A DNA stretch of 64,000 nt, taken from contig JAGWZE010000017.1 in the NCBI GenBank assembly GCA_018969015.1, positions 1 through 64,000 on the forward strand, given 5' to 3'. Within the stretch, counting starts at the first letter, position 1. Every line of letters begins with the position of its first letter. Shown piece after piece: positions 1 through 64,000 of the stretch. Under the pieces are notes generated by a model, which was not told the origin of the DNA, ran no database searches, and saw only the letters and a list, made by a program, of their open reading frames with translations. This DNA is from Alphaproteobacteria bacterium (GTDB taxonomy: Bacteria; Pseudomonadota; Alphaproteobacteria; Caulobacterales; Aquidulcibacteraceae). The position numbers and the translations under genes are program-made.

Positions 1-2619
1 CCGAACGTGAACTTCTCCAAGGGGAACTTCACCGGCTACAACTTCCAGATCCGCGGCGTGGGCTCCAAGCTCGTCGCGACGTCGGGTGACGCCGCCACCG
101 GCGTGCACCTCAACGGCGCGCCGCTCACGGCCAACAACCTGTTCGAAGCCGAGTTCTACGACGTCGAGCGCGTCGAAGTTCTGCGCGGCCCGCAAGGCAC
201 GCTGTACGGCCGCAACGCCACCGGCGGCGTCGTCAACGTCATCACCGCCAAGCCGACGTACGAATTCCAGGCCTATGGCCAGGCCACGTACGGCAGCGAC
301 AACGCGACCCGCCTCGAAGGCATGGTCGACATTCCGTTCGCGGACAATGCGGGCCTGCGCATCGCCGGCGCCCAGCTGAAGCGCGACGGCTACGTGAAGA
401 ACCTCGTCACCGGCAACGACATCGACGGTCGTGACCTGTGGTCGCTGCGCGCCACGCTCGGCATCGACTTCACCGACAACGCCCGCGCCTGGCTCAGCTA
501 CGAGCACTTCAACGAAGACGACACCCGTCTCCGCTCGGGCAAGCAGCTCTGCATCAAGGACCCGACCAAGACGAGCATCGGCGGCGTGCCGCTTTCCGGC
601 CTCTCCGCCGGCTTCGTCAACCAGGCCTGCTTGCCCGGCAACCAGCTGAACTCGCGCCAGACGGTCAACAGCCAAGCGACGCTCGGCGGCCTGCTCGGCA
701 ACGTGACCGGACTGATCACCGGCGACGCCTTCGCCGGCAAGCTCGTCCCGCAAGACCTGCGCACGATCGAAGCGGCGTTTGATCCGACCTACAAAGCGGA
801 ATCGGACGTCTACACGCTGAACTTCACGTGGGACCTTACGGACGCCCTCACGCTGACGTCGCTGTCGAGCCACTCGCAAAGCAGCGTCTTCTCGAACGAG
901 GACTACAACAAGGTCTCGGCGGCCAACCCGTTCAACGCTGCGGCCAGCCCGCTCTTCCCGGGCGGCGTCGTCAACGACCCGCAGCTCGGCGCGTCCAACC
1001 GCTTCCGCACGTACGACATCTCGCGCGGCCAGAGCGAGCAGACGACCAGCGAACTGCGTCTGCAGTCCAACTTCGACAGCCCGCTGAACTTCAACGTCGG
1101 CGGCATCATGCTGCGCTACAAGGCGCTGGGCGACTACTACGTGTTCTCGAACACGCTGACGGCCAACGCCCAGATCCAGCAGTTCCTGTCGACGCTCCCG
1201 GTCGGGGCGCTTGGCCCGGGCGGTCCGGCGACGGGCCCCGGCGTGTTCGTCCCGATCGACACCAGCAACCCGACGGGCAGCTCGATCGCGGCGCGTACGA
1301 ACGACTCCGGCCGGAACTACTTCCTCAGCCGCTCGCCGTATGAGCTGAAGGCGTGGGCCGCGTTCGGCGAGACCTACTACCAGATCTCGGACAACCTGAA
1401 GTTCACACTCGGCGTTCGCTACACGAACGACGACAAGAGCCAGGTCAACAACTCGACGGCGCTGCTCGCCAACATCGGCACGCTGCCGCTGGCCCTCACG
1501 GCCCCGAACAACGCCTACCTGACCGACCCGGTCCGTCCGACCTCGTCCGTCTCGTTCGGCGAAACGACGGGCCGCGCCGGCTTCGACTGGAAACCGGACC
1601 TCGGGTTCACCGACGACACCCTGCTCTACCTGTTCTACTCGAAGGGCTACAAAGGCGGCGGCATCAACCCGCCCCCGGCCGTCGGCGTCGCGCCGATCAA
1701 GCCGACCTTCGCGCCGGAATTCGTCAACGCGTGGGAAGTCGGCACGAAGAACACGATGGCTGAGGGCCGCTTGCAGCTCAACGCCACGTACTTCAACTAC
1801 GACTACCAGGGCTATCAGGTCTCGAAGATCGTCAACCGGACCTCGCTCAACGAGAACATCGACGCGAAGATCTGGGGCCTCGAGTTCGAAGGCAACTGGG
1901 CGCCGACCGATCGCCTCCTGTTCACCGCCAACGCGGGCTACCTGAACACGGAGATCTCGGCCGGCACCTCGATCGACCTCCTGAACCGCACGCAAGGCGC
2001 GGCGGGCCAGACGGTGATCAAGGCCAGCAACGCGTCGAACTGCGTTGTCTCGACCAAGGGCGTCGCGGCGGTTCAGGCCGGCATCCTCGCCGCGCCGAGC
2101 TCCTTCCCGGCGACGTCGATCCTCGGCCTCTGCAGCGGCGCCTTCGCCAACGCGGCGGCCGCGACGGGCCTCACCGGCGCGCTGAACGCCATCGTCCCGG
2201 GCTCGGGCGCGGTGACGATCGCCGATCTGACGCCGTCGGAAGGCACCCCGGTCAACCTCGCGGGCAAGGAACTGCCGAACTCGCCGCAAATGACGGTCTC
2301 GCTCGCTGCGCAATACACGCAGCCGGTCACCGACAGCTGGAAGCTTGTCTTCCGCGGCGACTACTACTGGCAGGACCAGAGCTTCTCGCGGATCTATAAC
2401 GCGACGTCGGACATCATCCCGTCCTGGGAAAACGCGAACTTCTCGATCTCGCTCGACAACGAAGACAGCCAGCTGTCGATCAAGGCCTTCGTGAAGAACG
2501 CGTTCAACAAGGACGCCATCACCGACAAGTACCTGACGGACGACTCGTCGGGCCTGTTCACGAACGTCTTCCTGATCGAGCCGCGCACCTACGGCGTGAC
2601 GGTGTCGAAGAAGTTCTGA
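1..2619 (+). CDS. TonB-dependent outer-membrane receptor, 5' end cut off by window
   Basis: This is the C-terminal 872 residues of a TonB-dependent receptor; signal peptide, TonB box and start lie before position 1. The visible part begins in the plug domain (QIRGVGSKLVA, then VERVEVLRGPQGTLYGRN, the classic plug signature) and continues through the 22-strand barrel to a C-terminal aromatic residue (VSKKF), as expected for BAM-dependent insertion. It is a paralogue of the receptor at 2853-5699, aligning almost without gaps apart from two loops, near nt 1170-1260 and nt 1990-2250. Codon use is more uniform than in the second copy, suggesting higher expression (inference). The substrate cannot be told from sequence; receptors of this class import siderophores, vitamins, glycans or aromatics. 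Outer-membrane location is certain by family. Confidence 0.95.
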   Translation, partial: PNVNFSKGNFTGYNFQIRGVGSKLVATSGDAATGVHLNGAPLTANNLFEAEFYDVERVEVLRGPQGTLYGRNATGGVVNVITAKPTYEFQAYGQATYGSDNATRLEGMVDIPFADNAGLRIAGAQLKRDGYVKNLVTGNDIDGRDLWSLRATLGIDFTDNARAWLSYEHFNEDDTRLRSGKQLCIKDPTKTSIGGVPLSGLSAGFVNQACLPGNQLNSRQTVNSQATLGGLLGNVTGLITGDAFAGKLVPQDLRTIEAAFDPTYKAESDVYTLNFTWDLTDALTLTSLSSHSQSSVFSNEDYNKVSAANPFNAAASPLFPGGVVNDPQLGASNRFRTYDISRGQSEQTTSELRLQSNFDSPLNFNVGGIMLRYKALGDYYVFSNTLTANAQIQQFLSTLPVGALGPGGPATGPGVFVPIDTSNPTGSSIAARTNDSGRNYFLSRSPYELKAWAAFGETYYQISDNLKFTLGVRYTNDDKSQVNNSTALLANIGTLPLALTAPNNAYLTDPVRPTSSVSFGETTGRAGFDWKPDLGFTDDTLLYLFYSKGYKGGGINPPPAVGVAPIKPTFAPEFVNAWEVGTKNTMAEGRLQLNATYFNYDYQGYQVSKIVNRTSLNENIDAKIWGLEFEGNWAPTDRLLFTANAGYLNTEISAGTSIDLLNRTQGAAGQTVIKASNASNCVVSTKGVAAVQAGILAAPSSFPATSILGLCSGAFANAAAATGLTGALNAIVPGSGAVTIADLTPSEGTPVNLAGKELPNSPQMTVSLAAQYTQPVTDSWKLVFRGDYYWQDQSFSRIYNATSDIIPSWENANFSISLDNEDSQLSIKAFVKNAFNKDAITDKYLTDDSSGLFTNVFLIEPRTYGVTVSKKF

Positions 2620-2645
2620 TACCCCAAGTCTCGATCTTCTCTCCG

Positions 2646-2674
2646 AAGGGGGCCCCTCACCGGGCCCCCTTTTT
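2646..2674 (+). terminator. Rho-independent terminator after first TonB receptor
   Basis: An 8-bp perfect GC stem (GGGGGCCC at 2648-2655 with GGGCCCCC at 2662-2669), extended by two A-T pairs, with a 6-nt loop and then TTTTT. It lies 27 nt after the stop codon and separates the two receptor genes into distinct transcripts. Confidence 0.9.
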
Positions 2675-2750
2675 CTTTGCGCGGCGTGCACGCCCGCAAG
2701 CGGAAGCGTGCTGTTTCTGCCGCCGACCTCAGGGTCGGGCCCCGCGCCAA

Positions 2751-2766
2751 TGTAAACGTGTTGACA
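2751..2766. promoter_or_regulatory. Palindromic operator candidate overlapping a TTGACA -35
   Basis: TGTAAACGTGTTGACA is an imperfect dyad: 12 of 16 positions are symmetric, with half-sites TGTNAAC/GTTNACA. It resembles LacI-family operators. Its right end contains TTGACA (2761-2766), a perfect -35 hexamer, although no good -10 follows at 17 bp. It lies about 85 bp before the receptor start at 2853, the usual place for repressor control of a TonB receptor. The cognate regulator is not in the window. Confidence 0.45.
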
Positions 2767-2852
2767 TTCGGCGAGCACGCTCCGCCAATACGCTGGAACG
2801 ATGCAGCGCCGCCGCCGCCAGAGCGCGCGCCCTGCTCGGGGGAGGAGATCGC

Positions 2853-5699
<2,847 letters not shown>

Positions 5700-5733
5700 C
5701 AGACGCCACATGCGGTCTTCCGCGGCAGTTCTT

Positions 5734-5765
5734 GGGGCCCCGCACGCGGGGCCCCTCTCATTTTT
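5734..5765 (+). terminator. Rho-independent terminator after second TonB receptor
   Basis: A perfect 10-bp stem (GGGGCCCCGC, 5734-5743; GCGGGGCCCC, 5746-5755) with a 2-nt spacer is followed by TCTCATTTTT. Same style as the terminator behind the first receptor. From here to the next gene at 5962 (about 195 bases) I see no gene and no clear promoter. Confidence 0.85.
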
Positions 5766-5961
5766 CAGCGCGCCATCCTCGACGCCCCACGATGGGCGCC
5801 GCGCCGCCCCGATTCGCCGCGCGACTCGCGCAACGCGCTTTCGCGCCAAAGCCCGCCGCACGCCGCCTGCACCTCAGGCGCCTCAACCTATGGCGTCTCG
5901 CGACTCATCCGGGAACAATTCCTAGCCTCAGCGAATCAAGGGACGTCTCCCCCGGAGCGTG

Positions 5962-7785
5962 ATGCGGTCGCCTGTCATTCCTTCGCCTGGTCTCGGCGTC
6001 CGTCGCGTGGCGGCCACGGTCGCGGCTGCGTGCGTGATCGTCGCGGCGCCGACGCCGGCCGTGGCGGCGCAAGGCTCGCCCGTGGAGATCGACGGCGTCG
6101 ACGACCGCAACGTGCGCGCCGCGTTGCGCGACGTCCTGCCCGAGCGACCAAAACCCGAAACCTTGTTCGACGCCGAACGCATCGCTGACGAAGCCGCCGC
6201 CCGCGCGCGCGACTGGCTGCGCTCCGAAGGCTACTATGCCGGCGACGCCGCGCCCGCCGCCTCGGATCAGCCGCCGCGCGCGCGAATCGTCGTCACGCTC
6301 GGCCGCCGATTCGTGTTCGCCGCGCCTGCGCTCATGCTTGGCGGCGGCGCGGCGCCAGAAGATGTCCAGATCGCGAAAGACGCGCTCGCGCGCCACGTCG
6401 CGACGGGGCGCCCCGCGCGCGCCGAAGACGTCCTCGCCGCCGAACAGGCGCTGCTCGCCGCACTGCGCGCCCGCGGCTATGCCGGCGCCCAACTCGGTAC
6501 GCGCGACGCGATCGTCGATCACGCCACCGGCGACATGCGCCTCACCTTCCGCGCCGACGCCGGCGGCGCGCCTGCGCGCCTCGGCGCGATCACCGTCGAA
6601 CCGCCCGGCGCCTTGCGCCCCGAGATGCTCGCAAAGCTGCCGAGCTGGAAACCCGGTGCGACCTATTCGCCCGAAGCGCTTGCCGGCCTGCGCCGCGCGC
6701 TGACCTCCACTGGCGCGTTTTCCCGCGTCGACGTCGCCGTCGCCGATCCTGCGCCCGGCGCCGCCGCCGACGCGCCGCGCGACGTCACCGTGCGCCTCGA
6801 GCGCACGCGCCCGCGCACCGTCGAACTCGGCGCCTCCTGGTCCTCCACCGAAGGCGCCGGTCTCGACGCGGAATGGAGCTACCACAACGCGCTACGCCGC
6901 GCCGAAACCTTCAGCGCCGGCCTGCGCCTCGCCGATCGCGAACAGCGCCTGACGACGAGCCTGTACCTTCCGCACGCCGCGGGCCTCGGCCGCGCGCGCC
7001 GCTTCAGCGCGGAGATCGTGCGCGAGCAGGCCCGCCCCTACGACCGCATCGGCGCGTCGGTCTCCGCCGCCGTGGAGGCCCAGCGCACGGTGCGCGACGC
7101 GCTCACCTACGGCGTCAGCCTCTCCGTCGACGCCTACGACGCCGCCGCCGGCGTCGACAGCGCCGTCATCTTCTCCGGCTTCGGCAACTGGCGGCGCGAC
7201 ACCACCGACGACCGCTTCGACGCCCGCCGCGGCGCCGTGATCGAAGCCCGCGTCGAACCGTCCGTATCGACCGGCTCGGCGACCGTGCCCTTCGTGCGCT
7301 CCACCGCCGACGTGCGCCTCTACCGAACGCCGCGCGCCGCCGACGGCGAGGACGGCCGCTTCACCTACGCCGCCCGACTGCGCGGCGGCTGGGTGCAGCC
7401 GATCACCGGCGACGCGAGCGATCTTCCACTCGATCGCCGCTTCTATGCGGGCGGCGGCGGCTCCGTGCGCGGCTACGCGTTCCAGTCGATCTACCCGCGC
7501 GGCGTCGTCGCCAGCGCGTCCCCGCCCGGCGGGCAGGGCCTGTTCGAAACGTCGGTCGAAGCGCGCGCGCGGATCACGCGGTCCTGGGGCGTCGCCGGCT
7601 TCGTGGACGGCGGCTCCGCCTTCGATGACGCGAGCGGCCTTGGCGATCTGCGCTGGGGCGCTGGCCTCGGCCTGCGCTACGATCTCGGCTTCGGTCCGTT
7701 GCGTCTCGACGTCGCCGCGCCCCTGGATCGCCGCGCGAGCGACTCCGCCGTCGCCGTCTATGTCAGCTTCGGGCAGGCGTTCTGA
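5962..7785 (+). CDS. tamA: TamA-like Omp85-family outer-membrane assembly factor
   Basis: A protein of 607 residues with an N-terminal signal peptide (ending near VAAQG), a POTRA-rich periplasmic part (about residues 40-270, with repeated EGYYAGDA / ARGYAGAQ style POTRA ends) and a C-terminal Omp85 barrel. The barrel carries the family marker GGSVRGYAFQ and ends in a strand with terminal Phe. TamA works with TamB in assembly of outer-membrane proteins and in phospholipid transport between membranes. The next gene is tamB and overlaps by one base, confirming the pairing. A GTG at 5959 directly precedes the ATG at 5962; the ATG is chosen, with GGAG a few bases upstream. BamA is a less likely reading because of the tamB neighbour and the length. 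Confidence 0.9.
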   Translation: MRSPVIPSPGLGVRRVAATVAAACVIVAAPTPAVAAQGSPVEIDGVDDRNVRAALRDVLPERPKPETLFDAERIADEAAARARDWLRSEGYYAGDAAPAASDQPPRARIVVTLGRRFVFAAPALMLGGGAAPEDVQIAKDALARHVATGRPARAEDVLAAEQALLAALRARGYAGAQLGTRDAIVDHATGDMRLTFRADAGGAPARLGAITVEPPGALRPEMLAKLPSWKPGATYSPEALAGLRRALTSTGAFSRVDVAVADPAPGAAADAPRDVTVRLERTRPRTVELGASWSSTEGAGLDAEWSYHNALRRAETFSAGLRLADREQRLTTSLYLPHAAGLGRARRFSAEIVREQARPYDRIGASVSAAVEAQRTVRDALTYGVSLSVDAYDAAAGVDSAVIFSGFGNWRRDTTDDRFDARRGAVIEARVEPSVSTGSATVPFVRSTADVRLYRTPRAADGEDGRFTYAARLRGGWVQPITGDASDLPLDRRFYAGGGGSVRGYAFQSIYPRGVVASASPPGGQGLFETSVEARARITRSWGVAGFVDGGSAFDDASGLGDLRWGAGLGLRYDLGFGPLRLDVAAPLDRRASDSAVAVYVSFGQAF

Positions 7786-10700
7786 TGCGCCGCCGCACGC
7801 TCGCGGCGCTCGGCGTTGGCGCGCTCGTCGTGGTGGGCGGCGCCAGCTGGGCGATAGGCCCTGGCGCCGCAGGACTCGTCGATCACTTTGCCGACGGTCG
7901 CCGCGTGTGGCGCCTCGGCGTCCTCGACGTCAGCGGCGTGCGCGGCGTGAGCCTTTCGGATCTGCGCATCGCCCGCCTCACCTTGCGCGACGCGGACGGC
8001 GTGTGGATCGAGGCGCGCGACGCCCGCCTGCAATGGCGCCCGTTCGAACTGCTGCGCGGCCGTGTCGACATCACGCGCATCGACGCCGCCGCGATCGAGA
8101 TCGCGCGCCGCCCGGCCTTGAGCGCGCCGCCGCCAGACCGCGGCGGAACGCCTGACGTGACGATCGGCGCGCTCTCCGTTGCACGCATCGCGCTCGCGCC
8201 GAACGTCGCCGGCGAAGCGGCCGCCGCGCTTTCGCTTTCGGGCGCGCTGAGCGTGCGCGACGACGCCCTCGCCACGGCCCGCCTCGACGCGGATAATCTC
8301 GCCAACACGGGCGAGGTCGTCCGGATCCGGTATGCCCGCGCGCCGATTCTATCCGCGGATGTGCAGATCCGCAGCCCGAAGGCGGGAGTCATCGCCGCGT
8401 TCGTTGGCGGCGCGGTCGACGTGCAAGCGAAGGCGCAGAACGGCAAGGGCGAAGCGGTCGCGAAGATCGACGACGCCGAAGCGCTGCGCGCGCAGGCGCA
8501 GTGGACCGACGCGAGCTGGACGGGCGACGCGCGCGCGAACCTCCTCGCGATCCCGCCGCTGCGCAGGCTCGCGGCCCGCATCGGCGGCGCCTGGACCGCC
8601 TCCGCCTCGGGCGCGCCCTTTGCCGATGACCGCCCCGCGCGGGTGACGCTTTCGGTTCGCAGCGAGCGCCTTGCCGCGACGGCCGACGGCGCCTTCACGC
8701 CCTCGCTCGCGCCCGTCGGCCCGGTGCAGATCAAGGCGGACGCCGACGCCCACGTGCTGAGCCTCTCGAGCGGCCGCATCCGCACGCAAGGCGCCCTCGC
8801 CGCCTCGAGCGACGTCAGTCGCTATCGCGGCGATCTCGTGTTCGACCGGGCCCATCTCGTCGGCGCCGACGTCTCGGCGAAAGGCGCGCTCGATCTGCGC
8901 GCCGATCGCACGTCCCTGCGCATCGAGGCCAATCTCGGCGACGCAACGGTGGCCGGCGGCGACGTTACCGCCCGCCTACTCTCCGGCGGCGATGCGGCGC
9001 TGGACCTGCGCTACGCGCGCCAGGAGGGCGTCGTCACGATCTCGGCGCTCTCGATCCGCAGCAGACTCCTGACGGTGCGCGGCGCCGGCGTCGTGCGCGA
9101 GGGTCAGCCCTTGAGCGGATCCTGGGCGCTGGCGGACCTGCGCGCGATCGTGCCGGAGTGGCGCGGGCGCGGCCTCGGCGCCTGGCGCTTCACGCCCGCG
9201 GAAGACCCGACGCTCGATCTCGACGGCCGCGTCGAGGCGTTGGCCGGCCTGCCCGAGCCGCTCGATCAACTCATGGGACCACGCGCCGACATCGACGCCG
9301 CGCTGACGTTCGATCGCAGCGTCGCCGTGCGCAGCGCGCGCGTGCTCGGCCGCAACCTGCGCGCCGCCGTGCGCGGTCGCGTCGAGGGGGACGCGCTCGC
9401 GCTCGATCTGGAAGCCACCGCGCGCGGTCCCCTCCGGATCGGCGGCGCGCGCGTGGACGGCGCGGCCGACATCGTCGGCAAGATCGGCGGCGTCGTCGAC
9501 GCCTGGAGCGTCGGCGCGACCGCGCAGCTCTCGACGCTCGACGTCGGCGGCTTCGTCATGCGTCGCGCGACGGTGCGCACGATGCTGTCGCCGGAGCCCG
9601 GCGGCCACGCCGGCGTCGTGAGCTTCAACGCGCTCGCCCTCGACCGCCCATTGTCCGCCACCGGCGACCTCGTGCTCGGCGACGAGGGCCTCTTGCTTTC
9701 CAATGTCGACGCGACGCTCGCGAACCTGCGCGCCCGCGGCCGCCTCGATGTCTCCGACGCCGGTCCGCAAGGCGCCTTCACGCTTTCAGGCCTGATCGAC
9801 GGCCTCGCGCCCGACGCCAGCGGCCACGCCTCCGGATCGCTCCGACTCGCGCCGAAGGACTGGGCGATGGACCTCGCCTTGCGGGACGCCAGCTTCGGAC
9901 CGCAGCTCGACGTGCGCACCGGACGCCTCACGCTCGTCGGCTCCTATGAAGCGCCGCAGGTCTCGGCCTCCGCCGCGGGGTTCGTGGGCGACGCCGCGCC
10001 GTTCCGGCTCGCCGCCTCCGGATCGGCGGACTTCCGCGACGGCGCACAGGCCGTGCTCACCATCGACGGCGCGCTCGCGGGCGCCGCCGTCGCGACGCGA
10101 CGCCCGCTGACGATCGCCGCGCGGCCCCGCGGCGGCCGGCTTGACGGCGCGCTCGCCATCGGCGGCGGGGTGCTCGACCTGACGTACACGGACGATGGCC
10201 GCGCGCTGGCGTTCGACGCCACGGCGACGGACGTCCCCCTCGCCGCGCTCGCGATCTCGGGGGAGCCGCTCGACGGCGCCGCGAGCGGGCGCCTCGTCGC
10301 CCGCGGCGAGGGCGCGACCTTGACCGGCACGCTCGACGCGGACGTGCGCGGTTTCCGGCTCGCCCGCCGCGCGCGCGATCCCATCGATGCGCAGCTGCGC
10401 CTGGCCTTGCGCGACGGCCGCCTCGCCGGCTCGGCGCAGGCGACCTCCGCCGGCGGGCTGACCGCGCGCGCCGAAGGCGCGCTCCCGATGGACGCTTCGG
10501 CTGCGCCCCTGCGCATCGCGCGCCGCCCCGGCGCCACCGGCGACGTCACCTGGACCGCCGCCGGCCCGATCGACGGCTTGTGGTCCGTGTTCGGCCCGCT
10601 GGACCAGTCCCTCGTCGGTCGCGTCGACGGCCAAGGCGTCATCCGCATCGGCGACGCCCGGCTCGCCGGCTCCGGAGCGCTGACGCTGCGCGAAGGCCGT

Positions 10701-11798
10701 TTCGAGGACAAGATCACCGGCATCGTCCTGCGCGACATGCAGGCCGATATCGCCTTCGACGAGGACGGCGCCGTGCTGCGCAGCCTGTCCGCCCGCGACC
10801 GGAAGAACGGCAAACTGTCCGGCTCCGGACGACTGGGCGCCGGTCAGGACGGCGACCTGCGCCTCGACATCGACGACATGCAGGTGCTCGACCGCCCCGA
10901 CGCCAAGGCGATCGGCGATGGCCGCCTCACGCTCACCTGGACCCGCGACGGCATGAAGCTCGGCGGCGACGTGGAGATCCTCTCCGCCGACCTCACGCCC
11001 CCGCAGCTTTCCGCGCCGCCGCCGCCGCTGATCGACGTGGTCGAGATCAACCGCCCCGGCGGGGCCCGGCGCGCGGCGCCGCAGGCCAAGGCCGGCGCCG
11101 TCCCCGTGGCGATGGACGTGCGCATCCGCGGCCCACGCCGCATCTTCACGCGCGGGCGCGGCGCGGAGGCCGAGTGGGCCCTCGACGTCCGCGCCACCGG
11201 CTCGCCCGATGCGCCGCGCCTGTTCGGCGAGGCGCGCCTGCTGCGCGGGCAGGTCAATCTCGCGGGGCGCCCGTTCGCCTTGAGCGACGGCGTCGTCACG
11301 TTCCGCGGCGATCCGCTCGACGCCGACGTCACCATGACAGCCGAAGCGACGACCACCGACCTCTCCGCGACGGTGCGGATCAGCGGCCGCATCCAGGACC
11401 CGCAGATCGACATCACCTCGACGCCCGGACTGCCGGAGGACGAGATCCTGCCGCAGATCCTGTTCGGCCGCAGCGCGCAGGACCTCTCGCCTTTGCAGGC
11501 CGCCCAACTCGCCGCCAGCCTCGCCACCCTGGCGGGACGCGGCTCCTTCGACGTCGCCGACGCCGCGCGCCGCGCCGTCGATCTGGATCGTCTCGACCTG
11601 CGCGAGGAGGCGGGCGACGTGCTCGTGACGGGCGGCAAGTACATCACCCGCGACGTCTATCTCGAGGTGTCGCGCGGCGCGCTCGGCGCCACCTCCACGT
11701 CCGTCGAGTGGCAGGTCAGGCCCCGCCTGTTCCTGATTTCGAGCTTCCTGGCGAACGGCGATCAGCGCGTCGCGGTCCGCTGGCGGCGCAGCTACTGA
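7785..11798 (+). CDS. tamB: TamB (DUF490) translocation and assembly module protein
   Basis: A 1337-residue protein with an N-terminal membrane anchor (about residues 6-32) followed by a very long beta-rich region of short repeating hydrophobic/polar strands, typical of AsmA/TamB bridge proteins. The C-terminal 250 residues match the TamB_C domain and end in an amphipathic beta strand that docks to TamA. TamB spans the periplasm from inner to outer membrane. The start codon overlaps the tamA stop by one base (TGATG), so translation is coupled. Length is close to the usual 1250-1450 residues. No truncation or frameshift is seen. Confidence 0.92.
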   Translation: MRRRTLAALGVGALVVVGGASWAIGPGAAGLVDHFADGRRVWRLGVLDVSGVRGVSLSDLRIARLTLRDADGVWIEARDARLQWRPFELLRGRVDITRIDAAAIEIARRPALSAPPPDRGGTPDVTIGALSVARIALAPNVAGEAAAALSLSGALSVRDDALATARLDADNLANTGEVVRIRYARAPILSADVQIRSPKAGVIAAFVGGAVDVQAKAQNGKGEAVAKIDDAEALRAQAQWTDASWTGDARANLLAIPPLRRLAARIGGAWTASASGAPFADDRPARVTLSVRSERLAATADGAFTPSLAPVGPVQIKADADAHVLSLSSGRIRTQGALAASSDVSRYRGDLVFDRAHLVGADVSAKGALDLRADRTSLRIEANLGDATVAGGDVTARLLSGGDAALDLRYARQEGVVTISALSIRSRLLTVRGAGVVREGQPLSGSWALADLRAIVPEWRGRGLGAWRFTPAEDPTLDLDGRVEALAGLPEPLDQLMGPRADIDAALTFDRSVAVRSARVLGRNLRAAVRGRVEGDALALDLEATARGPLRIGGARVDGAADIVGKIGGVVDAWSVGATAQLSTLDVGGFVMRRATVRTMLSPEPGGHAGVVSFNALALDRPLSATGDLVLGDEGLLLSNVDATLANLRARGRLDVSDAGPQGAFTLSGLIDGLAPDASGHASGSLRLAPKDWAMDLALRDASFGPQLDVRTGRLTLVGSYEAPQVSASAAGFVGDAAPFRLAASGSADFRDGAQAVLTIDGALAGAAVATRRPLTIAARPRGGRLDGALAIGGGVLDLTYTDDGRALAFDATATDVPLAALAISGEPLDGAASGRLVARGEGATLTGTLDADVRGFRLARRARDPIDAQLRLALRDGRLAGSAQATSAGGLTARAEGALPMDASAAPLRIARRPGATGDVTWTAAGPIDGLWSVFGPLDQSLVGRVDGQGVIRIGDARLAGSGALTLREGRFEDKITGIVLRDMQADIAFDEDGAVLRSLSARDRKNGKLSGSGRLGAGQDGDLRLDIDDMQVLDRPDAKAIGDGRLTLTWTRDGMKLGGDVEILSADLTPPQLSAPPPPLIDVVEINRPGGARRAAPQAKAGAVPVAMDVRIRGPRRIFTRGRGAEAEWALDVRATGSPDAPRLFGEARLLRGQVNLAGRPFALSDGVVTFRGDPLDADVTMTAEATTTDLSATVRISGRIQDPQIDITSTPGLPEDEILPQILFGRSAQDLSPLQAAQLAASLATLAGRGSFDVADAARRAVDLDRLDLREEAGDVLVTGGKYITRDVYLEVSRGALGATSTSVEWQVRPRLFLISSFLANGDQRVAVRWRRSY

Positions 11799-11815
11799 CG
11801 CGCTATCAGCACGCC

Positions 11816-12421
11816 ATGACCCCTCGCGTCATCCTCCTCGGCGGCGGCACCGGCTCGGGCAAATCCGCCCTCGCGGCCGCGCTCGCGCAGGCGCTCGCTC
11901 CGGCGCTGCGCATCAACGAGGACGACTATTACATCTGCGCCTCGACCATCCCGGGCTTCGACGCCGCCGCCTACAATTTCGACGTGCCGGCCGCAAAAGA
12001 CCTGCCGCTGCTCGGTGCGCATCTGGAAGCGTTGCGCGCCGGCCGCGCCGTCGACGCGCCGCGCTACGATTTCGCCACCCATACGCGCTTGCCCGCGCCA
12101 CAGACGCTGCAGCCCGCCGCCACCATCATCGTCGAAGGCCTGCACGCGCTCGGCGCCGAAGAGGTCCGCGCGCGCGCCGATCTCAGCGTGTTCGTGCATG
12201 CGCCCGAGGAGGTGCGTCTCGCGCGCCGCCTCGTGCGGGACGTGCGCGAGCGCGGCCGCGACATCGAGGGCATCGTCGCGCAGTTTCTCGGCACCGTCCG
12301 CCCGATGCATGCGCTGCACGTCGAGCCGCATAGCGCGATGGCGGACCTCGTCGTCGACGCCGAAGCCGAGCGGCCCGAAGCCTTGTGCCGCCGGATCCTC
12401 GCACGGCTCGGCGCCCCCTGA
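11816..12421 (+). CDS. Uridine-kinase-like P-loop NTPase
   Basis: A 201-residue protein starting MTPRVILLGGGTGSGKSALA, with a Walker A motif (GGGTGSGKS) at residues 9-17. It then has INEDDYY, matching the DxDxFY-type substrate-side motif of uridine kinases; RYDFATHTR, like the YDF.TH of Udk; and IIVEGLHAL, matching the uridine kinase IxEGxxxL strand. It probably phosphorylates a nucleoside or similar small alcohol with ATP. It lies 17 bases after tamB in the same direction, with no clear ribosome-binding site, so it may be the last gene of that transcript. It faces the hybrid kinase gene tail to tail. Whether uridine is the true substrate is not shown by sequence. Confidence 0.75.
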   Translation: MTPRVILLGGGTGSGKSALAAALAQALAPALRINEDDYYICASTIPGFDAAAYNFDVPAAKDLPLLGAHLEALRAGRAVDAPRYDFATHTRLPAPQTLQPAATIIVEGLHALGAEEVRARADLSVFVHAPEEVRLARRLVRDVRERGRDIEGIVAQFLGTVRPMHALHVEPHSAMADLVVDAEAERPEALCRRILARLGAP

Positions 12422-12433
12422 TCCTGCGAGCAC

Positions 12434-14830
12434 TCACCGAGGCGTTCGCAGGAAATCGGCAAGGTCGTCCGCGGAGAACGGCTTGTGCAGCACCGCCTCC
12501 CCGTCGAGGCGCGTTTCATCGCCCGTGTGGCCCGTCATGAACACGACGCGCGCCTGCGAATCGAGGCTGCGCAGGTTCGCCGCCAGCGTGGGCCCGTCGC
12601 CGCCCGGCATCACCACGTCCGTCAGCACGAGATCGTAGCGGCCGGGCCGGTAGAGTGCGCGCGCATCCGCGGCGCCGCCCGCCACGTCCACCCGCACGCC
12701 GAGATCCGCAAGCAGCGCCGCGGCGACCGCCCGCACGTCGGGATCGTCGTCGACCAGCAGCACGCTCCCTGGCAGCGGCGCGGCCGCCGGCGACGGCAGC
12801 GGCGCCGGCTCCGGGCTCACACGCGCTCGCGGCAGATACAGCGACGCCTCCAGGCCATCGTCGCGATTTTCGAGCACGAGCGCCCCGCCCGTCTGTCGCG
12901 CGAAGCCGTGCGCCATCGCCAGGCCAAGCCCCGACGCCCGCCCCGGCTCCTTCGTCGTGAAGAACGGCTCCACCGCCCGCTGCAGCACCTCCGCACTCAT
13001 GCCGCCGCCGTGATCGCCCAGCGACACCCGCACACACGGACCGATCCGCTCCGGCGCGCGGTCGGCCGGCACGTTCTCGGCGCGCAGCGTGACGGTCCCG
13101 TGCCCGTTCATCGCATCGCGCGCGTTGGCCGCAAGATTGACGAGCGCCAGATCGAATTGATCCGTGTCCGTCATCGCGGGCCAGAGGTCCGGCGCGACGT
13201 CGACGTTCAGAACGATGTCCGCGCCCAGCGCGCGCTGGACGATGCCGGCGGCATCCGCAAGATGCGCGGTCAAATCCACGGGACGCACTTCGAGGGCGTC
13301 GCGCCGCGCGAACGCCCGCATCTGGCGAACGAGCTGAACGCCCCGCTGCGCCGCAGCGACGCCCTGGCGCGCGAAATCCTTGATCCGCTCGTCCGTCACG
13401 CCGCGCTGGACGAGATTGAAGGCGCCGATCACCGCCGCGAGAAGATTGTTGAAATCGTGCGCAAGACCGCCGGCCAGATGGCCGAGCGCATCGAGGCGAT
13501 GGGCGCGCAGCAGCGCCTCCTGCGTCGCCTCCCGCCGGCGCACCTCGTTCTCGACGCGCGCTGTGAGTTCGGCATTGGCGCGCGCCATGGCGATCCGCGT
13601 GCGCGCATGCTCGGTGGTGTCGCTCGATTGGGCGATGAGAAACGCCACCGCGCCCGTCTCGTCCCGCACGGCCTTGATCGCGCCCGACGCACGCCGCGCC
13701 GGTGCGCCGTCGGCGACGCGGACGCCCACCTCGAACGGCGCCGGCGAGGGCGAAGCCAGCGCCGCGGCGACCGCCTCGCGTATGCGGCGGCGATCGCTCT
13801 CGAATGCGGGCGTCGCCCAGAACGGCGCCTCCCACAACGGCGCGCCGACGATGTCCCCGCGCCCGAGGCCCGCGCGCGCGAGCGTACTCTCCGCCACGTC
13901 GGTGACGATCCCCGCGGGATCAAGCAGCGCCATGAACTGCACCTGCTCGTGGAACACCGCGCGAAACCGCCGCTCGCTGCGGGCGAGCGCAGCCTCGGCG
14001 CGCCGCCGTTCCGTGATGTCGATGATGACGCCGGACATCCGCGGCGGGTCGTTGGGCCCGCTCGTGGGACGCCCGCGGCTCATCACCCAGCGCACTTCGC
14101 CCGAGGGCAGAACGAGACGGTAGTCCTGGCTGTAGCTCGCGCGCAGGCGCACGCAGCGATCGAACTCGGCGCGGACGCGCTCGCGATCCTCCGGGTGCAT
14201 CATCGCGATGAACGCCTCGCGGCTGGGTGTCTGGTTGTCGGGCGCCGCGCGCCAGGTCGTGTGCATGACGGCGCCCGTCGCCGCGTTCCAGTCCCACACG
14301 ATCATGTCCGCCGCGCCCGCCGCGAAGCTCAAACGCTCGGCCGCGTCGCGCGCGCCGCTTTCACTGCGGGCGGCGGCGGCGTGCAGGGCGGCGCGCTCGA
14401 TTGCCCCGCCGATCGCGGCGGCGAAGATGCAGGTGAGCCGTTCGTCGTCTTCGGGCGCCGGGCGCGCGGCGGACGCCGCCAGCGCCAGCACCCAGCACGT
14501 CGCATCCTCCGCGTGGCAGGGCGCCGCGAACGCTTCGCCGCCATCGTCAACCGGACCGTCGCGCGCGTGCGCCCGCTGCGCCAGCGCGATCAGGGCCGTA
14601 TGATCGGCGGTCTGCGCGCCATCCTCGAACGTCGCGGACACGTGCGTCGTCTCGCGCCCGACGCACACCAGGGCGCCTGCGCAAAAGCCGGCGTCGCGGG
14701 CAAAGGGCGCGAGCGCCGCCAGCGCCGAATCTCCGTCAGCTTCGGCGCGCAGACGCGCCAAGGCGCCGTCGATTAGCTCGACGACGCTGACGCCTTCCGA
14801 AGCGCGCCGGATACCGGTCGCGTACGTCAT
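12434..14830 (-). CDS. Hybrid sensor histidine kinase with PAS domains and receiver
   Basis: 798 residues, cytoplasmic (no membrane segment seen). Order: GAF-like N-terminal region (about 30-150), PAS with C-terminal motif (about 168-280; MMHPEDR and DITERRRAEA), second PAS (about 285-410), HisKA with phospho-acceptor His458 in GGLAHDFNN, HATPase (about 500-650), and a C-terminal receiver (about 680-798) with acidic pocket VDDDP, phospho-acceptor Asp in LTDVVMPGGDG and the conserved Lys in LHKPF. An in-frame GTG at 14866 also exists, but it sits inside the predicted EcfG promoter. The ATG at 14830, with GGAGGG 11 nt upstream, is therefore preferred. It has no adjacent DNA-binding partner: the gene downstream in its direction faces it tail to tail. 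The signal sensed is unknown. Confidence 0.9.
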   Translation of the reverse strand: MTYATGIRRASEGVSVVELIDGALARLRAEADGDSALAALAPFARDAGFCAGALVCVGRETTHVSATFEDGAQTADHTALIALAQRAHARDGPVDDGGEAFAAPCHAEDATCWVLALAASAARPAPEDDERLTCIFAAAIGGAIERAALHAAAARSESGARDAAERLSFAAGAADMIVWDWNAATGAVMHTTWRAAPDNQTPSREAFIAMMHPEDRERVRAEFDRCVRLRASYSQDYRLVLPSGEVRWVMSRGRPTSGPNDPPRMSGVIIDITERRRAEAALARSERRFRAVFHEQVQFMALLDPAGIVTDVAESTLARAGLGRGDIVGAPLWEAPFWATPAFESDRRRIREAVAAALASPSPAPFEVGVRVADGAPARRASGAIKAVRDETGAVAFLIAQSSDTTEHARTRIAMARANAELTARVENEVRRREATQEALLRAHRLDALGHLAGGLAHDFNNLLAAVIGAFNLVQRGVTDERIKDFARQGVAAAQRGVQLVRQMRAFARRDALEVRPVDLTAHLADAAGIVQRALGADIVLNVDVAPDLWPAMTDTDQFDLALVNLAANARDAMNGHGTVTLRAENVPADRAPERIGPCVRVSLGDHGGGMSAEVLQRAVEPFFTTKEPGRASGLGLAMAHGFARQTGGALVLENRDDGLEASLYLPRARVSPEPAPLPSPAAAPLPGSVLLVDDDPDVRAVAAALLADLGVRVDVAGGAADARALYRPGRYDLVLTDVVMPGGDGPTLAANLRSLDSQARVVFMTGHTGDETRLDGEAVLHKPFSADDLADFLRTPR

Positions 14831-14858
14831 CGCAGGCCACGCCCTCCACGACGCGCCT

Positions 14859-14883
14859 AACGTCACCGCTCAAGCCCGGTTCC
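14859..14883 (-). promoter_or_regulatory. EcfG (general stress sigma) promoter of the hybrid kinase
   Basis: On the minus strand GGAAC (14883-14879) is followed after exactly 16 bases by CGTT (14862-14859), the full consensus of the alphaproteobacterial general-stress sigma factor EcfG/SigT. Transcription would start near 14852, about 20 bases before the chosen ATG. The match is to a published consensus; promoter activity is inferred. Confidence 0.65.
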
Positions 14884-14937
14884 GGAAAAAGCTTGTTCAG
14901 CAGCGTGTTGCAACGCCGCGGCGGCGCCGTTTGCCCC

Positions 14938-16485
14938 TCAAAGCGGCAGCGTGATCCGTACGCGTGCGCCGCCGCCCGGCGCATCGTCGATCGCGACCGC
15001 GCCGCCATGCGCGCGCACGACCGAGCGCACCACCGCAAGCCCGAGCCCAGCTCCCGAAGCCTTGTCCGGCGCCAGGCGGACGAACGGCTCGAACACGTCC
15101 CCGCGCCGCTCCGCAGGTATTCCGGGTCCGGAGTCTTTCACCTCGATCTCGACAGAGCCGCCCGCCACGCCGACACGCACCTGCGCCTCGCCGCCATAGC
15201 GAACCGCGTTGTCGACGAGATTGGCGACCATGCGCTTCAGCCCGAGCGGCTGGCCCGTCATGACGACCCGATCTTCGCCCTCGTAGCGCACCGGCTCGCC
15301 CGCGGCCGCGTGATCATCGACGACGCTTTGAACGAGCGCCGCGACGTCGAGGCGCACGCGCGCATCGCGGGCGGGATCGTCGCGCGCGAACGCAATGAAG
15401 GAGGCGACGAGCGCATCGATTTCCTCGGCGTCGCGCGCGAGGGCGTCGCGCACGGCGGGTTCGGCAGCTTCGGCGGTGAGCCGCATCCGCATCAACGGCG
15501 TGCGCAGATCGTGCGCGACGGCGGCGAGCATTTCCGTGCGGTCCGCGACGAGGCTGCGCAGGCGATCCTGCATCGCGTTCACCGCGCGCGCCGCGACGCG
15601 CAGTTCCTTCGGCCCCTTCTCCGGCACCGGCTCGCCGCGCGGATCGACGCCCACGCGCTGCGCCGCATCCGCAAAGCGCCGGATCGGCGCGGCGAGGCGC
15701 GCGGCGAACACGAGCCCGAGCGCGAGCGCGATGGCGAACGCGCCGCCCACCGCGACGACCGCCGTCACGAGCCAGGCCAGATCGTCCGCGGTGCGCCGTT
15801 GCCGCAACACGAGCCAGCGCCCGTCCGGCAACTGCGCGCTGACGACGAAGCGCGCAAAGAACACCACGCCTTTCGCCGGCGCCTCGAAGCGCGGCGGCGG
15901 CGGCGGTTCAGGCGGGGCCGGCGCCGCGGGCGGCGCGGACGCGCCCGTCGTGCCGAGCGCCTCGAGCACGGCGCGCACCTCGGGGGACTGCGGCGCGAGG
16001 CTGCGCAGCGTGTCGGGCGGCGGCGGCGGCGGCGATCCGTGCGGCGCCCCCGGCGCCAGTCCCGGCGGGCCGCCATGGGTGCGCACGCTCAGCTGCCGCA
16101 CCTCGCGATAGATCACGACGTCCGCTGGCGGCCGCTCGAAGGAGATCGCGACGCCATCGCGCGGCGCGCCCAGGCGTGCGGCGAGCAGCGCTTCGAAATC
16201 GCGCGTGAACGGCGGCCGCGGCCCCGCCGCGCGCGGCGGGCTGTCCTCGATGCGGAAATCGCCGAGATCCGAACGCGGCAGCGGCTTGCCCGCTTTCGCC
16301 GCCGCGAACCCGCGCTCGAACGTGTCGAACACGACGCGATGCGGCGCGACGCCCGGCGGGCGCGGCGGCAGCCCCATGATCACGCCGACATTCACCACAT
16401 AAGTGACGAGCAGCGCCGCCGCGATCAGCAGCGCCACGTGCGCCGCGATCGGCAGGCCCTGCGCAAAAGGCCGCGGCGGCTTCAT
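14938..16485 (-). CDS. Membrane sensor histidine kinase of a two-component system
   Basis: 515 residues: TM1 (12-38), a periplasmic sensor region (about 40-235), TM2 (237-260), HAMP (258-312), HisKA with His325 in AAVAHDLRTPL, and HATPase (about 410-515, with NLVDNAVRYGG, DSGPGIP and GAGLGLA motifs). The periplasmic region is unusual: it contains two proline-rich tracts (residues 151-157 and 184-199). The start is the ATG whose first bases overlap the stop of the response regulator gene upstream (4-nt ATGA overlap), so the two are co-translated. The EF-hand protein divergent to the pair, itself proline-rich and periplasmic, is the likely target or partner (inference). The frame stays open further upstream, but that part is inside the regulator gene and low-complexity Arg-rich, so it is rejected. 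Confidence 0.9.
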   Translation of the reverse strand: MKPPRPFAQGLPIAAHVALLIAAALLVTYVVNVGVIMGLPPRPPGVAPHRVVFDTFERGFAAAKAGKPLPRSDLGDFRIEDSPPRAAGPRPPFTRDFEALLAARLGAPRDGVAISFERPPADVVIYREVRQLSVRTHGGPPGLAPGAPHGSPPPPPPDTLRSLAPQSPEVRAVLEALGTTGASAPPAAPAPPEPPPPPRFEAPAKGVVFFARFVVSAQLPDGRWLVLRQRRTADDLAWLVTAVVAVGGAFAIALALGLVFAARLAAPIRRFADAAQRVGVDPRGEPVPEKGPKELRVAARAVNAMQDRLRSLVADRTEMLAAVAHDLRTPLMRMRLTAEAAEPAVRDALARDAEEIDALVASFIAFARDDPARDARVRLDVAALVQSVVDDHAAAGEPVRYEGEDRVVMTGQPLGLKRMVANLVDNAVRYGGEAQVRVGVAGGSVEIEVKDSGPGIPAERRGDVFEPFVRLAPDKASGAGLGLAVVRSVVRAHGGAVAIDDAPGGGARVRITLPL

Positions 16486-17213
16486 CCGCGTTTCGGGCGC
16501 ACGGCGAACACGTAGCCCTCGCCCCGCACCGTGCGGATGAGCTCGCCCGCGCCCGGCCGATCGAGCTTGCGGCGCAGCCGGCTCACCTGCACGTCGACCG
16601 CGCGATCGAACGCGTCGGTATCGGAGGAGAACGCGAAATCGAGCAGCTGGTCGCGCGTCAGCACGCGCTCGGGCCGCTCGACGAAGGCGCGCAGAAGGCG
16701 GAACTCGCCGCCCGACAACGCGACGAGCACGCCGTCCGGATCGAGCAGTTCGCGGCGCGCGCAATCAAGCTTGAAGCCCGCGAACCGGTACACGTCGCCG
16801 CGCCCGCGGACGGAGTCGTCGTCCTTCACGCGCCGCAGCACCGCCCGCGCGCGCGCCACGAGCTCGCGCGGGTTGCACGGCTTGGAGAGATAGTCGTCGG
16901 CGCCGACCTCGAGCCCCACGATGCGGTCCGCGTCGTCGCCGAGCGCGGAGAGCACGATGATCGGCGGCCGGCCCTGCGCGGCGAGCCGGCGGCAGGCAGA
17001 AAGGCCGTCCTCGCCCGGCATCATCAGGTCGAGCACGATCAAGTCGGCGCCGCTCTGCTCGAGCTTGCGGTCCATGTCGGCGGCGTCGGACGCGGTTTCG
17101 GCCTCGAAGCCCGAGCGGACGAACACCTGCTGCAGCCCTTGCCGGATGGCGGGATCGTCGTCGACGATCAGGACGCGGGGGCGGTCAGGCGAAGGCGACG
17201 TCATGGCAACCAT
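16482..17213 (-). CDS. OmpR-family response regulator
   Basis: 243 residues: receiver domain (about 12-125) with acidic pair VDDDP, phospho-acceptor Asp62 in LIVLDLMMPGEDG and conserved Lys in LSKPCNP, then a winged-helix Trans_reg_C domain (about 145-240) ending ELIRTVRGEGYVFA. It is the DNA-binding partner of the kinase immediately downstream. Two starts are possible: the ATG at 17213, with no spaced ribosome-binding site, or the ATG at 17204, with a G-rich stretch at better spacing. The protein differs by only three residues. Its promoter must lie in the 141-base gap shared with the divergent EF-hand gene, where an 18-bp perfect palindrome is a candidate binding site. Confidence 0.93.
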   Translation of the reverse strand: MVAMTSPSPDRPRVLIVDDDPAIRQGLQQVFVRSGFEAETASDAADMDRKLEQSGADLIVLDLMMPGEDGLSACRRLAAQGRPPIIVLSALGDDADRIVGLEVGADDYLSKPCNPRELVARARAVLRRVKDDDSVRGRGDVYRFAGFKLDCARRELLDPDGVLVALSGGEFRLLRAFVERPERVLTRDQLLDFAFSSDTDAFDRAVDVQVSRLRRKLDRPGAGELIRTVRGEGYVFAVRPKRG

Positions 17214-17225
17214 CCCCGCTCTCTG

Positions 17226-17243
17226 CCGGAAAAGCTTTTCCGG
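17226..17243. promoter_or_regulatory. 18-bp perfect palindrome between divergent TCS and EF-hand genes
   Basis: CCGGAAAAGCTTTTCCGG is perfectly self-complementary. It lies 13 bases before the response regulator start, in the 141-bp gap shared with the divergent EF-hand gene. No gene ends here, so it is not a terminator. It may be a dimeric regulator site, possibly for autoregulation. Confidence 0.5.
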
Positions 17244-17354
17244 GATGTTTCAGGTCCGTCACGAACGGTTGCAAACCCGGCGTATCCGCGCAACGGCGCC
17301 GCGTTTGGTTAAGGCTGCGGCGGGCGCGAGGACACCCGCCGCATGGAGGATCTC

Positions 17355-17948
17355 ATGACCAGAATGAAGCATGTCGGTGTGGCCCTCGTCGCGCTCCTGG
17401 GAGCGAGCGGGGTCGCCTCGGCGCAACCGGCCGCCCCCGGCCGGCCCGAGCCGCCGCCGCGCCCGCCGGCGGTCGACACCAACAAGGACGGCGTCGTCAC
17501 CCGCGCGGAGGCCGGCGCCGCCGCCGACGCCCTGTTCGCCAGGCTCGACGAGAATGGCGACGGCGCCCTGACGCCAACCGACAAACCGTCGCGCGGCGGG
17601 GACCGCGTGTTCGAGCGCCGGTTCGAAACCAAGGACGGCCGGGAAATCCGGATCGAGCGGCGCGAGTTTCGCGGACCGGGCGGGCCCGATGGCCCGGGTG
17701 GTCACGGCGGCCCGGGCGGACCGCCCCGCCCGCCGCATCCGCCGATGGGTCTGCTCGTCTTCGCCTCGATGGAGGAGGCCGACGCCAATGGCGACGGCAA
17801 GGTTTCGAAGGACGAGTTCCGCGCCATGCAGCTGCGCTTCTTCGACGCCGCCGACGTGAACGGTGACGGCAAAATCAAGGCGCCGCCCATGCCGCCCGAA
17901 CCGCCGGAGCCGCCCGAGCCTCCGGCGCCGCCGCCTCCGCCGCGCTAG
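17355..17948 (+). CDS. Secreted EF-hand calcium-binding protein
   Basis: 197 residues with a signal peptide (MTRMKHVGVALVALLGASGVASA-Q, cleavage near residue 24) and four EF-hand loops in two pairs: DTNKDGVVTRAE (41-52), DENGDGALTPTD (65-76), DANGDGKVSKDE (143-154) and DVNGDGKIKAPP (167-178). The last lacks the acidic residue at position 12 and may bind weakly. The pairs are separated by a Gly/Pro-rich linker (107-130), and the protein ends in a PPEPPEPP-type tail. The start is the ATG at 17355, with GGAGGA 4 bases upstream. It is transcribed divergently from a two-component system. By analogy with Ca-responsive systems such as CarRS and its EF-hand partners in Pseudomonas, it may be regulated by or report to that system; this is inference. 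Confidence 0.88.
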   Translation: MTRMKHVGVALVALLGASGVASAQPAAPGRPEPPPRPPAVDTNKDGVVTRAEAGAAADALFARLDENGDGALTPTDKPSRGGDRVFERRFETKDGREIRIERREFRGPGGPDGPGGHGGPGGPPRPPHPPMGLLVFASMEEADANGDGKVSKDEFRAMQLRFFDAADVNGDGKIKAPPMPPEPPEPPEPPAPPPPPR

Positions 17949-17969
17949 GCCACGCCGTGCGGCGCCGCG

Positions 17970-18518
17970 CTACTCCGCCGCGGCCCGCACAACCGACGCC
18001 CGCCGCCGCCAGATCGGCGGCGCGGCGTCGGCGGCCGGTTGATAGACCACCGAGAAGCGCCGCAGCGCCGCAGCGACGGCCTCCTGCGGCGCACGGTCTT
18101 TCACCGCGAACGAGGAGAAGCCGCAGCGGATCATGAACGCGAGCTGGTCGCGCAGCACGTCGCCTTCGGCCCGCACGTCGCCCTGGTAGCCGAAGCGCTC
18201 GCGCAGGAGCCGCGCCGTCGTGTAGCCGCGGCCGTCACGGAATTTCGGGAACGTCACGACGATCAGCGCGAGCCTGGCCAGGTGCGGCGCGAGCGCCTCC
18301 ACCTTGTCCGCCGGCGCGATGCGAACGCCGAGCCGCGCGGCGCGCAGCGTGGCGCCTTCAGCCAGAAAGCGGGCGTAGGACACCACGGCCGCCTGATCCT
18401 CCGGAACCGGCGCATCGTCGGCGACGTCGATCCAGGCGGCGTCTGCCGGCGCGCCATCGGCGCGCAGCAGCAACACGGGCAAGGCAGGCGCCGGCGCGAC
18501 GGGGCTAGACGGACGCAT
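17970..18518 (-). CDS. DUF934 protein of the sulfite reduction operon
   Basis: 182 residues, matching the DUF934 family that accompanies cysI/cysH in alpha- and betaproteobacteria, as judged from the C-terminal half (VTFPKFRDGRGYTTARLLRERFGYQGDVRA-type segment followed by DQLAFMIRCGF). Its role in sulfite reduction is unproven. The start is the ATG at 18518 with GAGGAGG 6 bases upstream; it overlaps the last 14 bases of cysI, so translation is coupled. The frame is open further upstream only inside cysI. In many relatives cysH lies between cysI and this gene; here it is absent. Confidence 0.88.
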   Translation of the reverse strand: MRPSSPVAPAPALPVLLLRADGAPADAAWIDVADDAPVPEDQAAVVSYARFLAEGATLRAARLGVRIAPADKVEALAPHLARLALIVVTFPKFRDGRGYTTARLLRERFGYQGDVRAEGDVLRDQLAFMIRCGFSSFAVKDRAPQEAVAAALRRFSVVYQPAADAAPPIWRRRASVVRAAAE

Positions 18519-20163
18519 AGAGAGCCTCCTCGAAGGGCTGGGCGCCGACGCGCTCGAAGGCGTCGATGAAGCGTTCGCGCTCGTCGAGCCGAAGCGACAG
18601 ATAGCGTTCGACCACGCGGGCGATGGCGTCCGGGATCGCCTCGCCGGGCAGGCCGCGGCCGGTGATCTCGCCCAGGCGCGCGCGCTCGTCGGCGCGGCCG
18701 CCGAGCAGGATCTGGTAGAATTCCTCACCCTTCTTGTCGACGCCGAGAATCCCGATGTGGCCGACATGGTGATGGCCGCACGCGTTGATGCAGCCCGAGA
18801 TCTTGATCTTCAGCTCGCCGATCTTCTCCTGCGCGTCGAGATCGGCGAACGTCTCGGCGATCGCTTGCGCCACCGAGATCGAACGCGCGTTCGCGAGGTC
18901 GCAATAGTCGAGGCCCGGACAGGCGATGATGTCCGATATCAGCCCGACATTCGGCGTCGCGAGGCCGGCGGCGTCGAGCGCCTTCCAGACCTCGAACAAC
19001 TGATCCTGCTCGACGTGCGGCAGCACCAGGTTCTGCTCGTGCGTGACGCGGATCTCGTCGAACGAGTAGGCGCGCGCAAGCGCGGCCGCCGCATCCATCT
19101 GGTCGGCCGTGGCGTCCCCCGGCGGCTGGCCGATCGGCTTCAGCGACACGGTGACGATCGCATAGCCCGGCGCCTTGTGCGGATGCACGTTGGTACGCGT
19201 CCAGCGCGCGAACCGCTTGTGGTCGGCCTTGGCCTGCTCGAACGCCGCGCTGCGCGCCGGCAGCGTCTTGAACGGCGGCGGCGCGAAATAGGCTCGGATG
19301 CGCGCGACCTCTTCCGCGGGCACCGTCAGCGCGCCGTCCTTCAGGTGCGCCCACTCCTCGTCCACTTCCTTGCGGAACTGCGCGATGCCGAGCGCCGAGA
19401 CGAGAATCTTGATGCGCGCCTTGTACATGTTGTCGCGGCGTCCGTAGCGGTTGTAGACGCGCAGGATCGCCTCGAGATAGCTGAGCAGATGCTCCGCCGG
19501 CAGATCATCATGGATCGCCGGCGCGACGAACGGCGTGCGCCCCTGCCCGCCGCCGACATAGACAACGAACCGCGCCGATCCGTCCGCGCCGCGCCTGATG
19601 TGCAGGCCGACATCATGAACCTGCACCGCCGCGCGATCCTCCGGCGCGCCCGCGACCGCAATCTTGAACTTGCGCGGCAGGAAGCTGAACTCCGGATGGA
19701 ACGTGGACCACTGGCGGATGATCTCCGACCACACGCGCGGATCGTCGACTTCGTCGGCGACGGCGGCGGCGAAATGATCGGCCGTGACGTTGCGGATGCA
19801 GTTCCCCGACGTCTGGATGGCGTGCATCTCGACTTCGGCGAGCTCTTCCAGAATGCGCGGCACGTCGCCCAGCTTCGGCCAGTTGAACTGGATGTTCTGG
19901 CGCGTGGTGAAGTGCCCGTAGCCGCGATCATAGACGCGCGCGATCCGGGCCAGCCGCTCGAGCTGGCGCGAGGAGAGCACGCCGTACGGAATGGCCACGC
20001 GCAGCATGTAGGCGTGCAGCTGCAGATACAGCCCGTTCATCAGCCGCAACGGCTTGAACTGGTCTTCCGTCAGCTCGCCGCGCAGGCGCCGCTCCACCTG
20101 ATCGCGGAACTCGGCCACGCGCTCGCGCACGATGGCGGCGTCGAATTCGTCGTAACGATACAT
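18505..20163 (-). CDS. cysI: Assimilatory sulfite reductase hemoprotein (nitrite/sulfite reductase family)
   Basis: 552 residues with the duplicated ferredoxin-like half domain and 4Fe-4S/siroheme domain architecture. The cluster ligands are visible as CPGLDYC (C-x5-C) and GCINACG (C-x3-C) in the C-terminal third, and the first siroheme-side motif as TSGNCIRN. It reduces sulfite to sulfide with six electrons in the cytoplasm. A nitrite reductase reading is possible from sequence family alone, but the neighbours (cysG siroheme synthase, DUF2849, DUF934) argue for sulfite. Ten bases separate it from the DUF2849 stop; DUF934 overlaps its 3' end. Confidence 0.92.
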   Translation of the reverse strand: MYRYDEFDAAIVRERVAEFRDQVERRLRGELTEDQFKPLRLMNGLYLQLHAYMLRVAIPYGVLSSRQLERLARIARVYDRGYGHFTTRQNIQFNWPKLGDVPRILEELAEVEMHAIQTSGNCIRNVTADHFAAAVADEVDDPRVWSEIIRQWSTFHPEFSFLPRKFKIAVAGAPEDRAAVQVHDVGLHIRRGADGSARFVVYVGGGQGRTPFVAPAIHDDLPAEHLLSYLEAILRVYNRYGRRDNMYKARIKILVSALGIAQFRKEVDEEWAHLKDGALTVPAEEVARIRAYFAPPPFKTLPARSAAFEQAKADHKRFARWTRTNVHPHKAPGYAIVTVSLKPIGQPPGDATADQMDAAAALARAYSFDEIRVTHEQNLVLPHVEQDQLFEVWKALDAAGLATPNVGLISDIIACPGLDYCDLANARSISVAQAIAETFADLDAQEKIGELKIKISGCINACGHHHVGHIGILGVDKKGEEFYQILLGGRADERARLGEITGRGLPGEAIPDAIARVVERYLSLRLDERERFIDAFERVGAQPFEEALYASV

Positions 20164-20173
20164 CCGCGCTCCC

Positions 20174-20461
20174 TCAGGCCCGAACCGGCGTCTTGAACCC
20201 GGCGCGGAACTCCGTCTGCACCGTTGGTCCGTTGGCGCGGATCGTTTCGCGTGATTTCACGCGCTTGTCGGGCGTTCCCGGGCCGGACATGTCCAGAAGA
20301 TAGGGGCCGACGACGACCGTTTCAGCGGCGAGCGCCTGCTGCAGCAGCCCGTCGGCCTCCGCGCCCAGCAGCGCGGCGGCGGAGATGTCCGTCGTCCAGC
20401 CGGCGCCGTCCCAGTACACGACGGCCCCGTCATCGAGGCGATTTGCGGTGAGCGTCTTCAC
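20174..20461 (-). CDS. DUF2849 protein between cysG and cysI
   Basis: A 95-residue protein beginning with GTG (VKTLTANRLDDGAVVYWDG), matching the small DUF2849 family that occurs almost only next to sulfite reductase genes in alphaproteobacteria. No catalytic motif is seen. The GTG start overlaps the cysG stop by 4 bases (GTGA), so it is translationally coupled. An upstream-open frame through cysG is a shadow. Confidence 0.87.
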   Translation of the reverse strand: MKTLTANRLDDGAVVYWDGAGWTTDISAAALLGAEADGLLQQALAAETVVVGPYLLDMSGPGTPDKRVKSRETIRANGPTVQTEFRAGFKTPVRA

Positions 20462-21813
20462 GCGGCTTGTCTCCAGGCTTGGGCGATGAGCGCCTGCACT
20501 GTGGCTCCGACGACCTCGCCGACGATCAGCAAAGCCGGGCCGGTCGGGCGCGCACGCGACACGGCGGCGCCGAGCTCGGCGAGCGTCGTGCCCGTCACGG
20601 TTTGATCCGGACGCGTCCCATTCTCGACGATCAGCGCCGGCGTGCCCGGCGCGCGACCGGCCGCGATCAGGCGCGCGGCGAGCGCGTCCGCACGCGCCGC
20701 GCCCATATAGATCACGACGGTATGGTTGGGGCTCGCGAGCGCGCGCCAATCGAGATCGGGCTCCGCATCGCCGTCCGCGCCGCGCGCATCCTCGCGCGCA
20801 TGGCCGGTGACGAACGTGACGGCCTGCGCATGATCGCGATGCGTGAGCGGCGCGCCGACGGCCGCCGCGCACCCGAGCGCCGCCGTGATGCCCGGCACGA
20901 CGAACGCGTCGACACCGGCGGCCCGCAGCGCATCGAGCTCCTCGCCGCCGCGCCCGAACACGAACGGATCGCCGCCTTTCAGGCGCACCACGCGCTTGCC
21001 CGCGCGCGCCGCCTCGATCAGCAGCGCGCCGATCTCTTCCTGCGGCACGGCGTGATTGGCGCGCGCCTTGCCGACATAGAGACGGTCGGCGTCGCGCCGC
21101 GCCATGCCGAGAATGCGCGGATCGACGAGGCGGTCGTACACGATGAGATCGGCGTCCTGCAGCACGCGCAGCGCCTTCAGCGTCAAGAGCTCGGGATCGC
21201 CCGGCCCGGCGCCCACGATGTGCACCAGGCCCGCAGGCGCCGGCGCCGCGAGATCGACGAGCGCGGTCTCCACAGCGCCATCCAGATCGCCCGCTTGCGC
21301 GCGCGCCCCGGCGCGACCGCGCAGGATCCGCTCCCACGCCGCGCGCCGCGGCCCGACCTCGGGCCAGCGCGCCCGCACCGTGTCGCGAATGCGGCGCGCG
21401 AGTTCGCCGAGTGCGGCGATGCTCGCGGGAACGGCGGCCTCGATCGCGGCCCGCACGTCCCGCGCCAGGGTCGGCGCGACGCCGCCGCTCGCGATGGAGA
21501 TGACGATCTCGCCGCGATCGACGATCGCCGGAACGTGGAAATCCGAAAGATCGGGCCGGTCCACGACATTGACCGGGCGCCCCGCGGCTTTCGCCAGCGC
21601 GGCGCAGGCTTCGGCCTCGGCGGCGTCCTCGACCGCCACGATCACGAAAGCGGCGGCGGCGAGGTCCTCGGCGGAGGGACGCCCCGCCGTGACGCGGCGA
21701 AGCGTGGCGGGCGCGCCCTCGAACAGCGCCGCCTTCCGTGCGGCCAGAACGCCGTCGCCGACGATCATCACCGTGCGCCCTTCGAGCGGCCAGGACTGCG
21801 GGAAAACCTTCAT
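20458..21813 (-). CDS. cysG: Siroheme synthase, CysG-type fusion
   Basis: 451 residues. The N-terminal half (1-200) is the precorrin-2 dehydrogenase/ferrochelatase module with a Rossmann loop VGDGVLAARK. The C-terminal half is uroporphyrinogen-III methyltransferase with VHIVGAGPGDPELLTLKA, YDRLV, RLKGGDPFVFGRGGEE and VPGITAA, all canonical. It turns uroporphyrinogen III into siroheme for the CysI encoded two genes downstream. The start is the ATG at 21813 with GGAGG 10 bases upstream; an earlier in-frame start has no supporting site. First gene of the cysG-DUF2849-cysI-DUF934 operon, divergent from a LysR regulator. Confidence 0.93.
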   Translation of the reverse strand: MKVFPQSWPLEGRTVMIVGDGVLAARKAALFEGAPATLRRVTAGRPSAEDLAAAAFVIVAVEDAAEAEACAALAKAAGRPVNVVDRPDLSDFHVPAIVDRGEIVISIASGGVAPTLARDVRAAIEAAVPASIAALGELARRIRDTVRARWPEVGPRRAAWERILRGRAGARAQAGDLDGAVETALVDLAAPAPAGLVHIVGAGPGDPELLTLKALRVLQDADLIVYDRLVDPRILGMARRDADRLYVGKARANHAVPQEEIGALLIEAARAGKRVVRLKGGDPFVFGRGGEELDALRAAGVDAFVVPGITAALGCAAAVGAPLTHRDHAQAVTFVTGHAREDARGADGDAEPDLDWRALASPNHTVVIYMGAARADALAARLIAAGRAPGTPALIVENGTRPDQTVTGTTLAELGAAVSRARPTGPALLIVGEVVGATVQALIAQAWRQAA

Positions 21814-21951
21814 GCGCGAACCGCCTCCGGCGCGGAACGCCCCAAGCACCGGGGCGACCGCAGGCGCCCAGGTCTCCCCAGGGCCCAAAAGAGGGCCACC
21901 AAACCCGCCCTCGCGCGCGCGCACAAACGATGCTTTCTGCCCGGTCCGTGC

Positions 21952-21965
21952 AGTTTTGCTAAACT
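21952..21965. promoter_or_regulatory. Inverted repeat in the cysG-lysR divergent gap
   Basis: AGTTT-TGCT-AAACT is a perfect 5-bp inverted repeat with a 4-nt spacer, in the most AT-rich part of the 291-base gap between cysG and the LysR gene. Such short AT-rich dyads are typical LysR-type operators. The rest of the gap shows no gene. Confidence 0.35.
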
Positions 21966-22104
21966 CAGTGCGGGCTGGCCCCAGGCAAAAGGCGGACAGC
22001 CGTCCCCCCGGAGCCCTCCCATGAGCCGCCGCGCCCGGCGCCCGGAAATGCAGCTAATCTCAACGACCTTGCCGACGACGCTGAAGCGACCCTAAATAGC
22101 CGCG

Positions 22105-23073
22105 ATGTCCACTGACCGGCTCCCCCCGCTCTCGTCCCTGCGCGTGTTCGAAGCCGCGGCCCGCCTCGGCAGCTTCAGCAAGGCGGCCGACGAACTGTTC
22201 GTGACGCCCGGCGCCGTCAGCCAACAGATCCGCCTGCTCGAGGAGCATGTCGGCGCGCCCTTGTTCGTCCGCGAGGGCCGTCGCGTCAGCCTCACCGACC
22301 CCGGCCGCACGGCTTTGCCCCTGCTGCGCCAAGCGTTCGAGCTCATGGCCGAGGCCGCCCGCGTGATGCGCCAGCCCGCGCGCAAGGGCCGCGTCACGGT
22401 GTCCGTCGCGCCCTCGTTCGCGGCGAAATGGCTGATGCCGCGCCTCTTTGAGTTCAACGAGGCGCACCCGGACATCGACGTCTGGGTGTCGGCCGACATG
22501 GCGCCGGTCGATTTCGCCAATGCCGACGTCGATCTCGCCATCCGCTTCGGGCCAGGCGGCTATGCCGGGCTTCATGAAGAAAAACTGCTCAGTGAAGCCG
22601 TTCTTCCTGTCTGTTCACCCGTGCTGATGGAGGTCGCGCCGATCGGCCAGCCGGCCGACCTGCGCCACCACACGCTGCTGCACGACCTGGGCGGGGAGCG
22701 TGATCCCACCTGCCCCGACTGGTCCATGTGGCTCAAGGCGAACGGGGTCACCGACGTCGACGCCCATCGCGGCCCGCGCTTCAACCAGTCGAGCCTCGTC
22801 ATTGAGGCCGCCGTCGCCGGCCGCGGCGTCGCGCTGGCCAAGCGCACCATCGCCAGCGCCGACCTTTCCGCCGGCCGCCTCGTGGCCCCCTTCTCGGGGC
22901 CGGACGCGCCGGTGGGGTTCTCCTATTTCCTGGTCTGGCCCACGGGCCGCGAACTCTCCCCCGCCCAGGCCACCTTCGTGGAGTGGCTGCGCGATCAGGC
23001 ACGCGGCGCCGAGACGACCTTCACCCCGGGCGACGACGGCGAGGCGCCGGTCTTTGCGGGTCATTCGATTTGA
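22105..23073 (+). CDS. LysR-family transcriptional regulator, GcvA-like
   Basis: 322 residues: N-terminal winged helix-turn-helix (about 8-67; SLRVFEAAARLGSFSKAADELFVTPGAVSQQIRLLEE) and a LysR substrate-binding domain (about 95-300). The start PPLSSLRVFEAAARLGSF and VTPGAVSQQIRLLEEHVGAPLFVR is the pattern of the GcvA/AmpR subgroup, not CysB. It is nevertheless transcribed divergently from the cysG-cysI operon, the usual arrangement of a LysR regulator and its target, so control of sulfur genes is a reasonable guess. No glycine-cleavage genes are nearby. The effector is unknown. Confidence 0.9.
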   Translation: MSTDRLPPLSSLRVFEAAARLGSFSKAADELFVTPGAVSQQIRLLEEHVGAPLFVREGRRVSLTDPGRTALPLLRQAFELMAEAARVMRQPARKGRVTVSVAPSFAAKWLMPRLFEFNEAHPDIDVWVSADMAPVDFANADVDLAIRFGPGGYAGLHEEKLLSEAVLPVCSPVLMEVAPIGQPADLRHHTLLHDLGGERDPTCPDWSMWLKANGVTDVDAHRGPRFNQSSLVIEAAVAGRGVALAKRTIASADLSAGRLVAPFSGPDAPVGFSYFLVWPTGRELSPAQATFVEWLRDQARGAETTFTPGDDGEAPVFAGHSI

Positions 23074-23131
23074 GACCGGTCCGAGTGTGGACGTAGGGCG
23101 TTCCGAAAGCGCTGTCGCTACGGCACGAGCT

Positions 23132-23629
23132 TCACCACACGCGCCCCTGTGAGCGCACGGCTCGCCACAGCCCGATCGCTGCCCCACTGCCCAAAAAGCC
23201 GGCCAACCAGACTGCGATGCCGCCCCATTGCAAGGCGCGACCATCCACACTCCAAACAAGAAGCGCCACGAGCGCGACAAGAAACGGGGCCGCGGTGACC
23301 AGGGCCCATCGCGTCGACCAGACCAGACGGCCATCAGGGACGTCACGGAAGAACACGGTCGATCCGCGCAACCGGACCTCCAGCGTCACCCCCGCATACA
23401 GCCAGACGATGAAGCACGGGACCAACACGACGAGCGTGGAGAAGCCGAAATGCGGCCACGCGACGCCGCATCCCAGGCTCACGGCGAGGGTCGCCCACAA
23501 GACCGCCACAAGCGGATTCCGGAGGGACAGTGTCCGGTCGTATTGCGCGTCGATGAGAACGACTTCGTCTTCAGGCTGAAGCGAAGCCTGCGTCGCACGC
23601 CGAGGGTCCAGAACGATGAAGTTGGCCAT
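23132..23629 (-). CDS. Unrecognised small integral membrane protein
   Basis: 165 residues with four predicted membrane segments in two pairs (about residues 40-58, 62-82, 110-128, 134-155). After a soluble N-terminal region, a polar loop near residues 86-108 (RLRGSTVFFRDVPDGRLVW) separates the two pairs, suggesting a short beta-hairpin or PH-like fold between the TM pairs. No family recognised. It stands alone between the LysR gene (tail to tail) and cysteine synthase. Codon use looks less GC-biased than its neighbours, which may mean recent acquisition or low expression. Confidence 0.6.
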   Translation of the reverse strand: MANFIVLDPRRATQASLQPEDEVVLIDAQYDRTLSLRNPLVAVLWATLAVSLGCGVAWPHFGFSTLVVLVPCFIVWLYAGVTLEVRLRGSTVFFRDVPDGRLVWSTRWALVTAAPFLVALVALLVWSVDGRALQWGGIAVWLAGFLGSGAAIGLWRAVRSQGRVW

Positions 23630-23738
23630 GGATCGTTCAGCGCATTGCCCATGACGGCTCTCAGGAAAAGCCGCTCGCCATTTTCCGCCGAACCAGCGCT
23701 TCAGGAACTCAAAACTCCGTCACCGTCGCCCAGATCGA

Positions 23739-24737
23739 TCACATCCACCCCGGCGCCGGCAGCCCTTTGCTGCGCAGGAACTCCGGATTGTAGAGCTTGC
23801 TCGCGTAGCGATTGCCGTAGTCGCAGAGGATCGTGACGATCGTTTTGCCGGGCCCCAGCGTCTTGGCGAGGCGCATCGCGCCGAGCACGTTCACGCCGGC
23901 CGAACCGCCGAGGCACAGCCCTTCCTGCGTCACGAGATCGAACAGGATCGGCAGGAATTCCGCGTCCTCGATGCGATAGGCCTCGTCGACGGGCGCGCCT
24001 TCCAGATTGCCGGTGATGCGGCTCTGGCCGATGCCCTCGGTGATCGAGGAGCCCTCGGCCTTCAGCTCGCCATGCGCATAGTATTCGTAGAGCGACGCGC
24101 CGGCTGGATCGGCGATGCCGATCACCACGTCTTTGCGCCGCTCCTTCAGCGCAAGGCCCACGCCCGCGAGCGTCCCGCCCGTGCCGACGGCGCAGATGAA
24201 GCCGTCCACCTTGCCGCCGGTCTGCGCCCAGATCTCCGGGCCGGTCGTTTCGTAGTGGCCCATACGGTTGGCCTGGTTGTCGAACTGGTTGGCCCAGATC
24301 GCGCCGTTCGGCTCCTTCGCCGCATACTCTTCCGCGAGCCGGCGCGAGGTGTGGACGTAGTGCGCCGGGTTCGCATAGGGCACGGCGTCGACCTCGACGA
24401 GTTCGGCGCCGAGCAGGCGGATCGCGTCCTTCTTTTCCTGCGATTGCGTGCGCGGGATCACGATCACCGTGCGATAGCCGAGCGCGTTGCCGACGAGCGC
24501 GAGCCCGATGCCCGTGTTGCCCGCCGTGCCTTCCACGATCACGCCGCCCGGCCGCAAGAGGCCGCGGCGCTCGGCGTCGCGCACGATCGAGAGCGCCGCG
24601 CGGTCCTTCACCGATTGGCCGGGATTGAGGAACTCGGCCTTGCCATAGATCTCGCAGCCGGTCTCCTCCGACGCCCGCTTGAGGCGGATGAGCGGCGTGT
24701 TGCCGATGGCGTCGATCACGGAAGCGAAACGCGACAT
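23739..24737 (-). CDS. cysK: Cysteine synthase A (O-acetylserine sulfhydrylase)
   Basis: 332 residues of the PLP fold-type II family. The PLP lysine is Lys44 in NPGQSVKDRAA. The substrate loop appears as GTAGNTG and the phosphate-binding loop as AVGTGGTLAGVG. It condenses O-acetylserine with sulfide, the product of the CysI encoded 4 kb away, giving cysteine. A cystathionine beta-synthase reading is unlikely because no CBS or heme domain is present. The ATG has AGGA a few bases upstream. The beta-galactosidase gene lies 44 bases upstream on the same strand; co-transcription is possible but functionally odd. Confidence 0.9.
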   Translation of the reverse strand: MSRFASVIDAIGNTPLIRLKRASEETGCEIYGKAEFLNPGQSVKDRAALSIVRDAERRGLLRPGGVIVEGTAGNTGIGLALVGNALGYRTVIVIPRTQSQEKKDAIRLLGAELVEVDAVPYANPAHYVHTSRRLAEEYAAKEPNGAIWANQFDNQANRMGHYETTGPEIWAQTGGKVDGFICAVGTGGTLAGVGLALKERRKDVVIGIADPAGASLYEYYAHGELKAEGSSITEGIGQSRITGNLEGAPVDEAYRIEDAEFLPILFDLVTQEGLCLGGSAGVNVLGAMRLAKTLGPGKTIVTILCDYGNRYASKLYNPEFLRSKGLPAPGWM

Positions 24738-24781
24738 GGACGAATCCTGGAAGCTGAAGGCGGCGCCAGACTAGCGGAGCC

Positions 24782-26728
<1,947 letters not shown>

Positions 26729-26744
26729 CACGTCCTCCCGCGCT

Positions 26745-26777
26745 CCCCGATCTGGCGTCCCCCCGATCTGGCGCCAG
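26745..26777. promoter_or_regulatory. Direct repeat and palindrome in the galactosidase-galK gap
   Basis: Two perfect 13-bp copies of CCCCGATCTGGCG start at 26745 and 26761 (16-bp period). The second copy runs into the 10-bp palindrome CTGGCGCCAG (26768-26777). The site sits in the 75-base gap between two divergent galactose genes and is a good candidate for a shared regulator site; no regulator gene is adjacent. Confidence 0.45.
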
Positions 26778-26803
26778 GGGAGCGGCCTCCTTATGCTCGG
26801 CCG

Positions 26804-27964
26804 ATGGCTCACGCCCCGACCACTCCGCCGCGCGTCGATCCCGCGCGCCTTGCCGCCGCGTTCCGCGCCCGCTTCGGCCTCACGCCCCGCATCGCGCGCG
26901 CGCCGGGCCGCGTCAACCTGATCGGCGAACACACCGACTATAATGGCGGCCTCGTGCTCCCCGCCGCGATCGACCGGGCCTGCTACGTGGCGGTCGCCCG
27001 GGTCGAGACCGAGCCGGCCGATGAAGCGATCGGCGCTTTCGCATTCCATCTCGCCGCCCCCGATCTCGATGCGGATCTGCGCCTGCCGGTCATCGACCTC
27101 CACCAGGGGCCGCTTTGGGCCCGGTACCTGGCTGCGCCGGCGGCCATCCTCGGCATGACAAGGCCCGTGCCCAGCTTGGCGATCATGGCGCAAGGCGAAG
27201 TCCCGATGGGCATGGGCATGAGTTCGTCCGCGGCGCTGTTGGTGGCGGGGGCGCTCGCTGTCGCTGACGTCGCCGGCGTGAAGCTAACTCCCTTCGAGGT
27301 GGCGACGCTCGCGCAGCGCGGCGAACGCGAGATCGTTGGAACGCCCTGCGGGCTGATGGACCAGTTCGCTTCGACGCACGGCGCCCGCGGATGCGCGGTG
27401 CTGCTCGATTGCGCATCCTTCGAGTGGCGAACCGTGCCGGCGCCTTCGACGGCGGCGATCGTCGTCTTCGAGTCCGGCGTGCGCCACAAACTCGCTGAGG
27501 GCGGCTACGCAAAGCGCCGTTCGGAGTGTGCGCGCGCAGCCCGGGCCACCGGCGTGATGCTGCTCTGCGAGGCGGATGCGGCCGCGTTGCCCGATCTCGC
27601 GAAAGACCCCGTCCTCCAGCGCCGCGCCCGCCACGTGTGGAGCGAGACGGCGCGCGTGCGCGAGGCCGTCGCCGCGCTCGAAGGCGGCGACCTTCGAACG
27701 CTCGGCGCGCTGATGACCGCCTCTCATGCGAGCCTGCGCGATGATTTCGAGGTCACCTGTGCGGAAACCGATGCGCTGGCCGACCTCGCCCAATCAACGC
27801 CGGGCGTCTACGGCGCGCGCCAGATGGGGGGCGGCTTCGGCGGCGGCGTCATCGCCCTCGTCGCCGCCGACGCCGTCGACGACGTGATCGCCAAGGTGAC
27901 CGCGCGCACCGGCCTTCCGGCGGTGGTCTGCACGCCCTCGGACGGCGCGGAGATCCTGGCATGA
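26804..27964 (+). CDS. galK: Galactokinase
   Basis: 386 residues of the GHMP kinase family: substrate signature GRVNLIGEHTDYNGG near residue 35, phosphate-binding motif PMGMGMSSSAALL, catalytic Asp in CGLMDQFAS, and third GHMP motif MGGGFGGGV near the C-terminus. It phosphorylates galactose to galactose-1-phosphate in the cytoplasm. The start is the ATG at 26804, since the family homology begins within about 20 residues. No strong ribosome-binding site is seen close by. The stop overlaps the galT start by 4 bases (ATGA). Confidence 0.93.
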   Translation: MAHAPTTPPRVDPARLAAAFRARFGLTPRIARAPGRVNLIGEHTDYNGGLVLPAAIDRACYVAVARVETEPADEAIGAFAFHLAAPDLDADLRLPVIDLHQGPLWARYLAAPAAILGMTRPVPSLAIMAQGEVPMGMGMSSSAALLVAGALAVADVAGVKLTPFEVATLAQRGEREIVGTPCGLMDQFASTHGARGCAVLLDCASFEWRTVPAPSTAAIVVFESGVRHKLAEGGYAKRRSECARAARATGVMLLCEADAAALPDLAKDPVLQRRARHVWSETARVREAVAALEGGDLRTLGALMTASHASLRDDFEVTCAETDALADLAQSTPGVYGARQMGGGFGGGVIALVAADAVDDVIAKVTARTGLPAVVCTPSDGAEILA

Positions 27965-28962
27965 CGCTCGGCTCGCATCGCCGCCGCAATCTCCTCACCG
28001 GCGCGTGGGTGCTGGTCTCGCCGCACCGCATGGCGCGCCCCTGGCTCGGCGAATCCACGCCGCCCGCCGCCGCGCCGGCGCTGGCGCACGACCCCGCCTG
28101 CACGCTGTGCGCCGGCGTCACCCGCGCGAGCGGCATCGCCAACCCGGCCTATGACGGCGTCTACGTCTTCGACAACGACTTCCCCGCACTCTCCCCGGGC
28201 GATGCGCCGGGGTCGGACGATCTCTTCGAGACCGCGCCCGCCAATGGCGTGTGCCGCGTCATCTGCTACGGGCCCGACCACGGCCGCCACCTTGCGCGCA
28301 TGCCGCACGCCGACATCGAAGCCGTCGTCGCCTGCTGGGCCACGGAAACGCGCGCGCTGTTCGCACGCCCCGGGATCGCGGCGGTGACGATCTTCGAGAA
28401 CCGCGGCGCCATGATGGGCGCGAGCAATCCGCACCCCCACGGCCAGATCTGGGCGACGGACTGGGTCCCCGACGAACTGGCGAAGGAATGCGCCGCCCAG
28501 CGCGCCCATGCCGATTGCACCGGCCGCCCGTTGCTGCTGGACGTGCTCGCCCGCGAACGCGCGGAAGGCGCTCGCCTCGTCGTCGAAGGCGCCCACTTCA
28601 CCGCGCTCGTGCCCTTCTGGGCGACGTGGCCGTTCGAGACGCTGATCCTGCCGCACCGCGCCGTGGCGCGCCTCGACGCGCTCGACGCCGCCGAGCGCGC
28701 CGATCTCGCGGACGTGCTGCGCCGGCTCGTCGCGCGCTACGACGCGCTCTTCGCAGCGCCATTCCCCTACTCGTTCGGCTTCCACCAGGCGCCGGCCGGC
28801 GCGGCGGAGGGCTTCGTGCTGCACGCCCACGTCTACCCGCCGCTGCTGCGCTCGGCGTCGGTGCGCAAGCACATGGTCGGCTTCGAAATGCTCGGCGAGC
28901 CGCAGCGGGACCTCACGCCCGAGGCCGCCGCCGCCCGCCTGCGGGACCTGCCGGAGGCCTAG
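27961..28962 (+). CDS. galT: Galactose-1-phosphate uridylyltransferase
   Basis: 333 residues. The catalytic motif HPHGQ is at 158-162, with nucleophile His160; zinc ligands are Cys47 and Cys50 (CTLC), with His110 probably the next ligand. It exchanges UMP between UDP-glucose and galactose-1-phosphate. It overlaps galK by 4 bases. GalE, needed to complete the Leloir pathway, is not in the window. Length is close to the usual 345 residues. Confidence 0.93.
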   Translation: MTLGSHRRRNLLTGAWVLVSPHRMARPWLGESTPPAAAPALAHDPACTLCAGVTRASGIANPAYDGVYVFDNDFPALSPGDAPGSDDLFETAPANGVCRVICYGPDHGRHLARMPHADIEAVVACWATETRALFARPGIAAVTIFENRGAMMGASNPHPHGQIWATDWVPDELAKECAAQRAHADCTGRPLLLDVLARERAEGARLVVEGAHFTALVPFWATWPFETLILPHRAVARLDALDAAERADLADVLRRLVARYDALFAAPFPYSFGFHQAPAGAAEGFVLHAHVYPPLLRSASVRKHMVGFEMLGEPQRDLTPEAAAARLRDLPEA

Positions 28963-28990
28963 GCGAAGGCCGCCATTCCCTCCCCCCGCC

Positions 28991-29139
28991 CGTCATTCCG
29001 GGGCGGCCGAAGGCCGAACCCGGAACCCAGGACCGTGCGGACTCGGGGGAAAACGGGTGGCAGGGCTTCGGCCATTTCCGCGTGCGGGCCCGATCGCCTG
29101 GGCTCCGGGTTCGCGCGGTCCGCGCGCCCCGGAATGACG
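28991..29139. repeat. Intergenic inverted-repeat element (CGTCATTCCGGGG type)
   Basis: A 149-bp element bounded by CGTCATTCCGGGG (left) and CCCCGGAATGACG (right), with a second inner inverted pair (GAACCCGGAACCCAGG / CCTGGGCTCCGGGTTC). It fills most of the 259-base gap after galT. Similar in layout to the three CCGTCATCCTCGG elements elsewhere in the window. Confidence 0.75.
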
Positions 29140-29162
29140 CAGGTGCGGTCTCGCGGCGGCAG

Positions 29163-29188
29163 GAAACACGTCCGACGAACGGGGCGTT
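29163..29188 (+). promoter_or_regulatory. Weak EcfG-like promoter before the aldo-keto reductase
   Basis: GAAAC-N17-CGTT (29163-29167, 29185-29188) differs from the EcfG consensus at one -35 position and lies 33 bases before the ATG. This is weaker than the other EcfG candidates. Confidence 0.25.
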
Positions 29189-29221
29189 GCGTCCATGGCC
29201 CGGCCGTCGCACAAGGCGTAC

Positions 29222-30127
29222 ATGACACACCTCACCCTCGACCCCGCCCCGGTAACGGCCGGGTCCCTCGCCCTCTCCCGCCTCGGCTGGGGCATGTGGC
29301 GGCTCCGCGGCGGCGACGCCAAGGCCGCGCTTCGCCTCGCCGAAACCGCCCTCGAGGCGGGCCTTACCCTGTTCGACACCGCCGACATCTACGGACCTGA
29401 CAATGGCGAGCCGTTCGGCGCGGCCGAAGCGCTGTTCGGCGAAGCCCTCGCCGCCGCGCCCGGCCTGCGCGGGCGCATCACGCTCGCCTCCAAGGGCGGC
29501 ATCGTCATGGGCGTGCCCTACGATTCCAGCGCCGCCTATCTCGTCGCCGCCTGCGAAGCCTCCCTGCGCCGGCTTCGGACGGACGTGATCGACCTCTACC
29601 AAATCCACCGTCCGGACCTTCTGGCCCATCCGGCCGAGGTCGCCGCCGCGCTCGATCGCCTGCGCCGGGACGGCAAGATCCGCGAAGCCGGCGTTTCGAA
29701 CCACACCGCCGCCCAGACGGCCGCGCTCGAAGCGCATCTGCCCTTCCCGCTCGCCAGCGTGCAGCCGGAATTCTCCGCGCTCGCCATCGACGCCCTGGAG
29801 GACGGCGTGCTCGATCACGCGATGGCGCGCCGCCTCGCCGTGCTCGCCTGGTCGCCGCTCGCGCAGGGCCGCCTCGCCGATGCGCCCAAGGACGAGCGCA
29901 GCGCGCGCGTCATCGCCGCGCTCGACGCGATCGCCGCCGCACAAGGCGCAACGCGCACCGCCGTCGCGCTCGCCTTCGTGCTCGCCCACCCGAGCCGCCC
30001 CGTCGCGCTCGTCGGCAGCCAGACGCCGGCGCGCCTCGCGGAAGCGACCGCCGCGCTGAACGTGAAGCTCACGCGTGCCGACTGGTACGCCATCCTCGTC
30101 GCCGCGCGCGGCGCCCCCATGCCCTGA
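29222..30127 (+). CDS. Aldo-keto reductase family oxidoreductase
   Basis: 301 residues of an NADPH-dependent TIM-barrel AKR. The catalytic tetrad is visible as Asp and Tyr in FDTADIYGPDNGE, Lys in LASKGG and His in LYQIHRPD. The C-terminal cofactor segment is VGSQTPARLAEA. It resembles the YdhF group of AKRs. The substrate is unknown. The start at 29222 begins right before the conserved LALSRLGWGMWRL; an in-frame ATG nine codons earlier is possible. The gene is followed after 17 bases by a flavin monooxygenase on the same strand, so the two may form a small operon for detoxification or catabolism. Confidence 0.85.
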   Translation: MTHLTLDPAPVTAGSLALSRLGWGMWRLRGGDAKAALRLAETALEAGLTLFDTADIYGPDNGEPFGAAEALFGEALAAAPGLRGRITLASKGGIVMGVPYDSSAAYLVAACEASLRRLRTDVIDLYQIHRPDLLAHPAEVAAALDRLRRDGKIREAGVSNHTAAQTAALEAHLPFPLASVQPEFSALAIDALEDGVLDHAMARRLAVLAWSPLAQGRLADAPKDERSARVIAALDAIAAAQGATRTAVALAFVLAHPSRPVALVGSQTPARLAEATAALNVKLTRADWYAILVAARGAPMP

Positions 30128-30144
30128 TCGCCGGAGCCTCCGCC

Positions 30145-31212
30145 ATGTCCGCCAAACCCGAAATCAGCTGGTTTTCCGCGCTCTGCGACGACGACTACGA
30201 GTTCCTCGGCCAACCCGAGCCGCAGCTTCTGTCGAGCTTCGAGCACTGCAAAACGATCGCGCTCACGGCCGAAGAGCTGGGCTACGACAACCTGCTGTTG
30301 CCGTCCGGCTACCAGCTCGGGATCGACAACGTGGCGTTCGCCGCCGGCATCGCGCCGCTGATCCGCCGGCTGCGCCTGCTGCTCGCGATCCGCGTGGGCG
30401 AGATGTGGCCGGCGCAGATCGTGCGCCAGCTCGCGACGATCGACCAGATGCTTGGCGGCCGCCTGACCGTGAACATCATCTCGAGCGAGATGCCCGGCGA
30501 GACGCTCGCTTCCGCGCCGCGCTATGCCCGCACGGTCGAGCTGATGAAAATCCTCAAGACCCTGCTCAATGGCCAGCCGCTCGATTGGCAGGGCGAGTTC
30601 TACAAGTTCAAGGTCGATCCGCCGCGCATCAAGACCGTCTCGGGCAAGTGTCCGCCGCTCTATTTCGGCGGTCTTTCGGACGATGCGCGCGAAGCCGCCG
30701 CCGAAGCCTGCGACGTCTATCTGATGTGGCCGGACACCATGCCGGCCATCAAGCAGGTGATGGACGACATGACGGCCCGCGCCGCCAAGCGCGGCCGGAA
30801 ACTTAAGTTCGGCTACCGCGTGCACGTCGTCGTCCGCGAGACCGAGGCCGAGGCCCGCGCCGCCGCCGATCGCCTGCTCTCCAGGCTCGACGCCGACACG
30901 GGCGCGGCGATCCGCGCGAAGTCGCTCGACGCCACCTCCGTCGGCGTGCGCCGCCAGGCCGAACTGCGCGAAGCCGCCGCCGGTGACGGCTACGTGGAGG
31001 ACAATCTGTGGACGGGCATCGGCCGTGCCCGCTCCGGCTGCGGCGCCGCCATCGTCGGCGATCCCGATCAGGTGCGCGCCAAGATCGAAGCCTACCGCGC
31101 CATGGGCCTGGAGGCCTTCATCCTGTCCGGCTACCCGCATGCGCGCGAGGCGGACCTGTTCGGCCGCTACGTGCTCCCGCATCTCGAGCACGGCCCCCTT
31201 TCGCTCGACTGA
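30145..31212 (+). CDS. LLM-class flavin monooxygenase, alkanesulfonate monooxygenase-like
   Basis: 355 residues of the luciferase-like FMNH2-dependent monooxygenase family, closest in pattern to SsuD: EISWFSALCDDDYEFLG at the start, a GGRLTVNIISSEMPGE segment, the QGEFYKFK motif and PPLYFGGLSDDARE. It would need a separate flavin reductase, which is not adjacent. In SsuD these enzymes release sulfite from alkanesulfonates, which would feed the CysI in this window, but no ssuABC transport genes are present. The substrate assignment is therefore tentative. Cytoplasmic. Confidence 0.8.
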   Translation: MSAKPEISWFSALCDDDYEFLGQPEPQLLSSFEHCKTIALTAEELGYDNLLLPSGYQLGIDNVAFAAGIAPLIRRLRLLLAIRVGEMWPAQIVRQLATIDQMLGGRLTVNIISSEMPGETLASAPRYARTVELMKILKTLLNGQPLDWQGEFYKFKVDPPRIKTVSGKCPPLYFGGLSDDAREAAAEACDVYLMWPDTMPAIKQVMDDMTARAAKRGRKLKFGYRVHVVVRETEAEARAAADRLLSRLDADTGAAIRAKSLDATSVGVRRQAELREAAAGDGYVEDNLWTGIGRARSGCGAAIVGDPDQVRAKIEAYRAMGLEAFILSGYPHAREADLFGRYVLPHLEHGPLSLD

Positions 31213-31277
31213 GCCCAAGGCGCGCAAGGCTGGCCGGCACGTGCGACCTAAGGCGCATGCGATCCGCATAATGTAAC

Positions 31278-31303
31278 GGAATACACGCGGCGGGAGAATC
31301 GTT
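31278..31303 (+). promoter_or_regulatory. Near-consensus EcfG promoter before the secreted charged protein
   Basis: GGAAT (31278-31282), 17-base spacer, CGTT (31300-31303): one mismatch to the EcfG consensus GGAAC-N16/17-CGTT. It is located 61 bases before the ATG at 31365, in an otherwise empty gap. Confidence 0.5.
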
Positions 31304-31364
31304 GTTTGGGCGAACCGGGTAGACTGCACGGATCGGCGGCCTGCCCCGTCCAGGGGACAACGTG

Positions 31365-31766
31365 ATGAAAAAATTGATTTTGGCCGCGGGCCTGAGCGCC
31401 GCAGCCCTGATTTTCGCACCCGTCGCACTCGCACATGATCGCGACGACGACCGCGGCGACCGCAGCGGCCACGTGGAGAAAGCCGAGCGCGCCGACCGTG
31501 ACCATGGCCGCAACCGTGGTTCGGAAGCGCACGGCCGCGGCGGCGATCGCGACCGCGTGGAAGAAGCGCGCCGCGAGGGCGAAGATGTCGGCGTAGACGG
31601 CGTGAAGCGCCGCGGCGACGGCTCGGTCGACGACAACGGCGTCGACGACGAGAACGAAACCGAGACCGAGCACCTCAACAAGGTCGAAGACAATTCCACC
31701 GGCGTGAAGCGCCGGGGCGATGGCTCCATCGACGACAACAGCACGCACAAGCCGAAAGGCGTGTGA
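31365..31766 (+). CDS. Small secreted highly charged protein with internal repeat
   Basis: 133 residues: a clear signal peptide (MKKLILAAGLSAAALIFAPVALA, cleavage near residue 23) and a mature part almost entirely of Asp, Glu, Arg, Lys, Gly and His, with no hydrophobic core, so probably disordered. Two near-identical copies of GVKRRGDGS(V/I)DDN stand at 79-91 and 113-125. The D-x-D-rich stretches could bind divalent metal, but no EF-hand loop is complete. A GTG directly precedes the ATG; the ATG is chosen, with AGGGG upstream. No family recognised. It is a single-gene unit with its own promoter candidate and terminator. Confidence 0.75.
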   Translation: MKKLILAAGLSAAALIFAPVALAHDRDDDRGDRSGHVEKAERADRDHGRNRGSEAHGRGGDRDRVEEARREGEDVGVDGVKRRGDGSVDDNGVDDENETETEHLNKVEDNSTGVKRRGDGSIDDNSTHKPKGV

Positions 31767-31790
31767 TCGCGCCAGGAGCGTCGAAGAGTA

Positions 31791-31830
31791 ACGCGCGCGG
31801 GCCCGGGAGCGCCCGCGCGCGTTTTCTTTT
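31791..31830. terminator. Strong hairpin terminator between convergent genes
   Basis: A perfect 12-bp stem (ACGCGCGCGGGC, 31791-31802; GCCCGCGCGCGT, 31811-31822), 8-nt loop, then TTTTCTTTT on the plus strand. It ends the secreted-protein transcript, 25 bases after its stop, and lies just past the 3' end of the convergent thiolase gene. Confidence 0.88.
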
Positions 31831-31833
31831 GGA

Positions 31834-33072
31834 TCACATGCGCTCGACGATGATCGCCGGGGCCATGCCGCCGGCGGCGCACATCGTCACGAGGCCGCGC
31901 TTGAGGTCGCGGCGCTCGAGTTCGTCGATGATGGTGCCGATCAGGATCGAGCCCGTGGCGCCGATCGGGTGACCGAGCGCCATCGCGCCGCCGTTCACGT
32001 TGACCTTGTCGCGATCGAGCTTCAGGTCGCGGATGAACTTCTCCGCCACCACGGCGAACGCTTCGTTGATCTCGAACAGGTCGATGTCGTCGATCGTGAG
32101 GCCCGCTTTCGCGAGCACCTTCTTCGCGGCCGGCACCGGCGCATTGAGCATCAGCGTCGGGCTGTCGCCCACGTTCGCCATCGCGACGACGCGCGCGCGC
32201 GGCTTCAGGCCGTTCTTCTTAGCGTATTCGGGCGAGGCCAGTAGCACCGCCGCCGCGCCGTCGACGACGCCCGACGAATTGCCGGCGTGGTGCACGTGCT
32301 TGATCTTGAGGTCCGGATAGACCTGGCGGATGAGCCCGCCGAACGTCGTGCCCTTCTCGTCGAGCGGCACCTCGGCCATCGCCTCGAAGGACGGCTTCAG
32401 CGCGGCAAGGCCTTCGCGCGTCGTTTGCGGGCGCGGGAATTCCTCGCGGTCGAGCGCCAGCGTGCCGTCTTCCTTGTAGACCGGAACGAGGCTCTTGTTG
32501 AAATGGCCGCCCTTGATCGCGGCGTCGGCGCGCTGCTGGCTCACGAGCGCCAGATCGTCCGTCGCTTCGCGGGAGATGCCTTCCAGCGTCGCGATCGCGT
32601 CCGCGCACACGCCCTGGTGCGACTGCGGATGCCGCGCGCGCAGGCGCAGGTTGCCGCTGTCCATGAACGGCGGCGATTTCGGATCGGCCGTCGAGGACGT
32701 GTAGGACATCATCTCCGTGCCGCCGGCGACGACGAGGTGCTCCATGCCCGACATGATCGAGGCGGCCGCGAGGTTCACCGTAGTGATGCCCGAGCCGCAG
32801 AAGCGATCGAGCGTCATGCCGCTGGAGCGCACGTCGTAGCCGGCGTCGAGCGAGGCCATGCGGCCGAGATCGCCGCCCTGCTTGCCGCGCTGGGAGCTCG
32901 TGCCCCAGATCACGTCGTCCACTTCCGACGTCTTGATGTTGTTGCGCTCGGCGATCGCCTTCAGCACGGAGGCCGCGAGCTGCTGCGGGTGAATGTCGGC
33001 GAGCGCGCCCTTCCCGACCTTGCCGATTCCGCGCGGCGTGCGGCAGGCGTCGATGATCCAAGCCTCAGGCAT
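31834..33072 (-). CDS. Acetyl-CoA acyltransferase (thiolase)
   Basis: 412 residues of the thiolase family. Nucleophilic Cys92 is in DRFCGSGIT, the active-site Asn and His are in NEAFAVV and GHPIGATG, and the second Cys is in MCAAGGMAPAIIVE. The start MPEAWIIDACRTPRG is typical of the FadA-like acetyl-CoA C-acyltransferases found beside beta-oxidation genes. It cleaves or condenses 3-ketoacyl-CoA. No fadB-type partner is adjacent, so biosynthetic or degradative direction is undecided. Distinct from the PhaA-type thiolase at 51866-53050. Confidence 0.9.
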   Translation of the reverse strand: MPEAWIIDACRTPRGIGKVGKGALADIHPQQLAASVLKAIAERNNIKTSEVDDVIWGTSSQRGKQGGDLGRMASLDAGYDVRSSGMTLDRFCGSGITTVNLAAASIMSGMEHLVVAGGTEMMSYTSSTADPKSPPFMDSGNLRLRARHPQSHQGVCADAIATLEGISREATDDLALVSQQRADAAIKGGHFNKSLVPVYKEDGTLALDREEFPRPQTTREGLAALKPSFEAMAEVPLDEKGTTFGGLIRQVYPDLKIKHVHHAGNSSGVVDGAAAVLLASPEYAKKNGLKPRARVVAMANVGDSPTLMLNAPVPAAKKVLAKAGLTIDDIDLFEINEAFAVVAEKFIRDLKLDRDKVNVNGGAMALGHPIGATGSILIGTIIDELERRDLKRGLVTMCAAGGMAPAIIVERM

Positions 33073-33189
33073 TTTCCTCTCCCGTTCCGGTGTGGCGACG
33101 TCCGCATTACAGGCAATGCCGCGGCCCCGCCAGCCTTGCGCTGGGGCAAGGCCGCCTTCACCTTACGGCGCCTGGGGGCCGACGTTGCC

Positions 33190-33933
33190 ATGGAGACGCG
33201 CATGCATCTGCGGGAAGGACAGCCGATCGACGTTGCCGACTTCGCCGCCGCCCTCGCCGCTCGGCGCGCGCCCGGCGAGACGTTCGTGCTCGGCCTGACG
33301 GGCTCGGTCGCCTCCGGCAAGAGCACGCTCGCCGCCGCGCTCGCCGAGCGCCTGGCCGCGCAGGACGGCGCGCGTGTGGAGGTCGTGAGCACCGACGGCT
33401 TTCTCTTCCCGAACGCCGTGCTCACCGCGCGCGACGCGCTCGGCCGCAAGGGCTTTCCCGACACCTACGACGCCGACGCCATGGCCGCGATGATCGTCGC
33501 CGCCCGCCGCGGCGAGGCGGAAGCGCCCGCCTATTCGCACGTGCTCTACGACATCGATCCCGCGCTGGCGCGTCGCTTTCCCAAGCCGGACATTCTGGTG
33601 CTCGAAGGGCTCGGATTGCCGCCGGGCGGCGCCGTCGCCGCGCTCGACCTGTTCGCCTATCTCGACGCCGACGAGGCCGATCTCGCGCGCTGGTTCCTCG
33701 AGCGTTTCCGCCGCTTTCTGGAGGCCGCGCGCACCGATCCCGCGTCTTTTTATGCGCGGTTCCTGAGCCTCACGCCCGAGGCGGCGGACGCGTTCGCGCT
33801 CGAGGTCTGGGAGAAGATCAATCTCGCCAATCTGCGCCAGCACATCGCGCCCACCCGCGATCTCGCCGATGTCGTGCTGCGCAAGGACGCCGCCCACGGG
33901 CTGAGCGTCGCGGCCGTCAAAGCGCGCCGATGA
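33190..33933 (+). CDS. P-loop kinase of the type I pantothenate kinase family
   Basis: 247 residues with a Walker A motif GLTGSVASGKST, the strand VEVVSTDGFLFPNAVL with its catalytic Asp, and the segment RKGFPDTYDADAM, all characteristic of bacterial type I CoaA. It also has YSHVLYDI and LVLEGLGL in the expected order. Type I CoaA is usually about 315 residues, so this one is shorter and lacks part of the C-terminal region. It may be a divergent pantothenate kinase or a related small-molecule kinase. ATGs at 33190 and 33202 are both possible. Its last 17 bases overlap the convergent phosphoribosyltransferase gene. Confidence 0.75.
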   Translation: METRMHLREGQPIDVADFAAALAARRAPGETFVLGLTGSVASGKSTLAAALAERLAAQDGARVEVVSTDGFLFPNAVLTARDALGRKGFPDTYDADAMAAMIVAARRGEAEAPAYSHVLYDIDPALARRFPKPDILVLEGLGLPPGGAVAALDLFAYLDADEADLARWFLERFRRFLEAARTDPASFYARFLSLTPEAADAFALEVWEKINLANLRQHIAPTRDLADVVLRKDAAHGLSVAAVKARR

Positions 33934-34438
33934 ATGGCAGGCCGCGATACCGCCCCGCGTCGTCCATGCCGTATCCGACGAGGAACCGATCCGGCGCATC
34001 GAAGCCGATCAGCTCGATCGGTTCGCCGAGCGCCGCGGGCTTGCGGATCATGGCGCAGGCCAGCGTGCGCGTGGCGCCCTTCGCGGCGAGGTGCGCGCGC
34101 GCGTAGGCGATCGTCCGGCCACTGTCGAACACGTCGTCGAGGATCAAGGCCGGACGCCCCTCGATCTCGCGCGAAAGGTCCGCGCGGACGACCACCTTGC
34201 CCGAAGACTCGCGCGCGTCGCGGTAGCTTTCGAGCCACAGGCTGTCGAGCAGCGGGTGCCGGTTGCGTCGCGCCAGCGCGCGCAGAAGATCCACCGCGAA
34301 CGGCATCGCGCCCTGCAGCAGAACCACGACGGTCCAGCCGTCGTCCACGTCGCGCGCCAGGGTCTCGGCCATCGCGTCGACACGCGCCGCGATCGCGGCC
34401 TCGTCGAACAGCACGTCGAGGGATGTGGGCAAGGTCAC
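33917..34438 (-). CDS. hpt: Hypoxanthine phosphoribosyltransferase
   Basis: 173 residues of the type I PRTase family: PRPP-binding motif ALILDDVFDSGRTI near residue 97, flexible-loop region SYRDARESSGKVV, and C-terminal VGYGMDDAGRYRGLPFIG, matching the HGPRT end. It salvages hypoxanthine/guanine with PRPP. The start is GTG (MTLPTSLDVLFDE); no in-frame ATG lies upstream. Tail-to-tail overlap of 17 bases with the CoaA-like gene. Confidence 0.9.
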   Translation of the reverse strand: MTLPTSLDVLFDEAAIAARVDAMAETLARDVDDGWTVVVLLQGAMPFAVDLLRALARRNRHPLLDSLWLESYRDARESSGKVVVRADLSREIEGRPALILDDVFDSGRTIAYARAHLAAKGATRTLACAMIRKPAALGEPIELIGFDAPDRFLVGYGMDDAGRYRGLPFIGAL

Positions 34439-34478
34439 CCGCGCACCATGACCGCAGGCGCGAAGGAACGCAAAGCGA

Positions 34479-35474
34479 TCAGCCGCGGATCGCCGCCGGC
34501 GTGATCGTCTGGTCCGGCGCCATCGGCCGCAGCGGGCCGGCGCGGATGATCATGTCGTCGGCGGACGTCGCCGGGCGAAGCGGCAGCTCGTCGCCCAGCA
34601 CCGAGGCCTGGCGCGCCTGATCCGGGCCAAGCGCCAAGGGCTCGTCGCTATGTTCTTCCGGCGCCACGATCGGCGGCTGCGCGGGCGGCATCGGCGCCGC
34701 GACCGGGGCCTTCGGGGCCGCCGCCGCCGTTGGCGGATGCGCCACGGCTTCCTTCGCCGAAGCGAACGTCACTTCGAGATCGACGGCCTGGCTCGGCGGA
34801 TTGTCGAGCACCGCCGTGAAGGGCGCCGCGCCGCCCGGCTGCACGACCGGCGCCTCGACCTTGGCGAGCCACGAGTAGACCTCTTCGCCCTTCGCATCGC
34901 GCAGGGCCAGCCGGAGCACGGGAACGGACTTCTCGTCCGCGCCGATATTGCGCACCGCGCCGCGCACCACGAGCACGGGCGTCGGCCCTTCGAAGGTGCG
35001 GTCGATGTCGAGATCGGAGAATTCCAGCCCGTAGACGTTCACGTCCAGACCGACGGCCGCGAACGCGCCCGCCGCATTCGGCCACATCGTCGCGATGTCT
35101 TCGCGGAACACCACCGCGCCCGCAGCCGAAGCCGCCAGCGCGACGCCCGCGCCCGTCCAGGCCCCGATGGCGACGCGCACGCGGTCGCGGCGTTCGCGTT
35201 CGGCCTGCTGCTGGCGCAGACGCGCCACCGGCGAACCGCCCATGCCGGAGGCCGCCAGCCGCATGCGCTCGACCTGGTCGCGCGTCAGCGGCGGACGCTC
35301 GGAAGCGCTTGCGGCGGGCAGGAGATCGTCGGGGGCGTTCTGGTCCAGGACCAGCGGCCCCTGGCAGAACCAGGTGTGCGAGCAGGAGGCGCAGCGTACG
35401 GTCCGGCCGTTCGCCCCGATCGACGAGTCGTCCGCGAAGTACCGTGTCTGACAGGACGGACACGTGAGAATCAT
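34479..35474 (-). CDS. Zinc-ribbon (MJ0042-type) membrane protein, DUF3426-like
   Basis: 331 residues. The N-terminus carries an MJ0042 zinc ribbon with CPSC (residues 5-8) and CASC near residue 28. Then come a charged segment, one TM helix at about 103-125 and a periplasmic part containing a DUF3426-like beta domain (about 145-240; VVRGAVRNIG, LRLALRDAKGEEVYSW). The C-terminal tail is Pro/Ala-rich and low complexity. Family members are found across proteobacteria near division and envelope genes; function is unknown. Transcribed divergently from ftsE across 71 bases. Confidence 0.8.
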   Translation of the reverse strand: MILTCPSCQTRYFADDSSIGANGRTVRCASCSHTWFCQGPLVLDQNAPDDLLPAASASERPPLTRDQVERMRLAASGMGGSPVARLRQQQAERERRDRVRVAIGAWTGAGVALAASAAGAVVFREDIATMWPNAAGAFAAVGLDVNVYGLEFSDLDIDRTFEGPTPVLVVRGAVRNIGADEKSVPVLRLALRDAKGEEVYSWLAKVEAPVVQPGGAAPFTAVLDNPPSQAVDLEVTFASAKEAVAHPPTAAAAPKAPVAAPMPPAQPPIVAPEEHSDEPLALGPDQARQASVLGDELPLRPATSADDMIIRAGPLRPMAPDQTITPAAIRG

Positions 35475-35545
35475 GGACGCGGCGCTCTTTCTTGACCTTA
35501 TATCCCGAACTTCCTTTCGTCCGATTCGGCTGGAATTGTCGAGCG

Positions 35546-36280
35546 ATGCGCCAGTCTGAGGTCAACGCCCCCCGCCAGGACGACGCCCCGTCCGCCCCCG
35601 GTCAGGCCCGGCCGCCCGCCGCACGCCTCGTCATGGCGTCCACGATCGACGGCCTGTTGGAGAAGGTCTCCTTCTCGGTTCCGGCCGGCGAGATCACGGC
35701 GGTCTACGGCCCGGCCGGCGCCGGCAAGACCGCTCTGGCCGACGTTCTGCGTCTCGCCAAGCGGGTCAACGCCGGCGGCTGCGACCTGTTCGGCGAAAAC
35801 ACGTTGCGTCTCAACGCCAACCGCCGCGCTCACCTGAAGCGCCGGATCGGCTTCATCGCGCAGTCGCCAACCCTGTTCGACCACCTCTCAGCCATCCAGA
35901 ACGTCCTCGCGCCGTTGCGACTCATCCGCAGGCTGAGCGAGGAGGACGAGCGCGACGCGGCCGACGTGGCGCAATATCTTGGGTTGAAGATGCGCGACGA
36001 CCGCCCCGTGGCCTTTATGTCCGGCTCCGAACGCCGACGCCTCGCCGTCGCGCGCGCGGTCGCGCAGCGGCCGGACCTGCTGATTGCCGACGAGCCGTGC
36101 GCCGGCCTCGCGCCCGACGCCGCCGGCCGCGTGCTCAAGCTCCTGCTCCAGTCCCGCAAGTCGGGCACGGCCGTCCTCATCCTCACCCAGGACGAGGACC
36201 TCGCCGCCAGCCTGCCGGGCGACCTCTGGCGCATGGCGGACGGCATCATGAGCCCGCCCGGCCATGTGGCCGCATCATGA
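35546..36280 (+). CDS. ftsE: FtsE cell-division ATP-binding protein, degenerate
   Basis: 244 residues from the ATG at 35546; a shorter start at 35633 would give 215, closer to the usual 220-230. Walker A GPAGAGKT is at 55-62, the Q-loop Gln in FIAQSPTLF, and Walker B LLIADEP is intact. The ABC signature is MSGSE instead of LSGGE, and the H-loop reads LTQDEDL where FtsE has THD, so the catalytic switch histidine is replaced by Gln. FtsE drives FtsX to activate peptidoglycan hydrolases at the septum. Identity rests on the ftsX gene overlapping by 4 bases. First gene of a six-gene coupled chain. Confidence 0.88.
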   Translation: MRQSEVNAPRQDDAPSAPGQARPPAARLVMASTIDGLLEKVSFSVPAGEITAVYGPAGAGKTALADVLRLAKRVNAGGCDLFGENTLRLNANRRAHLKRRIGFIAQSPTLFDHLSAIQNVLAPLRLIRRLSEEDERDAADVAQYLGLKMRDDRPVAFMSGSERRRLAVARAVAQRPDLLIADEPCAGLAPDAAGRVLKLLLQSRKSGTAVLILTQDEDLAASLPGDLWRMADGIMSPPGHVAAS

Positions 36281-37128
36281 TCCCCGTGCCACGCCCCGCG
36301 GGCGGTCGCGCCCTGTTCTGGCTCACGGTGACGGCGTGCGTGTTCGCGGCCGGCGCCGCCTTCGCCGCGCTTCTCGCGCTGCGCGGCGCACAGCTCGCCG
36401 AGATGGACTCCCGCTCCGCCGTGATCGTGCGCGTTCTTGCGCCCGACGACGCCGCCGCCGTGGCCCGCGCCGCCGAGATCGCGCAGCAGACGCAAGGCGT
36501 GGTCAGCGCGGAAGCGATGTCGCCGGCCCGCGCCGCAACGCTTCTGCGGCAGTTCGGGATGGCGCCGCCGGAAGAGCCGTTGCCCGCGCTGCGCCTCGTC
36601 GAAGTCGAGACGGACGGCTCGAGCGCCACGCCCGGCGCGCTGGCTGACAATCTCCTCGGCGCCGGCCTGCAGGCCGAGCTCATCCGCGGGCCCAGCTCCA
36701 GCGTCGCGCAGCGCGCGACCGCCAACGTACGCGTTGCGGCGTTCGGCGGCGCCGGCGCCGCCCTCCTCGCGGCGGCCTTCATCGTCACCTTCGCCGGCGC
36801 CGCGCGCGGCGCGTCCGGCGCGGCGACCATGGCGCAGGGCCTCGTCGATCTCGGCGCCACGCGCGGTCAGGTCATGGGCGTGTTCGGCGGCGAGGCGGCG
36901 TCGGCCGGGTTTATCGCCGGCCTCACCGCAGCCGCCACGGTCGTGGCCGGGCTCGTTGCGCTGCGTCTGCATGGCCCCGATCCGGCTCTGGCGCTGTTGA
37001 TCGCCCGCATGACGCCGATCGAGTACGCGCCGCTCGCGGCTGCGCCCGTCGTCGCCGCGCTGCTCGGCGGCCTCGGCGCGCGCGCCGCCGCCGATGCGGC
37101 CTTCACCCGCGCGGCGGTGAAGCCGTGA
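36277..37128 (+). CDS. ftsX: FtsX cell-division membrane protein
   Basis: 283 residues with the FtsX layout: TM1 near 12-36, a periplasmic domain (about 37-148) and three further TM helices (about 150-176, 202-228, 245-270), the middle loop carrying GLVDLGATRGQVMGVFG, which matches the FtsX coupling helix region. It forms the membrane part of the FtsEX complex. The start overlaps the ftsE stop (ATGA) and its stop overlaps the next start (GTGA). Confidence 0.88.
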   Translation: MIPVPRPAGGRALFWLTVTACVFAAGAAFAALLALRGAQLAEMDSRSAVIVRVLAPDDAAAVARAAEIAQQTQGVVSAEAMSPARAATLLRQFGMAPPEEPLPALRLVEVETDGSSATPGALADNLLGAGLQAELIRGPSSSVAQRATANVRVAAFGGAGAALLAAAFIVTFAGAARGASGAATMAQGLVDLGATRGQVMGVFGGEAASAGFIAGLTAAATVVAGLVALRLHGPDPALALLIARMTPIEYAPLAAAPVVAALLGGLGARAAADAAFTRAAVKP

Positions 37129-37751
37129 ACTTCCTGCGCGGCGCGTTCCTGGCCGTGCTGACGGCCCTGGTGCTGGCGTTCGCGCTCGGCTTCTACGGCT
37201 TCGCGCAGACGGTCCACCGCGCTGGCCCCGCCACGCCCTTGCCCGAAGCGGACGGCATCGTCTCGCTCACCGGCGGCTCGCTCGAACGGATCTCCACGGG
37301 CATGGACCTTCTCGCCCAGGGCCGCGGGCGCCGCCTGCTCATCTCCGGCGTCAATCCGAAAGTCACCGACGCCGAACTGCGCGACGCGCTCGGCGCCAAT
37401 CCCGACCTGTTCCGCTGCTGCGTCGATGTCGGGCGCTCGGCGGAGGACACGCTCGGCAACGCCGCCGAGACGGCCGCATGGGCCAAGCGCAACGGCTTCG
37501 ACGAGCTCATCGTCGTCACCGCCGACTATCACATGCCGCGCAGCCTCGCGGAGTTGCGGCTCGCCATGCCCGGCGCGGTGCTGATCGCCTACCCCGTCTC
37601 CACCGCCGTGACGCAGCCGGGCTCCTGGCAGCGCGACATCACCGCGGCCGGCCGGCTCGCCGCCGAATACCTCAAATATCTCGTCATCCGCGGGCGCGAA
37701 GAACTGCTCTCGCTCGACGAGCCGTCCCCTCAGGAGTCGCCGTCCTCATGA
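37125..37751 (+). CDS. YdcF/DUF218-family membrane-anchored protein
   Basis: 208 residues with an N-terminal membrane segment (about 5-28) and a DUF218 domain: GGSLERISTGMDLL, then SAEDTLGNAAETAAWAK and VVTADYHMPRSLAEL, the conserved core of the SanA/YdcF family. Family members are implicated in envelope integrity; biochemical function is not settled. GTG start overlapping ftsX by 4 bases; stop overlaps plsC. This ftsEX-DUF218-plsC order is seen in other alphaproteobacteria as far as I know. Confidence 0.85.
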   Translation: MNFLRGAFLAVLTALVLAFALGFYGFAQTVHRAGPATPLPEADGIVSLTGGSLERISTGMDLLAQGRGRRLLISGVNPKVTDAELRDALGANPDLFRCCVDVGRSAEDTLGNAAETAAWAKRNGFDELIVVTADYHMPRSLAELRLAMPGAVLIAYPVSTAVTQPGSWQRDITAAGRLAAEYLKYLVIRGREELLSLDEPSPQESPSS

Positions 37752-38464
37752 CCGCGCTGCGCGCCGGACTTTTCGTGCTCTGGTTCTACGGATCGATGAC
37801 GGTAATCGGGCTGCTCGGCATGCCGCTGATGCTGCTGAGCCCCCGCTACGGGATCGATGTCGCGCGCACCTGGTCGGCCGTGTCGATGTGGGGCCTGCGC
37901 TGGATCTGCGGCGTGAAGATCCGTGTCGACGGCAAGGCGCACATTCCCCAGGGCGCCGCGATCGTCGCCGGCAAACATCAGGCGCAGCTCGACACCGTCG
38001 CGCCCTTCGTGCTGCTGCCGCGGCCGGCGTTCGTGCTCAAAAAGGAGCTGCTCGCGATGCCGGTGTTCGGCTATTTCGCCGGGCGTTCCGGCCACATCCC
38101 GGTCGATCGCGAGGCGCAGGCCTCCGCGCTCAAGACCATGCTGCGCGCCGCCCGCAAAGCGCGCGACGAAGGCCGTCAGATCGTGATCTTCCCGGAAGGC
38201 ACGCGCCATGCGCCGGGCGAGCCGAGCGAGTACAAGATCGGGGTGTTCGCGCTCTATCGCGATCTCGGCGTGCCCTGCGTGCCGCTCGCGCTGGACACCG
38301 GCCGCGTCTGGTCGAAATCCGGCTACAAGATCAAGCCGGGCGTGACGACGTTCCGCTTCCTCGAGCCGATCCCGCCCGGCCTTTCGCGCGACGCGTTCAT
38401 GCAGACGCTGCAGACGCGGCTCGACGCCGAATCCGCCGCGCTTCTTGCGGCCGATCCCGCATGA
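37748..38464 (+). CDS. plsC: 1-acyl-sn-glycerol-3-phosphate acyltransferase
   Basis: 238 residues of the LPLAT family: N-terminal hydrophobic segment (about 6-32), the HX4D catalytic motif as KHQAQLD (His near residue 77), the acceptor-binding FPEGTR motif near 157, and PCVPLALDTG, matching the block IV proline region. It acylates lysophosphatidate to phosphatidate at the inner membrane. Overlaps both neighbours by 4 bases. Confidence 0.9.
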   Translation: MTALRAGLFVLWFYGSMTVIGLLGMPLMLLSPRYGIDVARTWSAVSMWGLRWICGVKIRVDGKAHIPQGAAIVAGKHQAQLDTVAPFVLLPRPAFVLKKELLAMPVFGYFAGRSGHIPVDREAQASALKTMLRAARKARDEGRQIVIFPEGTRHAPGEPSEYKIGVFALYRDLGVPCVPLALDTGRVWSKSGYKIKPGVTTFRFLEPIPPGLSRDAFMQTLQTRLDAESAALLAADPA

Positions 38465-39465
38465 GCGGCGCCCGCGCGCCACAGCGATTGGGCCTGTGGC
38501 TTCCCTGGGCGGCGTTCGCCGCCGCGATGCTCGGCTGGTTCGCATACTGGCTGGTGCTGAAGGATCAAGCGCTCGCGCGGTTCGAAGCCGCCGCCGCGGC
38601 CCATCGCGCGGCGGGCGGCGTCGCCGCCTGGCGCAGCGTGTCCGCGGACGGGTTCCCCTTCCGCCTGTCGTTCCGCTTCGCCGATCTCGCGCTCGGCGCG
38701 CGCGACGGCGCGTGGCGCCTCGACGTTCCGCGCGCGTCGCTGCACGTCAATCCGGTCGATCCGCTGCACGTGCTCGGCGCGCCGGATGCGTCCTTCACGC
38801 TTACCCACGGCGGCCGCCGCGCCGAACTCTCCGCGCGCGAAGCGGGCTTCAGCGTGCGCTTCACCGAGAGCGCGCTTGCCCGCGTCTCGCTGCAGGCGAC
38901 AGACCTCTCCTGGCGCGACGCCGAAGGCGCCGCCACCGTCGGCCGCCTGCTCCTGCATCTGCGCCCCGATCCGCGCACCGCCGGCGCCGCGCAGGTCGCG
39001 CTCGAAATCGACGCCTGGAAGCCGCCGCGCATCGCCACCGCGCTTGCGCCGCTCGGCCCCGAGATCGCGCAGGTGCGCGCGGCGATCGTGGTCGACGCCT
39101 ACGCGCGCGCGCTCGATGAGGGCCTGCGCGCCTGGGCGGCGTCGGGCGGCGCCTTGCGCATGGAGGCGGGCGAACTGCGTTGGGGCCCCGCCGCCGCGAC
39201 CGCCACCGGCCGTTTCGTGCGCGACGAGGCCGGTCGTTTCAGCGGGCAGGCCGTGCTCGTCGTCGCCGATCCCGCCGCCGCCTTCGGCCCGCTTGCCGCC
39301 GCGCCAAACCTTCCCGGCCCGGCCCGCGTCGCCCTCTCCCGCGCGGCCGCGGCGCCTGCGCCCTTGTCCGCGCCCCTCGACCTCGCCAACGGCGTGCTCT
39401 CCTACGCCGGGCTCGTTCCGCTCTTGACGATGCCGGCGCCGGCGGCGCAGAGCCCATCGCCATGA
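38461..39465 (+). CDS. DUF2125 membrane-anchored periplasmic protein
   Basis: 334 residues: one N-terminal TM helix (about 13-33; LPWAAFAAAMLGWFAYWLV) and a beta-rich periplasmic domain matching DUF2125 (GGVAAWRSVSADGFPFRLSF and later ALRMEAGELRWGPAAATATGRF). The strand pattern resembles AsmA-like lipid-bridge proteins, but this is only an impression. Function unknown; known mainly from alphaproteobacteria. Coupled by 4-base overlaps to plsC before and tenA after. Confidence 0.82.
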   Translation: MSGARAPQRLGLWLPWAAFAAAMLGWFAYWLVLKDQALARFEAAAAAHRAAGGVAAWRSVSADGFPFRLSFRFADLALGARDGAWRLDVPRASLHVNPVDPLHVLGAPDASFTLTHGGRRAELSAREAGFSVRFTESALARVSLQATDLSWRDAEGAATVGRLLLHLRPDPRTAGAAQVALEIDAWKPPRIATALAPLGPEIAQVRAAIVVDAYARALDEGLRAWAASGGALRMEAGELRWGPAAATATGRFVRDEAGRFSGQAVLVVADPAAAFGPLAAAPNLPGPARVALSRAAAAPAPLSAPLDLANGVLSYAGLVPLLTMPAPAAQSPSP

Positions 39466-40124
39466 CACCGTCCAATCAGATCTGGACGCGCGCCGCGCCC
39501 ATCCGCGCCGCCATGCGGGCCATGCCGTTCAACGTCGAGCTCGCCGCCGGCACGCTCGATCGCGCCGCGTTCCGCCACTACATGCTGCAGGACGCCGCCT
39601 ATCTGCAGGCCTATGCGCGCGTGCTCGCGCTGGGCGCGGCCAAGGCGCCGGGCCCGGACGAGATCCTCGAGTTCTCCAAAGCCGCAGAGACGGCCATCGT
39701 GGTCGAGCGGGCCCTGCACGCCGGTTATCTGGCGCTGTTCGGCGTCGACGCCGCCGCGATGGAGACGGCCGAGCCGACGCCCACCTGCCTCGGCTACGTC
39801 AACTTCATGCTCGCCGAAGCCGCGACCGGCTCTTTCGCCACGCTCGTCGGCGCCATTCTCCCGTGCTTCTGGGTCTATCGCGAAATCGGCCTGTCCGTGC
39901 GCGAGGTCTCGGCCTCGAACAATTTCTACCAGACCTGGATCGACACCTACGCCGACGACGCCTTCGGCGCCGCCACCGCGCGGATGGTCGCGATCTATGA
40001 CCGCGCCGCCGCCGCCGCCGGCCCCGCCGAGCGCGCCCGGATGGAGGCGGCCTTCCTGCGCTGCTGCCGCTACGAATGGATGTTCTGGGACGCGGCGTAC
40101 CGGCAGGAAACCTGGCCGGTTTGA
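39462..40124 (+). CDS. TenA/thiaminase II family protein
   Basis: 220 residues, all-helical TenA fold. The active-site residues are present: Asp in HYMLQDAAYLQ, Cys in LPCFWVYREIG, Tyr/Glu in CRYEWMFWDAAY. TenA salvages thiamine breakdown products by hydrolysing aminopyrimidines. No other thiamine gene is nearby; instead it ends an envelope gene chain, overlapping DUF2125 by 4 bases. Either a moonlighting partner or a thiamine salvage enzyme simply placed there. Confidence 0.87.
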   Translation: MTPSNQIWTRAAPIRAAMRAMPFNVELAAGTLDRAAFRHYMLQDAAYLQAYARVLALGAAKAPGPDEILEFSKAAETAIVVERALHAGYLALFGVDAAAMETAEPTPTCLGYVNFMLAEAATGSFATLVGAILPCFWVYREIGLSVREVSASNNFYQTWIDTYADDAFGAATARMVAIYDRAAAAAGPAERARMEAAFLRCCRYEWMFWDAAYRQETWPV

Positions 40125-40235
40125 CCCGCCCGGCCCTGATGACGGCGAGTTGACCCCCGCGACGCCTTTGCAGCCGCACGCTGGCGCCGTACCCTCGCCG
40201 CAACACGCGAAACGCGATCAGGGACGAACGCCGTC

Positions 40236-42032
40236 ATGGGTTTTTTCACGCGCATCGGGCGCGAAGTGGATTTCATCACCGGGCTCCAGCGCACGCTGAA
40301 GGCGTCCGAAGGCGTCGGCGTCGAGTCCGACATCACCGTCGGTGACGACGTCGAACGCACCGTCGACCGCTACCCCGACAACATCGCATTCCGTTTCGAA
40401 GGCCGGTCGATCAGCTACGCCGCGTTCGACGCGCTGGCCAACCAGGTCGCGCACTGGGCGCTCGCCCAGGGTCTGAAGAAGGGCGACGCCGTCGTTCTCT
40501 TCATGACGAACCGTCCGGAATATGTCGCGGTGTGGGTGGGCCTTGCAAAGATCGGCGTCATCACCGCGCTCATCAACACGAACCTGGCCGGCGTGCCGCT
40601 CACCCACACGATCGACATCGCCGAGACCGATCACGTCATCGTCTCCAGCGATCTCGCCGAGGCCTATCTCGCCATCGCGCCGGGCCTCAAGCGCAAGCCG
40701 AAAGCGTGGTCGCATGGCGGCGCGATCCCCGGCGCCGCGTCCTTCAAAGAGGCGCTCGCCGCCCAGCCTTCCGAGCGCCCGCCCGCCGCGCTGCGCGACG
40801 CCGTCAAGGGCGGCGACATGTGCATGTACGTCTACACCTCCGGCACCACCGGCGCGCCGAAAGCCGCGCGCATGCCGCAGTGGCGCGTGCAAGGCATGAT
40901 GCGCGCCTTCATCGGCGGCGGCCGCGGCACGTCGAAGGACCGCATCTATCTCACGCTGCCGCTCTATCACGGCACTGGCGGGCTGTGCGGCGTCGGCTTC
41001 GCGCTGCAGACGGGCGGAACGATCATCCTGCGCCGGAAATTCTCCGCCACGCATTTCTGGGAGGAAGCCAAGCGCGAAGAGGCGACGGTGTTCTTCTACA
41101 TCGGCGAACTGTGCCGCTACCTTCTCAACCAGCCGCCGCACCCGGACGAAACGCGCCACAAGATCCGCCTCGCCGTCGGCAACGGGCTGCGTCCGGAAGT
41201 GTGGGAGCGCTTCCAGCCGCGCTTCAAGATCAAGCAGATCCTGGAGTTCTACGGCTCCACCGAAGGCAACGTCTCGTTCCTGAATTTCGACGGCAAGGTC
41301 GGCGCCGTCGGCCGCATCCCCGGCTATCTGAAGAAGCGCCTGAACGTCCGCGTCGTGAAGTTCGACGTCGAGACCGAGCAGCCCGTGCGCGGCCCCGACG
41401 GGCTCTGCATCGAGTGCGATGCGGACGAGGTGGGCGAAGCGATCGGCGAGATCCGCAACGACGAGGCCCGCTACCGCTTCGAAGGCTACTCCGGCGACCA
41501 GAAACAGACCGAGAAGAAGATCCTGCGCGACGTGTTCGCCAAGGGCGATGCGTGGTTTCGCACCGGCGATCTCATGCGCCAGGACGCCGAAGGCTATTTC
41601 TACTTCGTCGACCGCATCGGCGACACGTTCCGCTGGAAGGGCGAAAACGTCTCCACCAACGAGGTGGGCGACGTGCTCTCCCTGTTCCCGGGCATCACCG
41701 AAGCCAACGTCTACGGCGTCAAGGTCGGCGCTCTCGACGGCCGCGCCGGCATGGCCGCGATCACCGCGAGCGAAGGCCTCGATCTCGGGGCGCTGCACGA
41801 CTACGTCGAGAAGAACCTGCCCTCGTTCGCGCGGCCGCTGTTCCTGCGCCTGCAGCAGCAGATCGACACCACGGGCACGTTCAAATACCGCAAGGTCGAT
41901 CTCGTGAAGGACGGCTACGATCCGACCGCCACGCACGATCCGATCCTGTTCGATCACCCGCTCGAAAAGCGCTACGTTGCGATGACGCCCGGCCTGCGCG
42001 AGCAGATCGAGAGCGGCGTCTTCAAGCTCTAA
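40236..42032 (+). CDS. Long-chain acyl-CoA synthetase, FATP/FadD6-like
   Basis: 598 residues of the AMP-forming superfamily. P-loop YTSGTTGAPKAAR is near residue 200, the A5 motif reads EFYGSTEGN, and the A7 and A8 motifs are FRTGDLM and DRIGDTFRWKGENVSTNEV. FRWKGENVST is the marker of very-long-chain/FATP-type synthetases. It activates fatty acids to acyl-CoA for beta-oxidation or lipid synthesis. It is followed after 28 bases by a small NTF2-fold protein, probably co-transcribed. No signal peptide. Confidence 0.9.
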   Translation: MGFFTRIGREVDFITGLQRTLKASEGVGVESDITVGDDVERTVDRYPDNIAFRFEGRSISYAAFDALANQVAHWALAQGLKKGDAVVLFMTNRPEYVAVWVGLAKIGVITALINTNLAGVPLTHTIDIAETDHVIVSSDLAEAYLAIAPGLKRKPKAWSHGGAIPGAASFKEALAAQPSERPPAALRDAVKGGDMCMYVYTSGTTGAPKAARMPQWRVQGMMRAFIGGGRGTSKDRIYLTLPLYHGTGGLCGVGFALQTGGTIILRRKFSATHFWEEAKREEATVFFYIGELCRYLLNQPPHPDETRHKIRLAVGNGLRPEVWERFQPRFKIKQILEFYGSTEGNVSFLNFDGKVGAVGRIPGYLKKRLNVRVVKFDVETEQPVRGPDGLCIECDADEVGEAIGEIRNDEARYRFEGYSGDQKQTEKKILRDVFAKGDAWFRTGDLMRQDAEGYFYFVDRIGDTFRWKGENVSTNEVGDVLSLFPGITEANVYGVKVGALDGRAGMAAITASEGLDLGALHDYVEKNLPSFARPLFLRLQQQIDTTGTFKYRKVDLVKDGYDPTATHDPILFDHPLEKRYVAMTPGLREQIESGVFKL

Positions 42033-42060
42033 CGCAGCGCAGTTCCAAGGGGGCGCTCCC

Positions 42061-42444
42061 ATGACCGGATTGGCGATCGAACGCTGGCACGCCTACATGC
42101 ATGATCCGAAGCCGGAGGCTCTCTGGGACCTTCTGCATCCGGATTGCGTGTTCGAAAGCCCCGTCGTCCACACGCCCCAGCGCGGCCGCGAGATCACGTT
42201 CAAGTATCTCTCCAGCGCCGCCGTCGTGCTCGGCGGCCCGAACTTCCGCTATGTCGGCGAATGGATCCGCGGCAACGACGCCATCCTCGAGTTCGAGACC
42301 GAGCGCGAAGGCGTCAAGATCAACGGCATCGACATGATCTTCGCCGACGACGACGGCCGCATCACCCGCTTCAAAGTGATGGTGCGCCCACTCAAGGCCA
42401 TCAACATGCTGCACCAGATGATGGCGGCCCAGCTGGCGAAGTGA
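42061..42444 (+). CDS. NTF2-like (SnoaL-type) small protein
   Basis: 127 residues with the cone-shaped NTF2/SnoaL fold pattern: N-terminal helices (WHAYMHDPKPEALWDLLHPDCVFESPVV) followed by a curved sheet ending in GRITRFKVMVRPLKAINML. Members bind small hydrophobic ligands or act as isomerases/hydratases. The residues here do not single out an activity. Probably in one unit with the preceding acyl-CoA synthetase. Confidence 0.8.
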   Translation: MTGLAIERWHAYMHDPKPEALWDLLHPDCVFESPVVHTPQRGREITFKYLSSAAVVLGGPNFRYVGEWIRGNDAILEFETEREGVKINGIDMIFADDDGRITRFKVMVRPLKAINMLHQMMAAQLAK

Positions 42445-42460
42445 GGCGTGCCGCCGCCGT

Positions 42461-42593
42461 CCCTCTCCCCTTGTGGGAGAGGGTGGATCGCGCACCAAAG
42501 GTGCGCGAGACGGGTGAGGGGTGAACCACCCGCGTCGGTGTTCCCCCCCCTCATCCGGCGCTTCGCGCCACCTTCTCCCACAAGGGGAGAAGG
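42461..42593. repeat. Paired palindromic intergenic repeat, family A, copy 1
   Basis: Left arm 42461-42523 begins CCCTCTCCCCTTGTGGGAG and contains a variable inner hairpin (GCGCACCAAAGGTGCGC). Right arm 42547-42593 is the same unit in reverse, ending CCCACAAGGGGAGAAGG. It lies between convergent genes and could also act as a bidirectional terminator. Copy 2 is at 46153-46292 with the arms exchanged. Confidence 0.8.
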
Positions 42594-42598
42594 ACAGC

Positions 42599-43519
42599 TC
42601 ACCCCCGCGCCACGAAGAACCCCGCCCGCGGGAAGTGCGTCACCACCGCGCCCGCTTCCGCCGTGTCGCGCGCCAGCGCGATGCGGTTGGCCGAGCAGTG
42701 CTGCACGACGCCGGCGATCGGATCGCGGCCGTAGTCGTCGGCCATGACGGTGACGCGATCGCCCGGCGCGAAGCCCTGCGGCTCGGGATCGGACGGCAGC
42801 GCCGGCGCGGGCGTCGCCGCGCGCGCGATTTCGAGCGCCGCTTCCGGCGTCATCTCCTGCGGTGCGCCATGCCCCAGCGCCTCCACGCGCGCGAACCACG
42901 CCCGCGCATGCGGCATCGCCGCGGTGAGCTGCTCGAACACGGGCGCGAGCCCCGACCGCAAGAACCAGAACGGCATCGCGCAGGCGAGATCGGCGAGACC
43001 CGGACGATCCCCGAGCAGGAACGCCGATCCGCCCGCCGCACGCGCCTCGATCCACGCCGCCTGCGCGCGCCACTGATCCATCAGCATCGGCGCCGCCGCC
43101 TTCATCGCAGCGACGTCGAAGGGCCGCCCCGAGAGCTTCTCGCGGTCCTCGATGAACGCCTTCGGCACGTGCTCGCCGATCGTGCCGAAAATGATCCCGA
43201 CGCAGGCCTGGAAGAACGTCGTGCCCGCCCAGTGCCGCAGCGCCCAGCCGAGCCCCTCCTGCCCCGCCGGCTCCAGCGGCGGATCGGGAAAGCGGCGATC
43301 GATCTCGCGCAGGATGATCTGCGTGTCGCAATACACGTCCGCGCCGATCTGCATCACCGGAATGCGGCGATACCCGCCCGTCAGCGGCGTCAGATGCGGC
43401 CGCGGCATCATGTTGGACTGGATCACGCTGTTCCACGCGAGGCCCTTCAGCCCGAGCGCCATGCGGACCATCTCGCCATAGGGCGAGGTCGGATAATGAT
43501 GGAGGATGATGTCGCTCAT
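42599..43519 (-). CDS. Glutathione S-transferase family protein with extra C-terminal domain
   Basis: 306 residues. Thioredoxin-like N-terminal domain (1-80; HHYPTSPYGEMVRMALGLKGL, RRIPVMQ cis-Pro loop, CDTQIILREIDRRFP with the glutathione gamma-Glu site), an all-helical domain (about 90-225; FLLGDRPGLADLACA with the conserved N-cap Asp) and an additional about 70-residue beta-rich domain (about 235-306). The extra domain is not part of ordinary GSTs. No catalytic Cys is at the usual position; Ser or Tyr near residue 10-14 are candidates. The substrate is unknown; a second GST follows upstream. Confidence 0.85.
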   Translation of the reverse strand: MSDIILHHYPTSPYGEMVRMALGLKGLAWNSVIQSNMMPRPHLTPLTGGYRRIPVMQIGADVYCDTQIILREIDRRFPDPPLEPAGQEGLGWALRHWAGTTFFQACVGIIFGTIGEHVPKAFIEDREKLSGRPFDVAAMKAAAPMLMDQWRAQAAWIEARAAGGSAFLLGDRPGLADLACAMPFWFLRSGLAPVFEQLTAAMPHARAWFARVEALGHGAPQEMTPEAALEIARAATPAPALPSDPEPQGFAPGDRVTVMADDYGRDPIAGVVQHCSANRIALARDTAEAGAVVTHFPRAGFFVARG

Positions 43520-43558
43520 GTGCGCTCCGTGAACGTATCGAGATGCGAACTTGCCATT

Positions 43559-43653
43559 CCGTCATCCTCGGCGTGCGGCACGCGCGCCGGGGATCCAGGA
43601 CGTGAGAGCGCTCCTGGATCCCCGACCTCGCTACGCTCGGCCGAGGATGACGG
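43559..43653. repeat. Palindromic intergenic repeat, family B
   Basis: A 95-bp element bounded by CCGTCATCCTCGG and CCGAGGATGACGG, with an inner inverted pair (GGGGATCCAGGA / TCCTGGATCCCC). It sits between the two glutathione transferase genes. Related copies are at 48289-48389 and, degenerate, at 53071-53162. Confidence 0.8.
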
Positions 43654-43666
43654 AGAAGAGGTGAAG

Positions 43667-44464
43667 CTATTCGAGCTCCGTGCCGAAGCGGATGTTGCCC
43701 TTCTCCATGCCGGCGAGCACGATGTCGACGCCGCCGGAGCGCATCATCCATTCCAGGCGATGATCCCTGTACTGACGTTTGAACAGCCCGGCCTCCACCG
43801 CCATGCGCGCGCCTTCGAGGGACGTGGCGAGCGACTCCGACACGCTGCGCGCCTCGCCGATCGTCTGCGCCACCGTCGGCCGCGCCAGCGCCCGGGTCAG
43901 CCACTCGGAAAGCTTCGAGCCGCGCGCGGGCCCCATGCCCATGCCCGCCGAGCCCGCCACGTACGGCACGACGGAGAGATCGGCCCACCCGAACTGCGCG
44001 CCGCAGAACCACGGCCCCTCGAGATGCCGCTCGAGCCACGCGTTCAACCCGTCGAGCTGCGCTCGCGCGCGCGCCTCCAGGGCCGCCGCATTCTCGCCCT
44101 CGGCGCGCTTGAACGCGCGGATCTCGCCGAGCGCCCAGTTGATCGCCTCGTAGCGCGTGTCCATCACGTCTTCGATCATCCGCGCCTTGGCCGCGACTTT
44201 CGGGTCGGCGGGCAGCAGCGCGGGCTGCGGATAGGCGGCTTCGATGTATTCGAGGATGATCGTGGAATCGAAGATCGCCGCGCCGTCCTCGAGCGTCAGC
44301 GCCGGCACCTCCATGGCCGGGCTCGCGGCGAGGAACCCCGCATCCGGCGCGCCGGAGCCGACGCCGGCCGGCGTTCGCGCTTCGAACGCCACGCCCTTTT
44401 CGCGCAGCGCGATCTTCACTTTCTGAGCATAAGGGCTCAGCGGGTGTTCCCACACGACCAGCAC
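43667..44464 (-). CDS. Glutathione S-transferase family protein
   Basis: 265 residues: thioredoxin-like domain (1-80; WEHPLSPYAQKVKIALREKGV, MEVPALTLEDG, DSTIILEYIEAAYP with the gamma-Glu-binding Ser) and helical domain (about 90-215; GWADLSVVPYV). GTG start with GGGAGG 7 bases upstream. Conjugating, isomerising or ether-cleaving GSTs share this fold. Proximity to CoA ligases, including a feruloyl-CoA-synthase-like one, leaves an aromatic-compound role possible but unproven. Confidence 0.87.
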   Translation of the reverse strand: MLVVWEHPLSPYAQKVKIALREKGVAFEARTPAGVGSGAPDAGFLAASPAMEVPALTLEDGAAIFDSTIILEYIEAAYPQPALLPADPKVAAKARMIEDVMDTRYEAINWALGEIRAFKRAEGENAAALEARARAQLDGLNAWLERHLEGPWFCGAQFGWADLSVVPYVAGSAGMGMGPARGSKLSEWLTRALARPTVAQTIGEARSVSESLATSLEGARMAVEAGLFKRQYRDHRLEWMMRSGGVDIVLAGMEKGNIRFGTELE

Positions 44465-44580
44465 CGGACGCCTCCCGATCTTTTGAACGCGACTTCACGC
44501 GCGCGCCTCTCTATATCGTCGCGCAAAAAGGGCGTCCTCGAAAGCCGTGCCGCTGAGAGACGTGCCGTGGGGAGAGCCTG

Positions 44581-46149
44581 ATGATCGATCTGTCGAAAGC
44601 GAAGACCCTCGCTGACATCCTGCGCGCACAGGCCGATGCGCGGCCCACCGACCCCGCCTTCGTCAAGGACGGCGCCGTCACCTCGTTCGCCGAGTTCGAC
44701 GCGCGCGCCAGCCGCATCGCCCAGCGCCTGCTCGCCGCGGGCCTGACGCCGGGCGAGCGCGTGGCGATCCTGTCGAAGAACACCGACGCCTTCTACGAGA
44801 TCATGTTCGGCGCCGCGAAGGCGCGCGCCACGCTCGCGCCCGTCAATTTCCGGCTCGCCGCGCCCGAAATCGCCTACATCCTCAAGGACTCCGGCGCGCG
44901 CATCCTGTTCGTCGGCGCGGACTTCCACGACCTCGCCGAGAAGGCGCTCGCCGACCTTGCCGAGAAGCCCGCGCTCATCGCGCTCGACGGCCCGCGCGAG
45001 GGCTACACGCTCTACCGCCCCTGGCGCGACGATCTCGCCACGCGCGATCCGATGCTCAAGGCGGAAGCCGACGACGACGTGCTGCAGCTCTACACCAGCG
45101 GCACCACGGGCCTCCCCAAGGGCGTCCAGCTGACGAACGCGAACTACCACGCGTTCCTCTCCCTCGCCCGCGCGGTCGAAGGCTTCAACTACCAGCCGGG
45201 CGAGCGCGTCCTGAACGCGATGCCGCAATTCCACGTCGCCGGCGCGAACATCGGCGTCATCGCCACGTCGACCGGCTCGACGACGATCATCCTCAAGGAT
45301 CTCGCGCCCGCGGCCGCGCTCGGCCTGATCGAGCAGCACAAGATCGCGCACGCCTTCTTCGTGCCGGCGGTGATCCTGATGCTGCTGCAGGCGCCGGAAA
45401 TGGCGACCGCCAACCTCACCAGCCTGAAGACGATCGCCTACGGCGCCTCGCCGATCGCGGAGGAGCTGCTTCTGAAAGCGCAGGAGCGCTTCGGCTGCCG
45501 CTTCCTGCAGCTCTACGGCATGACCGAAACCGTCGGCGCCGCGACGTTCCTGCCGCCCGAGGCGCACGATCCCGCGCGCGGCAAGCTGCGCTCCTGCGGC
45601 CTCGCCTGGCCGGGCATCGACGTCGAGATCGTCGACGCCGACGGCAAGCCGCTGCCGCCTGGACAGGTGGGCGAGATCGTCATCCGCGCGCCCGTCGTCA
45701 TGAAGGGCTACTGGAACAAGCCGGACGCCACCGCCGACACGATCCGCAACGGCTGGCTGCACACCGGCGACGCCGCCTACAAGGACGAGGAAGGCTTCTT
45801 CTTCATCTATGATCGCGTGAAGGACATGATCGTCACCGGCGGCGAGAACGTCTATCCGGCCGAGGTCGAGAACGCGATCTTCGGCCACCCCGCCGTCGCC
45901 GACGTCGCCGTCATCGGCGTGCCCGACGACAAATGGGGCGAAGCGGTGAAGGCCGTCGTCGTCGCCAAGCCGGGCGCCACGATCGACCCCGCCGCCATCA
46001 TCGCCCACGCGAAAGAACGCATCGCCGGCTACAAGGTCCCCAAAAGCATCGACGTCGTCGACGCGATCCCGCGCAACCCGTCCGGCAAGATCCTGCGCCG
46101 CGAACTGCGCAAGCCCTACTGGGAAGGCCGCTCGCGGCAGGTGGGGTGA
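44581..46149 (+). CDS. Fatty-acid--CoA ligase (AMP-forming)
   Basis: 522 residues. P-loop YTSGTTGLPKGV near residue 175, A5 LYGMTETVGAA, A7 HTGDAAYKD, A8 DRVKDMIVTGGENVYPAEVE, and catalytic Lys in PRNPSGKILRRELR near the end: a complete acyl-CoA synthetase of the FadD/medium-chain type. It starts right after GGGGAGAG. The gene faces away from the GST genes across a 116-base gap. The exact acid substrate cannot be read from sequence. Confidence 0.9.
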   Translation: MIDLSKAKTLADILRAQADARPTDPAFVKDGAVTSFAEFDARASRIAQRLLAAGLTPGERVAILSKNTDAFYEIMFGAAKARATLAPVNFRLAAPEIAYILKDSGARILFVGADFHDLAEKALADLAEKPALIALDGPREGYTLYRPWRDDLATRDPMLKAEADDDVLQLYTSGTTGLPKGVQLTNANYHAFLSLARAVEGFNYQPGERVLNAMPQFHVAGANIGVIATSTGSTTIILKDLAPAAALGLIEQHKIAHAFFVPAVILMLLQAPEMATANLTSLKTIAYGASPIAEELLLKAQERFGCRFLQLYGMTETVGAATFLPPEAHDPARGKLRSCGLAWPGIDVEIVDADGKPLPPGQVGEIVIRAPVVMKGYWNKPDATADTIRNGWLHTGDAAYKDEEGFFFIYDRVKDMIVTGGENVYPAEVENAIFGHPAVADVAVIGVPDDKWGEAVKAVVVAKPGATIDPAAIIAHAKERIAGYKVPKSIDVVDAIPRNPSGKILRRELRKPYWEGRSRQVG

Positions 46150-46152
46150 TGT

Positions 46153-46292
46153 CCTTCTCCCCTTGTGGGAGAAGGTGGCGCGAAGCGCCGGATGAGGGGT
46201 GAACCGCCTCGATCTCTAGCGGCAGCCCCGACACCCCTCACCCGTCTCGGCGCCTTCGGCGCCGATCCACCCTCTCCCACAAGGGGAGAGGG
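46153..46292. repeat. Paired palindromic intergenic repeat, family A, copy 2
   Basis: Arms 46153-46200 (short type) and 46232-46292 (long type) repeat the units of the element at 42461-42593 in the opposite order, each with its own inner hairpin (GGCGCGAAGCGCC and CGGCGCCTTCGGCGCCG). It fills most of the gap between two co-directional CoA ligase genes; the remainder to 46388 shows no gene. Confidence 0.8.
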
Positions 46293-46387
46293 ACGCAGCC
46301 CCTCCGTCACGTCACGCCTCGCCGCGCGCGCCGCGCCGCGATATCCTCCGGCCAAAACCAAAGCCAAAACACACGGGAGAGATCGCC

Positions 46388-48277
46388 ATGGCCGAAGGCG
46401 CACACCGCCCCTCGCCGCAGGACGTGAAGGCTGCGCCGTTCAAGAAGCTGCCGCAGCTGCCGCCGGACGTGTCCGTCGATCGCCGCGCGGACGGGACGGT
46501 GTATCTGTGGGCCAACCAGAAGCCCGGCGATCGCCCGCGCTCCATCGCGCATCTGCTCGACCAGCGCGCGAGCGAACATCCCGAGCGCCCCTATATGCGC
46601 CAGCGTTTGCCCTCCGCGCCGGGCGCGCCGCTCGGACCCTGGCGGCAGGTGACCTACGCAGAAGCCAAGACCACGACGGACGCGCTCGCCCAGGCGCTGC
46701 TCGCGCTCGGCCTCGGCCCCGACGCGCCGCTGATGATCCTCTCGGGCAACTCGATCGAGCACGGCCTGCTCACGCTCGCGGCGATGAAGGCGCGCGCGCC
46801 GGTCGCGCCGATGAGCGTGCCCTATTCGCTGATGTCGTCCGACCACGGAAAGATCCGCCACGCGTTCCGCCTCGTGCGGCCGCGCGCCGTGTTCGTGCAG
46901 CAGGTCGCGCCGTTCGCGAAGGCGATCGCCGCGCTCGAGGACGAGCATGGCGGCCCGCTGCCGATCATCACCGCCGAGCCCGCGCCCCCCACCGGCGCGC
47001 TCGCCTATGCCGATCTCGCGCGCACCGCCGTCACGCCCGCGGTCGCGGCCAGCATGGAGAGCATCACCGACGCCACGGTGGCGAAGTATCTCTTCACCTC
47101 GGGCTCGACGGGCATGCCCAAAGGCGTGCCGCAAACGCAGGGCATGCTCTGCAGCCTGATCTCCGGCCAGGAAGGCCTGCGCGCGGAAGCGCGCGATCCC
47201 AACGATCCGCCGGAAATGCTCGACTGGATGCCGTGGAACCACATCTCCGGCGCCAACGTGAACTGGCACGCGAACCTCTGGTCCGGCGGCATCCACTATA
47301 TCGACGACGGCAAGCCGCTGCCCGGCATGTTCGAGACGACGATCCAGAATCTCTACGAGGTGAGCCCGATCGTGTTCGGCTCCGCGCCGATCGCATTTGC
47401 GATGCTCGCCGACGCGATGGAGAAGGATCCCAAGCTGCGCGCATCGTTCTTCAAGAAGCTGCGCTACATGGGGTATGGCGGCGCGACGCTCTCGGACGAC
47501 CTCTATGATCGCCTGCAGGCGCTCGCCGTCGCCGAGACCGGCCACCGCATCCCGCTCACCACGATGTACGGCGCGACCGAAACGCAGGGGATCACCGTCG
47601 TGCACTGGGAGGCCGAGCGCGTCGGCCTCATCGGCCTGCCGCTGCCGGGCATGGTGCTGAAGCTGGTGCCGTCGGGCTCCAAGCTCGAAGTGCGCGTGAA
47701 GGGCCCCACCGTGACGAGCGGCTACCACGCCGATCCCGAAAAGACCGCCGCCGCGTTCGACGAAGAGGGCTTCTACAAGCTTGGCGACGCGTGCCGCTTC
47801 GTCGATCCGCAAGACCCCTCGCAAGGCCTCATCTTCGACGGGCGGGTGACGGAAGACTTCAAGCTCAGCTCCGGCACGTGGGTAAGCGTCGGCACGCTGC
47901 GGCCCGACATCGTCGCCGCCTGCTCGCCGTGGGTTCTGGACGCCGTCATCGTCGGCCAGGACAAGCCCTATATCGGCGCGCTCATTTGGCCGTCCGCCGC
48001 CGCGATGAAGATGCTCGAAGCCGAAGCCTCCGACGTGCCCGCCCCCGTGCGCCTCGCCGCGCGCATCAAGGCCGGGATCGAGGCGCACAACGCCGGCGCC
48101 GGCGGCTCCTCGCGCCGCATCGCGCGCTTCAAGATCCTCACCGAACCGCCAAGCGTCGACGCCGGCGAAATCACCGACAAGGGCTACGTGAACCAGCGCC
48201 TCACGCTCGACCGCCGCAAGGCCGACGCAGATGCCCTCTACGCCGAACCGGCGCCTGCCGGTGTGGTGGTGGCGTGA
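46388..48277 (+). CDS. Feruloyl-CoA-synthase-like AMP-binding enzyme
   Basis: 629 residues of the AMP-forming family, with P-loop FTSGSTGMPKGV near residue 238, A5-like YGATETQGI and an atypical A7/A8 region (KLGDACRFVD, IFDGRVTEDFKLSSGTWVSVG). FKLSSGTWV in place of the usual GGENV is the hallmark of feruloyl-CoA synthases. The usual C-terminal Lys motif is altered as well (DKGYVNQR). It probably activates hydroxycinnamate-like or other aryl acids. GGGAGAG precedes the ATG. No hydratase-lyase (vanillin-forming) gene is adjacent. Confidence 0.85.
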   Translation: MAEGAHRPSPQDVKAAPFKKLPQLPPDVSVDRRADGTVYLWANQKPGDRPRSIAHLLDQRASEHPERPYMRQRLPSAPGAPLGPWRQVTYAEAKTTTDALAQALLALGLGPDAPLMILSGNSIEHGLLTLAAMKARAPVAPMSVPYSLMSSDHGKIRHAFRLVRPRAVFVQQVAPFAKAIAALEDEHGGPLPIITAEPAPPTGALAYADLARTAVTPAVAASMESITDATVAKYLFTSGSTGMPKGVPQTQGMLCSLISGQEGLRAEARDPNDPPEMLDWMPWNHISGANVNWHANLWSGGIHYIDDGKPLPGMFETTIQNLYEVSPIVFGSAPIAFAMLADAMEKDPKLRASFFKKLRYMGYGGATLSDDLYDRLQALAVAETGHRIPLTTMYGATETQGITVVHWEAERVGLIGLPLPGMVLKLVPSGSKLEVRVKGPTVTSGYHADPEKTAAAFDEEGFYKLGDACRFVDPQDPSQGLIFDGRVTEDFKLSSGTWVSVGTLRPDIVAACSPWVLDAVIVGQDKPYIGALIWPSAAAMKMLEAEASDVPAPVRLAARIKAGIEAHNAGAGGSSRRIARFKILTEPPSVDAGEITDKGYVNQRLTLDRRKADADALYAEPAPAGVVVA

Positions 48278-48288
48278 TCACACGCGTT

Positions 48289-48389
48289 CCGTCATCCTCG
48301 GCTCGCACCGCGTGCGAGCCGGGGATCCAGGGGTGGCGGCGTGCGGAGTCTGGATCCCCGACGCGCCTACGGCGCGCCGAGGATGACGG
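48289..48389. repeat. Palindromic intergenic repeat, family B, full copy
   Basis: 101 bp bounded by CCGTCATCCTCGG and CCGAGGATGACGG, with inner hairpins (GGCTCGCACCGCGTGCGAGCC; CGCGCCTACGGCGCG) and the pair GGGGATCCAG / CTGGATCCCC. It fills the whole gap between the convergent feruloyl-CoA-synthase-like and transketolase genes. Confidence 0.82.
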
Positions 48390-48398
48390 CAGTCGCCC

Positions 48399-50372
48399 TC
48401 ACCCCTCCAGCAGATCCGTCACCGCCTCGACGATCCGCTCCGGCGTGATCTCGAAATGCGCGTACAAGTCCTTCGCGGGCGCGGATGCGCCGAAGCCGGT
48501 CATGCCCAGGAACGCGTCGAGCTCGAACGCCTCGAACCAGCCCTGCGCGATCGCCGCCTCCACGCCGATGCGAAGCTCCGTATCCGGACCGATGACGGCA
48601 TCCTGATAGTCGTCGTCCTGCTCGGCGAACAGCTCGAAACACGGGCACGACACGACGCGCGCCGCGATGCCCTTCTCCGCCAGCTGCGCCTGCGCAGCGA
48701 GCGCGATCGCCACTTCCGTGCCCGACGCGAACAGCGCCACCTGCGATTTGCCCTTCGCCGGAGAGATCACGTAGGCGCCCTTGGCGACCATGTTCTCGCC
48801 CGCGGACATGCGCAGCGGCGGCGTCGCCTGCCGCGACAGCGCGAGCACGCTCGGCGCGGTGTCGAGATCGAGCGCGCAGGCCCACGTTTCGGCCGTCTCG
48901 ACCGCATCGGCGGGGCGGAACACGTAGCAGTTCGGGATCGCGCGCAGGCTGGCGAGATGCTCCACCGGCTGGTGCGTGGGGCCGTCTTCGCCGAGGCCGA
49001 TCGAGTCGTGCGTCATGACGTGCACGACGCGCACGCCCATCAGCGCGGCGAGACGGATCGCCGGGCGGGAATAGTCGGCAAAGCACAGGAACGTGCCGCC
49101 ATAGGGCGCGAGGCCGCCATGCAGGGCGAGGCCGTTCATCGCCGCCGCCATGCCATGCTCGCGGATGCCGTAGTTCACGTAGCGCCCGCCGGGGGTTTCC
49201 GGCGCGAAATACTCCGTGCCCTTCACCAGCGTATTGTTGGAGCCCGTGAGATCCGCCGAGCCGCCGATGAGCGAGGGCCATTCCGCAAACACGGCGTCGA
49301 GCGCGAGGCCCGAGGCGGCGCGCGTCGCGATCGACGGCTTGGTCTCGGCCATCTTCGCGGCGTGCGCGGCGAGCGCGTCGCGGGCGCGCGTGGGCACGTC
49401 GCCGTCGATCGCCTCGACGAACGCAGCCGCCTGCGGCGACGCGGCGAGCCGCTTCTCCCAGGCCTCGCGCACGCTGGCGCCGCGGGCGCCGATGGCGCGC
49501 CAATCGGCGGCGATGTCGGCGGGAATGTCGAACGGTTCAGCGGTCCAGCCGATCGCCGCCTTCGCCGCGGCGAGTTCTTCCGCGCCAAGCGGTTCGCCGT
49601 GGGCCGATTTCGTGCCGGCCTTTTTCGGCGCGCCGAAACCGATCACCGTCTTGCAGGCGACGAGCGTCGGGCGGTCCCCGTTTGCGGCCTCCGCGAGCGC
49701 CGCATCGATCGCGGCGGGATCGTGCCCGTCGACGGCGAGCGTGCGCCAGCCCGACGCCTCGAACCGTTTGCGCTGATCGGTGATGTCCGAGAGCGCGATC
49801 TTGCCGTCGATCGAGATGTCGTTGTCGTCCCACAGCACGATCAGCTTCTCGAGCTTTTGGCGCCCGGCGAGGCCGATCGCTTCCTGGCTGATCCCCTCCA
49901 TGAGGCAGCCGTCGCCGGCGATGACCCAGGTGCGGTGGTCGACGAGGTCCTTGCCGAAGCGGGCGGCCAGCGCACGCTCCGCCATCGCCATGCCGACGGC
50001 GTTCGCAAGCCCCTGCCCGAGCGGCCCGGTCGTCGTTTCGATGCCGGCGGCGTGGCCGAACTCCGGGTGCCCCGCGGTGCGCGAGCCGAGCTGGCGGAAG
50101 CGCTTTATCTCTTCGATCGTCATGTCCGCGTAGCCGGTCAGATGCAGCAGCGCGTAGATCAGCATCGAGCCGTGTCCCGCGGAAAGCACGAACCGGTCGC
50201 GATCGGGCCAATCGGGGCGCGCGGCGTCGAACTTAAGGTGCTTCTGGAACAGCACGGTCGCGACGTCGGCCATGCCCATCGGCATGCCCGGGTGGCCCGA
50301 TTTGGCGCGCTCGACGGCGTCCATGGCGAGTGCGCGGACGGCGGCGGCGAGACGACGCGGATCTGAAGTCAT
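48399..50372 (-). CDS. tkt: Transketolase
   Basis: 657 residues. Thiamine-diphosphate motif [13 protein letters not shown]...NDISIDG, substrate His motifs [11 protein letters not shown] and [14 protein letters not shown], and the pyrimidine-domain [13 protein letters not shown] with the catalytic Glu. It moves two-carbon units in the pentose phosphate pathway. The start is the ATG at 50372, because homology begins at once ([18 protein letters not shown]); 18 upstream in-frame codons are not conserved in type. GAGGA lies 8 bases before. No phosphoketolase or Calvin-cycle genes adjoin. Confidence 0.95.
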
Positions 50373-50496
50373 GGACGGGTCCTCGGGAGCGGCCGCGATC
50401 GCAGCCACAGGGCCGGCGCAAATCACCGGCGCGCGAGGTCCGTGTGGCCGCGACGCCGGGGCGCGTCAAGCGGCATGGACGCGCCGCCTGCCGCCC

Positions 50497-50787
50497 TCAA
50501 GCGGTGCGGTCGAAGGCGATGCCGGGACGCAACGTCCGCTGCGCATAAGGCCGCTGCGGCGGCGTGGGACGCGCCGCGCCGATCACCTGCCCGATCATGT
50601 GCGCGAGAAAGCCCGTCTGGCCCGGCGACAGCCGCGGCTCGTCGAAATCGACGACCCATTCGCGCGGACCGGCGTTACGCGGGGCGCCGTCATCGTTGGC
50701 GGCCTGCGCCTGCGCGACCGGGATCGGTCCCGAATCGGGACCGAAATCCGCCAGTTGCGACCAGAACTTGAGGGCGCGCGGGTCCAT
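50497..50787 (-). CDS. Small hypothetical protein
   Basis: If real, 96 residues starting MDPRALKFWSQLADFGPDS and ending RPGIAFDRTA, soluble, with a Pro-rich C-terminal third (ARPTPPQRPYAQRT). It lies alone in the 660-base stretch between transketolase and phaR, on the same strand. No family recognised and no convincing ribosome-binding site. The frame is open upstream to 50949, but the added part is low-quality. Amino-acid composition looks more protein-like than the shadow frames around it. The remaining 244 bases up to phaR show nothing else. Confidence 0.4.
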   Translation of the reverse strand: MDPRALKFWSQLADFGPDSGPIPVAQAQAANDDGAPRNAGPREWVVDFDEPRLSPGQTGFLAHMIGQVIGAARPTPPQRPYAQRTLRPGIAFDRTA

Positions 50788-51031
50788 GACCCAAGCACTG
50801 CAAGGCGAACGCCAGCCTCGGCGCAGCGGCCCCTCGCAGAAAAGGTGAACGACCGCTGCGTCGCCCACTCCGGGCGGTGAGCCGGGGCATTCCGCCGAAG
50901 TGACTGAGGGGTCGATGACAGCGGGCGCCGACCCAACGGTCAAACGCAATCGGCCGGCCGTTCAAACAGCCGAACTGCCGGGCCATGCAGGGATCAGGCC
51001 GCGCCGTCGCCTCAGATCGGGACGAGATCCG

Positions 51032-51670
51032 TCAGGGTTTGCGCGCCGTTCCGGACAGCGATTCGAGCTGTTTCTGCATCTGCTCGACCTGCCGCTTGAG
51101 CTCCAGCAGCGCGTCCGGCTCCTGGCCGGTGGCGGGCGCGGGCGCGGACGCAGACGCGGGCGCAGCCGGCGCAGCGGCCGCCCCCGTCGGGTCGACGCCG
51201 CCGGGGAACGGCGACCACAGGCGCATCGCCTGCTGGAACATCTGGACGTTCTGGCGCGCCTGCTCCTCGAAGGTCGGCGCGACGGTCCCGCTTGTCCAGG
51301 CGCGCTGGAGTTGGTCGCGGAACTGCTCTTGGCCCTTGGAGAACGTCTCCATGCTCATTTCGAGATAGGCCGGCAGGAACCCCTGCATCTGGTCGCCATA
51401 GAAGCGGATGAGCTTGCGCAGGAACTGGACGGGGAGCAGCGCCTGCCCCCGGCTTTCCTGCTCGAAGATGATCTGGGTCAGGACGGAGCGGGTGATGTCG
51501 TCCCCGGTCTTGGCGTCGTGGACGACGAAATCGACCCCGGCGCGGACCATCTCGCTGAGATGATCCAAGGTGACGTAGGCGCTGTTGGCGGTGTTGTAGA
51601 GGCGCCGGTTGGCGTACTTTTTGATGACGACAGGTTCCGAGGACCCTGCGTTCGCCGCGTCGTCAGCCAT
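51032..51670 (-). CDS. phaR: Polyhydroxyalkanoate synthesis repressor PhaR
   Basis: 212 residues: PHB/PHA accumulation DNA-binding domain (about 14-75; VVIKKYANRRLYNTANSAYVTLD), PHB_acc repeat (about 80-125; FLRKLIRFYGDQMQGFLPAYLEMSME), an Ala/Pro-rich linker and a C-terminal coiled coil (ALLELKRQVEQMQKQLESL). PhaR binds PHA granules and DNA and releases phasin and PHA gene promoters when polymer appears. Divergent from phaA, the usual alphaproteobacterial arrangement. The start is the ATG at 51670; the frame upstream runs inside the phaA gene and is rejected. Confidence 0.93.
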   Translation of the reverse strand: MADDAANAGSSEPVVIKKYANRRLYNTANSAYVTLDHLSEMVRAGVDFVVHDAKTGDDITRSVLTQIIFEQESRGQALLPVQFLRKLIRFYGDQMQGFLPAYLEMSMETFSKGQEQFRDQLQRAWTSGTVAPTFEEQARQNVQMFQQAMRLWSPFPGGVDPTGAAAAPAAPASASAPAPATGQEPDALLELKRQVEQMQKQLESLSGTARKP

Positions 51671-51865
51671 CGAGGCGTTTCCTTTCCCGCGGCGCAGCAT
51701 GCGCGCCCGTATCTGTTGCAGCGCCGAAAATCCGCCTTTGCGCGGGGTTTTGCAAGCCGTCCGCGGCCACAAAGACGCGTCGGGCGACGCATCCATTCGT
51801 GCGCTTGGCGCCGGGCCGCCGCTCGGGCAATGCTGCGCGGCCAAAATAAACCATAGGAGACCCCC
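51671..51865. promoter_or_regulatory. phaR-phaA divergent control region
   Basis: 195 bases holding promoters of both genes. It has several TGC/GCA-rich spots, including the dyad CTGTTGCAG (51713-51721) and TTTTGCAAG further on, in keeping with the TGC-rich sites reported for PhaR. No clear -35/-10 pair. AGGAGA at 51855-51860 is the phaA ribosome-binding site. Confidence 0.35.
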
Positions 51866-53050
<1,185 letters not shown>

Positions 53051-53070
53051 GGGCGCGCCCTCGCACCCCG

Positions 53071-53162
53071 CCGTCATCCTCGGCTGCGCAGCAGCCGGGG
53101 ATGCAGGCGGGGTGACGCCTCCCTTGGAATCCCCGATGCGCCTGCCGCGCGCCGTGCCCGTC
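53071..53162. repeat. Palindromic intergenic repeat, family B, degenerate copy
   Basis: It begins with a clean CCGTCATCCTCGG and inner hairpin GGCTGCGCAGCAGCC, but the right end (GGAATCCCCGATGCG...GCCGTGCCCG) has lost the mirror terminal sequence. It lies between phaA and the toxin-antitoxin pair. Confidence 0.65.
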
Positions 53163-53219
53163 GCCCGTTTCGGGAGCCATCGCTTTTGCCTGCCTGGGCG
53201 CAGGCGGCTATGATGTGGT

Positions 53220-53489
53220 GTGTCCGTTCAAGCGAACATCGCTGACGCGCAGGTGCGCCTGTCCGAACTGATCGACCGCGCAGAAGCGGGCGAACAGGTC
53301 GTGATCGCGCGGGACGGAAAGCCGATCGTAGCGCTCACGCCGCTTCAGGCGATCCCCGCGCGGAAACCGCCGGTGCGGTTTGGCCGGTTGGCCCATCTCG
53401 GCCCCATTCTCGATCCCGAAAGCCTTTTCGTCGCCGATGACGATCTCGAGGCGACGATGGACGAGCCGCTTCCCAAATCATGGACGTGA
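53220..53489 (+). CDS. Phd/YefM-family antitoxin
   Basis: 89 residues. The N-terminal half has the Phd/YefM pattern (QANIADAQVRLSELIDRAEAGEQVVIARDGKPIVALTPL), which forms the DNA-binding dimer, and the C-terminal half is a short acidic, probably disordered toxin-binding tail. GTG start; no in-frame ATG and no good ribosome-binding site are present. It overlaps the toxin gene by 10 bases, or by 1 base if the toxin starts at its second Met. It probably represses its own promoter. Confidence 0.82.
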   Translation: MSVQANIADAQVRLSELIDRAEAGEQVVIARDGKPIVALTPLQAIPARKPPVRFGRLAHLGPILDPESLFVADDDLEATMDEPLPKSWT

Positions 53490-53860
53490 TGGTGGATACG
53501 CACGCCCTGGTCTGGGCGTGGCGCGATCCCGCTCTGATCTCTGCGCGCGCGCGTACGATCTTGTTGGATGGCGACACGACGCCGTGGGTCAGCGCCGTGT
53601 CCGCCTACGAGTTGGAACTGAAACGCGGTCGGGACGCCGCGCTCGCCGATCTCCCCGCCGACATCGAGGCCGCGGCGCGCGAGGATGGGTTTGCTTGGCT
53701 CACTGTCGACGCGACGGACATGGCGGCCGCGGGCGCATCGCCGCGCCTTCACGGCGATCCCTGGGACCGCATCATCATTGCACAAGCGCGCCGGCGCGGA
53801 TGGCCCATCCTCACAGCAGATCGGCGCATCGCGGAGTACGATGCGCCGATCCTATGGTGA
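53480..53860 (+). CDS. PIN-domain (VapC-like) toxin
   Basis: 126 residues of the PIN RNase family. The acidic metal-binding residues are present as Asp6 (VDTHALVWAW), Glu44 (SAYELELK), Asp96 (HGDPWDRIII) and Asp114 (LTADRRI). It would cleave RNA when not bound by the preceding Phd-type antitoxin. An alternative start at 53489 would give a TGATG overlap with the antitoxin stop. All catalytic positions look intact, so the toxin should be active. Confidence 0.87.
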   Translation: MDVMVDTHALVWAWRDPALISARARTILLDGDTTPWVSAVSAYELELKRGRDAALADLPADIEAAAREDGFAWLTVDATDMAAAGASPRLHGDPWDRIIIAQARRRGWPILTADRRIAEYDAPILW

Positions 53861-53880
53861 CGGATTGCAGGTTTGCCGGC

Positions 53881-55821
<1,941 letters not shown>

Positions 55822-55876
55822 ACCTTTCGGCGCGCGCCAGGGACGGCGCGTCGCCGGGGACGACCCCTACCGAACA

Positions 55877-55900
55877 ACATAGGCGCCGGAGCCCTTAAAG
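55877..55900 (-). promoter_or_regulatory. Possible heat-shock (sigma-32) promoter of ftsH
   Basis: On the minus strand CTTTAA (55900-55895), 11 bases, CCTATGT (55883-55877) resembles the sigma-32 pattern CTTGAA-N11-16-CCCATNT with mismatches in both boxes. FtsH is commonly heat-shock controlled. Weak. Confidence 0.25.
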
Positions 55901-55929
55901 AACACCCCAAGGGCCGCATCGTGGAGCGG

Positions 55930-57252
55930 TCAAATGTCACTTTGGGGATCGCATTTTGGCGAGCTTTGGCCGCTGGCTGCGCCGTGGGACCGCCAAAGTA
56001 CGTGTGCGACCATATCCCGGGCCAGCGGGGTCACCCGCACCAGACCGGCCGCCGCCGCCTCTTCCAGCCCCAACCGGCCGGCCGGCGTCAAAACCGCGAG
56101 TTTGACCCCCGCCCGGGCGCCCGGCCCAGGGGCGATCGCGAGGCCGGCGGTCGCGGCCTCCAGGAACAAGCGCCCGTCGAACATGATGGGCCGTCCCGGA
56201 TCGAGGGGGATGGGCGCCGCGCGCGCGCGGGCGCCGCGCCCAAGGACCGAGCCGGGATCACGCCGCACGAGGATCCGCCCGCCGGGCACGCCCGGCGACC
56301 GCGTGAACAGCGCGCCGCCCAGGGCGGCGGAGGCCCACCCCAGCGCGGCCAACCGGGCGAGCCCTGCCCCGGATGGCGGATCCGCGCGGCCCGCGCCGGC
56401 CGCGACGAGCGCCGCGAAGGCCCGGCGCCGGGCCGCCTCGTCCAGCCGTTCCACGCCGGCGGCCGGCACGGCGATCTCGCCTTGCAGGCCAACCTCCAGG
56501 CCCGCCAGCGCGGCCGCGGCGGCGGTATCGAGCGCGGCGGCGCTCTCGGCCGCGGCGGCCGCGGCGGCGCACACGGCCTCGAAGGCGGCGGCGTCCAGCG
56601 CGGCCAGATCGGCCCGCACCCGCACCCGCGCGAAGCGGGCATCGAGATTGGCCGGATCGTCGAGCCAGGACAGCCCCGCCGCCCGCAACCAGGCCCGCAA
56701 CGCCGCACGCCGGATGGCGAGCAGCGGGCGCAGCACGCGCAGGCCCCGCCCCTCCGGCCAGAGCGGCAACGGCGCATCCGGCGTCATCCCCGCGCGGCCA
56801 TAGACGCCGCTGGCGGCGCCCGCCCGGATGAGGACGGTCTCGGCCTGATCGTCGGCCGTGTGCCCAAGCAGAAGCGCGGTCGCGTCGCGCCGGCGCATCT
56901 CGTCGGCGAACGCCGCATAGCGGGCCCCGCGGGCGGCGGCCTGTGTGCGGGGCGGCGCGCCGGGCCACGCCAGGCGCCGCACCACAGGATCGGCGCCGAG
57001 CGCGCGCGCGATGGCGACGGCCCGCGCGGCGTCCTCCGCAGAGCCGTCGCGCAGCGCGTGGTCGACGATGATCGCGACGAGCGGCCGGTCCGGCGCGGCG
57101 CCGCGTGCGGCCGCCAGCAGCGCGACGGAGTCGCCGCCGCCCGAAAGGCCGAGCGCGACGGGGCCGCGGACCGTGGCGAGCGCGCCGGCGAGCGCGGCGT
57201 GGAGATGTTCGTCGAGACCGCCCGGCGCCGCGTCCGGGCCGGCGGCGCTCAC
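55930..57252 (-). CDS. tilS: tRNA(Ile)-lysidine synthase
   Basis: 440 residues of the N-type ATP pyrophosphatase family. The P-loop SGGGDS is at about 37-42, followed by VDHALRDGSAEDA, LLLGHTADDQAETVLIR and WLDDPANLDARFARVRVR, the TilS core. The C-terminal domain (about 330-430) is reduced. It converts the wobble C of the AUA-reading tRNA to lysidine and is essential. GTG start overlapping the previous gene's stop by 4 bases (GTGA). The frame stays open further upstream inside that gene; rejected because homology begins here. tilS-ftsH is a common bacterial order. Confidence 0.92.
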   Translation of the reverse strand: MSAAGPDAAPGGLDEHLHAALAGALATVRGPVALGLSGGGDSVALLAAARGAAPDRPLVAIIVDHALRDGSAEDAARAVAIARALGADPVVRRLAWPGAPPRTQAAARGARYAAFADEMRRRDATALLLGHTADDQAETVLIRAGAASGVYGRAGMTPDAPLPLWPEGRGLRVLRPLLAIRRAALRAWLRAAGLSWLDDPANLDARFARVRVRADLAALDAAAFEAVCAAAAAAAESAAALDTAAAAALAGLEVGLQGEIAVPAAGVERLDEAARRRAFAALVAAGAGRADPPSGAGLARLAALGWASAALGGALFTRSPGVPGGRILVRRDPGSVLGRGARARAAPIPLDPGRPIMFDGRLFLEAATAGLAIAPGPGARAGVKLAVLTPAGRLGLEEAAAAGLVRVTPLARDMVAHVLWRSHGAASGQSSPKCDPQSDI

Positions 57253-57842
57253 CGGCGCAACTCGGGCGGCAGGCCAAGGAACGCGCGATAGCCCTCGACG
57301 GCCGTGCGCCAGGCTGCAAGCCGGCGCGTCAGATAGGTCGAGGAGACGCCGCCGCTCAGCGGGATGTCCATCTCGATCGCCGGATCGCCGTCCTCGTCGA
57401 GATAGGCGCGCACGTCGCGCGTGCGGGCGTTGTAGGTGTTCACCCGTTCGAGTTCGGGTTTCGTGGCCATCGCAAAGCCGAGATAGAGGCGGATCGCGGC
57501 GCAGGCCTCGCCGGGGCGGTCGCACTGCATCGGCACCATCTGGAACGGCCCCTGATCCATACGGCCGAGGACGAAGCGCGAGCCGTCGTCGTTGGTCTGG
57601 ATCTGGCCGCTCATGCCGGAGGACGTGAGGATGCCGAGCATGCCCTGCAGATCGACCTGATCGACGAGCACCGCGCTGCCCGGCCCGGCTTCGGGCGGGC
57701 GTTTGCCGACGGCCTCGTCCGTCATGATCTCCCACGGCTGATGCAACTGCGCCGAGGCGGGCATGGGCGTCGCGATCGCAAGACAGACCGCGATCATCCC
57801 GCCGATCCAGAGCTCACGTGCGCGCATGAAGGCCCCCATCAT
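57249..57842 (-). CDS. Secreted YbjN-domain protein in the Tol-Pal operon
   Basis: 197 residues: signal peptide (MIAVCLAIATPMPASA-Q, cleavage near 32) and a YbjN-type domain (about 60-190), recognisable by VNTYNARTRDVRAYLDEDGDPAIEMDIPLSGGVSSTYL. YbjN proteins have a secretion-chaperone-like fold and unknown role. Most are cytoplasmic, so the signal peptide is notable. Two upstream Met codons and MRARELW (57827) are alternative starts. It lies between cpoB and tilS, coupled to tilS by a 4-base overlap. Confidence 0.78.
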   Translation of the reverse strand: MMGAFMRARELWIGGMIAVCLAIATPMPASAQLHQPWEIMTDEAVGKRPPEAGPGSAVLVDQVDLQGMLGILTSSGMSGQIQTNDDGSRFVLGRMDQGPFQMVPMQCDRPGEACAAIRLYLGFAMATKPELERVNTYNARTRDVRAYLDEDGDPAIEMDIPLSGGVSSTYLTRRLAAWRTAVEGYRAFLGLPPELRR

Positions 57843-57872
57843 CGCGGTCCGCGGCGCGAGGCGCCGAGGCGG

Positions 57873-58697
57873 TCAGCCCGCCGGGCAGGCCGCCTCGCGA
57901 GCTTCCTCGTCGGCGCGGGCCTTCACGGCGGGCGCGGCGTTGGGAAACCGCCGGGCGACGTCGGCGAACGCCGCGCAGCCTTGGGCCTTCTGGCCCATCC
58001 GAGTCAACGCCACGCCGAGCCGCCCCATCGCCTCCGGCGCGATCGCGGCCTTGGGGTGACTGCGCAGAAGCTCCACGAACACCTTCGCGGCTTCGTCGTT
58101 GGCGGCGCGGCCGAGCAGCGTCTGGCCGAGCCAGAACTTGGCTTCCGGCGCCTGCGCATCGTTCGGAAACTGCGCGATCCACTGGCGCAGGCCGGCCTCC
58201 GCGCCAGCGGTGTCGCCGCGCATCAGCTGCATGCGAATGGCGCGGTACGCGGCGGCGGGATCAGCGGCCGGCGCGGCGGGATCGGCGGTGGGCGTGGGCG
58301 CAGAAGGGACCGATGCGGCGGTCGTCGCCGGCGCGGCCGCCGGCGCCTCGGCGCTTTTCGCAGGCGCAGGCTTCGGGGCCGGCTTCGGGGCGGGTTTCGG
58401 AGCGGGCGCGGCCTCGGGCGGCGGCGCGGCCGCGGCGGCGGCCTGCTGCGCGAGGAGGTCGTTGACCATCTTCTCGTAGCGCTCGGCGTCCGCGCGGGCG
58501 ACGTCGCGCTCGCGCTGCAGGCGCTCGTTCTCCCCCGTCGCCTGCCGCAGCTGGCGCTCGAGATCGTCCACGCGCTCTTGCAGGCGCGTGATGGCGGGAT
58601 CGACGGTGACCGGCGCGACGACGCTCTGCGCCATGGCCGGCGCGGCCGCGGCGGCGCCGAACAGCGCGGCGGCGAGAACCACGTGATGCATCTTCAT
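57873..58697 (-). CDS. cpoB: Tol-Pal system protein CpoB (YbgF)
   Basis: 274 residues: signal peptide (to AMAQ, residue 24), coiled coil (about 35-85; RLQERVDDLERQLRQATGENERLQRE), a long Ala/Pro linker with KPAPKPAPKPAP, and TPR repeats (about 150-270; YRAIRMQLMRGDTAGAEAGLRQWIAQFP, EAKFWLGQTLLGRAANDEAAKVFVELL). CpoB links Tol-Pal constriction to peptidoglycan synthesis in E. coli. The ATG at 58697 is chosen because the signal peptide follows directly. Confidence 0.92.
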   Translation of the reverse strand: MKMHHVVLAAALFGAAAAAPAMAQSVVAPVTVDPAITRLQERVDDLERQLRQATGENERLQRERDVARADAERYEKMVNDLLAQQAAAAAAPPPEAAPAPKPAPKPAPKPAPAKSAEAPAAAPATTAASVPSAPTPTADPAAPAADPAAAYRAIRMQLMRGDTAGAEAGLRQWIAQFPNDAQAPEAKFWLGQTLLGRAANDEAAKVFVELLRSHPKAAIAPEAMGRLGVALTRMGQKAQGCAAFADVARRFPNAAPAVKARADEEAREAACPAG

Positions 58698-58725
58698 GGG
58701 CAGGCGCCTAGCCCGTGGCCGGGGC

Positions 58726-58758
58726 GAAAATGGGGCGCGGCCGCCGGCCACGCCCCAT
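58726..58758 (-). terminator. Hairpin between pal and cpoB, partial terminator or attenuator
   Basis: On the minus strand a 13-bp stem with one G-U pair (ATGGGGCGTGGCC / GGCCGCGCCCCAT, 58758-58746 with 58742-58730) and 3-nt loop is followed by TTTT. It lies in the 89-base gap after pal and could lower read-through into cpoB. Confidence 0.5.
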
Positions 58759-58786
58759 CCGTTTTGTCCGGTCTGGTCGGGCCGTC

Positions 58787-59323
58787 TCAGCTCGACAGGC
58801 CGCTGACGAGCGCGGTGCGGGCGTTGCGGTTGAGGGCCCAGGCCTCTTCCGTCGTGCGCGGATCGAGCGGGCGCTCCTTGCCGTAGGACACCGTTTCGAT
58901 GCGCGTGGTCGAGACGCCGAGGCTCACCAGATAGTCCTTCACCGCGGCGGCGCGACGGGCGCCGAGGGCGAGGTTGTATTCGCGCGTGCCGCGCTCGTCG
59001 GCATTGCCTTCGATGCGGATGCGCACGCTCTGATAGGTGCGCAGCCAGGCGGCCTGCTTGTCCAGCGTGGCGCGGGCGCCAGGGGTGAGCGCGTATTGGT
59101 CGGTGTCGAAGAACACGCGTTCCCCGACGCTGACGCGGAAATCTTCGAGCGAGCCCGGAACCGGGCCGCGGGCCTGCGGCTGGGTGGGCTGGGCCGGCTG
59201 CGCCGCCGGCGGCGGCGTGGTCACGACCGGCGCGGTTTTGGGCTTGCCGGCGCACGCGGCGAGCGAGGCGACCGCCGCCAGAGCGAGCGCGCGGGTGGCG
59301 TATTTGCGGGCTGCAAACGTCAT
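58787..59323 (-). CDS. pal: Peptidoglycan-associated lipoprotein Pal
   Basis: 178 residues. The lipobox is SLAAC with lipidated Cys24, then a Pro/Gln-rich linker and an OmpA-like peptidoglycan-binding domain (about 65-175) carrying GNADERGTREYNLALGARRA, the DAP-binding motif. Anchored in the outer membrane, it is the TolB partner. AAGGGA lies 6 bases before the ATG. Confidence 0.96.
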   Translation of the reverse strand: MTFAARKYATRALALAAVASLAACAGKPKTAPVVTTPPPAAQPAQPTQPQARGPVPGSLEDFRVSVGERVFFDTDQYALTPGARATLDKQAAWLRTYQSVRIRIEGNADERGTREYNLALGARRAAAVKDYLVSLGVSTTRIETVSYGKERPLDPRTTEEAWALNRNARTALVSGLSS

Positions 59324-59417
59324 GAACGATCCCTTCTGCGTTCTTTTCCAATCTGCAGGCGCGCGGCCAGCCGATAATCTGTAGCGGCCCGGCGCGCGCC
59401 TCTCAACGCGAATCCCC

Positions 59418-60728
59418 TCACGGAAGCAGCGGCGACCAAGCCGGATCCGACGCCTGCGTGGGTGTCGGAACCGGACGAAGGTTCTGGCCGGTCAAGTCGA
59501 CGGAGAACAGGCTCGGCCCCGCGCCCGGCCGCGGCTCGCGGAAGAACATCACGACGCGGCCATTGGGAGACCAGGTGGGCCCCTCGTCGAGATAGCTTTC
59601 GCTGAGAATCCGCTCGCCCGTGCCGTCCGGGCGCATCACGCCGATCTGGAACCGACCGCCGGTCTGTTTGGTAAATGCGATCAGATCGCCGCGCGGCGAC
59701 CACACCGGCGTGGAGTAGCGGCCGTCGCCGAAGCTGATGCGCTTCTGGTCCGAGCCGTCCGCGTTCATCACGTAGAGTTGAGGCGAGCCGCCGCGGTCCG
59801 AGTTGAAGACGATGCGGGTTCCGTCCGGCGAGCCCGACGGCGAAGTGTCGATGCCGGGATTGTCGGTCAGGCGCGTGCGCTGCCGCGAGCGCAGGTCCAT
59901 GCGGTAGATGTCGGAGTTGCCGCCCTGCTCGAGCGTGAGCAACACGGCCGAGCCGTCCGGCGAGAAGCGCGGCGCGAACGTCATGCCCGGGAATTGTCCG
60001 AGCACTTCCTGACGGCCGGTCTCGATGTTGAACAGGAACACGCGCGGCGAGCCGCTCTCGTAGCTCATGTACGTGATCTGCTGCGCCGTCGGCGAGAAGC
60101 GCGGCGTCAGCACCATGTAGTCGCCCGAGGTGAGATAGGACGGGTTGGCGCCGTCCTGATCCATGATGGCCAGGCGCTTCACGCGGCGCGTCTTCGGCCC
60201 GCTCTCGGCGACGAACACCACGCGGGTGTCGAAATAGCCCTTCTCGCCCGTCAGCCGCTCGTAGATCGCGTCGGAGATCTTGTGCGCGATGCGCCGCCAG
60301 TTCTCCGGCGTCGTCGCATACTGGAGGCCGAACACCTCCTGCTCGGCGGTGACGTCCCAGAGACGGAACTCGATGCGCACGCGGCCATCGGGCAGCTGCG
60401 TCGTCTGGCCGACGATCAGCGCCTGCGCGTTGATGATCCGCCAATCGGCGAAGCGCGGCTGCACGTTGATGTCGACGACCTTCTCGATATAGGCGGCCTG
60501 ATCGAGCGCGCGGAACAGGCCGGAGCGCTCCAGGTTTGCCCGGACGAGCGCGGAGATCTGCTGGCCCACGCGCGGATCGGCGCCGGGCGCAGCGATGAAA
60601 TCGGGCGCCGCGACGGGCATCGGATTCAGGTGACCGCGCGTGATGTCGATCTCGATCGCCGCCCGCGCCGGGCTCACCGCCGCAACGAGCGCCGCACAGG
60701 CCGCGAAGAGGATCGTCAGGAACCGCAT
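59418..60728 (-). CDS. tolB: Tol-Pal system beta-propeller protein TolB
   Basis: 436 residues: signal peptide ([23 protein letters not shown]), N-terminal TolB domain (about 25-165) and a six-bladed WD40-like propeller seen as repeated FSPDG/SPDGTR/WSPRGD/WSPNGR segments. Periplasmic; it binds Pal and relays TolA action. The start at 60728 is chosen over an in-frame codon seven residues upstream because the signal peptide begins here. Confidence 0.95.
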
Positions 60729-60783
60729 GGCGTCTTCTCCCTCCCGCACCCGCCGGACGCGGGCGCAGGCGCGTGCTCGAATA

Positions 60784-61530
60784 TCAGGGCGCGATCATCT
60801 CGCGCGGATCGAAGTTCAACGTCATATCCCCGCCGGCGCGCCGGTTGGGATCGACGTGCAGCGGATTGCACAGCCGCACCGCGCGCAGCGCCGCTTCGGC
60901 GGCGGCGCGCGTGGGCGGATCGGCGGTGCGGAAGTTCGAGGGACTGACGACCTCCGGCTGCCCGACGATCGCGCCATTGGCCTGGAAGGTCACGCGGACC
61001 TTCACGATCAGCTTCTCGGGCGTGACCATGTCGATCGGCATGCGCCAGCATCCTCGCATCTGGGCGCGTATGGCGTCCTGTTCGGTCGCGGTCAATCCGT
61101 CGCCGGCGCCGACGCCGAGACGCGGGCGCTCGCCCGGCTTGGCCTTCGGTCCGGTCGTCGCCGGCGGTTCGCGAGCGCCCGCCGGTTTCGAGCGATCCAG
61201 AAGCTGGGCGAGATCGTCGAGATTGAGGCCCTCGCGGGTCTTTTTCGGCGTGTCCGGCTTCTTCTCGGGCGCCGGCTTGAAGCTGGGCGCCGGGATCGCC
61301 TCGGCGAGCTCCTGCGGCGCGCCCTGCACGCTCTCGGGCGCGAGGCTCTCCACCGGCTCGGCGTCGGCGGCGATCGGCGACACGTTCGAAACCTCGGAGA
61401 TGTCGACGATGTCGATCGGCACGGAATTGGTCTGCGGCTTCAGCTCGGGCGGCGCCTGCGTCCACACGATCAGCGTCGCGCCGAGCGCGGCCAGATGCAG
61501 CGCGGGAGAAACGAGCCAGCCGAGGCGCAC
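60784..61530 (-). CDS. tolA: TolA-like inner-membrane protein
   Basis: 248 residues: N-terminal TM (about 6-24), Pro/Lys-rich periplasmic linker and a C-terminal domain (about 145-245) with paired cysteines (GCWRMP, RLCNPL) and the [17 protein letters not shown] strand typical of TolA/TonB C-terminal folds. Much shorter than the E. coli protein (421) because the helical middle domain is largely missing, as in other alphaproteobacteria. GTG start; no in-frame ATG nearby. Confidence 0.87.
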
Positions 61531-61545
61531 GCATCCGCCTCCGGG

Positions 61546-62013
61546 TCAGGGCGCCGTTGCGGCGCGTTTGGCGGGTTTTTCCACGGGCTCGGTGACGAGA
61601 CCGAGATTGCGATAGCCGGCGCTGCTCATCAGCGCCATCACTTCGGCGATGCGGCCGTACTGGGCCGTGTTGTCGCCGCGGATGAAGATGCGCTGGTCGT
61701 AGCCGGTCTGCGCGATCGCCTGCAGGCGCGGCAGGAGCTCGTCCATCGTCACCGCGGTGTCCTGCAGATAGACCTCGCCGTTCGACAGGATCGTCACCGT
61801 CAAGGGCTCTTTGTCCGCAGGCAGAGCTTCCGCTTTCGTCTTCGGCAGCTCGACCTTGATGCCCGCCGTCAGGAGCGGCGCGGTGACCATGAACACGATC
61901 AGGAGCACGAGCATGACGTCGACGAACGGCGTCACGTTGATCTCGGCGACGAGACCACGGCGGCGGCGCCGGCCACGCCCGGCGCGCTTGGCGACGGCAA
62001 GCCCCATCGCCAT
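61546..62013 (-). CDS. tolR: Proton-channel subunit TolR
   Basis: 155 residues of the ExbD/TolR family: one TM (about 28-50) with the proton-carrying Asp in TPFVDVMLVLLIVFMV, and a periplasmic domain (about 60-145). The ATG overlaps the tolQ stop by one base (TGATG). Works with TolQ to energise TolA. Confidence 0.94.
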   Translation of the reverse strand: MAMGLAVAKRAGRGRRRRRGLVAEINVTPFVDVMLVLLIVFMVTAPLLTAGIKVELPKTKAEALPADKEPLTVTILSNGEVYLQDTAVTMDELLPRLQAIAQTGYDQRIFIRGDNTAQYGRIAEVMALMSSAGYRNLGLVTEPVEKPAKRAATAP

Positions 62014-62708
62014 CAGCCGACGCGCTCCGACAGGCGACGCGAGATGCGCGCGGCGCATTCGTCGGCGAAGGTTTCGAGGCGGTCGGTGAACTTCTCGAGG
62101 TCGCCGGCGAAGGCGTTGTAGAAGATCACCGCCGGAATGGCGGCGGCGAGGCCCATGGCGGTCGCGAACAGCGCTTCGGCGATGCCCGGCGCGACGACGC
62201 TGAGATTGGTCTCCTTCGCGGCGGCGATCGAGGCGAAGGAGTTCATGATCCCCCACACCGTGCCGAACAGGCCGACGAAGGGCGCGGCCGAGCCGACGCT
62301 CGCCAGCACGCCGAGACCGCGGCCCGCATCGCCCGCCTCGCGCGCGATCTGCGCCTGCATCAGACGATCGACGCGTTCGGTGAGGAGCGCGGCCTGGGTG
62401 TCGTTCAGCGCGGCCGAGCGGCGCATGTCCCGCCATTCGCGCACGCCGACGGCGAACACCCGCGCCAGGGCGTCATTACGGGCCTCGCCGCGGCCGTCAT
62501 CGAGATCTTCGAGCGTCGCGCCCGACCAGAAGCGCTTCTCGAACGCATCGGCCCGCTTCTTGAGGTCCCCGAACTGCATCCACTTGTCGATCGCGACGGC
62601 CCAGGACCAGATCGAGGCGACGGCCAGGGCGACCATCACGGCTTTCACGATCGGATCGGCTTGCAAGAACAGCCCGGCGATGGACAGGTCGGGTCCGGCG
62701 GCTTCCAT
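62013..62708 (-). CDS. tolQ: Proton-channel subunit TolQ
   Basis: 231 residues of the MotA/TolQ/ExbB family: three TM helices (about 15-37, 128-156, 165-190) with the conserved [23 protein letters not shown]-type segment near 130-150. Forms the pmf-driven motor with TolR. First Tol gene after ybgC, 74 bases downstream of it. Confidence 0.95.
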
Positions 62709-62730
62709 GGTCGCTCCACAAAACGCAGCG

Positions 62731-62774
62731 CAGGGCCGCTGTCACGGCGGCTGGAACCGCCGTCATCGGCCCTG
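62731..62774. promoter_or_regulatory. Two-part hairpin in the ybgC-tolQ gap
   Basis: A 44-base inverted repeat: outer stem CAGGGCCG/CGGCCCTG (62731-62738, 62767-62774), inner stem ACGGCGG/CCGCCGT (62744-62750, 62757-62763). On the minus strand TTTT follows a few bases later. TTGACA, a perfect -35, lies at 62786-62781 but without a clear -10. It could be an attenuator or a structured tolQ leader. Confidence 0.45.
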
Positions 62775-62782
62775 CGAATTTG

Positions 62783-63244
62783 TCAAAACCTAGACCGGGA
62801 CGGATCAAGGAACGGTTTAAGCCTCTCGACCAGCAGCGGCGGCGGCTTTTTGGGCCGCCCCGTGAGGCTGATGCAACAGGCCTCGACCGCCGCCTCGGCA
62901 ATGATTTCCTCACCTCTGTAAAGACTTTGCGCGATCTCGAGACGCGCGCCAACGACCGCGTCGAAGGTGGTGCGGACGGTCAGCCCGTCGTCCACGCGCG
63001 CAGCTTTCCGAAAATTCAGGGTGATGGAGACCACCGAAAAGGCCGTCGGCGCGGCGTCGGCCAGCAGCGCGGTATGGTCGATCCCAGCCAGCCGGAGGAA
63101 ATCGGATCGTCCGCGTTCGAAGTATCGAAGGTAGTTCGCGTGGTAAACGACGCCCGTGAAATCCGTGTCTTCGTAATAGATCCGAACGGGAAGGAAATGG
63201 GCGCGGCCGTCGAACCGGCCGGAGGTCGGGGCGTCCTGGGTCAT
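62783..63244 (-). CDS. ybgC: Tol-Pal associated acyl-CoA thioesterase YbgC
   Basis: 153 residues of the 4-hydroxybenzoyl-CoA thioesterase hot-dog family, with catalytic Asp in [24 protein letters not shown]. It hydrolyses short acyl-CoA in vitro and interacts with phospholipid synthesis proteins in E. coli. First gene of the ybgC-tolQRAB-pal-cpoB operon, divergent from the fasciclin gene. Confidence 0.93.
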
Positions 63245-63323
63245 GCCCTTCCCTTACACAGCCCGGCCGCACGCGGCCACACCGGGCGCTGCATCCCGCG
63301 CCTCCCTGCATGGGCCCGGGTCT

Positions 63324-63349
63324 GGAACGCGGCCCGCCGTTCCGGCGTT
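63324..63349 (+). promoter_or_regulatory. EcfG (general stress sigma) promoter of the fasciclin gene
   Basis: GGAAC (63324-63328), 17 bases, CGTT (63346-63349): full consensus. The predicted start of transcription near 63357 leaves a leader of about 45 bases before the ATG at 63401. The -35 also forms part of a GGAACG-N8-CGTTCC dyad (63324-63343). Confidence 0.6.
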
Positions 63350-63400
63350 CAGGCGCCTGCGGACCGCGACCGGGCCGCGGGGCGTCGCAAGGAGCATGAC

Positions 63401-64000
63401 ATGAAGTTCAAGGTTCTGACGGCCGCGGCGGTCCTCGCGCTGGCGACGGCCTGCGCCTCGACCAAAAGCGACGACACGGCGGGAAGCTCGACCTCCCCCT
63501 CGGCGTCCTCCTCCATGGATGCAGGCTCCGGCTCGAGCAGCACGTCACCCTATGCCGGGGCGATGGCGACCGACCCCGGCGGCTCGCCGGGCACAGGCAC
63601 GGGCACAGGGACGGGCACAGGCGCCATGGGCTCGATGGGGTCCATGGGCTCTATGGGCTCTATGGGCTCTATGGGCTCTATGGGATCCATGGGTTCAATG
63701 GGCGCCACGACCCCCGGCGACATCGTCGCCACCGCCCAAGGCGCCGGCGAGTTCTCGACGCTCGTGTCCGCCATCCAGGCCGCCGGCCTGGTCGAGACCC
63801 TGAAGGGCCCCGGCCCCTACACCGTGTTCGCCCCGACCGACGCGGCGTTCAAGGCGCTGCCCGCCGGCACGCTCGACCAGCTGATGCAGCCGGCCAACAA
63901 GGGCCGCCTCGTCTCGGTGCTCACCTACCACGTCGTGCCGGGCAAGCTGACCGCCGCCGATCTTCGCCCCGGGCAGAGCCTGACGACCGTGCAGGGCGGC
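63401..64000 (+). CDS. Fasciclin-domain protein with Met-Gly-Ser repeat, 3' end cut off by window
   Basis: The first 200 residues are visible. Signal sequence [18 protein letters not shown], with Cys18 as possible lipidation site although the lipobox is imperfect. Then come a Ser/Thr-rich stretch, Gly-Thr repeats, nine Met-Gly-(Ser/Ala) units (63626-63706), and the start of a fasciclin (FAS1) domain at about residue 105: [52 protein letters not shown]1 proteins are adhesion-type surface proteins. AAGGAG precedes the ATG by 6 bases. An EcfG-type promoter suggests stress induction. Confidence 0.88.
63626..63706 (+). repeat. 9-bp coding tandem repeat (ATGGGCTCT units)
   Basis: Nine in-frame 9-base units encoding eight Met-Gly-Ser and one Met-Gly-Ala. 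Units 3 to 6 (63644-63679) are identical at DNA level, which favours slippage. A 6-base Gly-Thr repeat lies just before it. Confidence 0.92.

Follow-up and report, generated by a model that had tools for sequence, protein, structure and literature searches.

The sensing of extracellular Ca2+ by bacteria is poorly understood, and most bacterial EF-hand proteins are without a named partner. The present locus, from an alphaproteobacterium of the Aquidulcibacteraceae (Caulobacterales), raises the question of whether a secreted EF-hand protein and the two-component system encoded next to it constitute one functional unit and, if so, whether the EF-hand protein is only an output of that system or also acts on its kinase. 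The window is the whole stretch analyzed, 64,000 nucleotides of contig JAGWZE010000017.1 (positions 1 to 64,000). Judged from sequence, a co-regulated three-gene unit is strongly supported. The reading given a slight preference here goes further: the three genes would form an autoregulated, envelope-sensing module resembling CpxRA-CpxP, with the EF-hand protein as an accessory protein feeding back on the kinase.

Gene organization and protein features

The preliminary description, a two-component system divergent from a secreted EF-hand protein with both kinase and EF-hand protein proline-rich, is borne out by the reading frames, the Pfam matches, and the proline tracts. The response regulator (16482-17204, reverse strand) belongs to the OmpR family by Pfam and NCBIfam. 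It has the receiver (Response_reg, PF00072, E 1.1e-29) and winged-helix DNA-binding (Trans_reg_C, PF00486, E 1.1e-21) domains of the OmpR/PhoB family, and orthologues within the window's family are 71-77% identical. The end of its frame overlaps by 4 bp the start of the sensor histidine kinase (14938-16485, reverse strand), which contains, in order, TM1, a periplasmic region of about 200 residues, TM2, HAMP, HisKA, and HATPase_c and has orthologues in relatives. Directly downstream of this operon is a PAS-type hybrid histidine kinase with a C-terminal receiver (12434-14866), which is not conserved at other loci.

The kinase type was left unnamed in the preliminary description; however, the cytoplasmic half is EnvZ/CpxA-like. 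A fold search with the kinase model gave matches in this half, to CpxA and EnvZ structures, and among NCBIfam models the kinase scores best with EnvZ, RstB, and CpxA, in each case under the curated cut-off. The best models for kinase and regulator, EnvZ (190.9 against a cut-off of 415) and OmpR (231.6 against 331), score far under the equivalog cut-offs that would indicate EnvZ-OmpR orthology. For the periplasmic core a small alpha/beta fold is predicted, into which a disordered segment is inserted at approximately residues 136-208, although this structure prediction, made from four sequences only with a mean pLDDT of 57.9, is a rough guide. Proline tracts are found at residues 152-157 and 189-199, close to the 151-157 and 184-199 first given, and the region spanning them (15889-16032, reverse strand; pLDDT 25-35) falls in this low-confidence, probably disordered insert of the modeled domain.

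The EF-hand gene (17355-17948, forward strand) is transcribed divergently, with 150 bp between the regulator start and its own. Its open frame is 17343-17948, but the start is probably the ATG at 17355 rather than the beginning of the frame. From this ATG the protein has 197 amino acids, comprising a signal peptide (MTRMKHVGVALVALLGASGVASA, followed by Q), an EF pair, a middle Pro/Gly segment, a second EF pair, and a Pro-rich tail ending in Arg. The match to Pfam EF-hand_5 (PF13202) has an E value of 6.5e-17 and 60.6 bits, against a cut-off of 25.9. Loops 1 and 2 (DTNKDGVVTRAE and DENGDGALTPTD; 17475-17582, forward strand) and loops 3 and 4 (DANGDGKVSKDE and the truncated DVNGDGKIKAPP; 17781-17888, forward strand) are recognized by sequence, Pfam, and conservation in the family. 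The tail is conserved as well (KAPPMPPEPPEPPEPPAPPPPPR; 17877-17945, forward strand); in each of the 12 family members measured, the final 25 residues include 8-15 prolines. Because the EF loops are canonical, Ca2+ binding is likely. Predicted alone, the protein has a pLDDT of 44.6, a model not good enough to be interpreted.

Two profile matches were rejected as identities. Lanmodulin (LanM) is likewise a periplasmic alphaproteobacterial EF-hand protein and gives a weak profile match, but the 48.8 bits fall far short of the cut-off of 135, and the loops here, which begin DT, DE, DA, and DV, do not have Pro at position 2. XopAW scores far below its profile cut-off. EF-hand_5 matches occur at only two loci in the whole assembly. 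The other EF-hand gene (at L158:8784-10748, G000:C50) has a glnE-like gene and a further regulator-kinase pair upstream of it, and genes for an ECF-type sigma factor and a periplasmic protein with Metal_resist (PF13801) come after it.

Conservation of the divergent unit

Conserved co-occurrence of the genes in related genomes, proposed in the preliminary description as a check, was found in two surveys. When 60 relatives were searched with all three proteins and stretches fetched around the regulator, 16 same-family relatives proved to have a close regulator orthologue, and 15 of these, all except G002, have the divergent EF-hand gene. Across 150 genomes of the order, a sample dominated by two families in which EF-hand genes outside the window were recognized by loop pattern rather than a full family search, an EF-hand gene is divergent from the regulator orthologue in 20/21 genomes of the window's family and 15/23 of a second family (tallies include the window). 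Kinase and regulator are retained without the EF-hand gene in nine genomes (eight from the second family, and G002), so the EF-hand gene is not essential for retention of the kinase. Five second-family loci without it (L134, L228, L235, L240, and L242) have in common a metallo-beta-lactamase-fold hydrolase upstream of the regulator.

The other neighbors in the window, namely the PAS-type kinase at 12434, a sulfite reductase cluster, a LysR gene, and a uridine-kinase-like gene at 11844, are absent from the relatives' loci beyond weak kinase cross-matches. As the flanking genes are not conserved, the three genes appear to travel as a unit. Beyond the order, Pannonibacter phragmitetus, P. indicus, and two further genomes of the class also have an EF-hand gene in divergent position; most of the class members examined do not. 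Paralogous regulator-kinase pairs, with approximately 50% regulator identity, face one or two EF-hand genes at most loci examined, and their upstream motif differs (GACACAnTTTG, 18.3 against about 12 bits). In one set of these paralogous systems (L142-L146, L148, L149, L151, L153, and L154) the first EF-hand gene often has a lipoprotein-like signal (LTAC) and the second has 5-6 EF loops.

Beside some related regulator-kinase pairs the EF-hand gene is replaced by a gene of the LTXXQ (Spy/CpxP) type, divergent in L201 (2434-3000) and L216 (648-1154) and co-oriented in L140 (6104-6715); the assignment is confirmed by Pfam for L140 and made by sequence pattern for L201 and L216.

A predicted operator in the divergent promoter

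An unsupervised Gibbs motif search of the 170 bp before the EF-hand start at 16 loci gave a 20-bp site, TGTTKC-N5-TGTTTCA, in all 16 (24.7 bits, against 10.6-11.1 in shuffled controls). A 42-bp form ending in an inverted half-site scored 35.1 bits, against 15.0-15.3 in controls. The window copy of the direct repeat GTTKC-N6-GTTKCA is the predicted operator AGCTTTTCCGGGATGTTTCA (17233-17252, forward strand), which has a weaker first half (TTTTC) and needed a looser pattern to match. A possible third, inverted half-site, GGTTGCAAACC (17267-17277, no strand assigned), comes from the 42-bp motif, and relatives have GGAAACG or GACGCAA at equal spacing. Direct repeats at 11-bp spacing are typical of sites for the OmpR/PhoB family, and this 11-bp repeat is present in 20/20 same-family units, while the second family has a related form, GTTGC-N6-GTTGCA, at the same position.

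The position of the repeat suggests what it controls. Two second-family loci without an EF-hand gene (L240 and L242) keep it upstream of the regulator, which suggests autoregulation. In L122, L127, L128, and L131 a secreted gene of the beta-lactamase family is found between the regulator and the EF-hand gene, in the direction of the regulator, and here the repeat stays beside the EF-hand gene, between it and the beta-lactamase-family gene. The latter has PF00144 in L122; the others are 59-75% identical to that of L122 or to each other, or read alike.

Searches of 16 genomes of the family with the strict repeat gave 0-7 matches in each. Only the divergon copies have homologous neighbors, so the divergon itself appears to be the main regulon; the remaining matches have no neighboring genes in common and were ruled out as a regulon. 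In the window's own genome, scanned with IUPAC patterns rather than a PWM, the loose pattern has six matches, one of them the divergon. The other five are taken mostly as chance, the reversed control giving two. The regulator very probably has as its main targets the EF-hand gene and the operon that it forms with the kinase, given that these are transcribed away from each other on either side of a single conserved tandem-repeat operator. The phosphorylated regulator would bind the GTTKC repeats and control both promoters.

Proline-rich composition and matching of sensor and EF-hand protein

The unusual composition said to be common to kinase and EF-hand protein stands up to measurement. Among 35 coding-like frames in the window, local proline density is highest by far in the EF-hand protein (15 per 20 residues, the next being 8), and the kinase, measured separately, has 11 per 20. 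Because this density stands out and EF-hand_5 loci are so few in the assembly, the pairing of a proline-rich kinase with a proline-rich EF-hand protein is not attributed to chance. Throughout the family both proteins retain their tracts, and the kinase sensors have 8-12 prolines per 20-residue stretch in 12/12 measurable loci, against 3-8 in control paralogous kinases. Together with the conserved divergent pairing and the common operator, the matching composition upholds the initial proposal of one functional unit.

Sensor length and EF-hand protein length are correlated (Spearman 0.93, n=12), but the relation is weaker after correction for regulator distance (partial Mantel r 0.41, permutation p 0.03, n=10), so it is partly phylogenetic and taken as suggestive only. 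Five loci of one genus have an Ala/Glu/Arg-rich helical insert in both proteins. The single exception to size matching is L119, with a long Glu/Arg/Ala-rich helical insert in the kinase sensor and a short EF-hand protein. In mirror-tree distances the EF-hand protein correlates better with the catalytic half of the kinase than with the sensor. The EF loops are canonical in nearly all orthologues, whereas the linkers vary freely.

Role of the EF-hand protein

The analogy with CpxP, the exchange with LTXXQ genes, and the matched proline-rich segments make an action of the EF-hand protein back on the kinase, in the periplasm, the most likely arrangement, with Ca2+ the likely ligand of the loops. 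The EF-hand protein would be exported to the periplasm and bind Ca2+ or a similar ion, and its middle and proline-rich parts may then act on the proline-rich part of the kinase sensor, which would complete a feedback loop. This action would parallel the effect of CpxP on CpxA and be gated by ion binding. Direct contact, the sign of the feedback, and Ca2+ as the ligand are all presumed in this scheme.

A plausible competitor, rated less likely than not, is that the EF-hand protein is output only, a regulator target that buffers Ca2+ or stabilizes the envelope with no action on the kinase. The operator accounts for the gene pairing without any contact, and the nine genomes that keep the kinase without the EF-hand gene are in line with this. 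Pseudomonas CarSR and efhP offer a case of a regulator controlling an EF-hand gene, with no action on CarS reported in the accessible text of that source. However, the matching proline-rich segments, the correlated sizes, and the LTXXQ exchanges fit a sensor partner better. Equally credible, and again less likely than not, is a signal other than calcium, such as osmolarity, misfolded protein, or another metal, with a structural or chaperone-like EF-hand protein in which Ca2+ is only structural. The best scores of kinase and regulator, to EnvZ, RstB, CpxA, and OmpR models, are consistent with such a signal, as are the LTXXQ neighbors in relatives, which represent envelope stress and metal chaperone families; against it, almost every orthologue has canonical loops alongside linkers that vary freely, and the paralogous systems have retained one or two EF-hand genes. 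Chance neighborhood or passive vertical inheritance could draw on a sample taken mostly from two families, but is highly improbable given that the surroundings are entirely different between loci, conservation of the operator greatly exceeds that in shuffled controls, and the same divergent layout recurs in Pannonibacter, two other class members, and the paralogous systems.

A broader form of the feedback reading, tentative and on balance unlikely, is that these loci represent an envelope-sensor class of their own, with three components. In this class the EF-hand protein and the proline-rich insert of the sensor would evolve as a matched pair, kinase activity would be set not by a ligand bound to the kinase but by the Ca2+ loading of a soluble EF-hand protein in the periplasm, and the EF-hand partner would be evolutionarily exchangeable with chaperones of the CpxP/Spy type. 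No published description of the present module was found in open papers, and searches for EF-hand with UzcR or with Caulobacter returned nothing matching.

Comparison with known systems

The comparison with Pseudomonas made in the preliminary description is retained, the name usually being written CarSR rather than CarRS. Two-component systems that respond to Ca2+ include CarSR, CvsSR, and CiaXRH. In P. aeruginosa, transcription of efhP requires CarSR (also BqsSR), so that, as is predicted here, a putative periplasmic EF-hand protein is under the control of a two-component system (PMC11559002). The calcium response of CarSR is experimentally established, EfhP has two EF hands, and a divergent position of efhP relative to carSR is not part of the description (PMC11559002). 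In Streptococcus mutans, calcium represses the ciaXRH operon by way of its product CiaX (PMC8317062). As in the present system, a protein with a calcium-binding domain is encoded with its two-component system, and autoregulation, predicted in the present case, is via tandem repeats, there NTTAAG-n5-WTTAAG (PMC8317062). CiaXRH differs in being Gram-positive, in having CiaX in the same operon, and in that calcium repression is demonstrated; CiaX is described as a small peptide with an SD domain, not an EF-hand (PMC10574481).

The system also resembles CpxP-CpxA-CpxR of Escherichia coli. Both have an OmpR-type regulator, a CpxA/EnvZ-type kinase, and a divergent gene for a small periplasmic protein under a common control region, and the EF-hand gene thus has the position relative to its regulator-kinase operon that marks CpxP/Spy-like genes. 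ZraP-ZraSR is a comparable system. The accessory protein here is an EF-hand protein in which Pfam finds EF-hand families and a weak Dockerin_1 match but no LTXXQ domain (PF07813), the operator is GTTKC-N6-GTTKCA, and inhibition of the kinase would be by analogy. A few relatives of the present system nevertheless carry an LTXXQ gene in the position of the EF-hand gene. Conservation of the operon arrangement and of the operator points to the likely partner and the regulator of the EF-hand protein, and the locus also connects EF-hand proteins with kinase accessory proteins of the CpxP/Spy type.
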